Shown here: in pieces, positions 1 to 64,000 of the stretch
How positions within the stretch are numbered: the first letter of the stretch is position 1
How the letters are laid out: each line of letters begins with the position of its first letter
NCBI GenBank assembly: GCA_958510825.1
Contig: OY294050.1
Location: forward strand, 3,635,340-3,699,339
From: Brachypterus glaber
Taxonomy: Eukaryota > Arthropoda > Insecta > Coleoptera > Kateretidae
Length of the DNA: 64,000 nucleotides
Direction of reading: 5' to 3'
Position numbers and translations under genes: made by a program
Notes under the pieces: generated by a model
Told to the model about the DNA's origin: nothing
The model's database searches: none
The model's input: the letters and a program-made list of their open reading frames with translations, nothing else

Positions 1-312
1 TGTTGACATTCTAATAACATCTTCCGTATTTTTTCTAATTCTTTCGAATAAGATAAGTAATCTTATTATAAATATATTTAAAAAACGAGGAGATTTCTTA
101 CAATCCTGTCGGGTGCAAGGATATAATAAGGTGGAGCTTCACATTACTCATACTTTCCTGCAGATGACAGGCTAAGTTGATGTGCCATCGAGTCCTTGGG
201 ATCCTTTAATATTTATTGGCAGGATTCCACTGCTTTTATACAATAAAATTATCGGTTTAGGATTTAGCCGTACGAGGAATGTAGGCAGCTAACAAAATAA
301 TACTTTTCCTAT
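1..312. other. AT-rich flank, nothing recognised
   Basis: I see no coding potential, inverted repeat or tandem repeat here. Confidence 0.5.
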
Positions 313-707
313 ATAGAAAAAACGGATTCCTTGAACCAAGGACACGTGTCTTTGTATATGTTCAAAGCCATATTCTCTTGTTTCAAGGCTGGCATTTTCT
401 TTGACCAAAGTTAATGTCCTTGAATGAAGAGCACGAGTTTTGGAATAAAAATACGGATTCCTTGAACCAAGGACACGTGTCTTTGTATATGTTCAAAGCC
501 ATATTCTCTTGTTTCAAGGCTGGCATTTTCTTTGACCAAAGTTAATGTCCTTGAATGAAGAGCACGAGTTTTGGAATAAAAATCCGCGCTCTTTATACAA
601 GGACATTGACTTTGGTTCAAGAAAATGCCAGCCTTGAAACAAGAGAATATGGCTTTGAACATATCCAAAGACACGTGTCCTTGGTTCAAGGAATCCGTTT
701 TTTCTAT
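313..707. mobile_element. Foldback MITE (family A) with duplicated left arm
   Basis: The ends are inverted repeats starting ATAGAAAAAACGGATTCC, and each arm runs on for about 125 bp through the shared words TTCAAAGCCATATTCTC and GGACACGTG. The left arm is present twice in tandem (323-453 and 454-583, period 131), apparently without a difference, followed by the inverted right arm at 584-707. Related copies lie at 44223-44488 and 55503-55665, with a solo end at 54907-54935. There is no transposase, so this is a non-autonomous element. The superfamily is not assigned. A short ORF across it is only a by-product of the repeat. Confidence 0.85.
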
Positions 708-779
708 GTATAGTTCCTACGTACACTGCCCTGTAAAAGAGCTTTCCCATTTTTCATCTCCGCGCGTTAAATAGATTTT

Positions 780-1200
780 TTTATTATCAGGTTCACTTTC
801 AGCAACCTTAAAAACCCCAATTTATCAATTTTTACGAAAACTACTACCTGCGCCTCAGGGGGGGATTTAGAAAAAAATTATTCAGCACCCTTAAAAACCC
901 TGATATATCAATTTTTCAATAAAATCACCCGCCGCCCCTTAGGGGGTAAAATTAGAAAAAAAAATATTGTCAGATTCAGATTCGTCGACCCCAAAAACCC
1001 CTGCATACCAATTTAACGAAAATATGGAAAATATTTAAATATATTTACCCCCTTATCCCTTCGGGGGTGGAGTTAGAAAAATATTATTATCAGATTTAAT
1101 TTCAGCAATCTTAAAAACTCCTATATAACAATTTTAAATTTTTTGTAAAAAAATATGTATTTTTCCCTTCTTGTCGCACCCCAAAAATAGGTGCGCCTGA
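780..1200. repeat. Four degenerate ~95-bp tandem units (family X)
   Basis: Four imperfect units begin near 780, 878, 963 and 1082. Each contains a TCAG...CAACCTTAAAAACCCC-like segment, then an AATTTT stretch, then a C-rich/G-rich turn such as CCCTTCGGGGG and TTAGAAAAA. The last unit runs into a TTTTTCCC...CGCACCCCAA segment also seen at 43.43 kb and 44.64 kb. A related unit closes the window at 63885-64000. Non-coding. Confidence 0.6.
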
Positions 1201-1663
1201 TAAGAACATTTTAATTTTATTTTCTGTTTTAGATTTTTTATCGATATAAATAACCATTGAGGCGAAATGGCTCAAATTAATAATACTGTATATATAAAAT
1301 GGATGTTTCCACCCATAGTCTTTTGCTGGAAGTATTGTTAAATAAACTCTATTCAACACCAAAATGACCAAAGAGGGACACCCCAGAGAAAATATATCTT
1401 CTACTTGGAAGCTTTTGATTTATTGTTATTATACTATCTTCAGATCGTATAAGCTCAAATATAAATAAATATTATTTGATTTACTCTCAGTTCATGTCTT
1501 TATTTATGGCTAATATAATAATGAATACTTAAAGAACAATAACATTATACTAAGAATTTGTCACCGTATTAAATACTAAACTATATTTATTTGATAGAAT
1601 TATATTATAATAATAAGTGCTCTATTTAAAAATATATGTTTTGTTGCATTTGTAAATTACCGT
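1201..1663. other. AT-rich spacer
   Basis: No gene is recognised. Around 1557-1580 there is a trace resembling one end of the palindromic element at 15608-15808 (GTCACCGTATTAAATACTA against GTTACCGTAGTAAATACTA). Confidence 0.4.
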
Positions 1664-2125
1664 TTAACCCTTTCCTTCCGGATTTGTTTTCTTTGAATTC
1701 GGAAACTTTTTTTTGTGTATATAAAACAAAATGCTATTAAAGTACGACACAAGTGAATTTTTTTTTATATTTTTTTACAAAAAATAAGTGGGATGTTTGT
1801 CCCAATATAAAATATTATCTGACCATTGTGAGTGTGAGTTAGTGTGTCAAATTAAAAAAAAATAATAAATATTTCGGATTCGTATGTAAAAAACTTTTCT
1901 ACATAAGAATCCGATAAAAAAAAGAATTACGTTAATTTGACACACTAACTGTGTTTCTTTGTGCAGGGTCACTTATAGGTAAGTATTGATACCACTTGAT
2001 ATCAAGTTTGGACTATAAAATACTAATATGTCCCTGTTCTGTGTATTTTAAATGTTCTTTTTGGCTATAAGATATTAGGAACATCTGCTGGGACATATAT
2101 GTCCCTACAGGAGCGAAAGGGTTAA
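1664..2125. mobile_element. piggyBac-like TTAA MITE (copy 1)
   Basis: TTAA tetranucleotides at 1664-1667 and 2122-2125 flank inverted ends CCCTTTCCTTCC and, on the other strand, CCCTTTCGCTCC (10 of 12 match). TTAA target duplication with termini beginning CCC is characteristic of the piggyBac superfamily. The interior carries a GGGACATATATGTCCC palindrome near the right end and no transposase. A second palindromic element (1820-1973) appears nested inside. The 47466-47761 element has the same architecture. Confidence 0.65.
1820..1973. mobile_element. Palindromic MITE (family C), nested
   Basis: The right end reads TGACACACTAACTGTG then TTTCTTTGTGCAGGGTCAC. The left arm is the diverged inverse (GTTAGTGTGTCAAATTA). 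A cleaner copy is at 59855-59969, where both arms end GTGAC/GTCAC and share CAAAGAAAC and GTGTCAAATTTACG. It sits inside the TTAA element, so it is the younger insertion or an integral part of it. Confidence 0.55.
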
Positions 2126-2470
2126 ACATATCTAATGTCTCATACTTGCAGTCGAAAAAAAAGTATAACACGTATGGTATAGTCATTCCACACTCGCGGA
2201 ACTGTCATAATCGCCTTGCGGCTCGTATCCCAAACTTTATTCACCTATCAAAATTTTAATATTGCAGGGTGGTTCTACATTAAAAACTATAAAAAAAGTT
2301 CCCATATACAAACATCCAGAAATCCCTTCTAAGGGAGCTACGTTCCCTTAAAAAGTTTTATTCTCCGCAGTACTCTTAAAATTTTTGAACCTAGATGTAT
2401 ACGAGCTTTTTTTCACAGTATTGAAATTTTTATTGGTGCATTTTTTAGTTCCTATTTTTGATGCTCAGAA
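2126..2470. other. Dispersed repeat fragment, otherwise empty
   Basis: Around 2262-2350 the words CAGGGTG and TAAGGGAGCTACG occur in the same order as at 61217-61345, so this is a copy of a dispersed insect-type repeat. No coding sequence is seen. Confidence 0.4.
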
Positions 2471-2477
2471 CGTGGAA

Positions 2478-2523
2478 TTGCCAAGCATTTTCGAGAAAAT
2501 TGCAATTCTCGAAAATGCTTGGC
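2478..2523. repeat. Short perfect hairpin
   Basis: CCAAGCATTTTCGAGAA and its exact reverse complement are separated by about 8 bases. It could be a very short foldback relic. It has no terminator or coding context. Confidence 0.6.
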
Positions 2524-3389
2524 CCCACCGTGTGTATAATTAGAGAATCATATTTTATTAATAAAATGTCAAAAAATCTACAGATAAAAAGGTTGGGATA
2601 TTGTCCCCCATTTTGCACGTCCCTGGTTAAAATTATCAGATAAAAATTACACAAGGATAGCCTTTATCAATGTTAAGGCATGTGCAAAAATTGTTACTGT
2701 AGATCATGGGGTTCCAGGTTTATTAGTTAAAACCTACTTTTCTGATATACCTTTAGGAAGGTCGTAGCTCGCTTAGAGTTCATTTCCGGACCAACCTTTA
2801 TAGGAACTTTTTTTCGTATTTTGAGACCTAGAATCACCTCTTAAATTTTGTACCTTATTTCTAAATCGCCCTGTAGAATAAACTATTTTAACGTTTAATC
2901 TACCCTAATAATAAATCAAACTGAATTTGTTGCTCCGATATTTGATATGTTTCTTGCCTTTCTTTTGAATAGTTTTTAAGCCAAATGAACAAACTTTACT
3001 CATACCGGAAGTGAAAGAAATCGAATTAAGTAAAATCCTCGCCTTTTGTTCAGATCAGATGTTTATTTTAAGGATTTTCTTTCCAAAGAAAAATTACTTT
3101 TTTCTTAAACAAAAAAAATTAAATTTATTTTAGTTGTAGGTTGTATACATAAGAAAATATAAGGCACAGTTTTCTGCACTGGTAACCTAAATTCAAGATT
3201 TTATCAAAGCTAACACGCTATTTACCGAAAAAAGAAATAGGTTAATATGTTAATAATAATTATTATTATAACAATTTGTTTTATTTTACATTTAAATAGG
3301 AAAAAGATTAATTATAGTTAATCTTTTTAATATAACTGTATATCGAATTCCACCACACCATGTTTTTTTACTCTGTATGGATGGATGGT
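2524..3389. other. AT-rich stretch with one dispersed repeat
   Basis: At about 2805-2880 the words GAGACCTAGAATCACC and CTTAAATTTTGTA match, in inverse orientation, a repeat at 31835-31910; another copy is at 36720-36790. Nothing else is recognised. Confidence 0.4.
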
Positions 3390-3601
3390 TACATTACATT
3401 ACATTACATGTGTGTTTAACCTCGTACTATTCTACTTAATTAAGCATCCCCTAAGTCCAGGACTTGTGTGGGCTAGTAGTAGAGGGAACCAGCGGCTTAT
3501 ACTGACTTTCGAACCAGTTTATAGGGAGTGTCCGTTTCACTTATGTCCTTCGCCAAATTTCAATTATTAATTAACTGAAAAAGGCAAATCGGCGCCAGTG
3601 A
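3390..3601 (-). mobile_element. tRNA-derived SINE, 5'-truncated copy
   Basis: On the minus strand the body is shared with 14011-14284 and 38609-38875 (the words AGTCCTGGACTTAGGGG and GCCTTTTTCAGTTAATTAAT), and it ends in a (TGTAA)n tail at 3391-3410. The tRNA-like head stops at GGCGCCG, so boxes A and B are missing. A 5' truncation with an intact simple-repeat tail is typical of target-primed reverse transcription. Confidence 0.75.
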
Positions 3602-3688
3602 TTATTTTCTTCATTTGAAAACATGTATGTTTCAAAAAAAATAGTAATTTATTTTTAACTAAAAACACTTGTTAACAGAATAGTATAC

Positions 3689-3800
3689 AGGTCTCCCGAA
3701 AACTGGTACTTTTCCTCGACCTATAAATGGTCTCAGCACTTCGTGCTTTGCCCATTAATAAGGTCTCCGAAAAGTACTATTTTCCAAGTCGACCTGTAAT
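3689..3800 (+). repeat. Two-copy 38-bp direct repeat, period 72
   Basis: Segments starting AGGTCTCCCGAAAACTGG (3689) and AGGTCTCCGAAAAGTACT (3761) both run to CGACCT. Between them is a small GCACTTCGTGC hairpin. The origin is unknown, and 3602-4197 otherwise holds nothing I recognise. Confidence 0.5.
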
Positions 3801-4197
3801 CTACTATTAATTTTAAGTGAGTTAAATATGTGAGAACTCTTTCTGTTTGCAAAAACCGACCCTAAACGTAGTGGCTTAACGCATATTTTTTGAGGTAATA
3901 AACTTTCACTTACTCTTACTCTAAATTTGTAACCAGTAACCCCAAAAGGGTAAGTATTTAAATGTTTGAGGTGAGAATTTTATAAATGCCCGGCTGACAT
4001 TTATGTAATATTTTCCAGACTGACTTGTCAGAGCTTTTAAGTGGGTTTTGATGATTATGAAAATTTTATTTAACCTAAAAGTTTTAAATTCATACATAAA
4101 AGCTTAGCTTTTATCTTTCATACTTAAGAGTGCAACTTGCAAAAGGGGTTAAACTTCGTTTTTGGCGATATGCGGTTTTTGCATGAAATCGGTATAA

Positions 4198-4309
4198 GGG
4201 AACGTTCAAGTATTACGTAACGCTTCTAGGGGGGGGTGGGGTTCATTTTGAAGTGTTACGACCATGTTAATGGTATAGGAAAAGCGTTACGTAATACTTG
4301 ATCGTTCTC
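4198..4309. mobile_element. Palindromic MITE (family I, GGGAACGTTCAAG ends)
   Basis: The inverted ends are GGGAACGTTCAAGTATTACG and a slightly decayed inverse ending at 4309, with the inner word TAACGC on both sides. Other members are 10347-10585 (long arms), 12279-12375 (left end lost), 10971-10996 (solo end), 17057-17090 and 56412-56450. Confidence 0.75.
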
Positions 4310-4605
4310 TAATGTAATAATACTTGACCTAAATACACAGTGTTTGCATTCTTTAGGCGAAAAAAAAAAGGAAATGATTCTACATCACATAACATAGAAA
4401 AAAAACAACAAAGAAACATATAAAAGGGGGAACTAAAAAAGCACCAAGTATTCTTCACCAAAACACCTAAATTTAATGTTAAAGGAGCAATAGCCTTTTA
4501 AAAAGTAAAATTTTTCATTTTTGGTGGCACAAAATTTTAGTTTCTCTTTAATTGCATTTTTTTGATCCCACACTAAATTACACTTTTTATGTATTTTTAC
4601 CAACG

Positions 4606-4849
4606 AACTAATGACTCGTCTCTCTAGAATACACATACCGTTAATATAAACTATCGCCAACATCTCGGTTTGTTTGTTAACAAATAGTAGGTATATTCAG
4701 GCCTGAACAATAACAATAACCAGTAACTGTTATTGTTGTCTCTGTTAGAACAAAGCTGTGCAAGTAAGACATAGGAATGTATATGTTGGCTACGTTTTTG
4801 TCAGTTTTTACGAATGAAATGCCTATTCTAGAGAGAAGAGTTATTAGTT
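4606..4849. mobile_element. 244-bp inverted-repeat element (family D), copy 1
   Basis: The ends are AACTAATGACTCGTCTCTCT...AGAATA and the inverse of AACTAATAACTCTTCTCTCT. The interior contains a palindromic word ACCAGTAACTGTTATTG. Copies at 47196-47433 and 61749-61992 have the same length and interior. No transposase is present. Confidence 0.8.
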
Positions 4850-5621
4850 TGTTTATTTTTACTCAAAGTATCCATATTCTTTTTACAAAAAAAAAAACAA
4901 AAGTCCAAACACACTTTTCTGGTTTTCTGTTTTGTGATGTAGAATCTCCTTTATATATACATTCTTTAGTATATTCTTTACAGTGGATAGTATATTGCGT
5001 TTCGATGCTTTAATCTCGTGGACTTACTTAATTTTTTACATATGAAAAACTGTTGCCCTAGATTTTTGTGTACAAATTGTTTTTTTTTAGAAATTGGAAA
5101 GAATATTCTTTATATTGAGATAATTTGTTCTTTTCGCCAAAGGTTGACAATATCGTTATTTATAAATCTTCATCGATTACACGGGCTTTTTTCACGCCTA
5201 AATTCCCATTATTTACCCTAAATCTGTTGTTCAAGCGAGTTAGATTTGTAACTCCCGATTAATAAATACTCCTAACTGGGGCAATGATAAAAACGGAAGT
5301 AATAAATACTGCAATTATAACTACGGTAGTTAGGTCTCGTGTAAACAAAAGCAATGGCCCTTATGAAAGCTGTGCTCTTAACTTTTCTATTTTGTTTTAC
5401 CGCAACAGCTTCAGAACTTCAACTCTCAACATTCTTTAAATTCTTACGTTTCACTTATTTTAGATACAAAATACCAGTCATAATACAAGTCTTAAATTGC
5501 AATATAATCAAAACTTTGTTTTTTTTTCGTTCCATTAACTTTGTTGAAAAATTAAACCACAGGCAAAACATATTTTTGATATTGGAAATGTCTTATATCT
5601 CGAAACCCATAAATTTTTGTC
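4850..5621. other. AT-rich stretch, nothing recognised
   Basis: Only short open frames without recognisable similarity occur here. Confidence 0.4.
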
Positions 5622-5876
5622 ATAATTGTCACGATTTTTGTTTTCCTCGCGATTTCTCATGATTTTGTCACAATTGTCACGATTTTTGTTGGCATTTTCC
5701 TTACGATTTCCCACGATTTTGTCACGATTCTTGTAACGATTTTTGTTGGAATTTTCCTCACGATTTCTCACGATTGTGTCACAATTTTTTTTTTTTGGAT
5801 TTTTTTTACGATTTCTGACGATTTTGTCACGACTTATCATAATTTTCACGATTTTTGTTAAGATTTCCCTCAAGAT
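5622..5876. repeat. Degenerate minisatellite with TCACGATTTTTGT core
   Basis: The words CACGATTTTTGT, TTTTCCTCACGATTTC and GATTTTGTCAC recur irregularly about every 12-30 bp, grouping into units of roughly 60 bp. Read on the minus strand this gives a low-complexity frame rich in the DK/RNREENxNKN pattern, which is explained by the repeat and is not a protein domain. Confidence 0.75.
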
Positions 5877-5933
5877 CGTGTAGGGATGTTAAGGAGTCGG
5901 GAAATTGAGGACAATTAAAACTTAAAATAAAAC

Positions 5934-6752
5934 CTGCCCTACTACGCTAGAAAGCAGTAACTCCATTTGTCGCATACATAGAGAAGAAAAGAGTCCTGCC
6001 TGCGCAAGATTATTTTGTGACAGAACGGGGCAGCGAAATGACGTAACGCAATATAACTGACGTTGCGCAGTACGCATCTCTATCAGCTGTGAAATGCTGT
6101 CGGTCGTAAAACGATTCGTCATCCCAGTATTCATTTGTCTTATCTCCAAAAATCCCTCAGTAAAAATCTTAAAATGTCCGAAAATAGAGATTGGCAAACC
6201 AATACTGGGGTGACGAATTATTAGTAGTTTGTTTATACTGTCAGTACTATCAGATCGTCGTTTGTTTCTGTTCATTTTTCGACTTCTACTGTGTTTTAAT
6301 TGTTTTTTTGCTGAATTTTTTTATAACTTTAAACATGACCTGTATTGTTGCTTTATGAAGAACAAAGGGTCAATCCCTGGTGTACTCAAAGTAGGTGTAC
6401 AAAATCCCGAAATTCAACACACACCTCGAAAAATTCTTATAAAATAATTTTAAAAAACTATTTCGACGTTTCTTCGTAGATATTTATTGTTTTTTGTTGA
6501 TTTTTTTACAATTTTTATTTGACACATAAAAGTAAGGTTAAAAATACTTGTCAAAAACAACAATAGTAGTGCGCATGTGCAAGTTTATCTCAGATGTGCT
6601 AGGCACATTTATCACAGTATTCCGCAACGGCTTTGGAGGTCTTTCCTTTTCTATGGTCGCATAGCATCGTTTTTAAAATATTACATCAGAGTTGACGTCA
6701 AAACGTCGCTAGGTGACAAATGGAGTTACTGTTTTCTAGCGTAGTAGGGCAG
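5934..6752. mobile_element. 819-bp inverted-repeat element with internal hairpin
   Basis: The terminal inverted repeats are CTGCCCTACTACGCTAGAAA followed by CAGTAACTCCATTTGTC; the right copy is the inverse (GACAAATGGAGTTACTG...TAGGGCAG). An internal pair, ATTCGTCATCCCAGTATT and its near-inverse ending GTGACGAAT, lies at about 6114-6221. No transposase frame is seen. No obvious target duplication is seen. Confidence 0.75.
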
Positions 6753-7454
6753 TTAAGACCTTATAAATATCTAATCGTTAGTGTGTAGGTTCCACAATTT
6801 TCAATTAATTCTTTCCACTAACGAGAAAAGGAAAATTTAATTTAAAAAATAAACATAACCTATAGTTTCCATTCATCAAGAGTGGAACTACAAGTGCCAG
6901 CTCTCATTCATTACCTTATCGAGCCCTGCATTATAAAACAATTACAGTCCGAGTTTAAATTGACAAAAGTCGTGGCTATCGGAAAAATGCGATCAAAAAC
7001 CTGTTTAACATTATGACTGTTTTAAACCAGCCATAAGAAAGGGTTAGAAATAATGACTTATAATGCAGAAACCGTTACTTCGACACTCCCAAGCAACAAG
7101 GATGTAACTCAAGTTAGACCCATTTTGAGTTATACTCATAGGTAAACGCCTTGAAAAAAGACACACATGGTGGTACTACTCAGGTTTCTCCACAGTCCAC
7201 TTTAAGCAAAAGTTTACTTAAAATCACTAAAGTAAGAAATTCTAAACTTGAATATTATCAGAAACAAACAGTAAATAAACAATAAATACTTAAACAGTTA
7301 AATAGAGAATTTTATAAGCTTTCAAATGATGTATCACATGACTTCCTTTTCCACTTCAATCATTTACCCACCCTTAAATAACAAAAAAAAATATCCAGTT
7401 TGAAAATTCATTCATGGTTCTGAACGTCTGAACTTCTTATAGTGAAGTGGTTTA
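6753..7454. other. AT-rich stretch, nothing recognised
   Basis: No gene or family member is seen. There is only a small imperfect inverted pair near 7096-7135 (AACTCAAG/TTGAGTT). Confidence 0.4.
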
Positions 7455-7829
7455 TTATAAAATAATTAAAAAAAGGCTTATAATCGACTTCACGTTAATT
7501 TTATTATTGAAAACAATTAGTGTGACCGCGGTTTCGCTATAATAGATATAGCATCTACGGACTTAAATACATATAATGGGACATCTTTAACATTCTGGTC
7601 ATAAATAACACTAAGGACATTACACAATTAATAAATTAGGTAACCTAATTTATTAATTGTGTAATGTCCTTAGTGTTATTTATGACCAGAATGTTAAAGA
7701 TGTCCCATTATATGTATTTAAGTCCGTAGATGCTATATCTATTATAGCGAAACCGCGGTCACACTAATTGTTTTCAATAATAAAATTAACGTGAAGTCGA
7801 TTATAAGCCTTTTTTTAATTATTTTATAA
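7455..7829. repeat. Perfect 375-bp palindrome
   Basis: The left arm (7455-7641) is followed after a single base by its exact reverse complement (7643-7829). The centre is ATTAGGT-A-ACCTAAT and the ends are TTATAAAATAATT/AATTATTTTATAA. I compared the arms base by base and found no mismatch. Both arms carry ACCGCGGTTTCGC, an unusually GC-rich word here. No copy is seen elsewhere in the window. It is either a very young foldback element, a locus kept uniform by conversion, or an assembly or read-foldback artefact. Confidence 0.9.
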
Positions 7830-7918
7830 AAAAAAATATTTTAGAAATAAAGCTGTCATGAAAAATGACAATATATGAGTTACGGCTTTGTTGCTTGGGG
7901 GTATCGACTTATGTATCA

Positions 7919-8045
7919 GGAAGAATACAAAAAAGAAGAACAGGAAGAAGAAGAAGAAGAAGAAGAAGAAGAAGAAGAAAATAATAGAAAGAAGGAGAAA
8001 CAAGAAAGAATAAGACGAAAAAGAAGAGAAAAAAAGAACATATCG
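7919..8045 (+). repeat. Purine-rich (GAA)n microsatellite
   Basis: A GAAGAAGAA core at about 7947-7979 sits within AG-only sequence. The poly-Ser and poly-Phe frames across it are artefacts of the repeat. Confidence 0.85.
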
Positions 8046-8094
8046 ACGCAATAATGGCCCAGATTCACGTCAAATATTAAAGACCAAACGATAA

Positions 8095-8470
8095 AACAAA
8101 AATAGTGACGTACAGAGAATTTGCGAGTGACCTCATTGACCTCAATGACCTCAGAATGACGGCCTTCTGCATATTTGCAGCTAGGTACTCTGCTCCTTTG
8201 GAGCACGCCGGAATGATCTTTAATGCAGAGAGAAACGTCTGCCACATGCCACCAAGAGAACCAATAATGAGAACCACAAATTTGATAGAATACTCTGGAT
8301 AGAGCCTTTTGAGTTCGTAAAGAAGATCATGATACTTGGTCGGTTTTTTTCTCCTCTTTACGCACTATGTTTGTTTCAGCAGGTGCTGAAAACTTAACTA
8401 CAAACATAGTTTTAAGTTGTTTATCGAGGAGGACAATGTCAGGCTTATTAGAATGGAGCTCTCTACAACT
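8095..8470 (-). pseudogene. LINE remnant: endonuclease/C-terminal region of a reverse transcriptase
   Basis: Minus-strand translation gives, in order, HSNKPDIVLLDK, VVKFSAPAETNIVRKEEKKT, then after a frameshift near 8341-8348 (a T homopolymer on the + strand) YHDLLYELKRLYPEYS, VVLIIGSLGGMWQTFLSAL and AANMQKAVILRSLRSMR. This order matches the C-terminal region of non-LTR polyproteins with a restriction-like endonuclease (PD-X12-14-D/E). The acidic residue expected after VV is a lysine here, and the frame is broken, so it is dead. The clade (R2/R4-type) is an inference from the motif only. Confidence 0.7.
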
Positions 8471-8865
8471 AGAATTATGAAACAAAAGACGTCTACCCTA
8501 TCTCTATCTCATTTGTGCTACACTTTCCAGCCAACCAAATAAATAATGTATTTGTTTTTCATACAACAAATACAGTATTTATTTGATTGGCCGGAAAGTG
8601 TAGCAGTGAGCGGCACGAACGACATAGCTAATGTGAATCTGTAGAATAAGATAATTCTACTAAAATTTAGATGGCGCCAGTAATTTCTTTAATAAAAATA
8701 ATATAGTTACACTTTTCGCCCGGCCAAGTAAATATTGTATTTGTTCAACAAAGAACAAACACAGAATTTGTTTGGTTGGGTGGAAGTGGGAGTGTATGTA
8801 TGTCTTCTATCCTTTTTGGGTAGAACTTTTTTCCCTGTCTAATCTAAAGGGAGAAATCGCCATTG
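8454..8865 (-). repeat. Copy of the 0.4-kb two-hairpin module
   Basis: On the minus strand this matches the tandem units at 33836-35198 and the single copy at 55018-55436. It contains two palindromes, one around AAATACAGTATTTATTTG and one around CAAATACAATATTTACTTGG. It abuts the LINE remnant at AGCTCCAT, the same point where the array units end, so the module may belong to that retroelement or have inserted next to it. Confidence 0.8.
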
Positions 8866-8883
8866 ATTTGCCTGGAGTAGTTG

Positions 8884-8904
8884 TTATTATTATTATTATT
8901 ATTA

Positions 8905-8955
<51 letters not shown>
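8884..8955 (+). repeat. (ATT)n microsatellite
   Basis: Almost uninterrupted ATT triplets; one extra T breaks the phase near 8907. Confidence 0.95.
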
Positions 8956-9446
8956 TCGAAAGGACCCTTAAGAAAACGTAATTGTGTGCTAAAACAATTG
9001 ATTTTTTTAATTCATATTTTGCAAATAAACTATTGTTTTTCTTTTGTAATTAGTACCTTTTCTTTTGTCAGGATCGTATTCATAATGCTACGGATGTTTA
9101 TTCAATAATCCTTGCGGTTTGTGAAAATCACGCGACAGCCTACTTAACTAAATCGCCCAGTTATAATGAGGTTTGCAATTACCAACATATACTACTACGT
9201 CATTTGTATAATGTTGGCATGATTGATTACACCAGTTGTCGCATACTTTGCATAAATTCGATGCCTTACTTATAGAACATTGTAAAAAAAATCAGGAAAG
9301 AATATTTCAAAATTTTAAGGTAAATATGTGTATTTATATACTTTTCAATTAAAAATATCAAAGTAAAAATTTAAAAAAAATAGTTAATTTTTAGTAATAT
9401 TTGAGGAAACTTTCACAAAAATTTTAAGATATTATCAGAAAAGTTT

Positions 9447-9721
9447 TAGTTAGGAAAACATCATCTCATTACTTAGCCGAGTGTGTCAGATACGACAGGA
9501 TCAGGTTCAAGTCTTTGAAACTCAAAGACTCAACCAAGAGGAACTAAGAGATCTCCCCTGGGCCAATATCCTGACTTTTATTGAAAGGACGGGCACGTTT
9601 AAGGAGGACTCAAATTAGTAAATGGCTGGGATTGCCTGGAGTGACAAAAAGGGCCAGAAATGACCTAGTGGTCCGGCTTTGGCGAACCCAAAAAATTTTA
9701 CTACTACTACTAGTTAGGAAA
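9447..9721 (+). mobile_element. 5'-truncated LINE insertion with 11-bp target duplication
   Basis: TAGTTAGGAAA occurs exactly at 9447-9457 and 9711-9721. Between them, from about 9472, an open frame reads SRVCQIRQ...RLNQEELRDLPWANILTFI...TGTFKED and stops at 9616. It resembles the C-terminal tail of LINE ORF2 proteins, where a (W/L)xxILxFIxxTG pattern is common. A short 3' UTR follows, ending in AAAATTTTACTACTACTAC. 5' truncation, a 3' simple tail and an exact duplication together indicate target-primed reverse transcription. The family assignment is tentative; the insertion structure is clear. Confidence 0.8.
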
Positions 9722-10346
9722 GTTTCAGAAAAGTAATATGATATTACTTATATCCTTAGTGCAAGTTGAGTTACTAATAATTTTGTTGCATTTTGCTTGG
9801 AAATTCCTTAAAGCTAAATGTTTTTGAGATTAAACTTACATGAAAGATTTTTTTATGGATTATTTCATAATAAAGTTAACAATATGAAAATTAAAAGTAA
9901 AATTAAAAACAAAAACAAAAATCTAAGAAAAATTTCAGAAACATTGCAGGATATTATGAGAAAAAAATAAGAAATCTCAGAAAGATGTTTAAAGTAAAAA
10001 GTTTATTTGAAAACTAATGAGTATCTCCGTTTAAGTTATTTATTTAATTTAATTTAGTAATTTAAATTAATTTTTGCATGATTTTTCAAATCTTTACAAA
10101 ATTGGGTGATGATACTCTGGTGAAAACTTATCGATTAAACCTGAACCTTGCCGACATTTATAAAGTGAAAAAATTGATTTTTTCTACATAATATTCTTGC
10201 TAAATTTATACCAAAGTAAAAAACATTATCAGAGAAAGGAATCCATTTACAGACGCCTGAAAAAGTGTTGGGGAATAAGGGAGGGGGAAGAGAATCATAA
10301 CCTAGTATAACAAAACGTAATGCTGTAAAAAAAAATACGTTCTAGA
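9722..10346. other. AT-rich stretch, nothing recognised
   Basis: No gene, hairpin or family member is identified. Confidence 0.4.
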
Positions 10347-10585
10347 GGGAACGTTCAAGTATTACGTAACGAAAAATATATCAAAACTCATACACTTCAT
10401 ACCTTGGTTCTCGCCTTATTCAAGGCTGTAGAGTTTTCATATTTTGGCTACCCCCCCTAACACACCCTCTATTAGAGGGGGTAGGCAAAATATGAAATCT
10501 CTATAATCTATAATAACGCGAGAACCGGGGTATGAAGTGTATGAATTTTGGTACAATTTCCGTTACGTAATACTTGAACGTTCCC
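10347..10585. mobile_element. Long-armed palindromic MITE (family I)
   Basis: The ends are GGGAACGTTCAAGTATTACG and its inverse. The arms continue for about 110 bp through TCATACACTTCATACC and TTGGTTCTCGC to a C-rich/G-rich centre (GGCTACCCCCCC...GGGGGTAGGC). Non-autonomous. Confidence 0.85.
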
Positions 10586-10608
10586 AGAGCTGGTGAGAAT
10601 TTTTAATT

Positions 10609-10765
10609 AATTATTTTCTCCCAGATGTATTTTATATATGTTTTAAGGTATATTCAAATTAAGCTATTTTCAAATAGCCAGGTCCTGGATCGTGTTCCTT
10701 TGGATGCTAGAAGCCTCGAAAAGGTGTTAAATGGGGTCCCCGAAAAATATACTTTTAATCCTAAA
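10609..10765 (+). repeat. Dispersed repeat (family J), copy
   Basis: Shares TATATATGTTTTAAGG, CAAATTAAGCTATTTTC and CCTTTGGATGCTAGAAGCC with copies at 22835-23110 (+), 23305-23470 (-), 31985-32175 (-) and 42975-43095 (+); a diverged piece is at 20765-20955. No protein is encoded. The boundaries are uncertain. Confidence 0.65.
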
Positions 10766-11598
10766 TAAATAATAAATAAATAAAAAATATATAAATAAAC
10801 TTACCGAGTGAAACCACCCTGTACATATTGATTAAAAAATAACAACTATCTTATCAAAAAGGTCACAAAAGAAAAAGAAGAAAAAGAGAGAAAAGAAGAA
10901 TAATAAAAAGATTGATAAAAAAATATGAAGAACATATCCTATTGCAGATGGTTTATAAATGATTAAAATTGCGTTATGTAATACTTGAACGGCCCCATAT
11001 CAAAATTCCGAAAAACTTGTGTATATATTTTAACTAATTATTCAAACTGTATTAGGAAAAAAGGGACGACAAAGCTTTTGCTATCCCATTTTCGAAAAAA
11101 AAAGCGTACAAAGTAAGTTTTGAATCACTCAGTACAATCACGTATCATGTCAAAAGCTCTAATGAATTATTATTCAAATTCTACTCTGGACCAATTTTGG
11201 GAAACAAGAAAAGGGTTAATACTCGAGGATTGTAAGAAACAATACAAAAGTCCAAACAACAGCTGCAAAATTAATGTTAGTTTATGCAAAAATTAACGAA
11301 GCTAAAGAAAAATTAAAGTAATTTTAGATCTTTACTGCGCATGCTTGGTGATAATTATCGAAATAACTAGAAATATAATTATTTTTATGACTACACTGCG
11401 CATGCGTAAGTATAATTACAACACCCCGCTTTTTTTGTTACATTTTAGGTGGTTTTCAAGTTTTTCTTCAAGGTGAATAATAAAAAAGTTATGGCCAAAA
11501 CTAAAATTTAACCCTAGATTTAACCCCTCTCTCACCCACCACCCAAACGATTTTGCTCAAACACGAGCTTGTCCAAGATAATATAGAAATTCATCTAT
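10766..11598. other. AT-rich spacer with a solo MITE end
   Basis: 10971-10996 holds one family-I terminus (GTTATGTAATACTTGAACGG). 10865-10905 is purine-rich. Otherwise empty. Confidence 0.45.
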
Positions 11599-12000
11599 AC
11601 ACGGAAAGAAATTAGTGGGCTCTGCGCTATACATTATAAGATATTTGGTAACAGTGGCAAATTATAGTGATAATAACTAATAATGTTAAAAATAAATTGG
11701 AAACGATTATATATATTACAGACACGATTATATTTATTACAGGCACTATTATAAATTTACAGAAATTTTATTATATTATAAAAATTATTAGCACGGACAA
11801 TAATTAAATCTATTTAAGCTATAAATGCCATACTATTTGTTATATTTTATTATTCACTAAACAATATAAGTATTTCATATAAATTTTTACACTGACTGCC
11901 ATAATTGTAAGAGAAAGCCTTGTATTTATATAATAAGCGATTATAATTTGCTTGGTATGTGTGTTATAGCGCTCCTAGCTATAATTGTTTTTTTCCGTGT
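11599..12000 (+). mobile_element. 402-bp element with ACACGGAAA ends (family B), copy 1
   Basis: The ends are ACACGGAAAGAAATTA and the inverse of ACACGGAAAAAAACAATTA, next to TATA-like flanks that suggest a TA or TATA target duplication. The inverse copy at 62330-62755 is collinear over the whole length, with one ~25-bp difference (an extra CCTTATAATCTATAGC segment there). Non-coding. Confidence 0.85.
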
Positions 12001-12278
12001 ATAACAATTTTTAAAGTTCATAGCGTTCTTAAGTTATCGTGGATACAGACAGACAGACGTCATTTTTTCTTTGCTTATTTTGATATTTCGCGACGTTTTA
12101 GGAAAAAATAACATGGTTTAGACCATGAACGTAAAGAATAAGGACTGGTAACTTGTAGTTCGATCTGGTTACGTATTGTATCTACCTGGTATCTACGAGC
12201 GAGATCTGAAGCCTTCTAGATCCTAATTTTAATTTTTAAATGGTGACATTTTAAACATATGTTCACAGATTGTTTCAA
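12001..12278. other. Spacer with a fragment of the CAGACAGACAG repeat family
   Basis: CATAGCGTTCTTAAGTTATC followed by GTGGATACAGACAGACAGAC at 12019-12058 matches the conserved core of the repeats at 39.5 kb and 43.5 kb. The rest is unremarkable. Confidence 0.5.
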
Positions 12279-12375
12279 ATGTTACGCCCATGTCAATGGT
12301 ATAAGAAAATAGCGTTGCAGGGGGGGTGGGGGTCCAAAATGATCAAAATTTGCGTTACGTAATACTTGAACGTTC
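12279..12375. mobile_element. Family-I MITE, left end lost
   Basis: Shares the interior CATGTCAATGGTATA and GGGGGGGTGGGGGT with the 4198-4309 copy and keeps the right terminus GCGTTACGTAATACTTGAAC. Confidence 0.7.
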
Positions 12376-12629
12376 ACTATATAATTTAGGTAAAAAAAAA
12401 TGTTTTCAAAATACTTTATGAGAAAGAAAAAGGCGTCCTTTCTGGTCCTGGCATAAACACAATAGAATAGAATATTCATATTTAAGTTAAGTGATCCAGT
12501 GACCACTCCGCGGATCCGCGCAACGTATGAAGCTCCGTCTTTGTCTTTTTCGTAGTAAAAGACAAAAGCAGAGCAAGCCTAAAGCCACTAGCATGCTAGC
12601 TATAGCATTGAGAACACGCAAACAAGCCG

Positions 12630-12960
12630 TGAAGATATTTAATGGCTACGCATTCCATTATATACTATTCACAGTGGGGATCTTTGGGATCTTCCCCTCG
12701 TAGAACTTGATTTTTCCTGATCGGATTATTTATCGTGTTCACAAAAATCGCGACACCGGACGGACAGACAGACACACGGACGGACGGAGGGACGGACGAA
12801 CGGACGGAAATTTGGAAAAAAAGTTGCTTATTTTTTCAGGAAACTAATTTATGTCCAAGAATTTTTTGTCTATGACGATTTTTGAAATTTTTTGAAAATT
12901 CGAAACTACCGTATAATATTATTCCAGCGCAGGCGCTGTGAGTAACATAATAACGTTGCA
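12630..12960 (+). repeat. Dispersed repeat with GGACGGACAGACAG core (family Y)
   Basis: Order: ACAAGCCGTGAAGATAT, ATTCCATTATATACTATTCAC, a tetranucleotide tract of CAGACAGACACACGGACGG type, TTGCTTATTTTTTCAGG, CCAAGAATTTTTTGTCTA, and GCGCAGGCGCTG. Copies: 46180-46400 (+, tract missing), 55795-56215 (-), 57120-57205 (-), 33130-33540 (-). Short frames are not conserved. Confidence 0.7.
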
Positions 12961-14010
12961 GCCTCCCTTTGGACTATAAAACTACGATACTAGCGGGTCG
13001 TAAGAAACACAATACAATACTAAAAGTCGTCCAAGAATACATTACAAGCGAACTTGTTTCCTTCATTCCTTGCATACTAAATCTTAGTTTGTATAAACAT
13101 ATTACATACAATCACAGCCCGATTTTATTACACCACTGACTTTATAATGACTTAAAACCTTAGGCGTAGGTGGCTCAAACTTTATTAGGGGCCCCCTAAT
13201 ATGAGGCGGCTGGAAGCCACAAGCGCAAGAGAGGGTTTGAGGGTGAGATAATTACTAAAATAATTTATGTCAGACAACAATGCGGGGATTTACTGTAGAA
13301 AAACAAACGTAATTATTTCTGGGTGGAAGTTTAAAGGCATATTAGGGAATTTCTAAAAAAAAATCCAACACACTTGTGTTTGAAGCATTTATCATTAAAA
13401 TAATAATAATCTTTATTTAGTATATACTTTTTTTTACATACAACAACAAACTGTTAACCGATCAGGTTTTTCTTTTTCGCGCAGAGAGGCTACCAGAGCC
13501 TGGTAGGAAGAGACGTAGAAATGCGGACTGCGTACAGGAAAGAAAGAGAAAGCATTCGGAGGAAAAAATAGGCGGTACGCGTACCCCCTAACAACTTGTG
13601 AATTTAGGCGCGTGGTTTGGGAGGTGCATCCATATTTAAAAACTCACCTCTCTTCCTACGTTTGACGAGCTATGATGTGGGTGTTCTGTGATGTATTTTA
13701 AATTCATTTATGTGCACATAGAAACTACATATCACATGTAATTACATGTACATGCTTATCGTTGAGTATATTTATGTACATAAAAATTTTAGCCCAAAAT
13801 GACTACTTTCAATATTTGGTTAAAACATTTATTAGAATCAGCTGATTGTCGCCATCTTTATTAATCATCCTTCCACAAAAAAACTATTATAGTGACAACA
13901 ACGTTGTTGTATTATTAAATAATATGAATCTACAATTTTAATAGTGTATTTAATATAAAGCTACAATGTTTTAGAATAATTGTAAAAATGGTATTATATA
14001 CCTCAAACAT
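12961..14010. other. Spacer, nothing recognised
   Basis: There is a somewhat GC-richer patch at 13480-13640 with no recognisable reading frame, and otherwise AT-rich sequence. Confidence 0.4.
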
Positions 14011-14284
14011 GGGAGGATTGGTGTAGTGGACTACCGCGTCGTACTTGGCGAGTTTACTACACAAATAGCGTGAGTTTGACTCTCACCGGCGCCAATTTGC
14101 CTTTTTCAGTTAATTAATAATTAAAATTTGGCGAAAGCGTAAGCGGACACTCCCTATAAATTGGTTCGAAAGTCAATTAAAGCCGGTGGTTCCCTCTACT
14201 ACTAGCCCACACAAGTCCTGGACTTAGGGGTTGCTTAATTTAGTAGAATAGTACGAGGTTAAACAAAATGTAATGTAATGTAAT
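14011..14284 (+). mobile_element. tRNA-derived SINE, full-length copy
   Basis: The head reads GGGAGGATTGGTGTAGTGG, matching an RNA polymerase III A box (TGGTGTAGTGGAC). GAGTTTGACTCTC at 14072-14084 is a B box, followed by CCGGCGCCA as in a tRNA acceptor end. A tRNA-unrelated body follows, ending in a (TGTAA)n tail at 14268-14284. Copies on the minus strand are 38609-38875 (with head) and 3390-3601 (without). Movement would depend on a LINE supplied in trans; none intact is seen here. Confidence 0.85.
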
Positions 14285-14295
14285 ATTAGAACAAC

Positions 14296-14666
14296 GTTTA
14301 TTGTACTATAAAATAAAACTAGTAGATATTGTCAAACACCGACAGATATATTTAAAAAAGTATTAAGCTAATGCCTGATGCATTTCGAAATTTGATATTT
14401 CATCTTCAGAGGCTAAAAAATTTAAATTAATGTAGTATACATACATAGAACAGGTGCGAATTTACTTGTTCTATGTATGTATACTACATTAATTTAAATT
14501 TTTTAGCCTCTGAAGATGAAATATCAAATTTCGAAATGCATCAGGCATTAGCTTAATACTTTTTTAAATATATCTGTCGGTGTTTGACAATATCTACTAG
14601 TTTTATTCTATAATATACATCGACTATATCAGGATGATATCACCTCACGAATGTTTATTGTACTAT
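14296..14666. mobile_element. Inverted-dimer retroelement-like insertion with 14-bp target duplication
   Basis: GTTTATTGTACTAT occurs exactly at 14296-14309 and 14653-14666. Inside, two arms of about 146 bp (14307-14452 and 14467-14612) are inverted copies with one mismatch and a 14-nt loop. A ~40-bp unpaired tail (14613-14652) follows the right arm only. Each arm carries CTGAAGA...GAAA, a hammerhead-like core (right-arm copy 14510-14549). A long variable-length target duplication, inverted partial copies, a one-sided extension and a hammerhead-like motif together recall Penelope-like elements. No reverse transcriptase is present, so it would be non-autonomous. Confidence 0.7.
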
Positions 14667-15019
14667 TTCTATATTTTTCTATCAGTGTAATATTAAGGAG
14701 AAATGCTCCTTTTGTCCTTATGTTCCTCTGGCACTGGTTCCAACAAGATCTTTGTTAATAACACAGCCAAATTGAATCTGTATGTGGAAGCCTAATTCAT
14801 TATTATGTAAAATACTAGTTTAAGTTTCAACTGGTAATATCCCGAAAGTATAGTATTTCGTTCCGTCATTAACATTACAACAAACATTCTAATTAAAACG
14901 GAAAACTTGATCAAAAGTTTCAGAGTTCATTCAATTACTACCCTGAATCTCTGAGTTTATCCTCAGGGGTTTGTTAAAAAATTCTAAACAATATTATAAG
15001 AAACTAATGGCCGATTTAC
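14667..15019. other. Spacer, nothing recognised
   Basis: AT-rich, no repeats seen. Confidence 0.4.
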
Positions 15020-15592
15020 TAATAGTAGGGGTAGAGAAAACAATTTTTATAGCCGGGCGTATTATATCCCGAGATATTGTAACATCGAGGGATATAAGGG
15101 TGCAAGGCTGCAATAGTTTTTTCTGCCGTGGTTCATTTATTATTATTTTCACTACTAGAACTACTTTACTAGTTTTATTAGCTTAATAAAGTACAATATT
15201 AAGAGGAATGCTGTTTCTTTTTCATTTTTATAAAAATTGAGTTGCATTGATCAATGACATTTGGCTTAATTAGACAGTTAACAGCTGATAATTATTACCA
15301 ATTATTAAAATTAGTAATTGGCTAAATATAACAAAAATCCTAAAAAGAACATGCATTTTTAAATGTGAGTTTAAAGTACTTATTTGCGCAAATATTATTT
15401 ATTAAGGCTATTTGATGTTTATGAAAATTTCAAGAAACAGCATTCCTGTTAATATTTTACTATTATCTGAAAACATATCTGAAACAACGGTAGCTAATGA
15501 CGAATATTACAGCCTTGCACTGTTATATCCCTCGATGCGTCTCAGGATATAATACCCTAGGCTATAAAAAATGCCTTCTCTATTACTATTAT
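15020..15592. mobile_element. 573-bp long-inverted-repeat element (family M)
   Basis: Left arm TTTTTATAGCC...TATTATATCCCGAGAT...CATCGAGGGATATAA...GTGCAAGGCTG is answered by its inverse at the right end. Inner words (TTGATCAATGACATTTG; TATGAAAATTTCAAGAA) are shared with the larger 57588-59053 element, so both belong to one family. No transposase is present. Confidence 0.7.
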
Positions 15593-15607
15593 ACATACAC
15601 TAAAAAT

Positions 15608-15808
15608 TCGTTACCGTAGTAAATACTATACGTTTTTGCATATATTGAACCCCACGAAAGATTAGTTCAATCACTGGTTGTTACAGAAATACTTATCGTT
15701 AACAACGCGGTGTTATAGTTCTTGTAACCGTAACAACCAGTAAAACTTTACTCAACTTTCGTGGGATTTAATATATGCAAAAACCTTTGGTGTTTACTAC
15801 GGTAACAA
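15608..15808. mobile_element. 201-bp palindromic MITE
   Basis: Arms begin TTCGTTACCGTAGTAAATAC and TTGTTACCGTAGTAAACACC. They continue through TTTTTGCATATATTGAA and CCACGAAAG to a GGTTGTTAC/GTAACAACC inner pair. Confidence 0.8.
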
Positions 15809-16282
15809 TTTTCAGTTTATTAAAGTTACTTGGGAAAGTCTTCACTAAAAATAGAGTAATATTTCTTTGCGTGTAGAGATAAATAAACCCGGATCCATGT
15901 TATATATCCACGTTCATTTCTCTTTTAAATCATAAAACATGCTTGAAGCATAATGACATGCAACTTGTAGAATTTAAATTGCTTTCAGTTCAAAATTTTA
16001 ATCATTTTACGTATTTTTCAATGAAAATTCTCAACAATCGTTTTAAATTTAGATTTTCATAAACAACTTACAAGCATTACTTGACAATTTTGGACTACCA
16101 ACCAAATTGTTGTAGTTTAATTAAATTCAAATGAGTAAAATATATTTTGAAAAAAATCTTTTGTTATTTTTGAGCAGTATTACATTTTTGGCATGCTTTT
16201 TCTTCTAATTCTCAGCGTGCTTTTATTTTCAAAATATGTTTAAGTAAGCTCCATAATGTTTTTGTGGTGGTTTAAGTGTCTA
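15809..16282. other. Spacer, nothing recognised
   Basis: AT-rich and non-repetitive as far as I can see. Confidence 0.4.
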
Positions 16283-16605
16283 TATCAACACACATTCAGT
16301 TTGACAAATTCTACGGTACTTTAGAGACAGCATTTCCAGAGACTTACTTCGTTGGGATGTTTTATCCTCTCCGCACTCTGGGCCTAGCGGACTCTCTAGA
16401 ATCCGCATTGTTTCCAGGTGCTTCCTTAGCTTGCAGTGGCCCGTGAGGACCCCTACAAGTTGTCTGAATGCAGTTCTTCCATTTTCCAGCAACCAGTCGG
16501 TTTTTGATTTGCTTGGGCCAGCCAGGATGTCCTTAGCTTGACGGCAACCGTCGACCGCCCTCCATTGCTCCTTTAGCTTGGTATAAGCCCACTCATCGAG
16601 AGCAG
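16283..16605 (-). pseudogene. LINE remnant, C-terminal RNase H/zinc-knuckle boundary
   Basis: The minus-strand frame reads ALDEWAYTKLKEQWRAV..., then LLENGRTAFRQLVGVLTGHC, LRKHLETMRILESPLGPECG and EDKTSQ, after which the expected zinc-knuckle reading is lost to a frameshift. The LTGHCxLxxHL...CxxC pattern is typical of I/R1/Jockey-group LINE ORF2 proteins just past RNase H, where a CCHC knuckle follows. A stop lies just upstream of the frame, so both ends are broken. It stands out from its surroundings by near-balanced base composition. Confidence 0.75.
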
Positions 16606-16960
16606 TCTAAAGTCTTAACATGTGACGCACTTTTTGATCCCTTCTCCTAACCTTTCAAAAGATACGCTTTTTTCAAATATCTCCAATATGCTCTCAATTC
16701 TTTTCTTTTCTTCTTTTTTGTGCTAAATAAAACACTGTTTTTTTTTCAGGCACCTGCATTATCAACCTGCGTAAATTTATAAAATGAATAGAAATAAAAA
16801 AATTATTTCGTTATTCTTCAAGACAGAAAAAACGATTTAATTTTATATCATCTTTCTTTAGAATTTTTACACAATGGAAAAAGATCCTATTATCCTTTTC
16901 CATTACAAGACTTGCACTTAAAAATAATTTAATTATAACATTGTGTGAATAAATTTTATT

Positions 16961-17201
16961 CACACGGAAAAAATAAATTCCATTAAATGGGATTTCTTTT
17001 TTGCTAATCATTTTTTAATTCTTGTTATAAGGTAATTTAAACGGCTAGACATATTAGGGGCTGTCCATATATTACGTAACGCAATTTTTCAAAAAAAATT
17101 GTTTTATGTACACGCGCATATTCATTTTATCTACTAAAAAAATGAGTACAGAATGAAATAAAATGTGTGTACTTAAATTACGAATATTTTTCTCCGTGTG
17201 T
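16961..17201. mobile_element. Probable element with CACACGGAAAAAAT ends
   Basis: CACACGGAAAAAAT at 16961 and the near-inverse ATTTTTCTCCGTGTG ending at 17200 bracket 240 bp. A family-I terminus (CTGTCCATATATTACGTAAC, 17061-17080) lies inside. The ends resemble families A and B. No second copy is seen, so this is tentative. Confidence 0.4.
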
Positions 17202-18338
17202 ATATAAATAATCTCAACTGAAGACAATACAAACACTTATCTCAATTTGTGGTTAAATTTAGTACTGATAAGAGATTAATGCTGGTAAGATATCTTAAAT
17301 TAATTAATACGGGCAAATCAGCTGAAACGGCCAGCAAAACAATTCTGGGTATATTAATCAAACGGTGATTATGATTATACAGTAATGATCGTAGTTTAAT
17401 GATCTTTGCTGTACAAGAAATAGTGTACTTAAAAATCAATCTGCCTGCAAAATATAATTTCCACAAAATAAGCCTAAACAAGGATATTATACAATTTTTT
17501 TTTCTAATCTTTCAATAACACTGCTCGACAAAAAAACATATCTCTCAATTTTGTCTGATATATCATTTTCGATTAACTTTTTGATGCTGAACACAAATTT
17601 GACCTCCATTTGTTAAATATATATAAATGCCACTGATTAAAAAAATAAAATAAATAAATATTATTTTTTGCCTAAATATTTATCTTAACAACCAGGCGTT
17701 CACTCCAGTCAGCGAACCAAGTAGTTAGTCGGTATTAAGCAATCAATCTTCCCACGTACGCGTATTTTATCGTTCTTTTTGCACGAAATTACAAATCAAA
17801 AGCTATGAACTGTCTATGAATAAATAACATTGCTCTACCCACAATTGCTATCGCGCGCACTAGGATAAAAGGTGTGTCTCCAGCATCCCAAAGAAGTATT
17901 TTTGTAGCTGTTGAACCGCGAACAATATAATAATAGATAATACAAAAGATCGTAAAAATAAATAGTATCTTTGGATGTGATTTATAGATTTCGTTATACG
18001 AGTGAATACCAAAGATATTTTTATTTATTTAAGGTCCCACATATCTTGTTTACATATTCCTATATACGAGGGTATTCAAAATTAAAACACATTTGTTTAT
18101 TAATTTTTGCCCTAATAATATAATATTATAATTGTATTGTAGCGTTAAAATACTAATTTTTACACAATTTAACACTATTTTTTATCAATTCAGGTCTACA
18201 CGGTCGACTGTATTAATTTTTTTCATTAGTGTAGAATATTTTTCCTCTGTGTGTAGGTGTTTTTTACAATTTTGGCGAAGGCGCACTACACGGAACATGA
18301 GTGTACTTCATTTTTAATTCGGTTGAATAAAGTTCATT
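17202..18338. other. Spacer, nothing recognised
   Basis: No gene or repeat is identified. AATATTTTTCCTCTGTGTG at 18228-18246 could be one end of an ACAC(A/G)GAAAAA-type element whose partner I cannot find. Confidence 0.4.
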
Positions 18339-18387
18339 TAATTTATTATTCCATCAATCTATTTTCCAATCATCGTACAGAGTGATA

Positions 18388-18432
18388 TTGATAGACTGAC
18401 AGTTTCGGGCTGCTGGCCCTCTTCAGTACCAA
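18388..18432 (-). ncRNA. Hammerhead ribozyme motif, unit 1 (consensus core)
   Basis: Reading the minus strand: stem I UUGGUA (18432-18427); core CUGAAGA (18426-18420, matching CUGANGA); stem II GGGC, loop CAGCA, GCCC (18419-18407); core GAAA (18406-18403); short stem III in CUGUCAG (18402-18396); cleavage triplet GUC ending at 18394; then UAUCAA (18393-18388), pairing with UUGGUA over six positions including one G-U. All conserved core positions of a type I hammerhead are present. The very short stem III suggests it would act best as a dimer or tandem transcript. Activity is not shown. Confidence 0.75.
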
Positions 18433-18732
18433 GAGTCAACTCTGCACGCTAATTAAGAAAACATTTTTAGACTTTATTCGCAAAAGGAATACAGTCATTA
18501 GATTGATGTAGACTTGTGGGCCACCTATGGCTAGATGTAGACAACTACTCATACCTCTCCTAGTCTGGAGACTTTAAATGGTAGGAAGTTGAAGACTTGT
18601 GTGTCTCGAGCACATAGTACCACTACTTAGAATTAGTAAGGACAGAAATTTTTAATTTTAAACAAAATTATAAAAATATTAATTTATTTATTATTCCATC
18701 AATCTATTTTCGAATCATCGTACAGAGTTATA

Positions 18733-18777
18733 TTGGTAGACTGACAGCTTCGGGCTGCTGGCCCTCTTCGGTACCAA
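18733..18777 (-). ncRNA. Hammerhead ribozyme motif, unit 2 (core changed)
   Basis: Same architecture as unit 1. Stem I is UUGGUA with UACCAA, so the G-U pair of unit 1 is a G-C pair here, a change that keeps the stem. Stem II is identical. The core, however, reads CCGAAGA instead of CUGAAGA and GAAG instead of GAAA. Both changes hit conserved positions, so this copy is probably slow or inactive. Confidence 0.65.
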
Positions 18778-19184
18778 GAGTCAAATCTGCACGCTGATTA
18801 AGAAAACGTTTTTAGACTTTATTCGCAAAAGGAATATAGTCATTAGTTTGATGTAGACTTGTGCGCCACCTATTTCTAGATGTAGACAACTACTCATACC
18901 TCTCCTAGTCTGGAGACTTTAAATGGTAGCAAGTTGAAGACTTGTGTGTTTTAAGCACATAGTACCACTAACGTGTGGTTAGACTTAGAATTCGTAAGGA
19001 CAGAAATTTTTAATTTTGAACAAAATTATAAAAATATTAATTTATTTATTAATTTATTTTAGATTAAATTAAATTAAAATTGTTATTTTTAAACTGTTTA
19101 ACTTCATGCTTATATTTAATTTATCATTTTCCCCAAGGAAAGTCTTGTGTTTATTGCTTTTTTTGATATGATATGATTTCCGTA

Positions 19185-19450
19185 AAAAAAAATTCTGTCT
19201 GTCGGTCTGTCTGTCGGTCTGTGTGTCCGGGAAACGATAACTCAATAACGCTTCGGGCTAAATACTTCAAATTTGGACAATAGGTTGATTATCTAAAGTT
19301 CTAGACTGGGATTGGTTTTGGTAAAAAACGTATTGGGGTAAGGGGACAAAATGGGGTAAAAACTATTTTTTTCAATTTATTTTTCGTTTTACGATAAAAT
19401 AAACTTTTTTTGAAAAACATTTTTTTTTTCTATTTTTTTTATTTTTTCGT
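19185..19450 (+). repeat. Dispersed repeat with GTCTGTCTGTCGG tract (family X/Y type)
   Basis: A GTCTGTCTGTCGGTCTG tract is followed by CGATAACTCAATAACGCTTC, CTAAATACTTCAAATTTGG and TTTTCGTTTTACG. The inverse copy at 39240-39680 has the same order. Confidence 0.65.
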
Positions 19451-20440
19451 TTTCATTTATTGAACCTAGGCCTATTTTCATTAAATGTACCTATGTGCCT
19501 ATAGGCAAAGTATTATTTTGTTGATAGCAGTTTTTTTTGTATAGTTCTTTTTCAACACCCTGTATAAAACCGAATTGCTATCATTCCCCCACATGTGTGT
19601 GAAACAAAGTGGCCCGCAAAATGCATCGAAGATGATGAATGTCTGTGAAAAAGGAGCGTAAAACGGGAAAATCAGAATAGGCAATTTCTGTGGTCTTAAG
19701 TAGCCATATTTTGCACGTAGTCCTGTATATGTATGAGTTATGTTTTGGGTTACCACGTCCCACGTATATTTTATTTGTTATCGCCATTCCGCTGCGTGAT
19801 GCTTTTCCCAAATAACTGTTTGTGCTTTTTATCGAATTAGACATATAGGTGCTTTATTTATTTAAATCAACGTATGCTAATTTTTCAATTTTCCATATTT
19901 TTACGAAAACAGAAAAAAACTAGATGAAACGTTGCAAGCACCCTGTCAAAAAATCGGCACTATTGTACACTAGAGCCATCTAGTTTGAAAATTTCAAACT
20001 AGGTGTTTTGTTTGATTTTAAATTCTGTATCTTTAAAACATTATATTCTAGCAAAAAACTGTATATAACATTTTTTATAGGGCTTAAAAAGAGCTTTTAT
20101 TTAAAATATAATTTTTTGAAATCGGGCTATAGATATGCTAAAAAAACCTTTTACTGCTTTAAACGCCAATATCTCGAAAACAATGCGTTTTACGAAAACG
20201 TTGTTTATTACATTTTTTGACCAATTTAAAATTATTTTTTATATAAGTGCTAAATTAACCAAATATAATAATAATTGCCCTAATTATAAACAAAAAACGC
20301 TAAAAATAGGAGTTTTACCCTATTTTTACACCCTTACCCCCAATCGTTTACCCCCAAAATCTAATCAGCTCTTCGGAATACGATAAGAAATAATATGCAA
20401 AAAACCGCAACTCGATATCTCATGTAGAAATGGAGTTAGA
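19451..20440. other. Spacer with overlapping short frames, no gene recognised
   Basis: An ACCCTGTATAAAAC word at 19556 is typical of arthropod repeat ends. Two overlapping minus frames at 19499-19844 resemble nothing I know. Confidence 0.4.
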
Positions 20441-20560
20441 GAATTTACACCCAGACAGACAGACAGACGGACGCAAAAAAAAAATACCGATTTCGGTCTA
20501 AAACGTCGAGAAATCTGAAAAAAACGTGGTCAAAGATTTTGACTTTTCGGTGAAGATTTA
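20440..20560 (-). repeat. CAGACAGACAGACGG repeat fragment
   Basis: The tract is followed by ACCGATTTCGGTCTAAAACG and TCGAGAAATCTGAAAA. A similar order without an exact match is at 24000-24120 (AAAACGTCGAGAAAATGTG then TGTCTGTCTGTC). Confidence 0.6.
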
Positions 20561-20764
20561 AATACATCGGCACTCTTAGTAGCACTAAGTGCCAATGTAA
20601 TTGGCCTTTCAGTATTGTTTATAATACATTTTGCTACCAATCGAAGTCCTCAGTTTAGAAGAGATATGTATTTAAGTATAAGCTAGTAAAAGTTTACATA
20701 ATAGGTATGTCTTTAAGTGCATTTTACATATTATGTTTTTAAGTGCATTTTAATTAGGTTACTT

Positions 20765-20955
20765 TCAAATTTCCAGGTTTTGAATTCAGCTAGAAGCCCA
20801 AAATAGTGCTATTTTTAACTTATCAAGTCCTATACATTTCATTTATTATTTGCATTGCTATTTTTATCGTAAAACCCAATAATTCTTGGGCCAAGGGGTA
20901 AAAACAGTCTATAAAAAGGCCTTTAGTATACATAAGATCTAAAATTTTGATTAAT
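20765..20955 (+). repeat. Diverged family-J fragment
   Basis: Shares CATACATTTCATTTATT-like, AATAATTCTTGGGCCAA and AACAGTCTATAAAAAG words with 22990-23095. Confidence 0.55.
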
Positions 20956-22834
20956 TGATAATTTAGTAAATAACTTTTTAATTTAATTTATTATTCGGTA
21001 AGGTAAAAATAAGGCAAATGATAATTTTTATAGTGTGATTTACATATTCCAAATTTAAAGTTTATATCTCATTTCAATCGAAAGTTGCGGGGGGTGTACC
21101 ATTTAAAAGAGTAACCCTGCATACCCAAAGGAACCGGATAAGAACCTGCCGATTTAAAATACCCTAATTTGAATGTATGTTAAGACATAAAATTCAGCCG
21201 AGATTACCTTGTTGAAAATACTCAACAGCCCTTAGAAAATATGTAATTGTCTACTAAAAATAGATGGCGCACAAAGAAATATCTATCTAAAGCCCAGTTT
21301 TTAAATAAATAAGGTCTTGAGCATTTCGCGCGAATGACATTTTAATTAAAAACAATTTAACCTTAAAATTAAAAATATCTATTTGTGTGCTGGTTGTATT
21401 AAAACAAAAATTATGGATAGTAAAACATATTTAATCTTCTTTAAAAAAACATGCCCTATAAAGTTATATTCACAAAGGGGGATTAAACAGTAATTTCGTT
21501 AATAGAATGTGCCCATAAAACAATAAAAAAGGAAAAGGTTAGGTATTATTTTAAAATCCTATTGGTCGCAGTTAAAAAGTCTATATTTTCAATTCGTAAT
21601 GCCAGAGGATCGTTTTAATGGGCGTTCAGTTCGGCCTATACTTTTAAATATATGACTATGGATAATCGATTGGATTGGACCGTAAAAGGGAAGTTTTTCG
21701 TTAAATTTGGACCCTAATTAATTAATTAGATTTCCCCTATAATCTCGTTTAGCTGGAAAATCAAAAACAACATACTTTATATACATACTTTATATACATG
21801 TTTAATCATTAACCACTTCTACCATAAAATGGTGTATAAAAAAAAACAATATACTTTTGAGATAAATTACTCAATTACAGAGTTTTATACAGAGCGTCCT
21901 AAAAGTCACCCCCCGCCTTAACTTAACTTAAAAAACACATGTATCCAGAGAAAACTATTTGGCAAGTTATCCAATAAACTTTAAATAACTAAAAAAATAC
22001 TAGTATAGTTTTTTTTTTATTTTTTAATTATGTTTCTCTTCTTCTATTCATATAAAATGTAAGGTAACTAAATCAAAATTAAGTCATTTTTATAAAATCT
22101 AGACAGTAATGGTCACTATAGTAACGTTATAACTATAGTTTCTATTTTTGACATGAAAAACTGAAATATTTGGATTAAAAAAGGTGGAAAATGGCTTATA
22201 AAACAAGGTGAATCAAATTCGTAGAATCTACGAGGCAAATATCTAAATAAAATTAGGCAACTCTCCATACATAATTATCACACTAGGATGATATGAAAAT
22301 ATCAAACTAGTGTGATATAAGGCGTTTTCTAAAGAAGAAAAGAGCGTGCTAAATGTCATTTTCATAGAGGATCGTAGGAAAAATTATTTTTCGTACACGT
22401 TATGTAACATACTATTTTAATTAACCAAATTGTTATTTTTGGGTCCAACATAGCCCCATAATCCATACAGTTATTACTCGGACTTATTCATCTCACTAAC
22501 TGTGATTTATAAACTTTATTAGGGACGGTTTTGAACGAAACTGGCATGCCGGCGAGCAGAGCCCTCGTTATAGAATTATGCGATCTATTTACATAAAATA
22601 CATGGCGCACGTTTCGCGAATTATTACGTAAATACGCTAATGTTATTATGTCATAAACTTTTTATTTTCTCCCTATAGGCCGGGAAAATCATGTTAAATA
22701 CATTACCATATCGTTGATATACTTTTCGTACATATGTGACGTACACGGAGTACGCTATTCTCAATTTAAAGCAACATGTTTAATGCAAGAGAACTTTTAG
22801 TCGGAGAGCTGCTGACCATTTTTATTTTATTATT
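20956..22834. other. AT-rich stretch with minor repeats
   Basis: 21045-21120 shares ATTCCAAATTTAAAGTTTAT and ACCATTTAAAAGAGTAACCC with 57290-57365. A small hairpin with ATCACACTAG/CTAGTGTGAT arms lies at 22277-22316. No coding sequence is recognised. Confidence 0.5.
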
Positions 22835-23110
22835 TGCCCCCGGCTATATATTTTATTTATGTCTTAAAGTACATTCAAATTAAGCTATTTTTAAATTGCT
22901 AGACTCCGGATCCGGTTCCTTTGGGTGCTAGAAACTCCAAAAGCTATGGCAATGAGCTACCAAAGAATCTATTTTTAACTTGCGGAGTCACATACATTTC
23001 ATTTAATACATTCAGATTAAGTTATTTTCATAGTTATACACAATAATTCTGGGGCCAAAGGGTGAGAACAGTCTTTAAAAAGTGCCTTTAAAATATGTAA
23101 TACCTAATTT
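22835..23110 (+). repeat. Family-J repeat, longer copy
   Basis: Runs from TATATTTTATTTATGTC through TTCCTTTGGGTGCTAGAA to AATAATTCTGGGGCCAAAG. It lies 200 bp from an inverse copy at 23305-23470, so the two could form a large hairpin. Confidence 0.65.
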
Positions 23111-23304
23111 TTTAAAGAAATGAGAGTTTATGAAATGACATTTTGATTAAATGAAAATTATAGAGAGTTTTTAGTGTTGACGTATGTCAGATACAGTTTT
23201 TAAAGTCTTTTTTTAACCGTTAGCCTAGTGAATAATTGTCCAAAACTGTAAAAATAGACTAATCCAAATGTAATAAATGAATTTGTTTGACTCAGTAAGT
23301 TAAA

Positions 23305-23470
23305 AATATATTTTTCGGGGGCCCCATTTCACCACCTTTTCGGGGCTTCTAGCATCCAAAGGAACCCGATCTAGGACCTGGCGATTTGCAAGTAGCCTAA
23401 TTTGAATATACTTTAAGACATATATAAAATACAGCTGGGAGCAAATAATAAAACAAAAATGGTCACCAGC
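23305..23470 (-). repeat. Family-J repeat, inverse copy
   Basis: The minus strand contains CCTTTGGATGCTAGAAGCC, CCCGAAAAGGTGGTG and GGGGCCCCCGAAAAATATA. Confidence 0.7.
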
Positions 23471-26097
23471 TCCAGCTCCAACTATTTTCACTTACCAAAA
23501 TATTGCTTATTTCCTTAAAATTCGTACTTAAGTGAAGTAATGATTTTTCTGTGTGTTGAATAGAAACTAAATCTAAATAAAATTAGTGCATCATTATATT
23601 CCACTTTCCCGAATTTTTCCCGGACTTTCCCGGACTATTTTATTTTTCTCCCTATTAATCTTTTTAAAATTCATGAAAGCTGCACACTGACCGCTGCTGC
23701 TGTTTTTGTTTGCCAGTTTCCACTTTTACGAGATATTTTTTTTGTTAACATTAATTATGAATAATTTTTAACGTTTACTTTATCCGGATTTACATATTTT
23801 TAATGTTATTATCGGATAAAATACTTTTTCGAAAGGGGGACGTGGGCTCAACGATACACAAGTAATTTTAGCTCCTAAAAATAACCGCTTAGCTTCTCGA
23901 ATCGACCAGAACATCTGGACGAAAAACCATTGAAATTTTTACGGGTGGAAAAGCCCGTTATTAAAATCTACCGAAAATTTTTGGCTTGATAATGTCATAA
24001 AACGTCGAGAAAATGTGAAAAAAGTGGGTGTTAAAAAAATGTCTGTCTGTCTGTCTGTCTGTCGGTCTGTATCTAAACCTTATAACTTTTGAACGGAACG
24101 CCCGATTTCAAAAATTCTTTCACCAAATGATTCAGGACCTTTTCTGTTTGCGTCACATCAAATATGGTTAACATTAGCGTAGGGCAAGCGTGACAAAATG
24201 GACAAAAACTATAATTTTTAGCGATATCTCACTTATTATTTGTAGTAGGACAATTTTTTTGCATAAGGTTTAATTCCCTACAAAAACATATTCGATCATT
24301 TTTATAGTAGGACTATTAGTTTCCGAGATAGGGCATTTTAATAAATTTTGATATATTTTTACATTTTTAATTAGATGTCAAATTTTGACACTAGTAAAAT
24401 TTCATCATAGGTAAAATTAATTATTAATTAATTTTTCTTTTAATAAATTTCTGATAATGGTGCGGCCAGAAAACCAATTCGATAAAGCTACAAAGAAAAA
24501 AAAGCATTTCTAAGTTAGTGATTAAAGAAGACATCGCAGAAGAATTTGAGATAAGTATTCGTATTTAATTAGTTTCTTTATAATATAATATCTATAAGCA
24601 TGTAAAGTCTTATCGTTGCAGGCGATTTAGCCCAAAATGCGATACCCTTCTTTAACCAACCAACGGTGTAATAGAGCATTGGTCCTAATTAAAACCAAAA
24701 ATATTAATTATTAAGACATTAATTTAGAATAACACACTTTTATTTGGATTCCTCCACTTACCCTTATCGTCTAGAAATAGCCAAGACAATATCAACCCAT
24801 TTCTTGTCGAAAATCAAGAATCTCGACAAAATAGACGAGAAATTCAATTTCTGGACTCTCGTGAAAGCCTTATATTATATTATTATATTATTATACAGGC
24901 AAATTTTTTATTTGACTATCACTCTATAAACTTCGGTAAAAAAAAAATGTCAAAAATTAAAAAAAAAACCTTTAAAAAATATAAAAAAATAATAAAACGT
25001 AAAAACGTTTAAAGCACAAAAGTTGTGATGTATGTAATAAAAACAGCGTTTAAATTAATATTTAAACATTTTATCTACATAAAATTAAGCAAAAACAAAC
25101 CAAAAAAATCCTTTTTGCATGTTTTAACCTCAACATAGACAACAAAATTAAATTTTGTATTCCAACGTTTTATATTTCGTATTTGCCAGAAATTAAATTA
25201 AAATTTATTTAAATTACTTTATTTTCATATAGACTAGATGTAGGGATTATATCCCAGTAACATACTTTTCAAACAAGGTCAAAGCCAACATAATATTGTA
25301 TAGAAAACCTGGAGAGGACAAACGTCAAAAAAAATACTTTTTCTACGACTGGTTTAGAATGCAGGCAAGTACACACAGTTTTCAACATACATACACACAA
25401 TGGATCCATTCTAGATACGGTATCAAGTTTTAGAATGAGCTCATACCATTCCTTATCTTTAAAAGGAAAGAAAACAAAATTAGCAAAAATATATACTGGG
25501 TGTTTCACGGTAGACAGATCAGACGATTTCTGGCGTTATCAACAAAGATATCAAAATGCAATTTTTACCAATTAATATAGACTTAATTATCTTTAATTGA
25601 CTCCAAGCGAAAGTTGTCTACTCTTTTTTCTTTTTGAACATTTAAAAAAAAATTGAAAAATCTACCAGCAGATATTTTAAAAGCGTGCCTGGTTTTTAAA
25701 TTCTGGCTTAGTTTAACACTTTTTAGTTAAAATGTTTTAGGTTTTTTCATGCTTACATGATGTACGAGTATAAATAAATGACATTACTTGACTACACACT
25801 GAAGTGTATGTAGGACAGTCCTACACAGTATTATAAATGAAAATTTATGATCTTCATTGCATGAATTCCAATGTAACTTTTTTATGAGCATAATTTAACT
25901 CTAAAGTAGATGATATAATTTTTTTAAGTAAGGTTATGTCGTTTATGTACATTTTAGCCATTAATTTAAATTTCCCGGTTGATTTATAATCAAAATGGCG
26001 GATCGTAAATTTGTATATGACCTTGAGATGACAGCTCATATATGTTCTTTGTCTCATTCAAGTACTGGGCGATGAACCGTCAGCATCGTGCTAAGCC
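23471..26097. other. Long AT-rich stretch, no gene recognised
   Basis: It contains the TGTCTGTCTGTCTG repeat fragment at 24000-24120. Weak purine and A tracts occur at 24940-25010. Nothing is recognisably coding. Confidence 0.45.
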
Positions 26098-26163
26098 ATC
26101 TTTTATGATGTGCCTCGTGTATTTTTGTTTTGTCATCTTTTATGATGTGCCTCGAGTATTTTT
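26098..26163 (+). repeat. Two-copy direct repeat, period 37
   Basis: CATCTTTTATGATGTGCCTC occurs at 26098 and again at 26135, each followed by G(T/A)GTATTTTT. Confidence 0.8.
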
Positions 26164-26892
26164 ATGTTAATGTTTTATGTACAAGTAAAAGTGAACCATA
26201 TATATGGTTATTAATCGTGCGAACTGTTGAATTTTAAGTGAATAATAATGGACGTTTGAAGATAATTTTTTGTGTGTTTTTAATGATAACTTTTTATATT
26301 AGCGTGGAAATTACTACAGTAGTAATTTATCAGTGATAGTGCGTAAGTCAGGATACATATCCGATTAGTACTTGCGCACTGGAAACCTCATGATTATATA
26401 GAGAAACCCTGGTTAATTATTCGGAAGAAAAAGACCAAATAAATAGAGAGATGTTATTTGTCTATGCGAAATATAGATAATAAACACTGCAGTGCAGTGC
26501 AGTGTGACAGTGCACTGTCTGGTTTTACGTCGGTTTTTCATGGGGACAATGTGCTCGGGGTTGCATCGGTGTATAGAAATTGCATATCTAAGGGGTACGT
26601 ACTGAGAATATTATTACCTTAATTGCTGCATCAAACACTATCACGCCGCTTTATCATAGGCAGCTTTGACATGTGGAATCTCATCAGCGCTGGAATTTAC
26701 ATTAATGCATTTACATTTCCGTTACCGTTTGGTTATCCATTTAATTTAATTACGACGCGTGGCGACGCTACGAACTTAATCCGAATGTGTGGACAAAAAA
26801 TTTACATGCCAAAAATGGTATATTATTAAAATTAAGTAATTATTAAAAAAACCAGTAGGTACTTTACAGAAAAAAAAATAATTTAGCTGCAG
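26164..26892. other. Spacer with a CAGTGCA palindrome; possible but unproven exon
   Basis: 26488-26521 reads CTGCAGTGCAGTGCAGTGTG then ACAGTGCACTGTC, an imperfect palindrome. 26623-26829 (+) has a 68-codon frame and locally higher GC, but I recognise no domain. Confidence 0.35.
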
Positions 26893-26972
26893 TGTTGTTA
26901 AATATCCCAAATTTGTATGCGTCAACCTTGATTGTTGTTAAATATCCCAAATTTGTATGCGTCAACCTTGAT
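26893..26972 (+). repeat. Exact 40-bp tandem duplication
   Basis: TGTTGTTAAATATCCCAAAT and the following 20 bases are repeated without change at 26933. The identity points to a recent duplication. Confidence 0.9.
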
Positions 26973-27414
26973 TAATAAATTCAAGTTTACTTTCGTTTTC
27001 TTAGATTATACTTTGACGTTTGTAATTAGTTAGGATTTGTTTATATAGATTGTTATCTGATCAAAATTAAAACGATTTATAATGTGGTAAAGTGGATAAA
27101 ATATACAGATTCAAAAAAAATTTACTATTGCATAGAAATGCCAATAAAAAAGTTAAGATCTTAAGAGGGTCATTAAAAAAACACCCTGTATACAGCTCTA
27201 AAGTGTATAATAATTTCATAAAAAGCAATCCTTTTTGTGCTCCTAAACTCGGAGTTTTAAACTCCACGGGATTATTTTATAATATCTGCAGTATCATCAA
27301 TCACTTGACAAATTTATTTCTCCCACATAAAATATGTTTTTTCGTCCTTGTTTCAAATACTCATATTCTATTTCTATTAAAATGTACTTTAGACATATTC
27401 AAACGAGGTGGCGG

Positions 27415-27775
27415 AAATATAAGAAAGAAGGAGAAGAAGGAAAAGAAGAGGAAGAAGAAGGAGGCAAAAAACGAGGAGAATAAATAAAGAAAAGAAAGAG
27501 GAAGAAGAAGAAGAACAAGCAACGACAGAAGAAGTATGAGAAGGAGGAGGAGGAGAATAAGAAGAATAAGAAGAATAAGAAGAAAAAGAAGAAGAAGAAG
27601 AAAAAGGAGAAGAAGGGGAATGAGAAAAAAGAGACGAAGAAAAAAGATAAGATGGAGAATAAGAAGAGGAAAAGAAGAAGAAGAAGAAGAAAAGAAGAAG
27701 TAGGGAAGAAGAAGAAAAAAGGAGAAAAATAAGATAAAGAATAAAGAGAAAAAAATAAAAAGAAAAAGAATGAAT
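27415..27775 (+). repeat. 360-bp purine-only tract
   Basis: An almost uninterrupted run of A and G, mostly GAAGAAGAA, GAGGAG and AAGAATAAG words. The Lys/Glu-rich end of a plus-strand frame is caused by it. Such tracts can form triplex structures. Confidence 0.85.
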
Positions 27776-27894
27776 TGATTATGATGAACTTATGTGGAAA
27801 TTTTGATAAAGCACTCTTCTTAATTTATTTTAGATTATTTCAGTTGAGAAATATAATTTTAATATTTCTACATTGACAACAAAGAAACATAATA

Positions 27895-28324
27895 AAAATT
27901 TTATCATTTTAAAAACCGCAATTTAAAACCTACTCCAGTTATCGCTTATAAATATTTAGTCCAGTCAAATAATAAATGTAAATTGCAATAAATGTCACAG
28001 GCTAATATTTTAAAGGGTGGTAGTGGATGGTAACAGAACAAAATTTTATCATTAAAACCGCAATTTAAAACCTACTCCAGTTATCGCTTATAAATATTTA
28101 GTCCAGTCAAATAATAAATGTAAATTGCAATAAATGTCACAGGCTAATATTTTAAAGGGTGGTAGTGGATGGTAACAGAACAAAATTTTATCATTAAAAC
28201 CGCAATTTAAAACCTACTCCAGTTATCGCTTATAAATATTTAGTCCAGTCAAATAATAAATGTAAATTGCAATAAATGTACACAGGCTAATATTTTAAAG
28301 GGTGGTAGTGGATGGTAACAGAAC
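27895..28324 (+). repeat. Three tandem ~143-bp units in one arm of an inverted repeat
   Basis: Units start at 27895, 28040 and 28182. Each runs from AAAATTTTATCATT through TTATCGCTTATAAATATTT to GTGGATGGTAACAGAAC. Units 2 and 3 differ by about one base. The third continues into the left arm of the palindromic element described for 28240-28860. Confidence 0.85.
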
Positions 28325-28860
28325 ACTCCTGTTAGTTCTTCACCGGGTGATTTGCTTAATCTTACAATAAAAATGCATATACCAATTTTTTTAAGGTCCA
28401 AATTTCCAAAAAAAAATTTCATTATATTCAAAAATAATGTTGGAGTTAAAATTGTATTTATCGATTTTTCATCTAAATTATTCATCGGAGGATAAAATTG
28501 TTTATTAGCAAAATTGTAGCTCTTGAAATTCTCTATAAGTTTTATATATTATAAATTTTCATAGGTATTTTGGTACTGTTACAGAGGGTGCAACTCGCCT
28601 TCTGTAACCGTACCAAAATACTTTTATTAAACAAAAATTGAATGAAATTTCCTCCTTAACAAAATTGGTTATGCATTTTTATCGTAAGATGGATATTCAC
28701 CAAGATAACCGCACTCGCTCTTAAAATTCAAGATAGCGGACACCCCTTAAGCAAATCATCCGGTGAAAAACTAACAGAAGCGTTCTGTAACCATCCACTA
28801 CCACACTTTAAAATATCAGCCAGTGTGCATTTTTTGCAATTTTAAGATAGGAATTCCTCC
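28240..28860. mobile_element. Foldback element with TTTTGGTACTGTTACAGA centre
   Basis: Inverted pairs, from the inside: ATTTTGGTACTGTTACAGA and CTGTAACCGTACCAAAAT around 28567-28622; CACCGGGTGATTTGCTTAA and its inverse at 28756; GTGGATGGTAACAGAAC and its inverse at 28785-28802; GCTAATATTTTAAAG and its inverse near 28810. The element with its triplicated left arm spans 27895-28860. Non-coding. Confidence 0.7.
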
Positions 28861-28891
28861 TTATTTATTTATTTATTTATTTATTTAATTA

Positions 28892-28946
28892 ATTATGGAG
28901 AGCCCCAAATAAGCTTTTGGCTTGTGCTAGGGGCTCTCCATTAATT
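28892..28946. repeat. Short hairpin TGGAGAGCCCC/GGGGCTCTCCA
   Basis: 11-bp perfect arms surround a 21-nt loop that holds a second small pair (AAGC/GCTT). It directly follows an (ATTT)n tract at 28862-28885. Confidence 0.65.
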
Positions 28947-29510
28947 TTGCTACAAATATTCCAAATCCTGTGCGTAAACAATAATTTTTTTTTTCAAAAT
29001 CAACATAACGCCCATTCTCCATTTCTATATCTAGCTTCTTTTTTATATCTTACTCTGTCAATCCATTTTCCAAAATTTTGATAATATTAACAGTAAATTT
29101 TTTATTTTTTAATTAGTTAAAAAAATATAGACATTGACATTTTTTGAAAGATAAAAATTATTATTATTATTTGACTGGACTATTTCTATTGTGGTAAGAA
29201 AATTTATTTTTAATTGGATGACAGATACTTAAAAGACTTTTTTTCAAAGTTTATATATAAATTAAAATATTGAAACATTTACTAAATAAAATAATTGCTA
29301 AAATAATTACTTTACTAATTCAAAGCATAAAAAGTTATTCATTCAATATTTGATATCACTCAAAATCATTAAAAATAAATATATTTAATTTATTTTTAGA
29401 TTAAATACATAAAATATAGAAATTTTAATACATAAAATTTATAATATTAATTTACTAATTTATAATTTTTTATCATTATGATTAAAATCGAGATTAAAAT
29501 GGATTAGTTG
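28947..29510. other. AT-rich stretch, nothing recognised
   Basis: No repeats or coding sequence seen. Confidence 0.4.
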
Positions 29511-29512
29511 TA

Positions 29513-29745
29513 CACTGAACCAAAATTTTACGTGATATCAATAAACATTACATTGATTTTACACCGATGTTCGTTTTCAATTGTGACAATGAAAATGTTA
29601 TTATATCAATGCTTAAAATTGGTTGTCTAAATGTAAAATGTATAATAAAATTCGTTAATATAATGAATATATACATCAAGGCAAGGAATTTTAAGCATCA
29701 ATACAATAACAGTGTTTATCGGTGCAATTTTTTTTTCAGTTTATA
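29513..29745. mobile_element. Element with ACACTGAA ends
   Basis: ACACTGAACCAAAATTTTAC with ATCAATAAACATTAC on the left is answered on the right by the inverse of AACTGAAAAAAAAATTGCAC with CGATAAACACTG. The ends resemble the ACAC(A/G)GAAAAA ends of families A and B. Only one copy is seen. Confidence 0.5.
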
Positions 29746-29753
29746 GTAAAGTA

Positions 29754-29920
29754 CAGGTCGAATTTCGTTGCTAACCTCAAACCGCAAAAAAGTTCCATAA
29801 CACGTTTTTAGCGCACTAATACGCCGCAAGCGGCTCGTTTTCTAAACTTGTAGTCGTGCACTAAAAACGGGTGTTATGAAACTTTTTTGAGGTTTGAGGT
29901 TAGCAACGAAATGCGACCTG
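29754..29920. mobile_element. 167-bp palindromic MITE (CAGGTCG ends)
   Basis: Arms start CAGGTCGAATTTCGTTGC and CAGGTCGCATTTCGTTGC and continue through TAACCTCAAACC, AAAAAGTT and CATAACAC. The centre CGCCGCAAGCGGCTCG with GTTTTCTAAACTTG is shared with 37215-37245, 53510-53545 and 54230-54265, where the outer arms differ. Confidence 0.8.
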
Positions 29921-29929
29921 ACCAAGTCA

Positions 29930-30012
29930 AACCAACCCCAGATTCGGATTCAGCGACCCCAAAAACGTATAGAAACGTTGGTCTCGTCTGGGGATCAGAT
30001 CTTTTTGTGTGT
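29930..30012 (-). repeat. Solo end of the GTGTGCCGGTG palindrome family
   Basis: AGATTCGGATTCAGCGACCCC and TTTTTGTGTGTGTC match the right end of the 60283-61125 element (GATTCAGCGGACC; TTTTTTTGTGTGCC). Only this end is present. Confidence 0.5.
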
Positions 30013-31135
30013 GTCATATAAGCAAAAAACAAAAAACAAAAAATATAATAATGCTTAATTTTTTATGTTATTTGTAAATTTTAAGTTAAACCACAGGTTA
30101 GGTTTTAATATTCCTTGAAAAATACAGGAAGTGCTTGTAAAAATAGGTCGAATGTAATATTAAAAAACGCAGAACAACTGTAAAAAAAATCTGTAAAAAC
30201 ACGACGGTAATACAGTCAAACGCTTTAAATTTACTTTAAAAATTAAGGTATTTTTACAATCGCTATTTAAAAATACAGTTAGGCTTTAAATTTACTATAA
30301 CAATTACTGGCAATAAATCGCCTACAATAATCGCTGGACATGTTTTTAGAGTGTATGTTTCATATTATTTTATTGACTTTTCAAGAATAAAATTTATAGC
30401 AAAATTATACAGGGATCCAAAAAGGTATTTTGCTTATACAAATACATATTGTTGGGACAAATTAACCCAATTACTTTTAACAATAGGGTCATATACTAAA
30501 CAAATTTAACAAAACATATTTTAACATTATTTATAAAAGACCCTGTACGAAATAAAAGGTTTTTAGTCTATAGACACATTAAATAAGGCAAATAAGGGAA
30601 AATGTGACATATTTTCTAATTTAAAGATTTAACCCTAAGTTCTGAGGGTACAATAAAATAAATTTTGTAACCACATAATAAGCATTAAACTTATAAAAAA
30701 TATGCATAAAACTTATGACGTATAATACCGGGTGTCACAAAAAGTATTGCCTACAATTTATCTCTGTAACTATAAAAGATAACATTTTGAAATTTACAGA
30801 GCTTGGATGAACCGTAAATACCCCAATTTTTGCATGGTCATTATAAAAAATATCACTTCCGGTCTAAGCTGAAGTGATACCAACTTTAGATTTGTAAATG
30901 AAAGCCTCCTATATTTGCTTATATTTTTAGACTCGTCTTTAAATTCTCTTTTCATTGATATATCACTAGTCGATATTTGCATTAAAGATGGCGCCATAGA
31001 ATCCATTTTTCATAAAAACAACATGGCGGTCTTAGGACGTCCATATTGGAATATTTCTAAAACTTGACTTTACAAATACACCAATTTGAGTATGTTTATA
31101 ATGTAGTCCGTGTTGTTTGTTTTTATTTTTTTACT
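30013..31135. other. AT-rich stretch, nothing firmly recognised
   Basis: 30728-30790 contains ACCGGGTGTCAC, reminiscent of arthropod repeat ends. A short minus frame at 30794-31006 has no recognisable domain. Confidence 0.4.
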
Positions 31136-31139
31136 ATTT

Positions 31140-31186
31140 TAGCCTGAAGATGACCCTAAATTCAAGGGTAGAAACAATTGTAGCTA
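31140..31186 (+). ncRNA. Hammerhead-like motif (weaker)
   Basis: Stem I UAGC (31140-31143) pairs with GCUA (31183-31186). CUGAAGA is at 31144-31150. Stem II is ACCCU, a 7-nt loop, AGGGU. GAAA is at 31171-31174. Stem III is CAAUUG, self-complementary with no loop. A GUA triplet ends at 31182. Two extra bases (UG) lie between CUGAAGA and stem II, which departs from the consensus, so a decayed or merely similar motif is possible. Confidence 0.4.
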
Positions 31187-31189
31187 TTT

Positions 31190-31984
31190 TTTATAAATAA
31201 AATGCTTCAATAAAAAACTTTGGAGTAGACATAATAATTTTTTAATTTTAATTCCTTTTGGTTAAACATTTTTTTTGATATAATCAGCAGTTACTAAAAT
31301 ATTAAGGACTGTCACTATAAAAGGACCACCCTATATAAACTCTGTGATATGTAAGTACCTCAAGAAAATAAGTGAATTAGGTCGAGCCTACTATATATAA
31401 ATAGCTCTTGTAGTAAACCCGCAGGACCAAAGTCCTGCAGGTCCAGCGCCATGAATCCCAATTAGTTGCTAGATAAAACATCTGGTCGTCCTTTTGTAGT
31501 CCTGCAAAAGTCCTTCCTGCTCTTACCTGCAATCCTAACGAGACCCGACTAATTCCATTTATTGAAAAGTTTTATTTTAAACAAGGGAGAATAAATAACA
31601 TTAAATTTCGACAAAATAAAATAGGATAAATAAACTGAAAAGTGTTCGGTTTCACCGCACTTGTTTATAACAGCATGCATTTTAATTATTAAAGAGAACC
31701 TTACCCAAATTGTAAATTTTAAGGCGCCTTCGACAAAACTGCAAAAAAATCACATGATGTGATTTTTCTGGGGAAAACCAGTAATGAGATATTTTTTTGT
31801 TTGTAGTTTGCCATTATAAATGGCCCATTAACCTGTACAGGGTGATTCTGAAATAGTTTACAAAATTTTAAGGAGCGATTCTAGGTCTAAAAATATGAAA
31901 AATATTAATCTTTAATTAAAAATACATAAAAAAGGTACTTCCTTTCTTCATTTGTTTTTGTAGAAATATTAACTATTCTATTAG
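31190..31984. other. Spacer with a dispersed repeat
   Basis: 31835-31910 (CTGTACAGGGTGATTCTG; GATTCTAGGTCTAAAAATA) is a copy of the repeat at 2805-2880 and 36720-36790. No coding sequence is seen. Confidence 0.45.
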
Positions 31985-32175
31985 ATCGTAGAAAAAATTG
32001 ATTTTTAGGGTGCCTCATTTCGCCACCTTTTTGGATCTTCTAGCACCCAAAGGAACGGGTTTCAGAACTTGACCATTTGGAAAAAGCCTAATTTGAATAT
32101 ACTTTAAGACATATAAAATACAGTCAGAAGAAAATAATCAAATGAAAATGGTCACCAGCTCTTAGACTATTTGCT
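31985..32175 (-). repeat. Family-J repeat, inverse copy
   Basis: Contains, on the + strand, TTTCGCCACCTTTTTGGATC, TTCTAGCACCCAAAGGAAC and TTTGAATATACTTTAAGAC. Confidence 0.7.
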
Positions 32176-33129
32176 AGACTCACCGTTTTGCCATCCTCGT
32201 ACATTTTCTCGCTAAACAGCCGTTTTTCTTCTAACCTAGAAACAAAAAATAACTTTTGTTAAAAGTCAAAAGTAATAAATATTTCTACTTCTTCCATCTA
32301 AATGTATTTTCTTTGTAAATGGACCCAATTAGAATTCATTTATGTGATATATGGGCGCTTAACTATCAATGTATGGTAGAGGGCTGGGATAGTTCATAAA
32401 AGCAAACGATTATTAAGGTCCATTTCACGGGTGCTAATGCCCCTAAAATGGCCAACATGGCGTTCGCAGTTCCATCAAGGTGAGAGTCGTTGGAATTGCT
32501 ATTGTGGTCAGTGGTTGTAACTACAGTGTATACACTGCAAAAATACTACTATCAAAAAAACAATCAACTCGGTTTTTATCAGGGTTGTGATATAGACTTT
32601 ATTAATGTTTTATAACAAACCTAAAATGAATTGAATTGGATTGAATTGAATTGATTTGTCCGTTTTGTAGTGGTGATTTATAGGATTTCAAAAACTAGGC
32701 CTCCACAATCTTTAATATCTAAGAGACAATAATATGATAAGGTCATTAAAAGAAAATTCATCTAAATGTCTTTTGTCGTGTGCTTTTTAACTTAAATTAA
32801 AAACGTGTGCAAGTTGAGGAGCAACGTTGTTTTTTGTGACATTTCTAACACGATGCTAAAATGTCGCAAACTTTACGTGTTGCAGTCCATAAGAAAAGGG
32901 GCCTATTTAAAGGTAATAGTTTAGAAGATTTTTTCTTAAATTCTGATATTTTTAGCGTAAACGAAACGAAGCGTTAACTAAAAAAAATTAATTTAATATT
33001 AAGCGAAAATAAATGTAAACTAGACCCTGGTTTTCTCAGGTTCTTAGTACCATAGATGCTAAACACAGCCGGGCGACGTGGTACCTGCCCTACAAGCACG
33101 AGTGTCATCACAAGGTGGTGCCAAATCTT
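32176..33129. other. Spacer, nothing recognised
   Basis: There is a mildly GC-richer patch at 32400-32530 without a recognisable frame. A small GAATTGAATTGATTTG-type simple repeat lies at 32630-32655. Confidence 0.4.
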
Positions 33130-33540
33130 CGTCAAAAAACATCCTAGACAAAAAATTCTTGAATACAAATGTGTCTCATGTCACGATTTTTGTTAACACG
33201 ATAACTCAAGAACGAATAATCCAATCGACTTAAAATTTTCAGGAAAAATTAAGTTCCATGGGCGGAGGATTTTTCTTATTTTTCAAAGTAATTCCCCCAA
33301 AAACAAAAACGTTATGGGGGGTTAAAGGGTTACTATTACACATAATTTTATTTTACATCGAAATAAAATATGAAAATCGAAAAAAGCTGAAAGAAAATTC
33401 CGATTAACGTAAATTTATGATAAAAAATACTTTTAGGATCAATTATTATTAAATCCAAGTACCTGAGAAAATGCAATATACCATTTACTTTGGAATGCGT
33501 AGCATAATGCCACAATCATTAAGTATCTTCACGGCTTGTT
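33130..33540 (-). repeat. Family-Y repeat, inverse copy without the tetranucleotide tract
   Basis: Shares CCTAGACAAAAAATTCTTG, GTTAACACGATAACTCAAG, GTTATGGGGGGTTAAA and TGGAATGCGTAGCA with 55860-56215. Confidence 0.7.
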
Positions 33541-33785
33541 TTATTTTATTTTTTGCAAATTGTGTCTTTTTCTGATGTACGAATAATTTTAATAGAGCCC
33601 ATTACGAGTTTATTCTGACGGAAACTCGATGTAAAGCAATAAAACTTTTATTATATGTAATATATTTTTATAATTAATATATTCAAAAGTTCCGAGAAAA
33701 CTCGTACATTTAATTAAAACTAAATTTAAAAAATTTAAATCGTAAAAATGTGATGCGCTATTTAAAATTACCAATTTAACCTTAA

Positions 33786-35198
33786 TTAGTGTGAAATATG
33801 AAGTAAAGGGTTTTACACAGCTCGACATTATTAATGGAGATTTCTCCCGTTAGATTAGACAGGGACAAAAGTTCTACCCAAAAAGGATAAAAGACATACA
33901 TACACTCCCACTTCCACCCAACCAAACAAACTCTGTATTTGTTCTTTGTTGAACAAATACAATATTTACTTGGCCGGGCGAAAAGTGTAACTATATTATT
34001 TTTATTAAAGAAATTACTGGCGCCATCTAAATTTAAGTAGAATTATCTTATTCCACAGATTCACATTAGCTATGTTCGTTCGTGCCGCTCAGTGCTACAC
34101 TTTCCGGCCAACCAAATAAATACTGTATTTGTTGTATGAAAAACAAATACAGTATTTATTTGGTTGGCTGGAAAGTGTAGCACAAATGAGATAGAGATAG
34201 GGTAGACGTCTTTTGTTTCATAATTCTAGTTGTAGAGAGCTCCATTAGTGTGAATTATTAAGTAAAGGGTTTTACACAGCTCGACATTATTAATGGAGAT
34301 TTCTCCCGTTAGATTAGACAGGGACAAAAGTTCTACCCAAAAAGGATAAAAGACATACACTCCCACTTCCACCCAACCAAACAAACTCTGTATTTTTTCT
34401 TTGTTGAACAAATACAATATTTACTTGGCCGGGCGAAAAGTGTTTTATTAAAGAAATTACTGGCGCCATCTAAATTTTAGTAGAATTATCTTATTCTACA
34501 GATCCACATTAGCTATGTTCGTTCGTGCCGCTCAGTGCTACACTTTCCGGCCAACCAAATAAATACTGTATTTGTTGTATGAAAAACAAATACAGTATTT
34601 ATTTGGTTGGCTGGAAAGTGTACCACAAATGAGATAGAGATAGGGTAGACGTCTTTTGTTTCATAATTCTAGTTGTAGAGAGCTCCATTAGTGTGAAATA
34701 TTAAGTAAAGGGTTTTACACAGCTCGACATTATTAATGGAGATTTCTCCCGTTAGATTAGACAGGGACAAAAGTTCTACCCGAAAAGGATAGAAGACATA
34801 AATACACTCCCACTTCCACCCAACCAAACAAATTCTGTATTTGTTCTTTGTTGAACAAATACAATATTTACTTGGCCGGGCGAAAAGTGTAACTATATTA
34901 TTTTTATTAAAGAAATTACTGGCGCCATCTAAATTTTAGTAGAATTATCTTATTCTACAGATTCACATTAGCTATGTTCGTTCGTGCCGCTCAGTGCTAC
35001 ACTTTCCGGCCAACCAAATAAATACTGTATTTGTTGTATGAAAAACAAATACAGTATTTATTTGGTTGGCTGGAAAGTGTACCACAAATGAGATAGAGAT
35101 AGGGTAGACGTCTTTTGTTTCATAATTCTAGTTGTAGAGAGCTCCATTAGTGTGAAATATTAAGTAAAGGGTTTTACACAGCTCGACATTATTAATTG
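33786..35198 (+). repeat. Tandem array of ~0.45-kb two-hairpin modules (3 units plus partial ends)
   Basis: GGAGATTTCTCCCGTTAGAT recurs at 33836, 34295 and 34738. The spacings are 459 and 443 bp; the second unit lacks about 14 bp near 34440. Each unit ends at AGCTCCATTAGTGTGAA and the array breaks off at 35198. Each unit holds two palindromes: one from CACTCCCACTTCCACC to GGGCGAAAAGTGT, and one nearly perfect from CTACACTTTCCGGCCAACC to GGTTGGCTGGAAAGTGTA. A short minus frame recurs in each unit but is not conserved as a protein in the copy at 8.5 kb. Other copies are 8454-8865 (-) and 55018-55436 (+). Confidence 0.9.
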
Positions 35199-37199
35199 AG
35201 GTAATAAATATGAGTATAGTTAAGCGTCTAATTAACAAGTATGTATAATATTTAATATAGGTATCTTAAGGAATTTAATATATTAAATACCAAAATTTAG
35301 GATTAATTACAAAGATGATATTTATTGCAGAATGTAAGATTAACGGTTAAAGAAATGAAATAAAAATAACTGTATAGACGCGCCTTCGCCATATTTACAA
35401 AAAACAATAAGTGAAGGTTATAAGTATATTCGCACCGAGTACGTGAACCTAGTTTTTAGTGCACGAGAGTGTTTTTTTTACGAGTTGCAGCCGAGTAAAA
35501 AAAGCACCCGATGTGCACTGAAATGGTTTGCGTCCACTAACTAGGTCGTAAGATAAAGAAATTAATTTTATATACAGGGTGGCCTGTGCTAAACTTTGTG
35601 TATAATAAGACTTCCTGTTTTTTTTTATTACTGTATTACAAAGATTTAAAAATGGTATCATTTTTTTTGTCCGACTCTATTATCTGAATTTGTCTAGATA
35701 TAGCCTGAATGAATAAGTCTGGGCCACCCTGTAGATATATTTTTTCCCATTTAAGCCGAATTTTTGTCGTGTAACCGCAAGAAACTGGGTTAAAGGAGTA
35801 TGTTTTTTGTTTTTCTTTTAACCCATCAGTTAAACAGAGATTAAAATACATATTACCCTAACCCGGTTACTGGAGGTTTCAAAAAAGTACATTATGTGTA
35901 ACAGAAATTTAAATAAGATTGAAGTATAATATGAAAAACCTTTTTGTTCAAAATATAACCTATTTTTTAGTGCAAGAAAGTGCAGTCCCAATGAACATAC
36001 CTCGGTATATGGGTAAAACCATTAAATGACATAAATTAATTACGCTGATAAGCTCGTTTTATAAAATTTACTCCAGTCATTTAATTTGTCGCTCAGTTTT
36101 ATGTGATATATTGTCCCATATATGCAACATTCATGTCAGAAATAGGTTAGACATTTTTAAGGGGTTATTCACATCAGAATAATATCAAAAAAGCTTTCAG
36201 GGAGAATGACTACAGATAACTTGATTAAAGTATAACCATCATCAGGTTTTAAGTCCTAAGATTGGTTTAAGGTGGCTCTGCATCCTACCCTATCCCTCGC
36301 CAACTCTTTTGATTTTCTATTCAAAAAACACCGGGCGCGACCTCTAAATATTTTTTAAAAAATCTAAAAAAAAATCAGGGTTTTTCTTTCCCCTAAAGGA
36401 ACAATTTTGAGGGGTGGCACCCAAACAATTCCGTAAGTCCTGGGTACCCTAATACCTACCCTACCGTAGATTCCTACCCCTCATCCATGCATCAACAGGG
36501 ACGATGGATGCAGCCGGAATCTAGCTAGATGGAAGAGATATCACACAGTGTGTGACACACACCAAATGTAAGTGCTTTTTAGCTTTTCCTTCATTAGTAC
36601 ACCCGCAAATTATTCATCCGCTTTCCACCCTAAAGAGTTGCTGAAAATAAAAATATAATTCTGGTAGCGTCTTTTGGAAAGATATAACTTTTTTTAAAAG
36701 TATATTCGCACCTATGTTCCTTGGAAGGTTTTTCATATTTTTTTATGTAGAATCACCCCTTAAAGTTTGTATAGTTACGTCTTTTCTAGATCGATTTACG
36801 GTACCTACCTACCTACTTTGAAATTTACTCATATCATGCAAATCTTCTGATTGATTAAACGGTAATACGTACAGTTCCTGTTCCACATATTGATTCTGTC
36901 GTTTTATCATGATCATGGTCATATTTTTATATTAGTCAAAATAATATCACAAAGTTCTTGGATTAAACAGAAATAAAATAAATACCTAACAGAAAAAAAA
37001 TTATATTGTTTTATTGAAAGAAAAAGCAAAAGTACACACAGAGAAAACTGATTTGATCTTGGAGGTAAACGATTAGGGGTCAGGGGGTAATAATTAGGTA
37101 AAAATTCTATTTTCAGCGTTTTTTGGTTATAATTAGGTTATTTGATACAGAATTTTAAAAATTTATTGCTTAAGTTAATAGTATATTAAAATACTAGTT
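35199..37199. other. Spacer with small repeats
   Basis: 35448-35546 is an imperfect hairpin with TTTTTAGTGCAC/GTGCACTGAAA arms and CCTAG/CTAGG ends. TATACAGGGTGG at 35572 is a typical arthropod repeat word. 36720-36790 copies the 2805-2880 repeat. No gene is recognised. Confidence 0.45.
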
Positions 37200-37700
37200 T
37201 CATAACATACGTACTCGCCGCAAGCGGCTCGTTTTCTAAACTTGTACTCGTGCGCTAAAAACTTGTTATGAAACGAGTGTTTTATACAATTTTTTCTATT
37301 TTGCTCTAAAATTTAAAAAAACTTACATTTAAATTGATGAGTGATTTAGGGATTTTTGTTTTGGATTGGCATTACAGTTTACACCATGTTTAAAATTCTA
37401 AGAACAAATGATATTTTGATATATTTTATAGTCATCTCTTCACTTTTTTACTGCAATTAACCAAGACACAATTTTTACATGGTAAAAATAACCTAAACAC
37501 AAAATTTTGTAGAAAATTCAACTTTAAAGCGACATTGACATTTGCACGGAAAACGTCAAGCGATATGCCAGGTCTGTTGCCAACCCAAAGGAACAAAAAG
37601 TACAGACCTCTTATGGGCCTATAAAAACACGCAAAATGCCTGTGATTATGAGCTTATAAGAGTCGCAAAATAGAAAAAGATTTTTTTGAATTGCTCAAAA
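37200..37700 (+). repeat. Dispersed ~0.5-kb repeat (family Z)
   Basis: From GTTTCATAACATACG and CGCCGCAAGCGGCTCG through CATTACAGTTTACACCATG, AACTTTAAAGCGACATTG, GTCTGTTGCCAAC and CTTATGGGCCTATAA to CGCAAAATAG. The inverse copy at 53054-53580 is collinear. There is no coding frame in common. Confidence 0.8.
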
Positions 37701-38300
37701 AATGTCAAAAACAATTTTTTCCCAAAATATATTGTTTCCCAGATATTGGCGATTAAAGCAGTAAAATGTTTTTTAGCATAACTTCCTTATTATCCAATTT
37801 CAAAAAATTATATTTCAAATAAAAGGTCTTTTCAAGCCCTATAAAAAAAGTTATAAACAATTTTTTGTTAGAATATAACATTTTGGACATACAGACTTTC
37901 AAACTTTAATTAATCTTGAAAGGCCCACCCGGTATAAATCTCTTTTTTTCACAGTAATATTAAATGTCTTAATTGATATTTTATGTAACTTATGCAAATT
38001 GGAAGGTACAAAATTTCCAAAATTAGCATAAATAGCTGATTTAATATTCCACTTTTTTCCCTGTTCGGTTGGAACCCCTGGTAAATAGTCTCGAGTTAAA
38101 AAAAAAAGGCAATAAGAAAACAATTGAATATTCATAGGAATTTGCAGGAAAATTATAACTCAATTTGTGTCTTAATGATGAAAGAATCAGCATACCTTAG
38201 TCTTTGCTTTTTTTACAAACTAGCTTTCCTTTTTTTTTAATATTTTTTAGTTAAAAAAAAAATGGAAAGTTTATAAAGAGTTCACAGTGATTAAATAGGA
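37701..38300. other. AT-rich stretch, nothing recognised
   Basis: 37740-37900 contains sequence words also seen near 20040-20200 (TTATAACATTTT; CGATTAAAGCAGTAAAA and its inverse), probably a further diverged repeat. Confidence 0.4.
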
Positions 38301-38405
38301 ATGGCAGAGTCTTTTGTAATGTGGTACTATAGAAGAACATCAAAGATAAATTGGTCAGATAGAGTTACAAACTGGAGCGCATCGGAGAGAATTAAGGAAA
38401 AGCGT
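38301..38405 (+). pseudogene. Reverse-transcriptase tail remnant (RTE-like)
   Basis: The frame reads AESFVMWYYRRTSKINWSDR then VTNWSASERIKEKRI. The pattern E(x)FxMWxYRRxLxIxWxDRVTN is common near the C-terminus of endonuclease-reverse transcriptase LINE proteins. Only ~35 residues match and the frame then drifts, so it is a small relic. Confidence 0.55.
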
Positions 38406-38608
38406 ATCAGAGGTCCCAGAAAAAAAAGTTGTTTGTTGTTGTATTCTATGCAATATATAGTGGTTGGCGCATATACAACTATTTATTGTTGTATTTTATA
38501 ACCTAGTTACGTTATTAATTACGATAGTGCTCTATCTGTGTAAAAACAAACCACTTTAATCTCTTAATTGAGGGGAAGCTTAGTAAAGCTTAGTAAAGAG
38601 AGAACTTT

Positions 38609-38875
38609 TACATGTTTGTTTAACCTCGTACTATTCTACTTAATTAAGCATCCCCTAACTCCAGGACTTGTGTGGGCTAGTAGTAGAGGGAACCACCAGC
38701 TTATACTGATTTTCGAACCAGTTTATAGAGAGTGTTCGCTTCACTTAAGCCTTCGCCAAATTTCAATTATTAATTAACTGAAAAAGGCAAATCGGCGCCA
38801 GTGAAAATCGAACTCACGCTAGTTGTAGTAGACTTGTCATGTCCAGACGCGGTAGACCACTACACCAATCCTCCT
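38609..38875 (-). mobile_element. tRNA-derived SINE with head (minus strand)
   Basis: Minus-strand order: GGAGGATTGGTGTAGTGG (A box), GTGAGTTCGATTTTC (B box, closer to the GGTTCGANTCC consensus than the 14-kb copy), GGCGCCGATTTGCC, then the body to GTACGAGGTTAAACAAAC. The terminal TGTAA repeats seen in the other copies are reduced to CATG here. Confidence 0.85.
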
Positions 38876-39239
38876 ATAAAACTAATGTTAGTTTTTGAAT
38901 AATCCGTGTAAAGAAAGGGCTTGCCGGCTAGTATGCTATAAAAATACAAAAAGTATGCGCAAAGTAATTAAACAAAAAATAAGTATTTGTAATTCTGGAG
39001 TAAACTCACCCGATAATAACCTCCTGATAAAATGGCTAATTCCTGATTCCAGTCCGTTAGCTCAGATAGCAGGAATGTTAATTAATTTAAAACTGGTAAG
39101 ATGCAATAAAGTTTTCCGTGCCGTAATAAAACTTCTCGGGCTCGAACGCGTAAAATTTAATGAAACACAAAATTTTACTATTCGGGATTAGAAGATTTTC
39201 CACTTTGTCACGCCGGTCATAACTTTATATAAGTTATTA
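38876..39239 (+). other. 98-codon open frame, unrecognised
   Basis: A plus-strand frame at 38895-39191 has locally mixed composition and starts right after the SINE. I recognise no domain. It may be a further retroelement relic or chance. Confidence 0.25.
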
Positions 39240-39680
39240 GCCGTGGCTAAATTTTACACAAATACTATAAAAAGAATAAAATTAAATCTAAAAAAAATAC
39301 TGCTGCCAACCAGATATTTTCCCCTATAGGCTTAGGTTCATTAAAATCAAAAACAAAACAAAAATTAAAAAAAGTTTATTTTTTCGTAAAATGAAAAATA
39401 AATAAAAAAAAAGTTTTTGAAAAAAATTGTTTTTACTCCATTTTACGCCTTTACCCCAACTCGATTTTTACGAAAAACAATATTAGCCTAGAACTTTGGA
39501 TAATCAACCTGTGGTCCAAATTTGAAGTCTTTAGCCCGAAGCGTTCTTGAGTTATCGTGGTCACAAATTTCCCGGACACAGACCGACAGACAGAATTTTT
39601 TTTGACGGAAATCTTATTTTTTGGATATAAAAAGTCCAGAAACGTAAAAAGAAGCAATAAAAGTTTTTTGAATTTGCTGC
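39240..39680 (-). repeat. Dispersed repeat with CCGACAGACAGA tract
   Basis: The inverse of 19185-19450. Plus-strand words: TTTTCCCCTATAGGCTTAGG, GATAATCAACCTGTGG, CGAAGCGTTCTTGAGTTATC, then the tract. Confidence 0.7.
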
Positions 39681-39899
39681 TGCTTGCTTTGGGGAAAGTA
39701 AAACTAGTTTTAATCAAATGGCAGAGAAAAGTTTTAAGTCAAAACATAAATTTTCTTGATTTTTAGATTTATACTCTAAAAAACAGAAACTCTACACGAA
39801 ATTATGCAGAATATAAAGAGTTATGCCTTTATGGCTATTTTGAGGTAATATAACTTTTTTTTTGTAAAGGGTTTCTCATTTTTTTTATCAAAGTAACAA

Positions 39900-39980
39900 A
39901 ATACTTGTACAAGTATATAAAGTATCAGTATCAAAGTAACTTGTACACTTGTACAAGTATATAAAGTATTAGTTACAAAA
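39900..39980 (+). repeat. Two-copy direct repeat
   Basis: CTTGTACAAGTATATAAAGT occurs at 39904 and about 50 bp later, each with its own CTTGTACAAG palindrome. Confidence 0.75.
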
Positions 39981-40894
39981 ATAATTATGCTTTGATGTAA
40001 GAGAATTTGGCGCTAGGATCAAATACTGAGTAGGTTGTTTTAAATCACAAGCTACTTGTCGGAAAAGCTAGAGCACTGGATGCATGCTTAGGGTGGATAG
40101 AGAGTTTACACACTAAACAAAACACTTAAACTACCCACCTACCCTACAAACCTACCTATCTAATGCTCTAGGAAAACCCAATCGGCAAGGGAATATAGCA
40201 TTTATATAGTAGACGCCAGAGATATAGTAGAATTTGTACATTTGAAATAGACAGAAGCGTAATTAAATTTTACTATATTAAGTACGTAGCAGACGTAGTA
40301 GATGTAGTAGAACGAAATTTCTTATATTTTTGGCGTCCATTGTTATAGTAGACGCCGAAAATATACTAGTATAATACTAAGAATTGGTAATTTCTTTGGA
40401 ACAAGTACGAGGATTTTTACTAAAATAAATTTCATTGGCCCTAAAAGCAAAAAATGGTAAAACAATCATTTTTCCCTAAAATACCTCTTTTTAGTGTAGT
40501 TTTTAAGCATTATATGACAACCCTACGTATTTATAAATATTAATAATGTCTGATGTCCTCTTAAAGAAAAATGAATTTTGAAAGTTGATAAAAAGAAAAT
40601 ATTACAATAATTTTAATACAATTCTTCATGTTGTTTAAAAAAAAAAAAAAACATGAAACATTTACCTTTATGTTAAAAAAAGACATTTACGAAATATTTT
40701 TGCTTTAAGGAAAGAGTTCTCGAGTTATTAATAATTTATGAAAAACATTTGACAGCGCGTGGCCTACTGTTTCTTGTTAAATTATTTATTATGAACGAAA
40801 ACTTGAAATCCCTAAGGACCTCAATAACGGAATTCAGAGATAAAAGGATGAAATTTGTAAGATAATAATGTCAAGCGACAAAATTTCCCTCATG
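39981..40894. other. Spacer, nothing recognised
   Basis: 40200-40375 holds a loose inverted/direct set of TATAGTAGACGCC words. No gene is seen. Confidence 0.4.
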
Positions 40895-41456
40895 TACAGT
40901 ACGGTCCAGAAGTCTCCCCCCCCCCTCCTAACTTTTGAACGAGTCGAGGTATCGACTTAAAATTTGGAACTTAAAAATAAGACCGCTATATCTATCTTTT
41001 TGCTGATATTTAATATTATCCGCCCCTAAAATGTGGGCAGGGGGCATGAAGGGGTATTTTTTTAAGAAAAATGGGGCCGTATGACATGATATTAAAGCTA
41101 ATAAAACTCTCTATTTGACAAATATATTTTTTATTTTTTTATACATATTTTTCTCGGGTTGAAAAAAGGTATTTTCATCAAAATTTCTGTAAAAAAAATA
41201 TTTTTTTTTTTGAAAAATTATTAATTTTATGATGCAAAAACGTGAATTTGACTTTTAAACTAATTTTAGCGACACGGCACGGTCCCCTTTGTATTAAAAA
41301 AATCCCTCAGTGCACCCTGCCCACAATTTTAGTGCTAAAAATATATGCATAAAGATAGCTTTTAAAAGTTGTCTTATTTACGAGTTTAAAATTTAAAGTC
41401 TATATCTTAACTAGTTCAAAAGTAAAAAGAGGGGATAACTTTTGGACCGCACTGTA
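40895..41456. mobile_element. Tc1/mariner-like non-autonomous element, 560 bp
   Basis: TA dinucleotides flank CAGTACGGTCCAGAAGT and the inverse of CAGTGCGGTCCAAAAGT. The TACAGT...CAAAAGT style of end with a TA target is characteristic of Tc1/mariner. The inverted arms extend about 110 bp (ACTTTTGAACGAGT...AATAAGACCGC against ACTTTTGAACTAGT...AATAAGACAAC). No transposase frame is present. Confidence 0.75.
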
Positions 41457-42175
41457 TGTGACTCATATAATGGAGGACACTCGAAAATCACATTTTTAAT
41501 TCGAAATATTATGATTTTACAATCCATTAGTTTTAACTACGATTATCTCCCAGATTATAGGCTAATAGGATATCAACATTATTAAATTTGAACAATGAAA
41601 AAAAAAAACGTTTTGATATATCATCCCATTTTAATGAATACCTGGTTAATCCTCTGGGTTTTAGTATAAAATGAAATGGCAACAGGGAATACAGTCCTTA
41701 TTTTGTTAGAAAAACTAGCACGCAGAGACACCTCTACTAAAAGTTATAAAGCTTTTAAAAATGCTTTTTAGATTTATATTTTGAGAGGAAAATTAATTTC
41801 CATCTAAAAAGCTACGTTTCCCTTAGACTCGCGCCATCTAGAGACTGGAAAAGTCAAGTCCCCAATAACAGTGGTAACATGAAATATCTAAGGCTAAAGT
41901 ATTGATTTTCCCGGGAAAATTCGAAAGAAAAACATTTTCCACTTTTTTAGCCTGGGAAAAAATAAAATAGGTGGCGACACATACAAAATTTCGGAAAATA
42001 ATAACTTAACTAGCCAACCTACACATGGGGAAACATTGCGAATATGATTTATTTATTTATTTATCTATTGCAGAAATAATACAGTCATAAATACAATTAT
42101 AAATACAATGATTACAAGAAATTATTATTTTCATTTCATTATTTTCTTCCTGCTGTATTTTGTTAGTCCTTAAAG
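41457..42175. other. Spacer, nothing recognised
   Basis: Only an ATTTATTTATTTAT simple repeat near 42047-42065 is seen. Confidence 0.4.
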
Positions 42176-42962
42176 TAGGGGAAGTCGGGGTTAACTGGGC
42201 CGCTTTTTTTCATATCGAGTTTTTGAAAAACCTCTAAACAATTTTCAAATATTTTCTATAGCCAAAGGTAGTACTTCAGACAAATATTATTTATATAAAA
42301 AAAGTTAGTAACGATAAACCAGTTAGCCCCGCTGGACCAGTTAATCCCATAGGCAGGGTTAACTCGACCACTACTCAGGGTTAACACTAACAAAATTGTA
42401 TTGTATTGTAATTATTGTGAATAAAAACGATTTGATATCAAATAAAATTTAATTCTAACATAAAAATAGACAACATAATATGTTAAATATTAGATATATC
42501 TCAGGGTAAACTGGTCCGGGGTTAACTGTACATGGCCCAGTAAACCCCGAACTAATTAATATTGGCACAAATGGTCCAGTTAACCCCGAACCAATGAATT
42601 AAATCATAAAATGTTAATACTTAACAAGATATTAGAAGGCGGCAAGTATGCAGAATAATTAACAAAATACTCAGTATATTAGGTAAAATATTAGTCTGGA
42701 TCCTCCTATTAATAATAAAGTATTAATTAAAAAATAAAAGCTAAGGTAAATGCCTACTTTTCATCGAAAAAATTAACTTTCTTTACTAGAACTTACACGT
42801 TGACCACACGGTCCGTCATAATACTTTAAACAATAATACTAACTAAATATCACTAGAATTTGCTTTAAGGCTCCAATACTAATAATATAAATAATAAAAA
42901 AGGTTGATAAAATCTAGGTGGACCAGTTAACCCTGTAACCCAGTTAACCCCGACTTCCCCTA
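42176..42962. mobile_element. 783-bp TA-flanked element with internal GTTAACTGG repeats
   Basis: TA flanks GGGGAAGTCGGGGTTAACTG on the left and its inverse (CAGTTAACCCCGACTTCCCC) on the right. The GTTAACTGG/CCAGTTAAC word or close variants recur several times inside, in both orientations (for example near 42325, 42480, 42510, 42590 and 42920). Such sub-terminal arrays are often transposase binding sites. The superfamily is not assigned, and there is no long frame. Confidence 0.75.
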
Positions 42963-42974
42963 CATTTATATTAA

Positions 42975-43095
42975 GCAATTTCCAAATCTACAGGTTCTGT
43001 TTCCTGTTCTTCTGAGGTGCTAGAAGCCTCAAAAAGGTAGTGAAATGAGGCACCCTAAAAATCTATTTTTCAACTTACAGAGTCAACATACATTA
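42975..43095 (+). repeat. Family-J fragment
   Basis: Contains AAATCTACAGGTTCTG, GTGCTAGAAGCCTC and AGGTAGTGAAATGAGGC. Confidence 0.6.
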
Positions 43096-43339
43096 CATTT
43101 ATTACATTCACACTGTAAAAAATAAACTAAACTAAACTAAACTATGTACAATTGTACTTTAATTTTGGTTAAAAACACGCAAAATGTCATGTCCGTCCTT
43201 AAATATTAAAGTACGTGAGTTTAGAACTAGTGTTTTTAACAAAAATTAAAGTAAAATTGTATAGGATCATAACTTCCTATCCGTTTGTAACTGAATATTG
43301 CAGGACAACATGTAAGTTGACTGAGAATTTTTTATATTC
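43096..43339. other. Spacer, possible small element
   Basis: ACAATTGTACTTTAATTTTGG near 43148 and the near-inverse AAAATTAAAGTAAAATTGTA near 43242 form an imperfect palindrome of about 115 bp with inner AAACACG/GTGTTTT words. Confidence 0.45.
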
Positions 43340-43640
43340 CTTATATACCAGTTTTGACGAAAATATTTAAAATATTTCAAAAAAATTACCCCCTCACCCC
43401 TGCGGGGGTTGAGATTTTATTCCCCATTTGCCCCCCTTGCCGCACCCCAATGTTTACCAAAAACAATCCCGAGCGAGAACTTTTGGTAAGATACCTGTAT
43501 GCCAAATTTCAAGTCTCTAGCTTAAAGCGTTCTTAAGTTATAGTGCTTACAAGATTTTCCGGACAGAACGATCGACTGACCGATCGACAATCTTTTTTTT
43601 TGCTTGAATACATTGCTCCGAAATTTAGAAAATTTTCAAA
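43340..43640 (+). repeat. Family-X repeat
   Basis: Order: CCCCTCACCCCTGCGGGGG, CCGCACCCCAATGTTTACC, AATCCCGAGCGAGAACTTT, TGCCAAATTTCAAGTCTC, GCGTTCTTAAGTTATAGTG, CGGACAGAACGATCGAC. It is nearly the same as 44540-44945. Confidence 0.75.
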
Positions 43641-44222
43641 ATGGGAAAGCAAAATGGAAAATATTTAATTTAATAGTAAGTATTAAATATTCAAGTACAG
43701 ATTTCAAGTGGAAGTCTTAAAAAAAAACCGTGGAAAACGGCGGAAAATTACAGTAAATCCTCAAAAGATAAAAGGTATAAGCTGCTGTCATACTTTTTAA
43801 GCCGACTGAAGTGGGTGCACTTTTAAGGAGTATCAACCCAAGTATACGCCGTTAGATGAAAAAAAATAATGACAAAAATGTTTCATTGTTAAAAGACAAA
43901 TACCCTAAACACCACTTGTTCTATTAATAGTCTGTTTTCATTTAACAGAATACTTAAAAAGAATAAAAAATGTGAAAGAAAGGAGAAAGGTAAAAATTAC
44001 TGCAACTAATAAAAGAATACTATATTGGTATACTTACTACAACAAAAATAACAAAATTAAAAATCGAGAAAAAATCGAAAAAAATGTTTCACAAAGAAAC
44101 TTCCAGATTTTCCCAGTTATTATTTATGACAGAGTACTGCAGTCCTAAATTAATTTTAAGTTTCAAAGAATGATTAAAGCAAACAGCCAGTGGATATGGT
44201 AGAATGGGTTAAGAAAATTTAT
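43641..44222. other. AT-rich stretch, nothing recognised
   Basis: No repeats or coding sequence seen. Confidence 0.4.
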
Positions 44223-44488
44223 ACACAGAAAAAAAGGATTCTTTGAACCAAGGACACGTGCCTTTCGATATGTTCAAAGCCATATTCTGTTGTTTCAAGG
44301 CTATTCATTTTTTGAACTAAAGTCAATGTCCTTGAATAAAGAGCGCCGATCTTCATTCAAAAACCCGTGCTCTTCATTCAAGGACATTGAATTTGATTCA
44401 AATCAATGCTAGCGTTGAAACAAGAGTAGAGCTTTGAACATATCGAAAGACACGTGTCCTTGGTTCAAGGAATCCATTTTTTCTGTGT
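44223..44488. mobile_element. Family-A foldback MITE, single-arm copy
   Basis: The ends are ACACAGAAAAAAAGGATTC and the inverse of ACACAGAAAAAATGGATTC. The arms of ~120 bp are more diverged from each other than in the 313-707 copy, so this insertion looks older. Confidence 0.85.
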
Positions 44489-44539
44489 TTGATTTTGCTG
44501 TTGATGGTTATGAATAGCTTAGACCAAAGGCATATCCAG

Positions 44540-44945
44540 GGGGCCCGGGGGTCTCAACTTCAGCAACCTTAAAAACCCCTGTACAGGGGTTATACATATA
44601 AGAATTTTTAAATTTTTGTAAAAAAATGTATTTTTCCCCATTGCCCCCCTTGCCCCAACCCAATCTTCACCAAAACAATCCCGAGCGAGAACTTTTGTTA
44701 ACATACCTGTATGCCAAATTTCAAGTCTCTAGTTGAAATCGTTCTTAAGTTATCGTGTCCACAAGATTTTCCGGACAGAACGATCGACCGACCGATCGAC
44801 AATTTTTTTTTTTTGCTTGAAATTGATTTATATCTACATAAAACGTCATAAAACCCAAAAATAATCAAAAAAAAATGTTTGAAAATATTTTCACGAATAC
44901 AATGCTTTCCGAAATTTTAAAAATTTTCAAAATGGGAAAAGCAAT
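44540..44945 (+). repeat. Family-X repeat, longer copy
   Basis: Starts TTCAGCAACCTTAAAAACCC (as at 800), then shares the 43.43-43.6 kb core, and continues to TTTCACGAATACAATGC and AAAATTTTCAAAATGGG. It links the tandem units at 780-1200 with the CAGAACGATCGAC core as one family. Confidence 0.75.
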
Positions 44946-45421
44946 TATACAAAAATGTTCGAGACTTGTGTCGGGCCCTCCGCGAAAAAAAAATACGAAT
45001 ATCCACTGCTTGTTTGCTTTGACTTTTCTTGGAAACTTGACTATTCTTTAAAACTTAAATTGACGTCAGAACTACCGTGAAAGGGAAAGTAATAATTATT
45101 TTCATACCAAATATAGCCGACATTGAAATTAAAACAGAAAACTCGAATCTTTCTTAATCACTGCCGCATTTGTTAAGCTTCTATTGTTCTAAAATGACGA
45201 GGGAGGTTTTCAAGTATATTTGGCCTCGGTTTAAAGGTCGGGAAAATTATTTGAAAGTACTTTTCTAGCGATTCAACTGTTTAACTTTTGAAGTGAATGT
45301 TTAAATTAATCGATATAGAATTTTCCCTATTAAAACCGATGTAACATCTTAGATTTTTACGTTAACAAAAAACTGCTAATAATAAAAAAATACTTTCCAC
45401 CATAGTTCATAAAAAAAAATA
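44946..45421. other. Spacer, nothing recognised
   Basis: No gene or repeat is identified. Confidence 0.4.
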
Positions 45422-45572
45422 AAAAAATAGTTATTTATATACCAAGGGACTAAACTGGCTGTTTTAGTCCCGCTACATAAGAGTTACCTGAGCGAGCGTA
45501 GCTAGCGAGGGAAACAGAAATGCAAGGGACTAAACAGGCCAAGTTAGGTATATACACTATTTTTTGCAGGAC
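45422..45572. mobile_element. Imperfect palindromic element
   Basis: AAAAAATAGTTATTTATATACC and the inverse of AAAAAATAGTGTATATACC bracket two GGGACTAAAC words and a GCGAGCGTAGCTAGCGAGG centre. AGTTTAGTCCCG recurs at 45963, so more of the family may lie to the right. Confidence 0.45.
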
Positions 45573-46179
45573 CAAACATAATTTAGGTAGGTAGATAAAA
45601 TTAAAATTAAAAACCACCCGTCTAAAATCGGTTGTTTTATTTTCGTAATTTAATCAAGATGCCTGTAAATTGCGAAAAGTCAGTTTCATGGCTATCGCGA
45701 TTTCAATTGTTTTTTAATATGGTTGACACAAACGTCAAAAAAATGGACGAAGATGATAAATTTTAAGTTATGTATAAATTATTATAACAATGTTATTTTT
45801 AAAGGTTTTCTTTGTTAAAATCAAATAAATTGGTTTGAGTCGCTAATTTATTACAAAACACCACCAAACCTAATTTTTGAACCAGCAAAGCACATAGTAA
45901 GTATAATATTTTAATATTATCATGGTTGCCGTGATTTTTATTCCCTAGGGAGAAAAACGGCAAGTTTAGTCCCGAAAATGAAAGCGTAAAATTAGGTTTT
46001 AGTCTTGGTCGTGCAAAAAAGATTTTTTTGACAGTTCAAGTATTTTTCGAAAAATAATTAAAACATTTTACGACAGAAATTTTTGTCATGCTGCCAAAAC
46101 TAACGGAGCTATCTTGAAAAGTAATAGTTTTTACCCCACTTTAACCGTCTCACCCCGCCCCGATTTTTACCAAGAACCA
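45573..46179. other. Spacer, nothing firmly recognised
   Basis: 46120-46180 contains TACCCCACTTTAACC and CCCCGATTTTTACCAAGAAC, words of the X family. Confidence 0.4.
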
Positions 46180-46400
46180 TCCCATTAAAAAACAAGCCGT
46201 GAAGATATGTAATGATATGCATTCCATTATATATTATTCACAGTAAATGTATTTGCAATGCATTTTCGCAAATACTTGCTTATTTTTTCATGAAACAAAT
46301 TTATATCCAAGAATTTTTTGTCTAAGAAGATTTTTGAAATTTTTTGATAATACTAAACTACCGTACAATATTATTCTAGCGCAGGCGCTGTGAATAATAT
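46180..46400 (+). repeat. Family-Y repeat
   Basis: Contains AACAAGCCGTGAAGATATG, CTTGCTTATTTTTTCATG, CCAAGAATTTTTTGTCTAAG and GCGCAGGCGCTGTGAA as in 12630-12960, but lacks the tetranucleotide tract. Confidence 0.75.
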
Positions 46401-47195
46401 AATAAATAAATAAATCACATCCGAGAACTTTCGATAAAGAATTTATGAACCAAAATTTTCGAGTTATCGTGGCCACAAATTGTTGCTTTGGGAAATTATG
46501 TTAAAATTTCCACTCAAGGAAAATCTTTCTAGACATTCTATTTTCAGTCCTTTGAAGGAAAAATCCACGTGAATCTGTCACGCTTTTCAAGAATTTATTA
46601 CTTTCGACAAAATTGCATTTTTTAAATTGATTGTGTCGATCTTGACAATCTTAAAAGGATACTGGGATTTTATAAAGGATTCAGAAAAAGTTCAATGTCA
46701 AGTTTACAAGATCTGATACAAAGGAAATGGGTATTTTTGGTACAAGGTGATACAGAATTTAATAATATGTTTTCCAATATATGTTGGATATAACAAGACG
46801 ATATTTTAAGAAACAAGGCTAAAAGTATTAAGCTTTCTATAACTTTTAAACGCTTTAATACAAATACCTACTACTTTATAGGTAGTTGTTGTGCCTAAAT
46901 TACGTAAATTTTTTAGGGCAGAGTCTTGTTAAATTCTACGTAAGATTTTCCTTTGTTTAAAATTAAGTTTTAACATAGTTTTTTTAAGTTTTATTTTTAT
47001 TTAATATACTACGAACAAGAATTTAGTTACTTTTTAACCTCTTGAGGGGCAATTTTTTTGTTTAAATTAATTAAGTAGCTAAAATTTATAGTAAAAAGTC
47101 CAAACCAAGGCAAAGAAGACTTTTTTTATAACCGAGCTTATTAAATCCAGCGTAACGTAGTATTTTACTGTATAATACTTGTATATAAGTCAACG
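46401..47195. other. AT-rich stretch, nothing recognised
   Basis: No gene or repeat is identified. Confidence 0.4.
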
Positions 47196-47433
47196 AACTA
47201 ATAACTCTTCTCTCTAGAATACGCATACCGTTAATATAAAGTATTGCCAACATCTCGGTTTGTTTGTAAATAAATAGTAAGTATATTCAGGCCTGAACAA
47301 TAACAGTTACCAGTAACTGTTATTGTTGTCTCTGTTAGAACAAAGCTGTGCGAGTAAGACAGACAAATGTATATGTTGGCTACGTATTTGTCAGTTTTTA
47401 CAAATGAAATGCCTATTCTAGAGAGAAGAGTTT
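47196..47433. mobile_element. Family-D element, copy 2
   Basis: Same ends and interior as 4606-4849 (TTCTCTCTAGAATACGCATA; ATGCCTATTCTAGAGAGAAG). The final bases of the right terminus are damaged (GAGTTTGTTAAT). Confidence 0.85.
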
Positions 47434-47465
47434 GTTAATACAAGTACCCTTTTCCAAAAGTAACT

Positions 47466-47761
47466 TTAACCCTTACCATCCAGGGTGTCACAATTGTGAC
47501 TTTACTTCTTTATTTTTTCTTTAAGGCAATATTAACCCAAAATACGTTTATAGACTTTCTATGTATGCAAACAAATATGCAAATTTAATTAAGAATAATA
47601 CAGCTTTCTTAAAACTCTAAAGAAAAACTCGAGCAAAAACTAAAAAAAAATGGTTTATTTTTTATCCTTTTTTTCTTCTTTTTATGCATAGCAAATATGA
47701 AAAAAAAAAACAATAAATCGAAAAATTATCATTAGTTTAGTCTCGAGAGGGTAAGGGTTAA
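47466..47761. mobile_element. piggyBac-like TTAA MITE (copy 2)
   Basis: TTAA at 47466-47469 and 47758-47761 flank CCCTTACCATCCAGGGTG and, on the other strand, CCCTTACCCTCTCGAG. The first eight bases are perfect inverted repeats. Internal sequence is AT-rich with no transposase, and it is unlike copy 1 inside. Confidence 0.65.
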
Positions 47762-48095
47762 CTTATCTGTTTGTTTTTTTGACATACAAAAAAGTTAATA
47801 GCAACAAGAAATAATTCCTTTTATTTTCCTTTCCTCCTATAATTATAATTAATACAACGCATTTCAAAAAGTGTACTTTATTTTGGGATACTCTTTATAC
47901 TTAAGAAATGTAAAACGTAAATTGGTTTTTGCACAGGGTTGGTCAATTTCTTATAAATTTTCTCCCTCTAATTGTTTTTGACGTGAATTAAGGTGCGCTT
48001 GTAGAATATTTACCATTTTAGTGCTAAAAATAATAGTCCTTGGCATATTTCATTCATGCAAAGTTTTAAAGAATAACCTTTAAGGTATAGATATA
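47762..48095. other. Spacer, nothing recognised
   Basis: No gene or repeat is identified. Confidence 0.4.
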
Positions 48096-48347
48096 TCGTC
48101 GGCTTACAAGTAAAGAGCACTAAGTCCAAAAACATGGTTCTGAGATATTGACAAATTTAACTTTCATTGTTGTTTTTTAATTTTTGTAATAATTGTTTTT
48201 GGAAAAAAAACTACCGCAAATTACAATGACATGTTTGGACATAATAATGTCCCATTTGCAGTTAAATAAAGAAAAATTAAAGTAGTTTAATTCAACTTAA
48301 TTTGAAAAAAGACATGGACTTAGTGCCTTTTACTTGTAGGCCAACGA
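48096..48347. mobile_element. Inverted-repeat element (family H), short member
   Basis: Left end TCGTCGGCTTACAAGTAAAG then AGCACTAAGTC; right end is the inverse of TCGTTGGCCTACAAGTAAAA then GGCACTAAGTC. It runs straight into the next element at 48347 with no spacer. Confidence 0.8.
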
Positions 48348-49146
48348 CGTCGGCTTACAAGTAAAGAGCACTAAGTCAATAAAATAATATAAAAAACAAC
48401 TATTTAAAATTAAAACCCTTCTATTAATTAAACGTAATGTATAACTATAAAGTAGAAAACAAGATATTTACATACATTTTCAAAAACTAGATTTTTAAAA
48501 GAAGGGTTTGGACTTTTTGGTTGTTTAAAGAAAGTTTCCAAAATTAATAATAATAATTAATTAGTATTAATTATATGGAACTGCTTACTATGCCAGAACT
48601 AAGACAGTTTTCAGAGGCCATCGGCTGTGCCGACAAAGAAGCATCTCCTAAAGTCAATAATTATAATGAATCATTATTAATGATAAAACACTTCACGGCG
48701 CATTTCTAAGGGCTGTTTACTGAACTTGCCGCGAACTTTAGTTTTTTTTTTAATTCTTTTTATTTTTGTTCTGTATCTATTCCATTAACTTTAACATAGC
48801 AAAATTTGAATTCGTTTGTCAGTACAATAAATAACGCGATATTGTATCATATAAATCATTCAAGCAATCATATTTTTATAAATTAACCCTCTTTAGAAAG
48901 TCGCTTAGTGCAGAAACATTTGAAATAATCTACAAGTAAAACGCACTAAGTGTACTAAGTGACTTAGTGCCTATTGCCAGATAAAATTTTAATCAAAATC
49001 TAATTGGTGCGTTTTGTATAGTGGCAGTCCACCTAGAAGTTAGTTCGGTTTACCTATACATAGATCATCAAAAATTAATTACATTGCCATTAAAATCCCA
49101 TTTTTGCAAAAAAGTGACTTAGTGCCTTTTACTTGTAAGCCGACGA
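48347..49146. mobile_element. Inverted-repeat element (family H), long member
   Basis: Same terminal repeats as its neighbour (CGTCGGCTTACAAGTAAAG ... CTTTTACTTGTAAGCCGACG). Extra ACTAAGT/ACTTAGT words occur inside (48901-48970), including CACTAAGTGTACTAAGTG. The outer flanks of the pair are both TATAT-like; the junction lacks any target copy. No transposase is seen. Confidence 0.8.
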
Positions 49147-49640
49147 TATATTATAAGCAAGCAGGTTTCGCAAAAATCGAAAAATCAGGATTTTCCTTCA
49201 TTTTTTGACTCAAGAAAAATCAAAAGTGCAAATTAAAAACTGCTGCCAACAAATTAATACTTTCCACTCTAAATATTTTTTTTTCTCGGAAAACGAAATT
49301 AAAAAAAAAAAATTAAAAAAAATCATAAACTAAATATATATATATATATTTATTTTCTTTTTTCGTAAAACCAAAAAAAAAGAAATGTAAATAATATTGT
49401 CATAGAATCTATTCTATTCTAAGCCATTTTTTCGGTATTAAAGTCTCCAAAAGTTAAAAGCTACTTTTTGCATTGTCATCAGATTTAAAATTTTCTTTAA
49501 AACGTTCTGTTTGTTCGATAGCTGTTTAATTATGAAAAACGTGCTGAATATCTAGAACGTTAGCGCGTTATCATGAAACAATGTGTCTATAAAACGCTGT
49601 TTGTTCTAGAGTCACTCTATCTAGCGACGTTAGCCAAGCG
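49147..49640. other. AT-rich spacer
   Basis: An (AT)n tract at 49333-49351. Otherwise nothing recognised. Confidence 0.45.
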
Positions 49641-50165
49641 ATAATACCACAACGCACTAATCACCCTTAACAAAGCGCTCTCAGCAAAACTTCAGGCCTT
49701 CCAAAACAAGGCACTCAGAATATGCCTCGATGCCCCCTGGTTCATGAGGAACAACCAGATACACAGAGATCTCGAAATGCCCCTCCTAAAAACGGAAATC
49801 ATCCGCTACAGCACGTCTTTTATACAAGACAATTTAGATCACCCAAACCCCCTCATTTCAAACTTTCTAGATTACGATCATGAAATACACAACACTCACA
49901 AAAAGATCAAAAACGTCCTCAACCAGTAATGGTACCCACTAATACAGGACAGATGCATTCCCAGCATCAGTGAGATAGTCTCACTCCTCCCGCACATCCC
50001 TCCTCTCCCTATCACATCCCTCCCCATCCCCCTCCCACCCACTCCACAGCGCCAAATTATGACAGATGCAACTCGCATCAGTGAGCAGAGACTCACTCCC
50101 CCCCAAATTATGACAGATGCAACTCGCATCAGTGAGCATAGACTCACTGCCCCAAATTTCAATTC
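49641..50165 (+). pseudogene. Jockey-like LINE 3' end with repeated 3' UTR
   Basis: From about 49670 the frame reads NKALSAKLQAFQNKALRICL, DAPWFMRNNQIHRDLEMPLL, KTEIIRYSTSFIQ..., stopping at 49927-49929. The pattern QxxQNKxLRxxxxAPWxxRNxxxHxDLxxPxxxxEI is the C-terminal tail of Jockey-clade reverse transcriptases. The copy is strongly 5'-truncated. The 3' UTR holds two near-identical ~50-bp units at 50049-50150 (AAATTATGACAGATGCAACT; CGCATCAGTGAGCA) and a diverged third at 49948-49990. Base composition is much more GC-rich than the surroundings, suggesting a fairly recent arrival. Confidence 0.85.
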
Positions 50166-50570
50166 AGATTAAGTATTTTTTTAGATAAATGAGCCATAGG
50201 CTGCGCCTGTCTCTTAAAGACCCAAACAAACTATTGATGACAACGCACTATATTCAAAAAGTTGCAATTTCTGTCCTGTAAATCTACAGTGGAAGCACCG
50301 ATAACGGGCGTTACTAGTAATGCCAACAATACTGCCCTGCTAAGACAAGTTGTACCATCTACAAAAATTCACTTTTTGAGATAAGCACGCCAGTGTATTG
50401 CTTTACACTAGCCCCATGTGCCTACTAAAAAAAACGTCCTATCTAAAACCCAAATCCTAAAAATTAGCCTAAGATTTTTTTCCTACGAGGAAAATTTTTA
50501 ATGTTTTCTAAATAAAATTCTTCTAACTAGTCTTTACTAGACGAATAAGTCAGGACTGGGACTACCTTGT

Positions 50571-50602
<32 letters not shown>

Positions 50603-50849
50603 TTTTATTCATGTTTGTACAAAAAATGTTTACACATGTTGTGTAAATAAGCGAAATATAATTAGGAGGTAGTGGAAAATGCATATTTCAAATAAGTAAC
50701 AAATCACTCCTCAAGTGAACCCTTTTAGTCCTAAAGCTTCAATAATAAAACTGAAATTGACTAAATGACTAAACTATCTATATTAAAGTGTTCCCACCTT
50801 ATTTTAATGATAACATAATTTTGGACACTTTTTTTTTTCATTTGACGAC
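50166..50849. other. Spacer with (GATA)n
   Basis: A (GATA)n run at 50571-50602. GCCATAGGCTGCGCCTGTCTC at about 50191 may still be LINE-associated. Otherwise nothing recognised. Confidence 0.5.
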
Positions 50850-51110
50850 ATAGTGCGACGGAGCTTAGCCCGGCGCTAAATGGAATGACTCTAGTTTGTT
50901 CAGCGGTGACCGTAAATCAGCAGGCCTGCTAGATCCTGCACGGCAGCAGGAACACACACAAGCGAGATACAAGCGTGGCCCGCGCATGCGCGATGCGCTC
51001 CGTAGCGGTGTTGCCAAGCGGCGGAAAATGAGGAGACAAAAGAGTGTAGTGTATAGTGAGTATACAGTGGAGCTGGCGCTTAATAGCTTTAAACGTTTTA
51101 ATGAATGAAC
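50850..51110. promoter_or_regulatory. CpG-rich patch with NRF-1-type site; candidate promoter or 5' exon
   Basis: This is the most GC- and CpG-rich stretch in the window. It contains GCGCATGCGC (50982-50991), a full palindromic NRF-1/Ewg-type site, plus GCGATGCGCTCCGTAGCGG. A GTGAGT at 51056-51061 could serve as a splice donor for a non-coding 5' exon joining the exon at 52145. Overlapping frames on both strands are not recognisable proteins. It could instead be a GC-rich repeat. Confidence 0.4.
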
Positions 51111-51640
51111 TAAATAATTTTTATTATTTAAATGTAAAGAATTTTTTAACACGACTATTTCTATAGATCGGGTGGATTCAAACATCTGAAAAATTTAAAA
51201 AATAAATAAAAATTAATATCTAATGTATTTCAAAATGTTTATAATGCGGATTTTTCAATAAAAAAATAATAGATTTGGACTTTAAATTAAGAGACTATAC
51301 AAGGGACAAAAATAATAATTAATTAAAGAAGTAAATAAATTGCGTGACAAAATTATTTTAGATATAAAATAAAAATACAGAAAAATTACTTTTTCTCAAC
51401 TAGGATCTATTTTGGTAAAAAATAGAAATAGTAGTCAAAAATGGAAAAACTTTGCCCCCCCCCCGCATGGGAGCACCCCTGGGTATGATACTAGATGAAT
51501 AAATCATCTATGGATCTATAAAAAAACATTTTCACATTATAAACAACCAAGCAAATATAAAATGTTGAAGTTTGTAAAAAAATTGGAGTAGAATTGGTCA
51601 GGAAAACCGTTTCTAACCGTGTAAAGTCGATTTTCCATTC
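51111..51640. other. AT-rich stretch, nothing recognised
   Basis: No repeats or coding sequence seen. Confidence 0.4.
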
Positions 51641-51777
51641 AGGGCAACTTGCACCAACTTTTTGTCTAGGATTATCTCAACTAAACCAAGTTTAAGTTAA
51701 AAATACAGCGTTCTGATTGGTCGGTCGTCAATTTAATCCAAGTTTAAAGTTAAACCATCGTTGGTGCAAGTGGCCCT
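51641..51777. mobile_element. 137-bp palindromic MITE (AGGGCAACTTGCACC ends)
   Basis: The ends are AGGGCAACTTGCACCAAC and the inverse of AGGGCCACTTGCACCAAC. Inner pairs include CCAAGTTTAAGTTAAA and TTTAATCCAAGTTTAAAG. It lies immediately upstream of the putative phospholipase promoter. Confidence 0.85.
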
Positions 51778-52144
51778 CAAATCCGCTCAACGCTAGCCAC
51801 ACGTCAGTCCTTCGTAGCAAACAAACGTTGCGATATTTCTTCTCGCATGCTTGGCAACGTCGAAAATTGGCCTAGTGAACGAAATCTTTCTACGGCAAAG
51901 CGAATCCAAGCAACAGCCCGTCAGTGTGAAGGTTAGATACACAAGATGGTGACTAACCTTCTTAAATTGACGAAAATAACCCAATAACCTAACCTAAAAC
52001 ACTAAAAAAAACTCAAAAATCGAACAACCACGGTTTAAAACTATGTTTCTTTTTTGACATTTCGCGGGTACTATGATGTGCGGGTGCAACAGAGGCTTTT
52101 TTGTTTTTCGTTTGACAATGTGAGTGCGGAATTTTAACTCAAAA
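51778..52144 (+). promoter_or_regulatory. Probable 5' UTR/promoter of the phospholipase C-beta-like gene
   Basis: Higher GC and CpG than its surroundings, free of the repeat families seen elsewhere. It contains arthropod initiator-like TCAGT at 51804-51808 and 51921-51925, an AAGATGGTGA word (YY1/Pho-like) at 51943-51952, and an AAGGTTAG...CTAACCTT inverted pair (51929-51960). The start context is CTCAAAAATGG. Which initiator is used, and whether a 5' intron exists, cannot be told from sequence alone. Confidence 0.45.
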
Positions 52145-52255
52145 ATGGCTGGGAGATTTAGTGGACCTGAAAAGGTTGTCAATGCTGTATCTTTTAAGCC
52201 CATAGAGGTACCAGAAGCACTGATCAATGGGGAAAAATTTATTAAATGGGATGAG
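52145..52255 (+). CDS. First coding exon, phospholipase C-beta-like (Plc21C-type)
   Basis: From ATG at 52145 the 37 codons read MAGRFSGPEKVVNAVSFKPI then EVPEALINGEKFIKWDE, ending at GAG followed by GTAGGA, a good splice donor; the intron is in phase 0. As known for the family, PLC-beta proteins begin with a short lead into the N-terminal PH domain containing a (N/K)GxKFxKWD(E/D) motif. The VVN...PVPE-type lead and NGEKFIKWDE fit the insect Plc21C type from memory. The enzyme would hydrolyse phosphatidylinositol 4,5-bisphosphate downstream of Gq-coupled receptors at the plasma membrane. The next exon (the rest of the PH domain) is not in the window, so the first intron is at least 11.7 kb. 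An in-frame extension upstream has no ATG, which supports this start. Confidence 0.75.
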
Positions 52256-52904
52256 GTAGGACTTTTCATTCAATACTTTTTAATTTGTATAGATTTTTTG
52301 GGTTTTCTTTGCTTTCTCAGTTTCTGTTTTTCCACGCTCATTTCTGAAATAATATATATTTAGACAATTGTAGATGAAAATAGATACATGTTTCTAATAG
52401 ATTTAGTTGACAAATTATTCAAAATATATACACACTTCCTAAATATAAGAGAAGACAGTAAGTTTAAGGAGAGTTAAAATGACCATCCCACTATATCTTT
52501 TAACGCTAAGAGCTTTTTTCGTAAAAAAATGTCTTAAATGTATCTATGCCAAAGTGCCAAAGCTTAATCTTTGGTAGAAACCGTCAGGCACAAAGCTTTT
52601 TTTCTTAAAGGTATTTTTTGGGCGCCAAGTTTTGGTTGAAACCGTCAGGGATAAAGCTTTTTTTATTAGGGTGCCACCCTGGGGGCTGAGCCCCCCTAGA
52701 TATTTTTCTGGTTGCGGCCCTGAATTTCCATTCAATACTTAATTTTTATAGATTTTTTGGTTTCATTTTAAATACTTCCCAAATATATGAGAAGACACTA
52801 CCTATAACTTCTCAATATCAAATTAAACGAAAGATCTTAGGACAGAACAATAATAAAAATAATAATAATTCATCATTATTTCGTCCCCAAAATATTTTTA
52901 TAGA
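52256..52904 (+). other. Start of the putative large first intron
   Basis: GT donor at 52256. 52560-52725 has a two-copy repeat (GAAACCGTCAGG at 52578 and 52639, each followed by AAAGCTTTTTT) and a CTGGGGGCTGAGCCCCCC hairpin. No second exon is recognised. Confidence 0.5.
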
Positions 52905-53850
52905 AGTAATTGGGGTTTGTAGGTTTTAGGACTCAAAACGCAAGAATTTGTGTACTTTCGCCGACGTTTCGAGGGCATATGCTGTCGCTCTTCTTCAGGG
53001 CAAATGTCAGAATTAATGTTGCTTTGCAACTCATCATTATATAACATTAAAAACTTTAAATATTATTTTTCTATTTTGTGACTCTTATAAGCTCATAATC
53101 ACACGCATTTTGCGTGTTCTTATAGGCCCATAAGAGGTCTGTACTTTTTGTTCTTTTGAGTTGGCAACAGACCTGGCCTATTGCTTGACGTTTTCCGTGC
53201 ATATGTCAATGTCGCTTTAAAGTTGAATTTTCTACAAAATTTTGTGTTTAGGTTATTTTTACCATGTTAAAATTGTGGCTTGGTTAATTGCAGTAAATAA
53301 GAGAAGAGATGACTATAAAATATATCAAAATATAATTTGCTCTTAGAATTTTAAACATGGTGTAAACTGTAATGCCAATCAGAAACAAAAATCCTTAAAT
53401 AAGTCATCAATTTAAATGTAAGTTTTTTTTAATTTTAGAGCAAAATAGAAAAAATTGTATAAAGCACTCGTTTCATAACACGTTTTTAGCGCACTAGTAC
53501 TTTATAAAACTCGCCGCAAGCGGCTCGTTTTCTAAACTTGCGCGCTAAAAACTTATGTTATGAAACTAGTACTTTAATATACTATACTACAATATTTAAA
53601 TACAGACATTTTACATTTTTTACATTAAATGTAAGAAATGTCAAATGTCTGTGTTATTGTTTTTAATGTTTTTAAGGTTATATAATGATAAGTTGCAAAT
53701 CAACAACAATTCTGAGACGGTGTGTAATACACACTTAAATTTGTAAATTTTCCCTGAAGAAGAGCGGCAGCATATGCCCTCGAAACGTCGGCGAAAGCAC
53801 ACAAATTCCTGCGTTTTGAGTCCTAAAACCTACAAACCCCAATTACTTAT
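52905..53850. mobile_element. Inverted pair of hammerhead-like repeats split by an insertion
   Basis: The left arm (52905-53060) and right arm (about 53675-53850) are inverted copies starting AAGTAATTGGGGTTTGTAGG. Each carries CTGAAGA...GCATATGCCCTC...GAAACGTCGG (minus at 52998-52963, plus at 53754-53789). The arms also pair further in (GTTATATAATGAT). Between them sits a family-Z copy (53054-53580), which therefore inserted into an existing inverted dimer or was captured by it. The motif has one extra base after CUGAAGA, a bulged stem II and an ACGU self-complementary stem III, so it is hammerhead-like rather than canonical. Confidence 0.6.
53054..53580 (-). repeat. Family-Z repeat, inverse copy
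   Basis: Collinear with the inverse of 37200-37700, including CATTTTGCGTGTTCTTATAG, GGCAACAGACCTGGCC, CATGGTGTAAACTGTAATG and CTCGCCGCAAGCGGCTCG. Confidence 0.85.
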
Positions 53851-54079
53851 ATAATAATAATTATTATTATTATTATCAATTTAATAATTCAAAAATAGCT
53901 TCATTAATAAACGAGAAAATATTGTCAATACTGTATATTTAAGCCCATAAATTGAAAGATTTGCAATAATATATTTAAAATAAATGTCATATTAATTATG
54001 CACATAAAATTAATTCTAGTGGATAAATATTTCTTGTAAATAAATATTTAATAATACTTTTCTACGCTGTTATTAATAA

Positions 54080-54816
54080 CACAGGCCCGCAAAAAACAAA
54101 AGTGGTCTATGCTATGGATAAGACCATGATATTCCATGAAGCTGAAGTTTGCAACGTTTTTTTGCAACGAAAATTCAAATAGTATATTAAAGTACTAGTT
54201 TCATAACATACGTTTTTAGCGCACGAGTACATGTTTAGAAAACAAGCCGCTTACGGCGAGTTTTCTAAAGTACTAGTGCGCTAAAAACGTGTTATAGAAT
54301 AAGTGCTTTAATATACTATTTGAATTTTCGATGCAAGAAAACGTTGCAAACTTCAGCTTCATAATATTCCTATGTATTTTCGCTAGCTGAAACCGAATCT
54401 GAACTCAGTTTAGCCCCTACACGTCTGGATTTTTCTCTACAGCCGCACCGTGCTACCAAGCGGGAAAAAAGTGACCAAAATTATTTTATTGTGTATTTCA
54501 ATCTTAAATGATTAGTAAGAAAAAAAAATGTTTTTTAATTTATTAATATTTTAATAATAATAAATTCTTCAATGGAAAATATTAAATAATTTAAAAACTT
54601 TTTTTTTAAATCTTACTAATCGTTTAAAGTTGAAATACACAATAAAATAATGTTGGTGACTTTTTTCTGTTTGGTACCATAGTGCGGCTGTGGAGAAAAA
54701 TCTAGACGTGTAGGGGTTAAACTGAGTTCAGTTTCTGTTTCAGCGGGCGAAAATACATAGGAATATCATGGTCTTATCCATGGCGCAGACAACTTTTGTT
54801 TTTTTGTGTGCCTGTG
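54080..54816. mobile_element. Long-inverted-repeat element with CACAGGC ends and TAA flanks
   Basis: The right arm reads inverse as CACAGGCACACAAAAAAACA, then GTTGTCTGCGCCATGG, ATAAGACCATGATATTCC, and further to GTTTAACCCCTACACGTC and TTTTTCTCCACAGCCGC. The left arm is the same but is interrupted at 54136-54363 by another palindrome. TAA lies on both sides, as a 3-bp target duplication would. It is related to the 60283-61125 element by its ends and the AGGGGTTAAACTGA/AGGGGTCAAACTGA word. Confidence 0.8.
54136..54363. mobile_element. Nested palindromic MITE with 7-8-bp target duplication
   Basis: The ends are ATGAAGCTGAAGTTTGCAAC and its inverse; inside are TAGTATATTAAAG pairs and the GCCGCTTACGGCGAG centre also seen in family Z. 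GATATTCC before it and AATATTCC after it are the target copies (7 of 8 match). The uninterrupted site GATATTCCTATG can be read from the other arm of the host element, which proves insertion. An 8-bp duplication would fit hAT elements. Confidence 0.8.
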
Positions 54817-54906
54817 TAATTGTATTGTTTTGCCGCAATTTTGTATTCTTGTTAAATCAACAATTAAAAAAATAAATAAAAACATTAATTTAGTATTAGA
54901 AATACT

Positions 54907-54935
54907 ACACTGAAAAACAGATTCTTTGAACCAAA
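54907..54935 (+). repeat. Solo family-A end
   Basis: ACACTGAAAAACAGATTC followed by TTTGAACCAA; the rest of the element is missing. Confidence 0.6.
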
Positions 54936-55017
54936 TGAAATTACTTATGTCTTATGTCAAACTTTTACTTTGTTTTATTTTGGTGCTAAATTATAACATT
55001 TTAATAAAACGCCACAA

Positions 55018-55436
55018 TGGCGATTTCTCACTTTATATTAGACAGGGACAAAAGTTCTACCCAAAAAGGATAGAAGACATACATACACTCCCACTTCCAC
55101 CAAACCAAACAAATTCTGTATTTGTTCTTTGTTGAACAAGTACAATATTTACTTGGCCGGGCGAAAAGTGTAACTATATTATTTTTATTAAAGAAATTAC
55201 TGGCGCCATCTAAATTTTAGTAGAATTATCTTATTCTACAGATTCACATTAGCTATGTTCGTTCGTGCCGCTCAGTGCTACACTTTCCGGCCAACCAAAT
55301 AAATACTGTATTTGTTGTATGAAAAACAAATACAGTATTAATTTGGTTGGCTGGAAAGTGTAGCACAAATGAGATAGAGATAGGGTAGACGTCTTTTGTT
55401 TCATATTTCTAGTTGTAGAGAGCTCTATTCGGTATA
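55018..55436 (+). repeat. Single copy of the two-hairpin module
   Basis: Matches the units of the 33786-35198 array from TTAGACAGGGACAAAAG to GTAGAGAGCTCTATT, with both hairpins. The flanks differ from the array, so the module is mobile or was dispersed as a unit. Confidence 0.85.
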
Positions 55437-55502
55437 AATAGGGTCTCTGAATAGAGTCGACATTAAAGTTTACTCTGTGTGAAGTTTAATGTCATTTCAT
55501 TC

Positions 55503-55665
55503 ATAGAAAAAACGGATTCCTTGAACCAAAGACACGTGTCTTTGGATATATTCAAAGCCATATTCTCTTGTTTCAAGAAAATGCCGGCCTTGAAACAAGA
55601 GAATATGGCTTTGAACATATACAAAGACACGTGTCCTTGGTTCAAGGAATTCGTTTTTTCTTTGT
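55503..55665. mobile_element. Family-A MITE, minimal palindrome
   Basis: Two ~80-bp arms directly face each other; the TTTGACCAAAG...CACGAGTTTTGG inner part of the 313-707 copy is deleted. Arm identity is high. Confidence 0.85.
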
Positions 55666-55794
55666 TTAGGATTACTACAATTTAGAACCAAAAAGTTTTA
55701 CATTTTTACATTTGACCTTGTGCACTTTGAGTGACGATATGTCAAGTTAAAGCAATATAACCATTTCTTTGTAATGGGTTTCTTATTATATTAT

Positions 55795-56215
55795 TTACAG
55801 CGCCTGCGCTAGAATAATATACGGAAGTTTCTAATTTTCAAAAAATTTCAAAAATCGTCCTAGACAAAAAATTCTTAGATATAAATTTGTTTCCTGAAAA
55901 AATAAGCAACTTTTTTTTTGAAATGTCTGTCTGTCCGTCTGTCTGTCCGATGTCACAATTTTTGCTAACACGATAACTCTAGAACGAATATTCCGATCGA
56001 GTTGAAAGTTTCAGGAAAAATCAATATCTACGAGGGGAAGATCCCTATTGTTTTTGAAAGTAATCCCCCCAAACACCAAAAAGTTATGGGGGGTTAAAAA
56101 ATCTTAAAAATCTGAAAGAAAATTCCGATTAACGTAACTTTTTCAAGAAAAATTACTTTTATTATAAGGATAAATTCTATCAATTTTAAAAGTAATGGAA
56201 TGCGTAGCAGGACTG
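55795..56215 (-). repeat. Family-Y repeat with TGTCTGTCTGTCCG tract
   Basis: Starts at ACAGCGCCTGCGCTAG and runs through TCCTAGACAAAAAATTC, TTCCTGAAAAAATAAGC, the tract, CACGATAACTCTAGAACG and GTTATGGGGGGTTAAAA to GGAATGCGTAGCAG. It is the most complete inverse copy. Confidence 0.75.
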
Positions 56216-56360
56216 GCCAGGTTGCGAATAAAATAAATTTAATTTCCCTTAAGAGCAAAATTGGCAAAACATCAAATCTTTTGCCTTAAAGAGACCTCTT
56301 TTTTCAGTGTAGGCAAAAAACAATTGGATTGTGTCATCGGCGGTTTTATTGGTGTTAGAT

Positions 56361-56802
56361 TAGGGTGGACCTTATATTTTTTTATTATCTTAATATTTTC
56401 ATTTAGGTATAGGGAACGTTCAAGTATTACGTAACGCAAATTTTGATCATTTTGGACTTTTGAAAATTGTCTGTAATTTTTGTATGAACAATGTAATGGG
56501 CTTGAAATCTTATTTTTTTCCTTTCGAGCATACAAAATTACATAAAGGCTCCTATATATTTGGTGCTTAGCTCCTTTTGTTTTAATATTATCAATAGTTA
56601 TTAAGATACATTAAATAAAAATAAATTTATTCCAGTTTGATACATTTTTAAAATGTTTGTTTACCGTTTGATATCCATTTATGGTGGAAATTCGTAAATA
56701 TTAGTGTTAGGGGCAACTTTGGCGGATTTTCGGCGCGGGTTAGAATCTTTTGATCATTTTAAAATTTGGCACATAATTTTGCATCGTTTAACGTCCACCC
56801 TA
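56361..56802. mobile_element. Element with TAGGGTGGAC ends carrying a family-I end
   Basis: TAGGGTGGACCTTATATTTT at 56361 and the inverse of CTAGGGTGGACGTTAAACG at 56802. At 56412 a family-I terminus (GGGAACGTTCAAGTATTACG) starts, whose partner is not seen. The left 55 bp match the outer ends of 59315-59777. Confidence 0.55.
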
Positions 56803-57587
56803 GTTTTAGACAATATCTATAATATTATTTAAACTGAATAAATTTAGTAACCATAAAGATGATATCAACCATAAAGATAGACATATTAATTAACTTATCT
56901 ACATTATTAGTAATAACTTCGTAGATTAAAAAACATAAAATTCGGAACGAGTCAACGACTTTATTAAATCCCATTTTAGATGTTTATTTCACATTAATTG
57001 GTCTACATTATTCAAATACTAGACGTTAATCCTACTTTTCAACAGGAAAGCTCATATTTAAGCCCGTGAAGTTTTCATTGATGGCGCCTTCGCCAGTTTT
57101 GTAAATGATTTTGTATATTATTCTTAGCGCCTGCGCTAGAATAATATTCTATAGTAGTTTCGAATTTTCTAAAATCGTCCTAGACAAAAATTTCTTTAAA
57201 ATATTGTCCCGCACTGCCCCCCTGGCGCCGCCTTACAGAATAAATTATTAAAAAATAAAACAAATTATGGTTTTTGTTGTTTGATATAAATATTCCAAAT
57301 TTAAAGTTTATATCTCGTCCCGTTCAAAAGTTACGGGGGTCAACCATTTAAAAGAGTAACCCTGTATGTTATCGAAAATAGATTTTTTTGTGACAGAGGT
57401 TGAGTAATAGGATGTTTTGGACTTTTGTAAACTGATTTTTTTCTAATGTTATAATTTGTAGAATGAGAAATAATTCTTAATTATTTAAATTTTTTTGGAT
57501 TGTATCCATTTAAAGAATAGTAAAGAATACTGCAATAGAAAAAAAAATAGAAAACATCTTGCTCCTAAAAGATTGTTCTAACCCTCT
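56803..57587. other. Spacer with repeat fragments
   Basis: 57120-57205 is a family-Y end (GCGCCTGCGCTAGAATAAT; TCGTCCTAGACAAAAATTTC). 57290-57365 matches 21045-21120. No gene is seen. Confidence 0.5.
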
Positions 57588-59053
57588 AATAGTAATTATA
57601 TACCAATAGTAATTATATACCTCGCACACTTAAATCCCTCGCTGCTACGCAGCTCGGGATTTCATACGCTCGGCTACCGTAGTTTTTTCACTACTAGCAC
57701 TATTTAACTATTTTTATTCAAATAATAAAATAAGTTATTCACAGAAATAATATTTCTTGAAATTTTCATAAAAATCAAGTAGCCTTGATCAATGACATTT
57801 GCTCCAATAAATGCTTTGAACTGACGTTTAAAAATTTAGTTTTTTTTTAATTTTTTTCGTAATATTTAGCTAATTATTGATTGTATTAATTGGTAATAAT
57901 TATAATTAATTATGTGTAATAAATAAAAAGTTATTTAAAGATATTTTCTTGGGTTTAATTAGTAAAAATTGCACAAAGAACTGAAACATCTAAAGTGACA
58001 GAAATCAATTGTTTATAAAATTTACTCCTACTAGGAGAGAAAAAATGATTATTGCTATAGGTGAAGAAAATTAATTTCACAGTCTGAAAACATGATAAAT
58101 AATGGTATGTAGTAGTGAAAAAAAAATAGTTATTTTCTCGACAGTATTGGTCTTAAATAAAAAATTCATAGGATATAGGATGTAGTTACTTAATAATTTA
58201 ATTCTGAATTCTAGAATTCTCACAGACTGAGTCAAAGCCAAGAAATGTTAAATATCTTCTCTCGGACAATATCATAGAAATTCCACACAGTAAAGCAGCA
58301 ATTTCTTTATGAATTAACTTTACACAAGGATATTTCAAGAACTCTTTGGCATAGAGACTTAAGAGTTGGACCAACACATTTTTAGGTTATGTAATTATCG
58401 ACTTTTGTACCGCACTGAATATTAAATCCTTGAATGAATTTAAATCAAGGACTCTGACTTTATTTCCAAACAATTTAAATTTATCTTTACGATAATATTT
58501 TTTTGTCACTACTAGCTTTAGAACATACCATTATTTATCATATTTTCAGAGTGTGAAATCAATTTTCTTGACCTATAGCAATAATAATTTTTTCTCTCCT
58601 AGTAGGAGTAAATTTCATAAACAACTGATTTCTGTCACTTTAGATGTTTCAGTTCTTTGTGCAATTTTTACTAATTAAACCCAGGAAAATAGCTTGAAAT
58701 AACTTTTTTTTTATTAAATATAATTAATTATAATTACTACCAATTAATACAATCAATAATTAGCTAAATATTGTGAAAAAAAAATAAAAAAAAACTAAAT
58801 ATTTAAACGTCAGTTCAAAGTATTTATTTGAGCAAATATCATTGATCAAGGCTACTTGATTTTTATGAAAATTTCAAGAATATCATTTCTGTTAATAATT
58901 TACTTTATTATTTGAATAAAAATAGTTAAATAGTGCTAGTGGTGAAAAAACTAATATATAAACTACGATAGAGAAGACTATTAAAGCCTCGCACTCTTAA
59001 ATCCCTCGCTGCTATAAAAAAAGTCTTCTCTACCTTGGTATATAATTACTATT
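57588..59053. mobile_element. 1.5-kb long-inverted-repeat element (family M)
   Basis: The left arm (about 57606-58130) and right arm (about 58505-59053) are inverted copies of roughly 0.5 kb. Shared words include GTAATTATATACC, CTTAAATCCCTCGCTGCT, GCTAGT...TAGTG, AAGTAGCCTTGATCAATG, CCTACTAGGAGAGAAAAAAT and ACATACCATTATTTATCAT. The central ~375 bp is unique and AT-rich with no open frame of note. It is a larger relative of 15020-15592. Confidence 0.8.
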
Positions 59054-59314
59054 ATTTATTTTATTATAGAATCCGGATGAATATTTCTCGGCAAACATGG
59101 CATAAAATTTTAAGTGTGTGACACCATTTTAAAGGAAATTTTTGTTTATTTTTCTATGAGCCTTACATAAATGACTTATAATTATACAATGCAATTTTAA
59201 GATGTCTTTTTCAATACATTATTGTATACTAACAGATTAACTGTTTTTATTCCTATGAGACCCACATAATGAGGGCAATACTGCCGCGCTAAACAAAAAA
59301 ATCGTATATGACAA
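59054..59314. other. AT-rich stretch, nothing recognised
   Basis: No repeats or coding sequence seen. Confidence 0.4.
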
Positions 59315-59777
59315 TAGGGTACCTTATATTTTTTTACTATCTTAAAATTTTCATTTAGGTATAACTGAAAATATGATAGTGATCAAACTTTTTCAAGCCC
59401 TTTAAATTTTTCACTTATACAAAAATTACTGACAATTCTCAACGACTTTTTACGATTTATGGGTCCCTTGGAGAAGTTGGATCACTCTTATATTTTCAGA
59501 ATTTTTAGTTACAGTAGGGTGGGCTAAATGTGACACCCAGGGTAATTGTGACATGTCCTGTTATAATTCTTCTAAACTAGTTTAGATTTTATCCAACCCT
59601 GGCATTAAGTTTTTGACAGTATTAAATATTGCGCGTAAAATTTCGATTGGATTTAAACTTGTTTAGAAGAATTCAAACAGGACATGTCACAATTACCCTG
59701 GGTGTCACGTTTAGCCCAACCTACTGTATACCTAAATGAAAAATTTAAGATAATAAAAAAACATAAGGTCCACCCTA
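59315..59777. mobile_element. Outer palindrome with TAGGGT(GG/A)CC ends
   Basis: TAGGGTACCTTATATTTTTT with TCATTTAGGTATA on the left and the inverse of TAGGGTGGACCTTATGTTTT on the right. It was interrupted by the TA-flanked element at 59512-59726. Confidence 0.65.
59512..59726. mobile_element. TA-flanked palindromic MITE (CAGTAGGGTGGGC ends)
   Basis: TA on both sides. The ends are CAGTAGGGTGGGCTAAATG and the inverse of CAGTAGGTTGGGCTAAACG, with long arms through GTGACACCCAGGGTAATTG and ACATGTCCTGTT. The TACAGT-style end and TA target suggest Tc1/mariner-type mobilisation. Confidence 0.8.
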
Positions 59778-59854
59778 ATAGTTCAATTCAAGTTTTCCAC
59801 TTCTTAGTATCTTTGCACCTTACTAACTCTTATGCTACAAATAGACCTACCTAT

Positions 59855-59969
59855 ATGTGACCATGCACAAAGAAACCTACTTGGTGTGTCAAATTTACGT
59901 ATATCTTTTTACAAATAATAAAATACGTAAATTTGACGCACTAAGTGTGTTTCTTTGTACAGAGTCACA
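59855..59969. mobile_element. Palindromic MITE (family C), clean copy
   Basis: The ends are GTGACCATGCACAAAGAAAC and the inverse of GTGACTCTGTACAAAGAAAC. The inner pair is GTGTGTCAAATTTACGTAT and its inverse. Confidence 0.85.
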
Positions 59970-60282
59970 TATTACATTTTGAGAGATTTAGTGTCTCAGA
60001 AAAATTCTGCGAAATTGCCGCCGTTCCTAATAAAAAAGTCGATTTTCTCAAAACAACAAAAATGCAGATATGCCACACTTGCTTAGGAGGGCAGAATAGT
60101 TCTCTTTTATTCAATGAACTCTTAATCTAAATAAACTGGTCATTTAATTAATATTCAATAGGTATGGTTTCCACTTAATGGAATTTTTATAGTGATGTCT
60201 ACTAAAGGTTCTATAATCAAAATAAACTATCTAACCTTTTTTTTCAAATTATACAAAACATGAGCTACATACCTAATAATAA
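59970..60282. other. Spacer, nothing recognised
   Basis: Only a short frame without similarity is present. Confidence 0.4.
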
Positions 60283-61125
60283 CACCGGCACACAAAAAAA
60301 AATAAGTAGAATATGCATTTGACCGGACCTACGTATTTTGGTCCGCTGAATCCGAATTCGAGGTCAGTTTTACCCCTACACCCTCGAAATTTCGAGAAAA
60401 CTTCAAAAAACCGTAAAAATGATGAAAATTGGCAGTTTTAATGATAAAAAAATGTTTTGGAACTAAACTAAGCGTGATTCTCGATCCGCTGAATATGAAT
60501 CGAAACTTTATTGAGACCACGAGCCATTTTAAATGTGAAAAAATCACACAAAACTCTCGAAAATTCCGAAAAAATATAGTTTTCATGATAAAAAACTTCT
60601 TCTGGTCCAATTCAGATAAAATTTTATATCTTTTGATGTCTTCAATTCGCATCTTAATTTTTTTAGTCGAATCACCCTCTAAAGCTGGAAAAATTCGAAA
60701 AAATTGTAAAAATGACCATTCATAACAGAAAAAAAATTGATTGAACATGATTTAATGCCTAAAATAAATACTCTATAACGTAGATATATCAAATAACTTG
60801 AAATCTGTGAAAAACACAAGACATAATTTTGGAGGGTTTGTGTGATTTTTTTACATTTAAAACGGCTCGTGGTCTCAATAAAGTTTCGATTCATATTCAG
60901 CGGATCGAAATACATGAAAATCACGCTTAGTTTAGTTCCAAAAAAAATTTTTATCATTAAAACTGCCGATTTTCATCATTTTTACGGTTTTTCGAAGTTT
61001 TCTCGAAATTTCGAGGGTGTAGGGGTCAAACTGACCTCGAATTCGGATTCAGCGGACCAAAATACGTACCCGTAGGTAGGTCCGGTCAAATGCACATTCT
61101 ACTTAATTTTTTTTGTGTGCCGGTG
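60283..61125. mobile_element. 843-bp long-inverted-repeat element with CACCGGCACAC ends
   Basis: The ends are CACCGGCACACAAAAAAAA and its inverse, next to TAA on both sides. The inverted arms run about 300 bp (GACCGGACCTACGTATTTTGG-type word, GTCCGCTGAATCCGAATTCG, CCTCGAAATTTCGAGAAAAC, AACTAAACTAAGCGTGATT, GAAACTTTATTGAGACCACG). Overlapping short frames on both strands are caused by the palindrome. A 3-bp TAA duplication would be compatible with PIF/Harbinger, but no transposase is present to confirm it. Confidence 0.85.
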
Positions 61126-61748
61126 TAATTTTAGAAGATTGCGAAAAAAAAATTGGTGAGAATGTAATTTTAAAAATAAAAGAAAGTAAAAAAGGTTGTA
61201 TTTAAAAAAAATATACAGGGTGTTTTCTATGTATGGTACGTAACTTCAGGGTGTTATTCCTTACCCAAAAATAAGAAAAATAGTTCATATGTCCTAAAAC
61301 AACTCGTAAGGGAGCTACGCCCCTTCAAAAGGGGTTCCAAAAATTAGATTTTTATTTAATAACTCAGGAACCCTTTGTGTTATAGCAACAAGGTATTTCA
61401 TGTGATCTATTTCTAATAAGGCATATCAGCCAATCGTATTTGTTTGTATTAATAAAAAATAATGGTTATTGCAAATGTTACGCTTACAAATTATGCAATC
61501 CAGAATCACATTAAATTTCAATAAAATTCAGCAATAAAATTTTAATAATTTTGAACATTAACTTAAAAATAATAAATTATGCATAAATTTTATATTCCAT
61601 TGTCAATTCCATAAAACTTATAATCGTGAGTTTACAAGGTTTTTAATCTTTTTCCCCTCCCATAAATTTTACACAGTTTTTTTGGTAATTTATCGCGCTT
61701 TTTTATTCAAAAGCAATCCTGTTCCTCCAAATAGTGAGTTAAGCAACG
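61126..61748. other. Spacer with dispersed repeat
   Basis: 61217-61345 (ATACAGGGTGTTTTC; GTAAGGGAGCTACGCCCC) is a better-preserved copy of the 2262-2350 repeat. No gene is seen. Confidence 0.5.
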
Positions 61749-61992
61749 AACTAACAACTCTTCTCTCTAGAATACGCATACCGTTAATATAAAGTATCGC
61801 CAACATCTCGGTTTGTTTGTAAACAAATAGTAGGTATATTTAGCCCTGAACAATAACAATTACCAGTAACTGTTATTGTTATATCTGTTAGAACAAAGCT
61901 GTACGAGTAAGACAGACAAATCTATATGTTGACTACATTTTTTTCAGTTTTTACAAATGAAATGCCTATTCTAGAGAGAAGAGTTATTAGTT
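61749..61992. mobile_element. Family-D element, copy 3
   Basis: Same ends, interior and 244-bp length as 4606-4849. Both termini are well kept. Confidence 0.9.
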
Positions 61993-62329
61993 CATTGGAG
62001 TCAAGCACCAAGCTTTCATTGATTTATTTTATCCGATTTGCTAAGAAAATCTTTAGTTTAAAATTTATCATTATTTATTTACTAAAATTACTAAAATATT
62101 GTGAATATTGCTAACAGATACATATATTTATAAACAAATACCTATTAAGTATAAAATAATGTAAGGAATTACTATTTGAATTTTAAATTAGTCTTATTAA
62201 GTGCGTTCAACGGCATTTTGAGGACCTAAAACAGTTGAAATATGTGTTATTTTTGAAAATTCGCACTCTAAGGTAGTCAAAACTTCTAAAAAGGATAATG
62301 AAAAATTATTTCAGCAACAGAGTCCCAGT
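61993..62329. other. AT-rich stretch, nothing recognised
   Basis: No repeats or coding sequence seen. Confidence 0.4.
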
Positions 62330-62755
62330 ACACGGAAAAAAAAATTATAGCTAGGAGCGCTATAACACACATACCAAGCAAATTATAATCGCTTATTATA
62401 TAAATACAAGGCTTTCTCTTACAATTATGGCAGTCAGTGTAAAAATTTATATGAAATACTTTAATTGTTTAGTGAATAATAAAATATAACAAATAGTATG
62501 GCATTTATAGCTTAAATAGATTTAATTATTGTCCGTGCTAATAATTTTTATAATATAATAAAATTTCTGTAAATTTATAATAGTGCCTGTAATAAATATA
62601 ATCGTGTCTGTAATATATATAATCGTTTCCAATTTATTTTTAACATTATTAGTTATTGTGTCCCTTATAATCTATAGCTTAAATCACTATAATTTGCCAC
62701 TATTACCAAATATCTTATAATGTATAGCGCAGAGCCCACTAATTTCTTTCCGTGT
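62330..62755 (-). mobile_element. Family-B element, copy 2 (inverse)
   Basis: Reverse of 11599-12000 from ACACGGAAAAAAAAATTATAG to CTTTCCGTGT, with a ~25-bp extra segment near 62664-62690. Next to TA on both sides. Confidence 0.85.
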
Positions 62756-63884
62756 AGTTTTATAAAAAAAAAAACAAAATACAAAAAAAATGGAAGGCAT
62801 TGTCTCAAATTAATCGAGTCACTTTTTACACCTTTGATGACTTTTGATGTGCTGCTTTTACTGAACGCACCTATTAAATATGTCTTTTATCTTCACCTAA
62901 ACTTAGTAAATAAAATAAACCTTGAATATTTTAAGAGAAATTAACATTTCTATTTCGTTTGTATGAAATACCTGTCTATTAATTATACTAGTTAACAAAA
63001 TTAATTTTTTTTGCTCGCTTTTTCATAAAAATAAACTTAATCAGACTTTTTGGTGACCACACAAAACGAAAGTTGACAAATTAATAAAAATATCTAGAAA
63101 AAGACAGTTATTTTTTGCTCTTACCATCATTGCAAATAAACGCCTTGTAAATCAGTGTTATTCTTATGTATCTTATGTTTATTTTACATCTTGAATATTG
63201 AAATAAACATTTTTATTTATGTTTTATTTTTAATATTAGCGAGAATTATATTTTTAGATGGGTATTATTGTTTATTCAAAATATTTATTTTTCTCGATTC
63301 TCAAAATCACATTAATAATAAAACATGACATCGTTTCCTGGATGTCAAAATAATGTTATTTACATGACTTTTTTATTGTTAAATATTAAAAAAGTAACAT
63401 TCACAAAACATATTTACAAAAAGGCAAAAAAAATCTCGAAAAAGAAACAATTTTCTAAAAAAATTATAATTTTCTAAAAAAAAAATTAAAAAAAAAACTA
63501 CTTGTTATAATTATTCCAAAATTGCAAAAATTATTTTTCGGTTACATACAAACATATATTTTTTATCGTTTATTATTATTCGTGTAAAAAATTATATTGT
63601 TTTCTACCAGAAAAATTAAAATTACATATATGTATCATAAATATCGTATATTTTTAAATCGACACGATTGTATTGTCAAAGGCAAATATTTAGTCTATAA
63701 TACCCTTTGATTTATTAATATTTTTTTAATATACATGAAACAAAACAAATTAAAAACAGAATAATATTTTTCGACAGTCAAAATGTACTAATTCAGTAAT
63801 AAATTGTCCATTATTTTTATAGACATGGGATTTTATACTTACCAACAAGGCTTTGCAACAAATTTACACGAAAGCTACCCTTCG
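62756..63884. other. AT-rich stretch, nothing recognised
   Basis: No repeats or coding sequence beyond short A/T tracts. Confidence 0.4.
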
Positions 63885-64000
63885 TCTTTCAGGGGGTGCA
63901 TTTAGAAAAATTTTATTTTAAAATTTAGCTTTATCTACCTCTAAAACGCCAATATGTCAATTTTCAATAAAACTACCCCCCGCCTTTATTATCAGATTCA
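63885..64000 (+). repeat. Family-X unit at the window edge
   Basis: CAGGGGGTGCATTTAGAAAAA and AATATGTCAATTTTCAATAA with ACTACCCCCCGCC, ending TTATTATCAGATTCA, parallel the units at 840-980. It continues beyond the window. Confidence 0.65.

Follow-up and report, generated by a model that had tools for sequence, protein, structure and literature searches.

We consider it likely that the locus described here goes back to the genomic insertion of a metazoan non-LTR retrozyme and has since aged; it is preserved as two head-to-tail units on the minus strand, of which the first holds a complete type I hammerhead motif and the second a hammerhead with its stems kept and its core altered. By retrozyme we mean here a non-coding, non-autonomous retroelement, whose transcription, cleavage, circularisation, mobilisation and age at this locus we infer. 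Unit size, tandem form, GC content, the lack of open frames and the hammerhead of unit 1 are, as sequence features, a fit to retrozymes. The locus is ordinary in kind, and what is special about it is the natural pairing of an intact with a broken core, the latter next to an intact substrate strand.

Structure and divergence of the tandem array

The original prediction of a tandem 345-bp repeat is confirmed, with two direct copies detected. Repeat finding returned a 300-nt direct repeat pair at a spacing of 345 (18307-18606 and 18652-18951) and, in the same array, a 69-nt pair at a spacing of 358, while in a self-BLAST of the window (the whole 64-kb stretch of DNA that was analysed) 18333-18693 matches 18679-19051. 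The two units, read in the minus-strand sense, are thereby about 345 and 358 bp long (Table 1). The shift in spacing from 345 to 358 reflects 13 nt of unit 2 that are absent from unit 1 in the alignment, an extra length that had been overlooked. By eye, the stretch (about 18968-18983) makes a small hairpin, CTAAC-CACAC-GTTAG on the minus strand, which suggests a deletion in unit 1 as the origin of the difference. Beyond 14 gap columns, the units differ by 20 substitutions, of which 10 are transitions and 10 transversions.

One unit follows immediately on the other without any intervening coding part, and no stop-to-stop frame of at least 70 aa lies inside the array. No third copy of the 345-bp unit was found in the 64-kb window, where the other self-BLAST rows are at most 44 nt long (best E 1.3e-4), nor were further long direct repeats found within 17901-19560 beyond the two units. 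The GC content of unit 1 is 0.351 vs 0.285 in its flanks (500 + 500 bp). This value lies under the ceiling of 45-50% used as a GC criterion for retrozymes, though the comparison says little in a window whose overall GC content is only 30.8%.

A 10-bp direct repeat, TTAATTTATT, stands near the two ends of the array as a possible but ambiguous target-site duplication. A repeat of this length or longer is shared by 3% of AT-matched random pairs, and the same 10-mer is present also at 18679 and 19037. Target-site duplications of metazoan retrozymes, when present, are described as longer than 4 bp (PMC7229834).

Table 1. Positions of the array, its hammerhead motifs and the associated predicted or possible features.
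Feature	Position	Strand	Basis
Dimeric retrozyme-like two-unit array	18333..19051	-	Repeat finding, self-BLAST, alignment, GC contrast
Array limits if the possible target-site duplication is real	18348-19048		
Type I hammerhead of unit 1, extended stem I (6 + 10 bp), intact core	18374..18448	-	Descriptor scan, drawn structure, shuffles
CUGAAGA core box (C3-A9), unit 1	18420..18426	-	Sequence and descriptor scan
Stem III of unit 1, ACU-GUC-AGU, A15.1 first	18395..18403	-	Drawn dimer structure
Predicted cleavage site, unit 1 (C17 at 18394, U1.1 at 18393)	18393..18394	-	Descriptor scan
Unit 2 hammerhead, stems kept, core altered	18719..18793	-	Alignment, descriptor scan, drawn structure
Predicted cleavage site, unit 2 (C17 at 18739, substrate strand intact)	18738..18739	-	Descriptor scan
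345-nt RNA expected from cutting both sites	18394..18738	-	Coordinates from descriptor scan
TTAATTTATT, possible left target-site duplication	18338..18347	+	10-bp direct repeat
TTAATTTATT, possible right target-site duplication	19049..19058	+	10-bp direct repeat

Hammerhead motifs in the two units

Read 5' to 3' on the minus strand, the hammerhead of unit 1 begins with the first strand of outer stem I (18448-18439), the 6-nt side of an internal loop and inner stem I (18432-18427), continues with CUGAAGA (18426-18420), GGGC-CAGCA-GCCC (18419-18407) and GAA (18406-18404), and closes with ACU-GUC-AGU (18403-18395), C17 (18394), the returning strand of inner stem I (18393-18388), the 4-nt side of the internal loop and outer stem I (18383-18374). 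Three stems can be drawn, with the structure open at stem I: a stem I of 6 + 10 bp, its inner helix including one G-U pair and its outer helix lying beyond the 6/4-nt internal loop; a stem II of 4 bp (GGGC/GCCC) capped by the 5-nt loop CAGCA; and a stem III of 3 bp with a 3-nt loop. The internal loop and the loop of stem II would be the partners in any loop 1 - loop 2 tertiary contact. The conserved core CUGANGA...GAAA...UH is complete. Every element originally reported on this strand (CUGAAGA, GGGC/GCCC, GAAA, stem III, C17 and a 6-bp stem I) is present and in order, the 10-bp outer stem I across the internal loop being the one part that had been missed. As judged from sequence, the original prediction also appears well founded in its choice of the minus strand, in placing cleavage at 18394/18393 and in its link to retrozymes. 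The 9-mer that forms stem III is near-palindromic and could form 8 bp with a second copy of itself, leaving a central U-U mismatch. A descriptor scan with a strict core found no hammerhead of type II or type III in the window.

In unit 2, both stems are kept and a G-U pair of stem I has become G-C, as the original prediction held, but two changes in the core had gone unnoticed: U4 to C (18770, corresponding to 18425 in unit 1) and A15.1 to G (18748, corresponding to 18403), the second of which leaves a G-U pair. Three further changes within the motif lie outside the core, namely a G to U substitution that costs outer stem I one pair (9 of the 10 are kept), the G-U to G-C change, which falls on the substrate strand, and a change in the internal loop. 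U4 and A15.1 are needed for hammerhead activity, and from its sequence the hammerhead of unit 2 is predicted to be probably inactive in cis.

Differences between the units fall on 5 of the 75 hammerhead positions (18375-18449) and on 15 of the 286 that make up the rest of unit 1, and we see no sign in these sequences of selection on the ribozyme. Because the ribozyme has not been spared among the 20 inter-unit substitutions, the array looks like an aged insertion. If the units were identical when inserted, their decay has proceeded without protection of the ribozyme, and the intact core of unit 1 therefore requires no selection to explain it.

Descriptor and database searches

The strict descriptor combined the core with a stem I of at least 6 bp, a stem II of at least 4 bp and a stem III of at least 3 bp, without requiring the outer 10-bp stem, and it found no match on either strand in any of 1000 dinucleotide-shuffled versions of the window. 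A loose descriptor, with minima of 4, 3 and 2 bp for stems I, II and III, gave two matches over as many shuffles. When the loose stem minima were combined with slightly wider loop limits, the real window gave exactly one match, which is unit 1; relaxing the descriptor further (one of five core positions free, position 15.1 not necessarily A) added unit 2 and nothing else.

A search with the Rfam hammerhead models had been proposed along with the original prediction, and its outcome was negative: no family reached its gathering score in the whole window, in a run made without a known animal hammerhead as positive control, and no hammerhead family appeared up to E 10 when the query was an 800-bp region, for which all rows scored far under their gathering cut-offs. 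With the 96-bp motif region as query, the first of four rows was RAGATH-1-hammerhead (RF03152), at 14.3 bits against a cut-off of 56.3 (E 2.5), with the core in register in the alignment; the next row was the unrelated SNORD78 (E 2.9). By score alone the RAGATH-1-hammerhead row is at chance level, and although this family is the first that Rfam places on the motif, the motif is not a member of it by Rfam's rule. Given a type I hammerhead that Rfam models miss at threshold, elements of this sort may be under-counted wherever annotation relies on them.

Viral contigs contained no match to a 39-letter motif, to a looser hammerhead pattern or to a 42-letter stretch common to the units, and prokaryotic genome contigs contained none to the looser hammerhead pattern. 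The SINE-like hammerhead elements of schistosomes are the source of the idea of a Pol III promoter, which was unsupported at this locus: each unit has one A-box-like match on the minus strand, and there is no B box.

Folding and energetics

As a single strand, the monomer has a lowest-energy fold of -32.5 kcal/mol, in which CUGA pairs with UCAG, vs -21.3 kcal/mol for the hammerhead, a difference that calls for genuine caution. An active-type dimer reaches -55.1 kcal/mol, a gain of about 12 over two monomers in the active form (2 x -21.3, about -42.6 kcal/mol), but it is less stable than the best cofold (-62.9 kcal/mol) and than two lowest-energy monomers (-58.8 kcal/mol); these energies omit tertiary contacts. 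Because stem III is only 3 bp long but nearly self-complementary, efficient cutting would probably proceed via a dimeric hammerhead, and by analogy with the newt and axolotl hammerheads such dimeric action seems likelier than monomeric action.

Once circularised, the 345-nt minus-strand RNA is predicted to fold at -82.2 kcal/mol, below all 200 of 200 dinucleotide shuffles (z -3.9). The plus strand of the 345-nt unit is also structured (z -2.7), and among 100 random windows of 345 nt there are 10 whose folds equal or exceed the circular monomer in stability.

Other features of the window

Several further repeats are present in the window. A 459-bp tandem family occupies 33785-35200 in about 3 copies, with single copies of about 415 bp, about 97% identical, at 8452-8867 (in the opposite orientation) and 55015-55430; it contains, by eye, a long inverted repeat around AAATAAATACTGTATTTGTT, and neither Rfam nor the hammerhead scans found a ribozyme in it. 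Shorter tandem repeats lie at 27895-28325 (142 bp x 3, 98% matches) and 317-583 (131 bp x 2, 99% matches). Self-BLAST also aligned two stretches with their own reverse complements, 7451-7833 (99%) and 14304-14615 (96%), which are perhaps foldback or MITE-type elements.

The open frame at 52124-52363 on the plus strand resembles the N-terminus of phospholipase C-beta in two PDB sequences (E 0.00066 and 0.00097) and matches Pfam PH_14 at E 0.00027, below the curated cut-off; it may be an exon coding for the N-terminal end of such a protein, and the resemblance suggests that the host is an animal. Another frame, 49645-49929, resembles by eye the C-terminus of a jockey-like non-LTR retrotransposon; Pfam assigned it to no family, and a homologue search at E 0.001 was empty.

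Origin and present state of the array

If the array arose as a retrozyme, released monomers would have been circularised by a host ligase, the circle would have been copied round by the reverse transcriptase of another element, and the resulting tandem cDNA would then have been inserted into the genome. At the locus today, self-cutting at 18394/18393 would still be expected, with a cut at 18739/18738 only if the core of unit 1 acts on the intact substrate strand of unit 2. The release of units of about 345 nt, as originally proposed, is weakened, since it needs the cut at 18739/18738 as well and the core of unit 2 is broken at two conserved positions. We allow a modest outside chance that the core of unit 1 does cut both sites via a dimeric hammerhead, the core of unit 2 having been lost and its substrate kept. 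If this is true, one intact copy would be enough to produce 345-nt circles, and half-dead retrozyme arrays could survive. The intact and broken pair is, in any event, a natural test of whether one good core can process a whole array via dimeric hammerheads.

The two units could instead be pseudo-LTRs, with their hammerhead, left by a Penelope-like element, but we regard this as unlikely. Penelope-like elements have a reverse transcriptase, often with a GIY-YIG endonuclease. Pfam detected neither a reverse transcriptase nor an endonuclease in the 20 open frames scanned out of 85 listed, 8 of the 20 lying no more than about 2.1 kb from the array, and the direct junction between the units leaves no room for a coding part. 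Such elements, which are found in tandem, do contain hammerheads of type I (PMC7229834, PMC7761336), and the short stem III at the locus agrees with this origin; their hammerheads, however, are characterised in PMC7761336 as minimal, without helix III or loop-loop interactions, whereas here there is a stem III of 3 bp and a long, internally looped stem I.

We place at a similarly low level the probability that the array is a short piece of a hammerhead satellite DNA family spread by DNA-level recombination, after the manner of pDo500, an insect satellite of about 500 bp whose hammerhead is reported to cut in vitro (PMC2837043). The tandem dimer would be accounted for as the smallest possible satellite array; against this reading, the units number just two and the 64-kb window holds no third copy. 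Moreover, the satellite and retrozyme readings overlap, as Cervera and de la Pena class such animal repeats as retrozymes (PMC7229834). That the hammerhead-like pattern arose by chance within an unrelated tandem duplication, a view for which one could cite the missing Rfam match at threshold, the damaged core of unit 2 and the fact that the hammerhead is not the lowest-energy fold, is very improbable in view of the strict descriptor's 0 matches in 1000 shuffles, even without demanding the 10-bp outer stem.

Comparison with known hammerhead systems

An aged retrozyme dimer, the origin that we favour, has points of likeness with several described systems. Hammerheads of Penelope-like elements and Terminons are likewise of type I, occur in tandem in Penelope-like elements and have a reduced stem III, but are described as minimal variants inside autonomous elements, none of which was seen in the frames scanned here (PMC7761336). 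The dimeric hammerheads of amphibian satellites and retrozymes resemble it in having a weak helix III and the possibility of a dimer with a longer one (PMC7229834, PMC6155905, PMC7761336); in this likeness, drawn from published descriptions, the 3-bp helix III with its 3-nt loop sets our locus apart and makes a monomer fold conceivable.

The pDo500 satellite of Dolichopoda cave crickets offers an insect parallel, again one of description, in which a hammerhead resides in a tandem repeat and is often not the lowest-energy fold (113 of 146 sequences predicted to be active; PMC2837043). It differs in having a unit of about 500 bp, in being an abundant satellite and in the conservation of its hammerhead, which exceeds that of the rest of the unit by several of the measures given in PMC2837043.

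The closest correspondence is with the non-LTR retrozymes of metazoans reported by Cervera and de la Pena (2020), which are described as tandem repeats of 150-450 bp, ranging from dimers to large multimers, with low GC content, type I hammerheads and no LTR, PBS or PPT, and which yield linear and circular RNAs of about 170-400 nt; insects and crustaceans are among the hosts of analogous repeats (PMC7229834). Our locus, known from DNA alone, departs from that description in pairing one intact with one broken core and in its 3-bp stem III, but it shares the range of unit size, the tandem arrangement from dimers upward, the low GC content, the type I hammerhead and a stable predicted circular fold. 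If correctly assigned, it is one more animal retrozyme locus, and one that can be read clearly.
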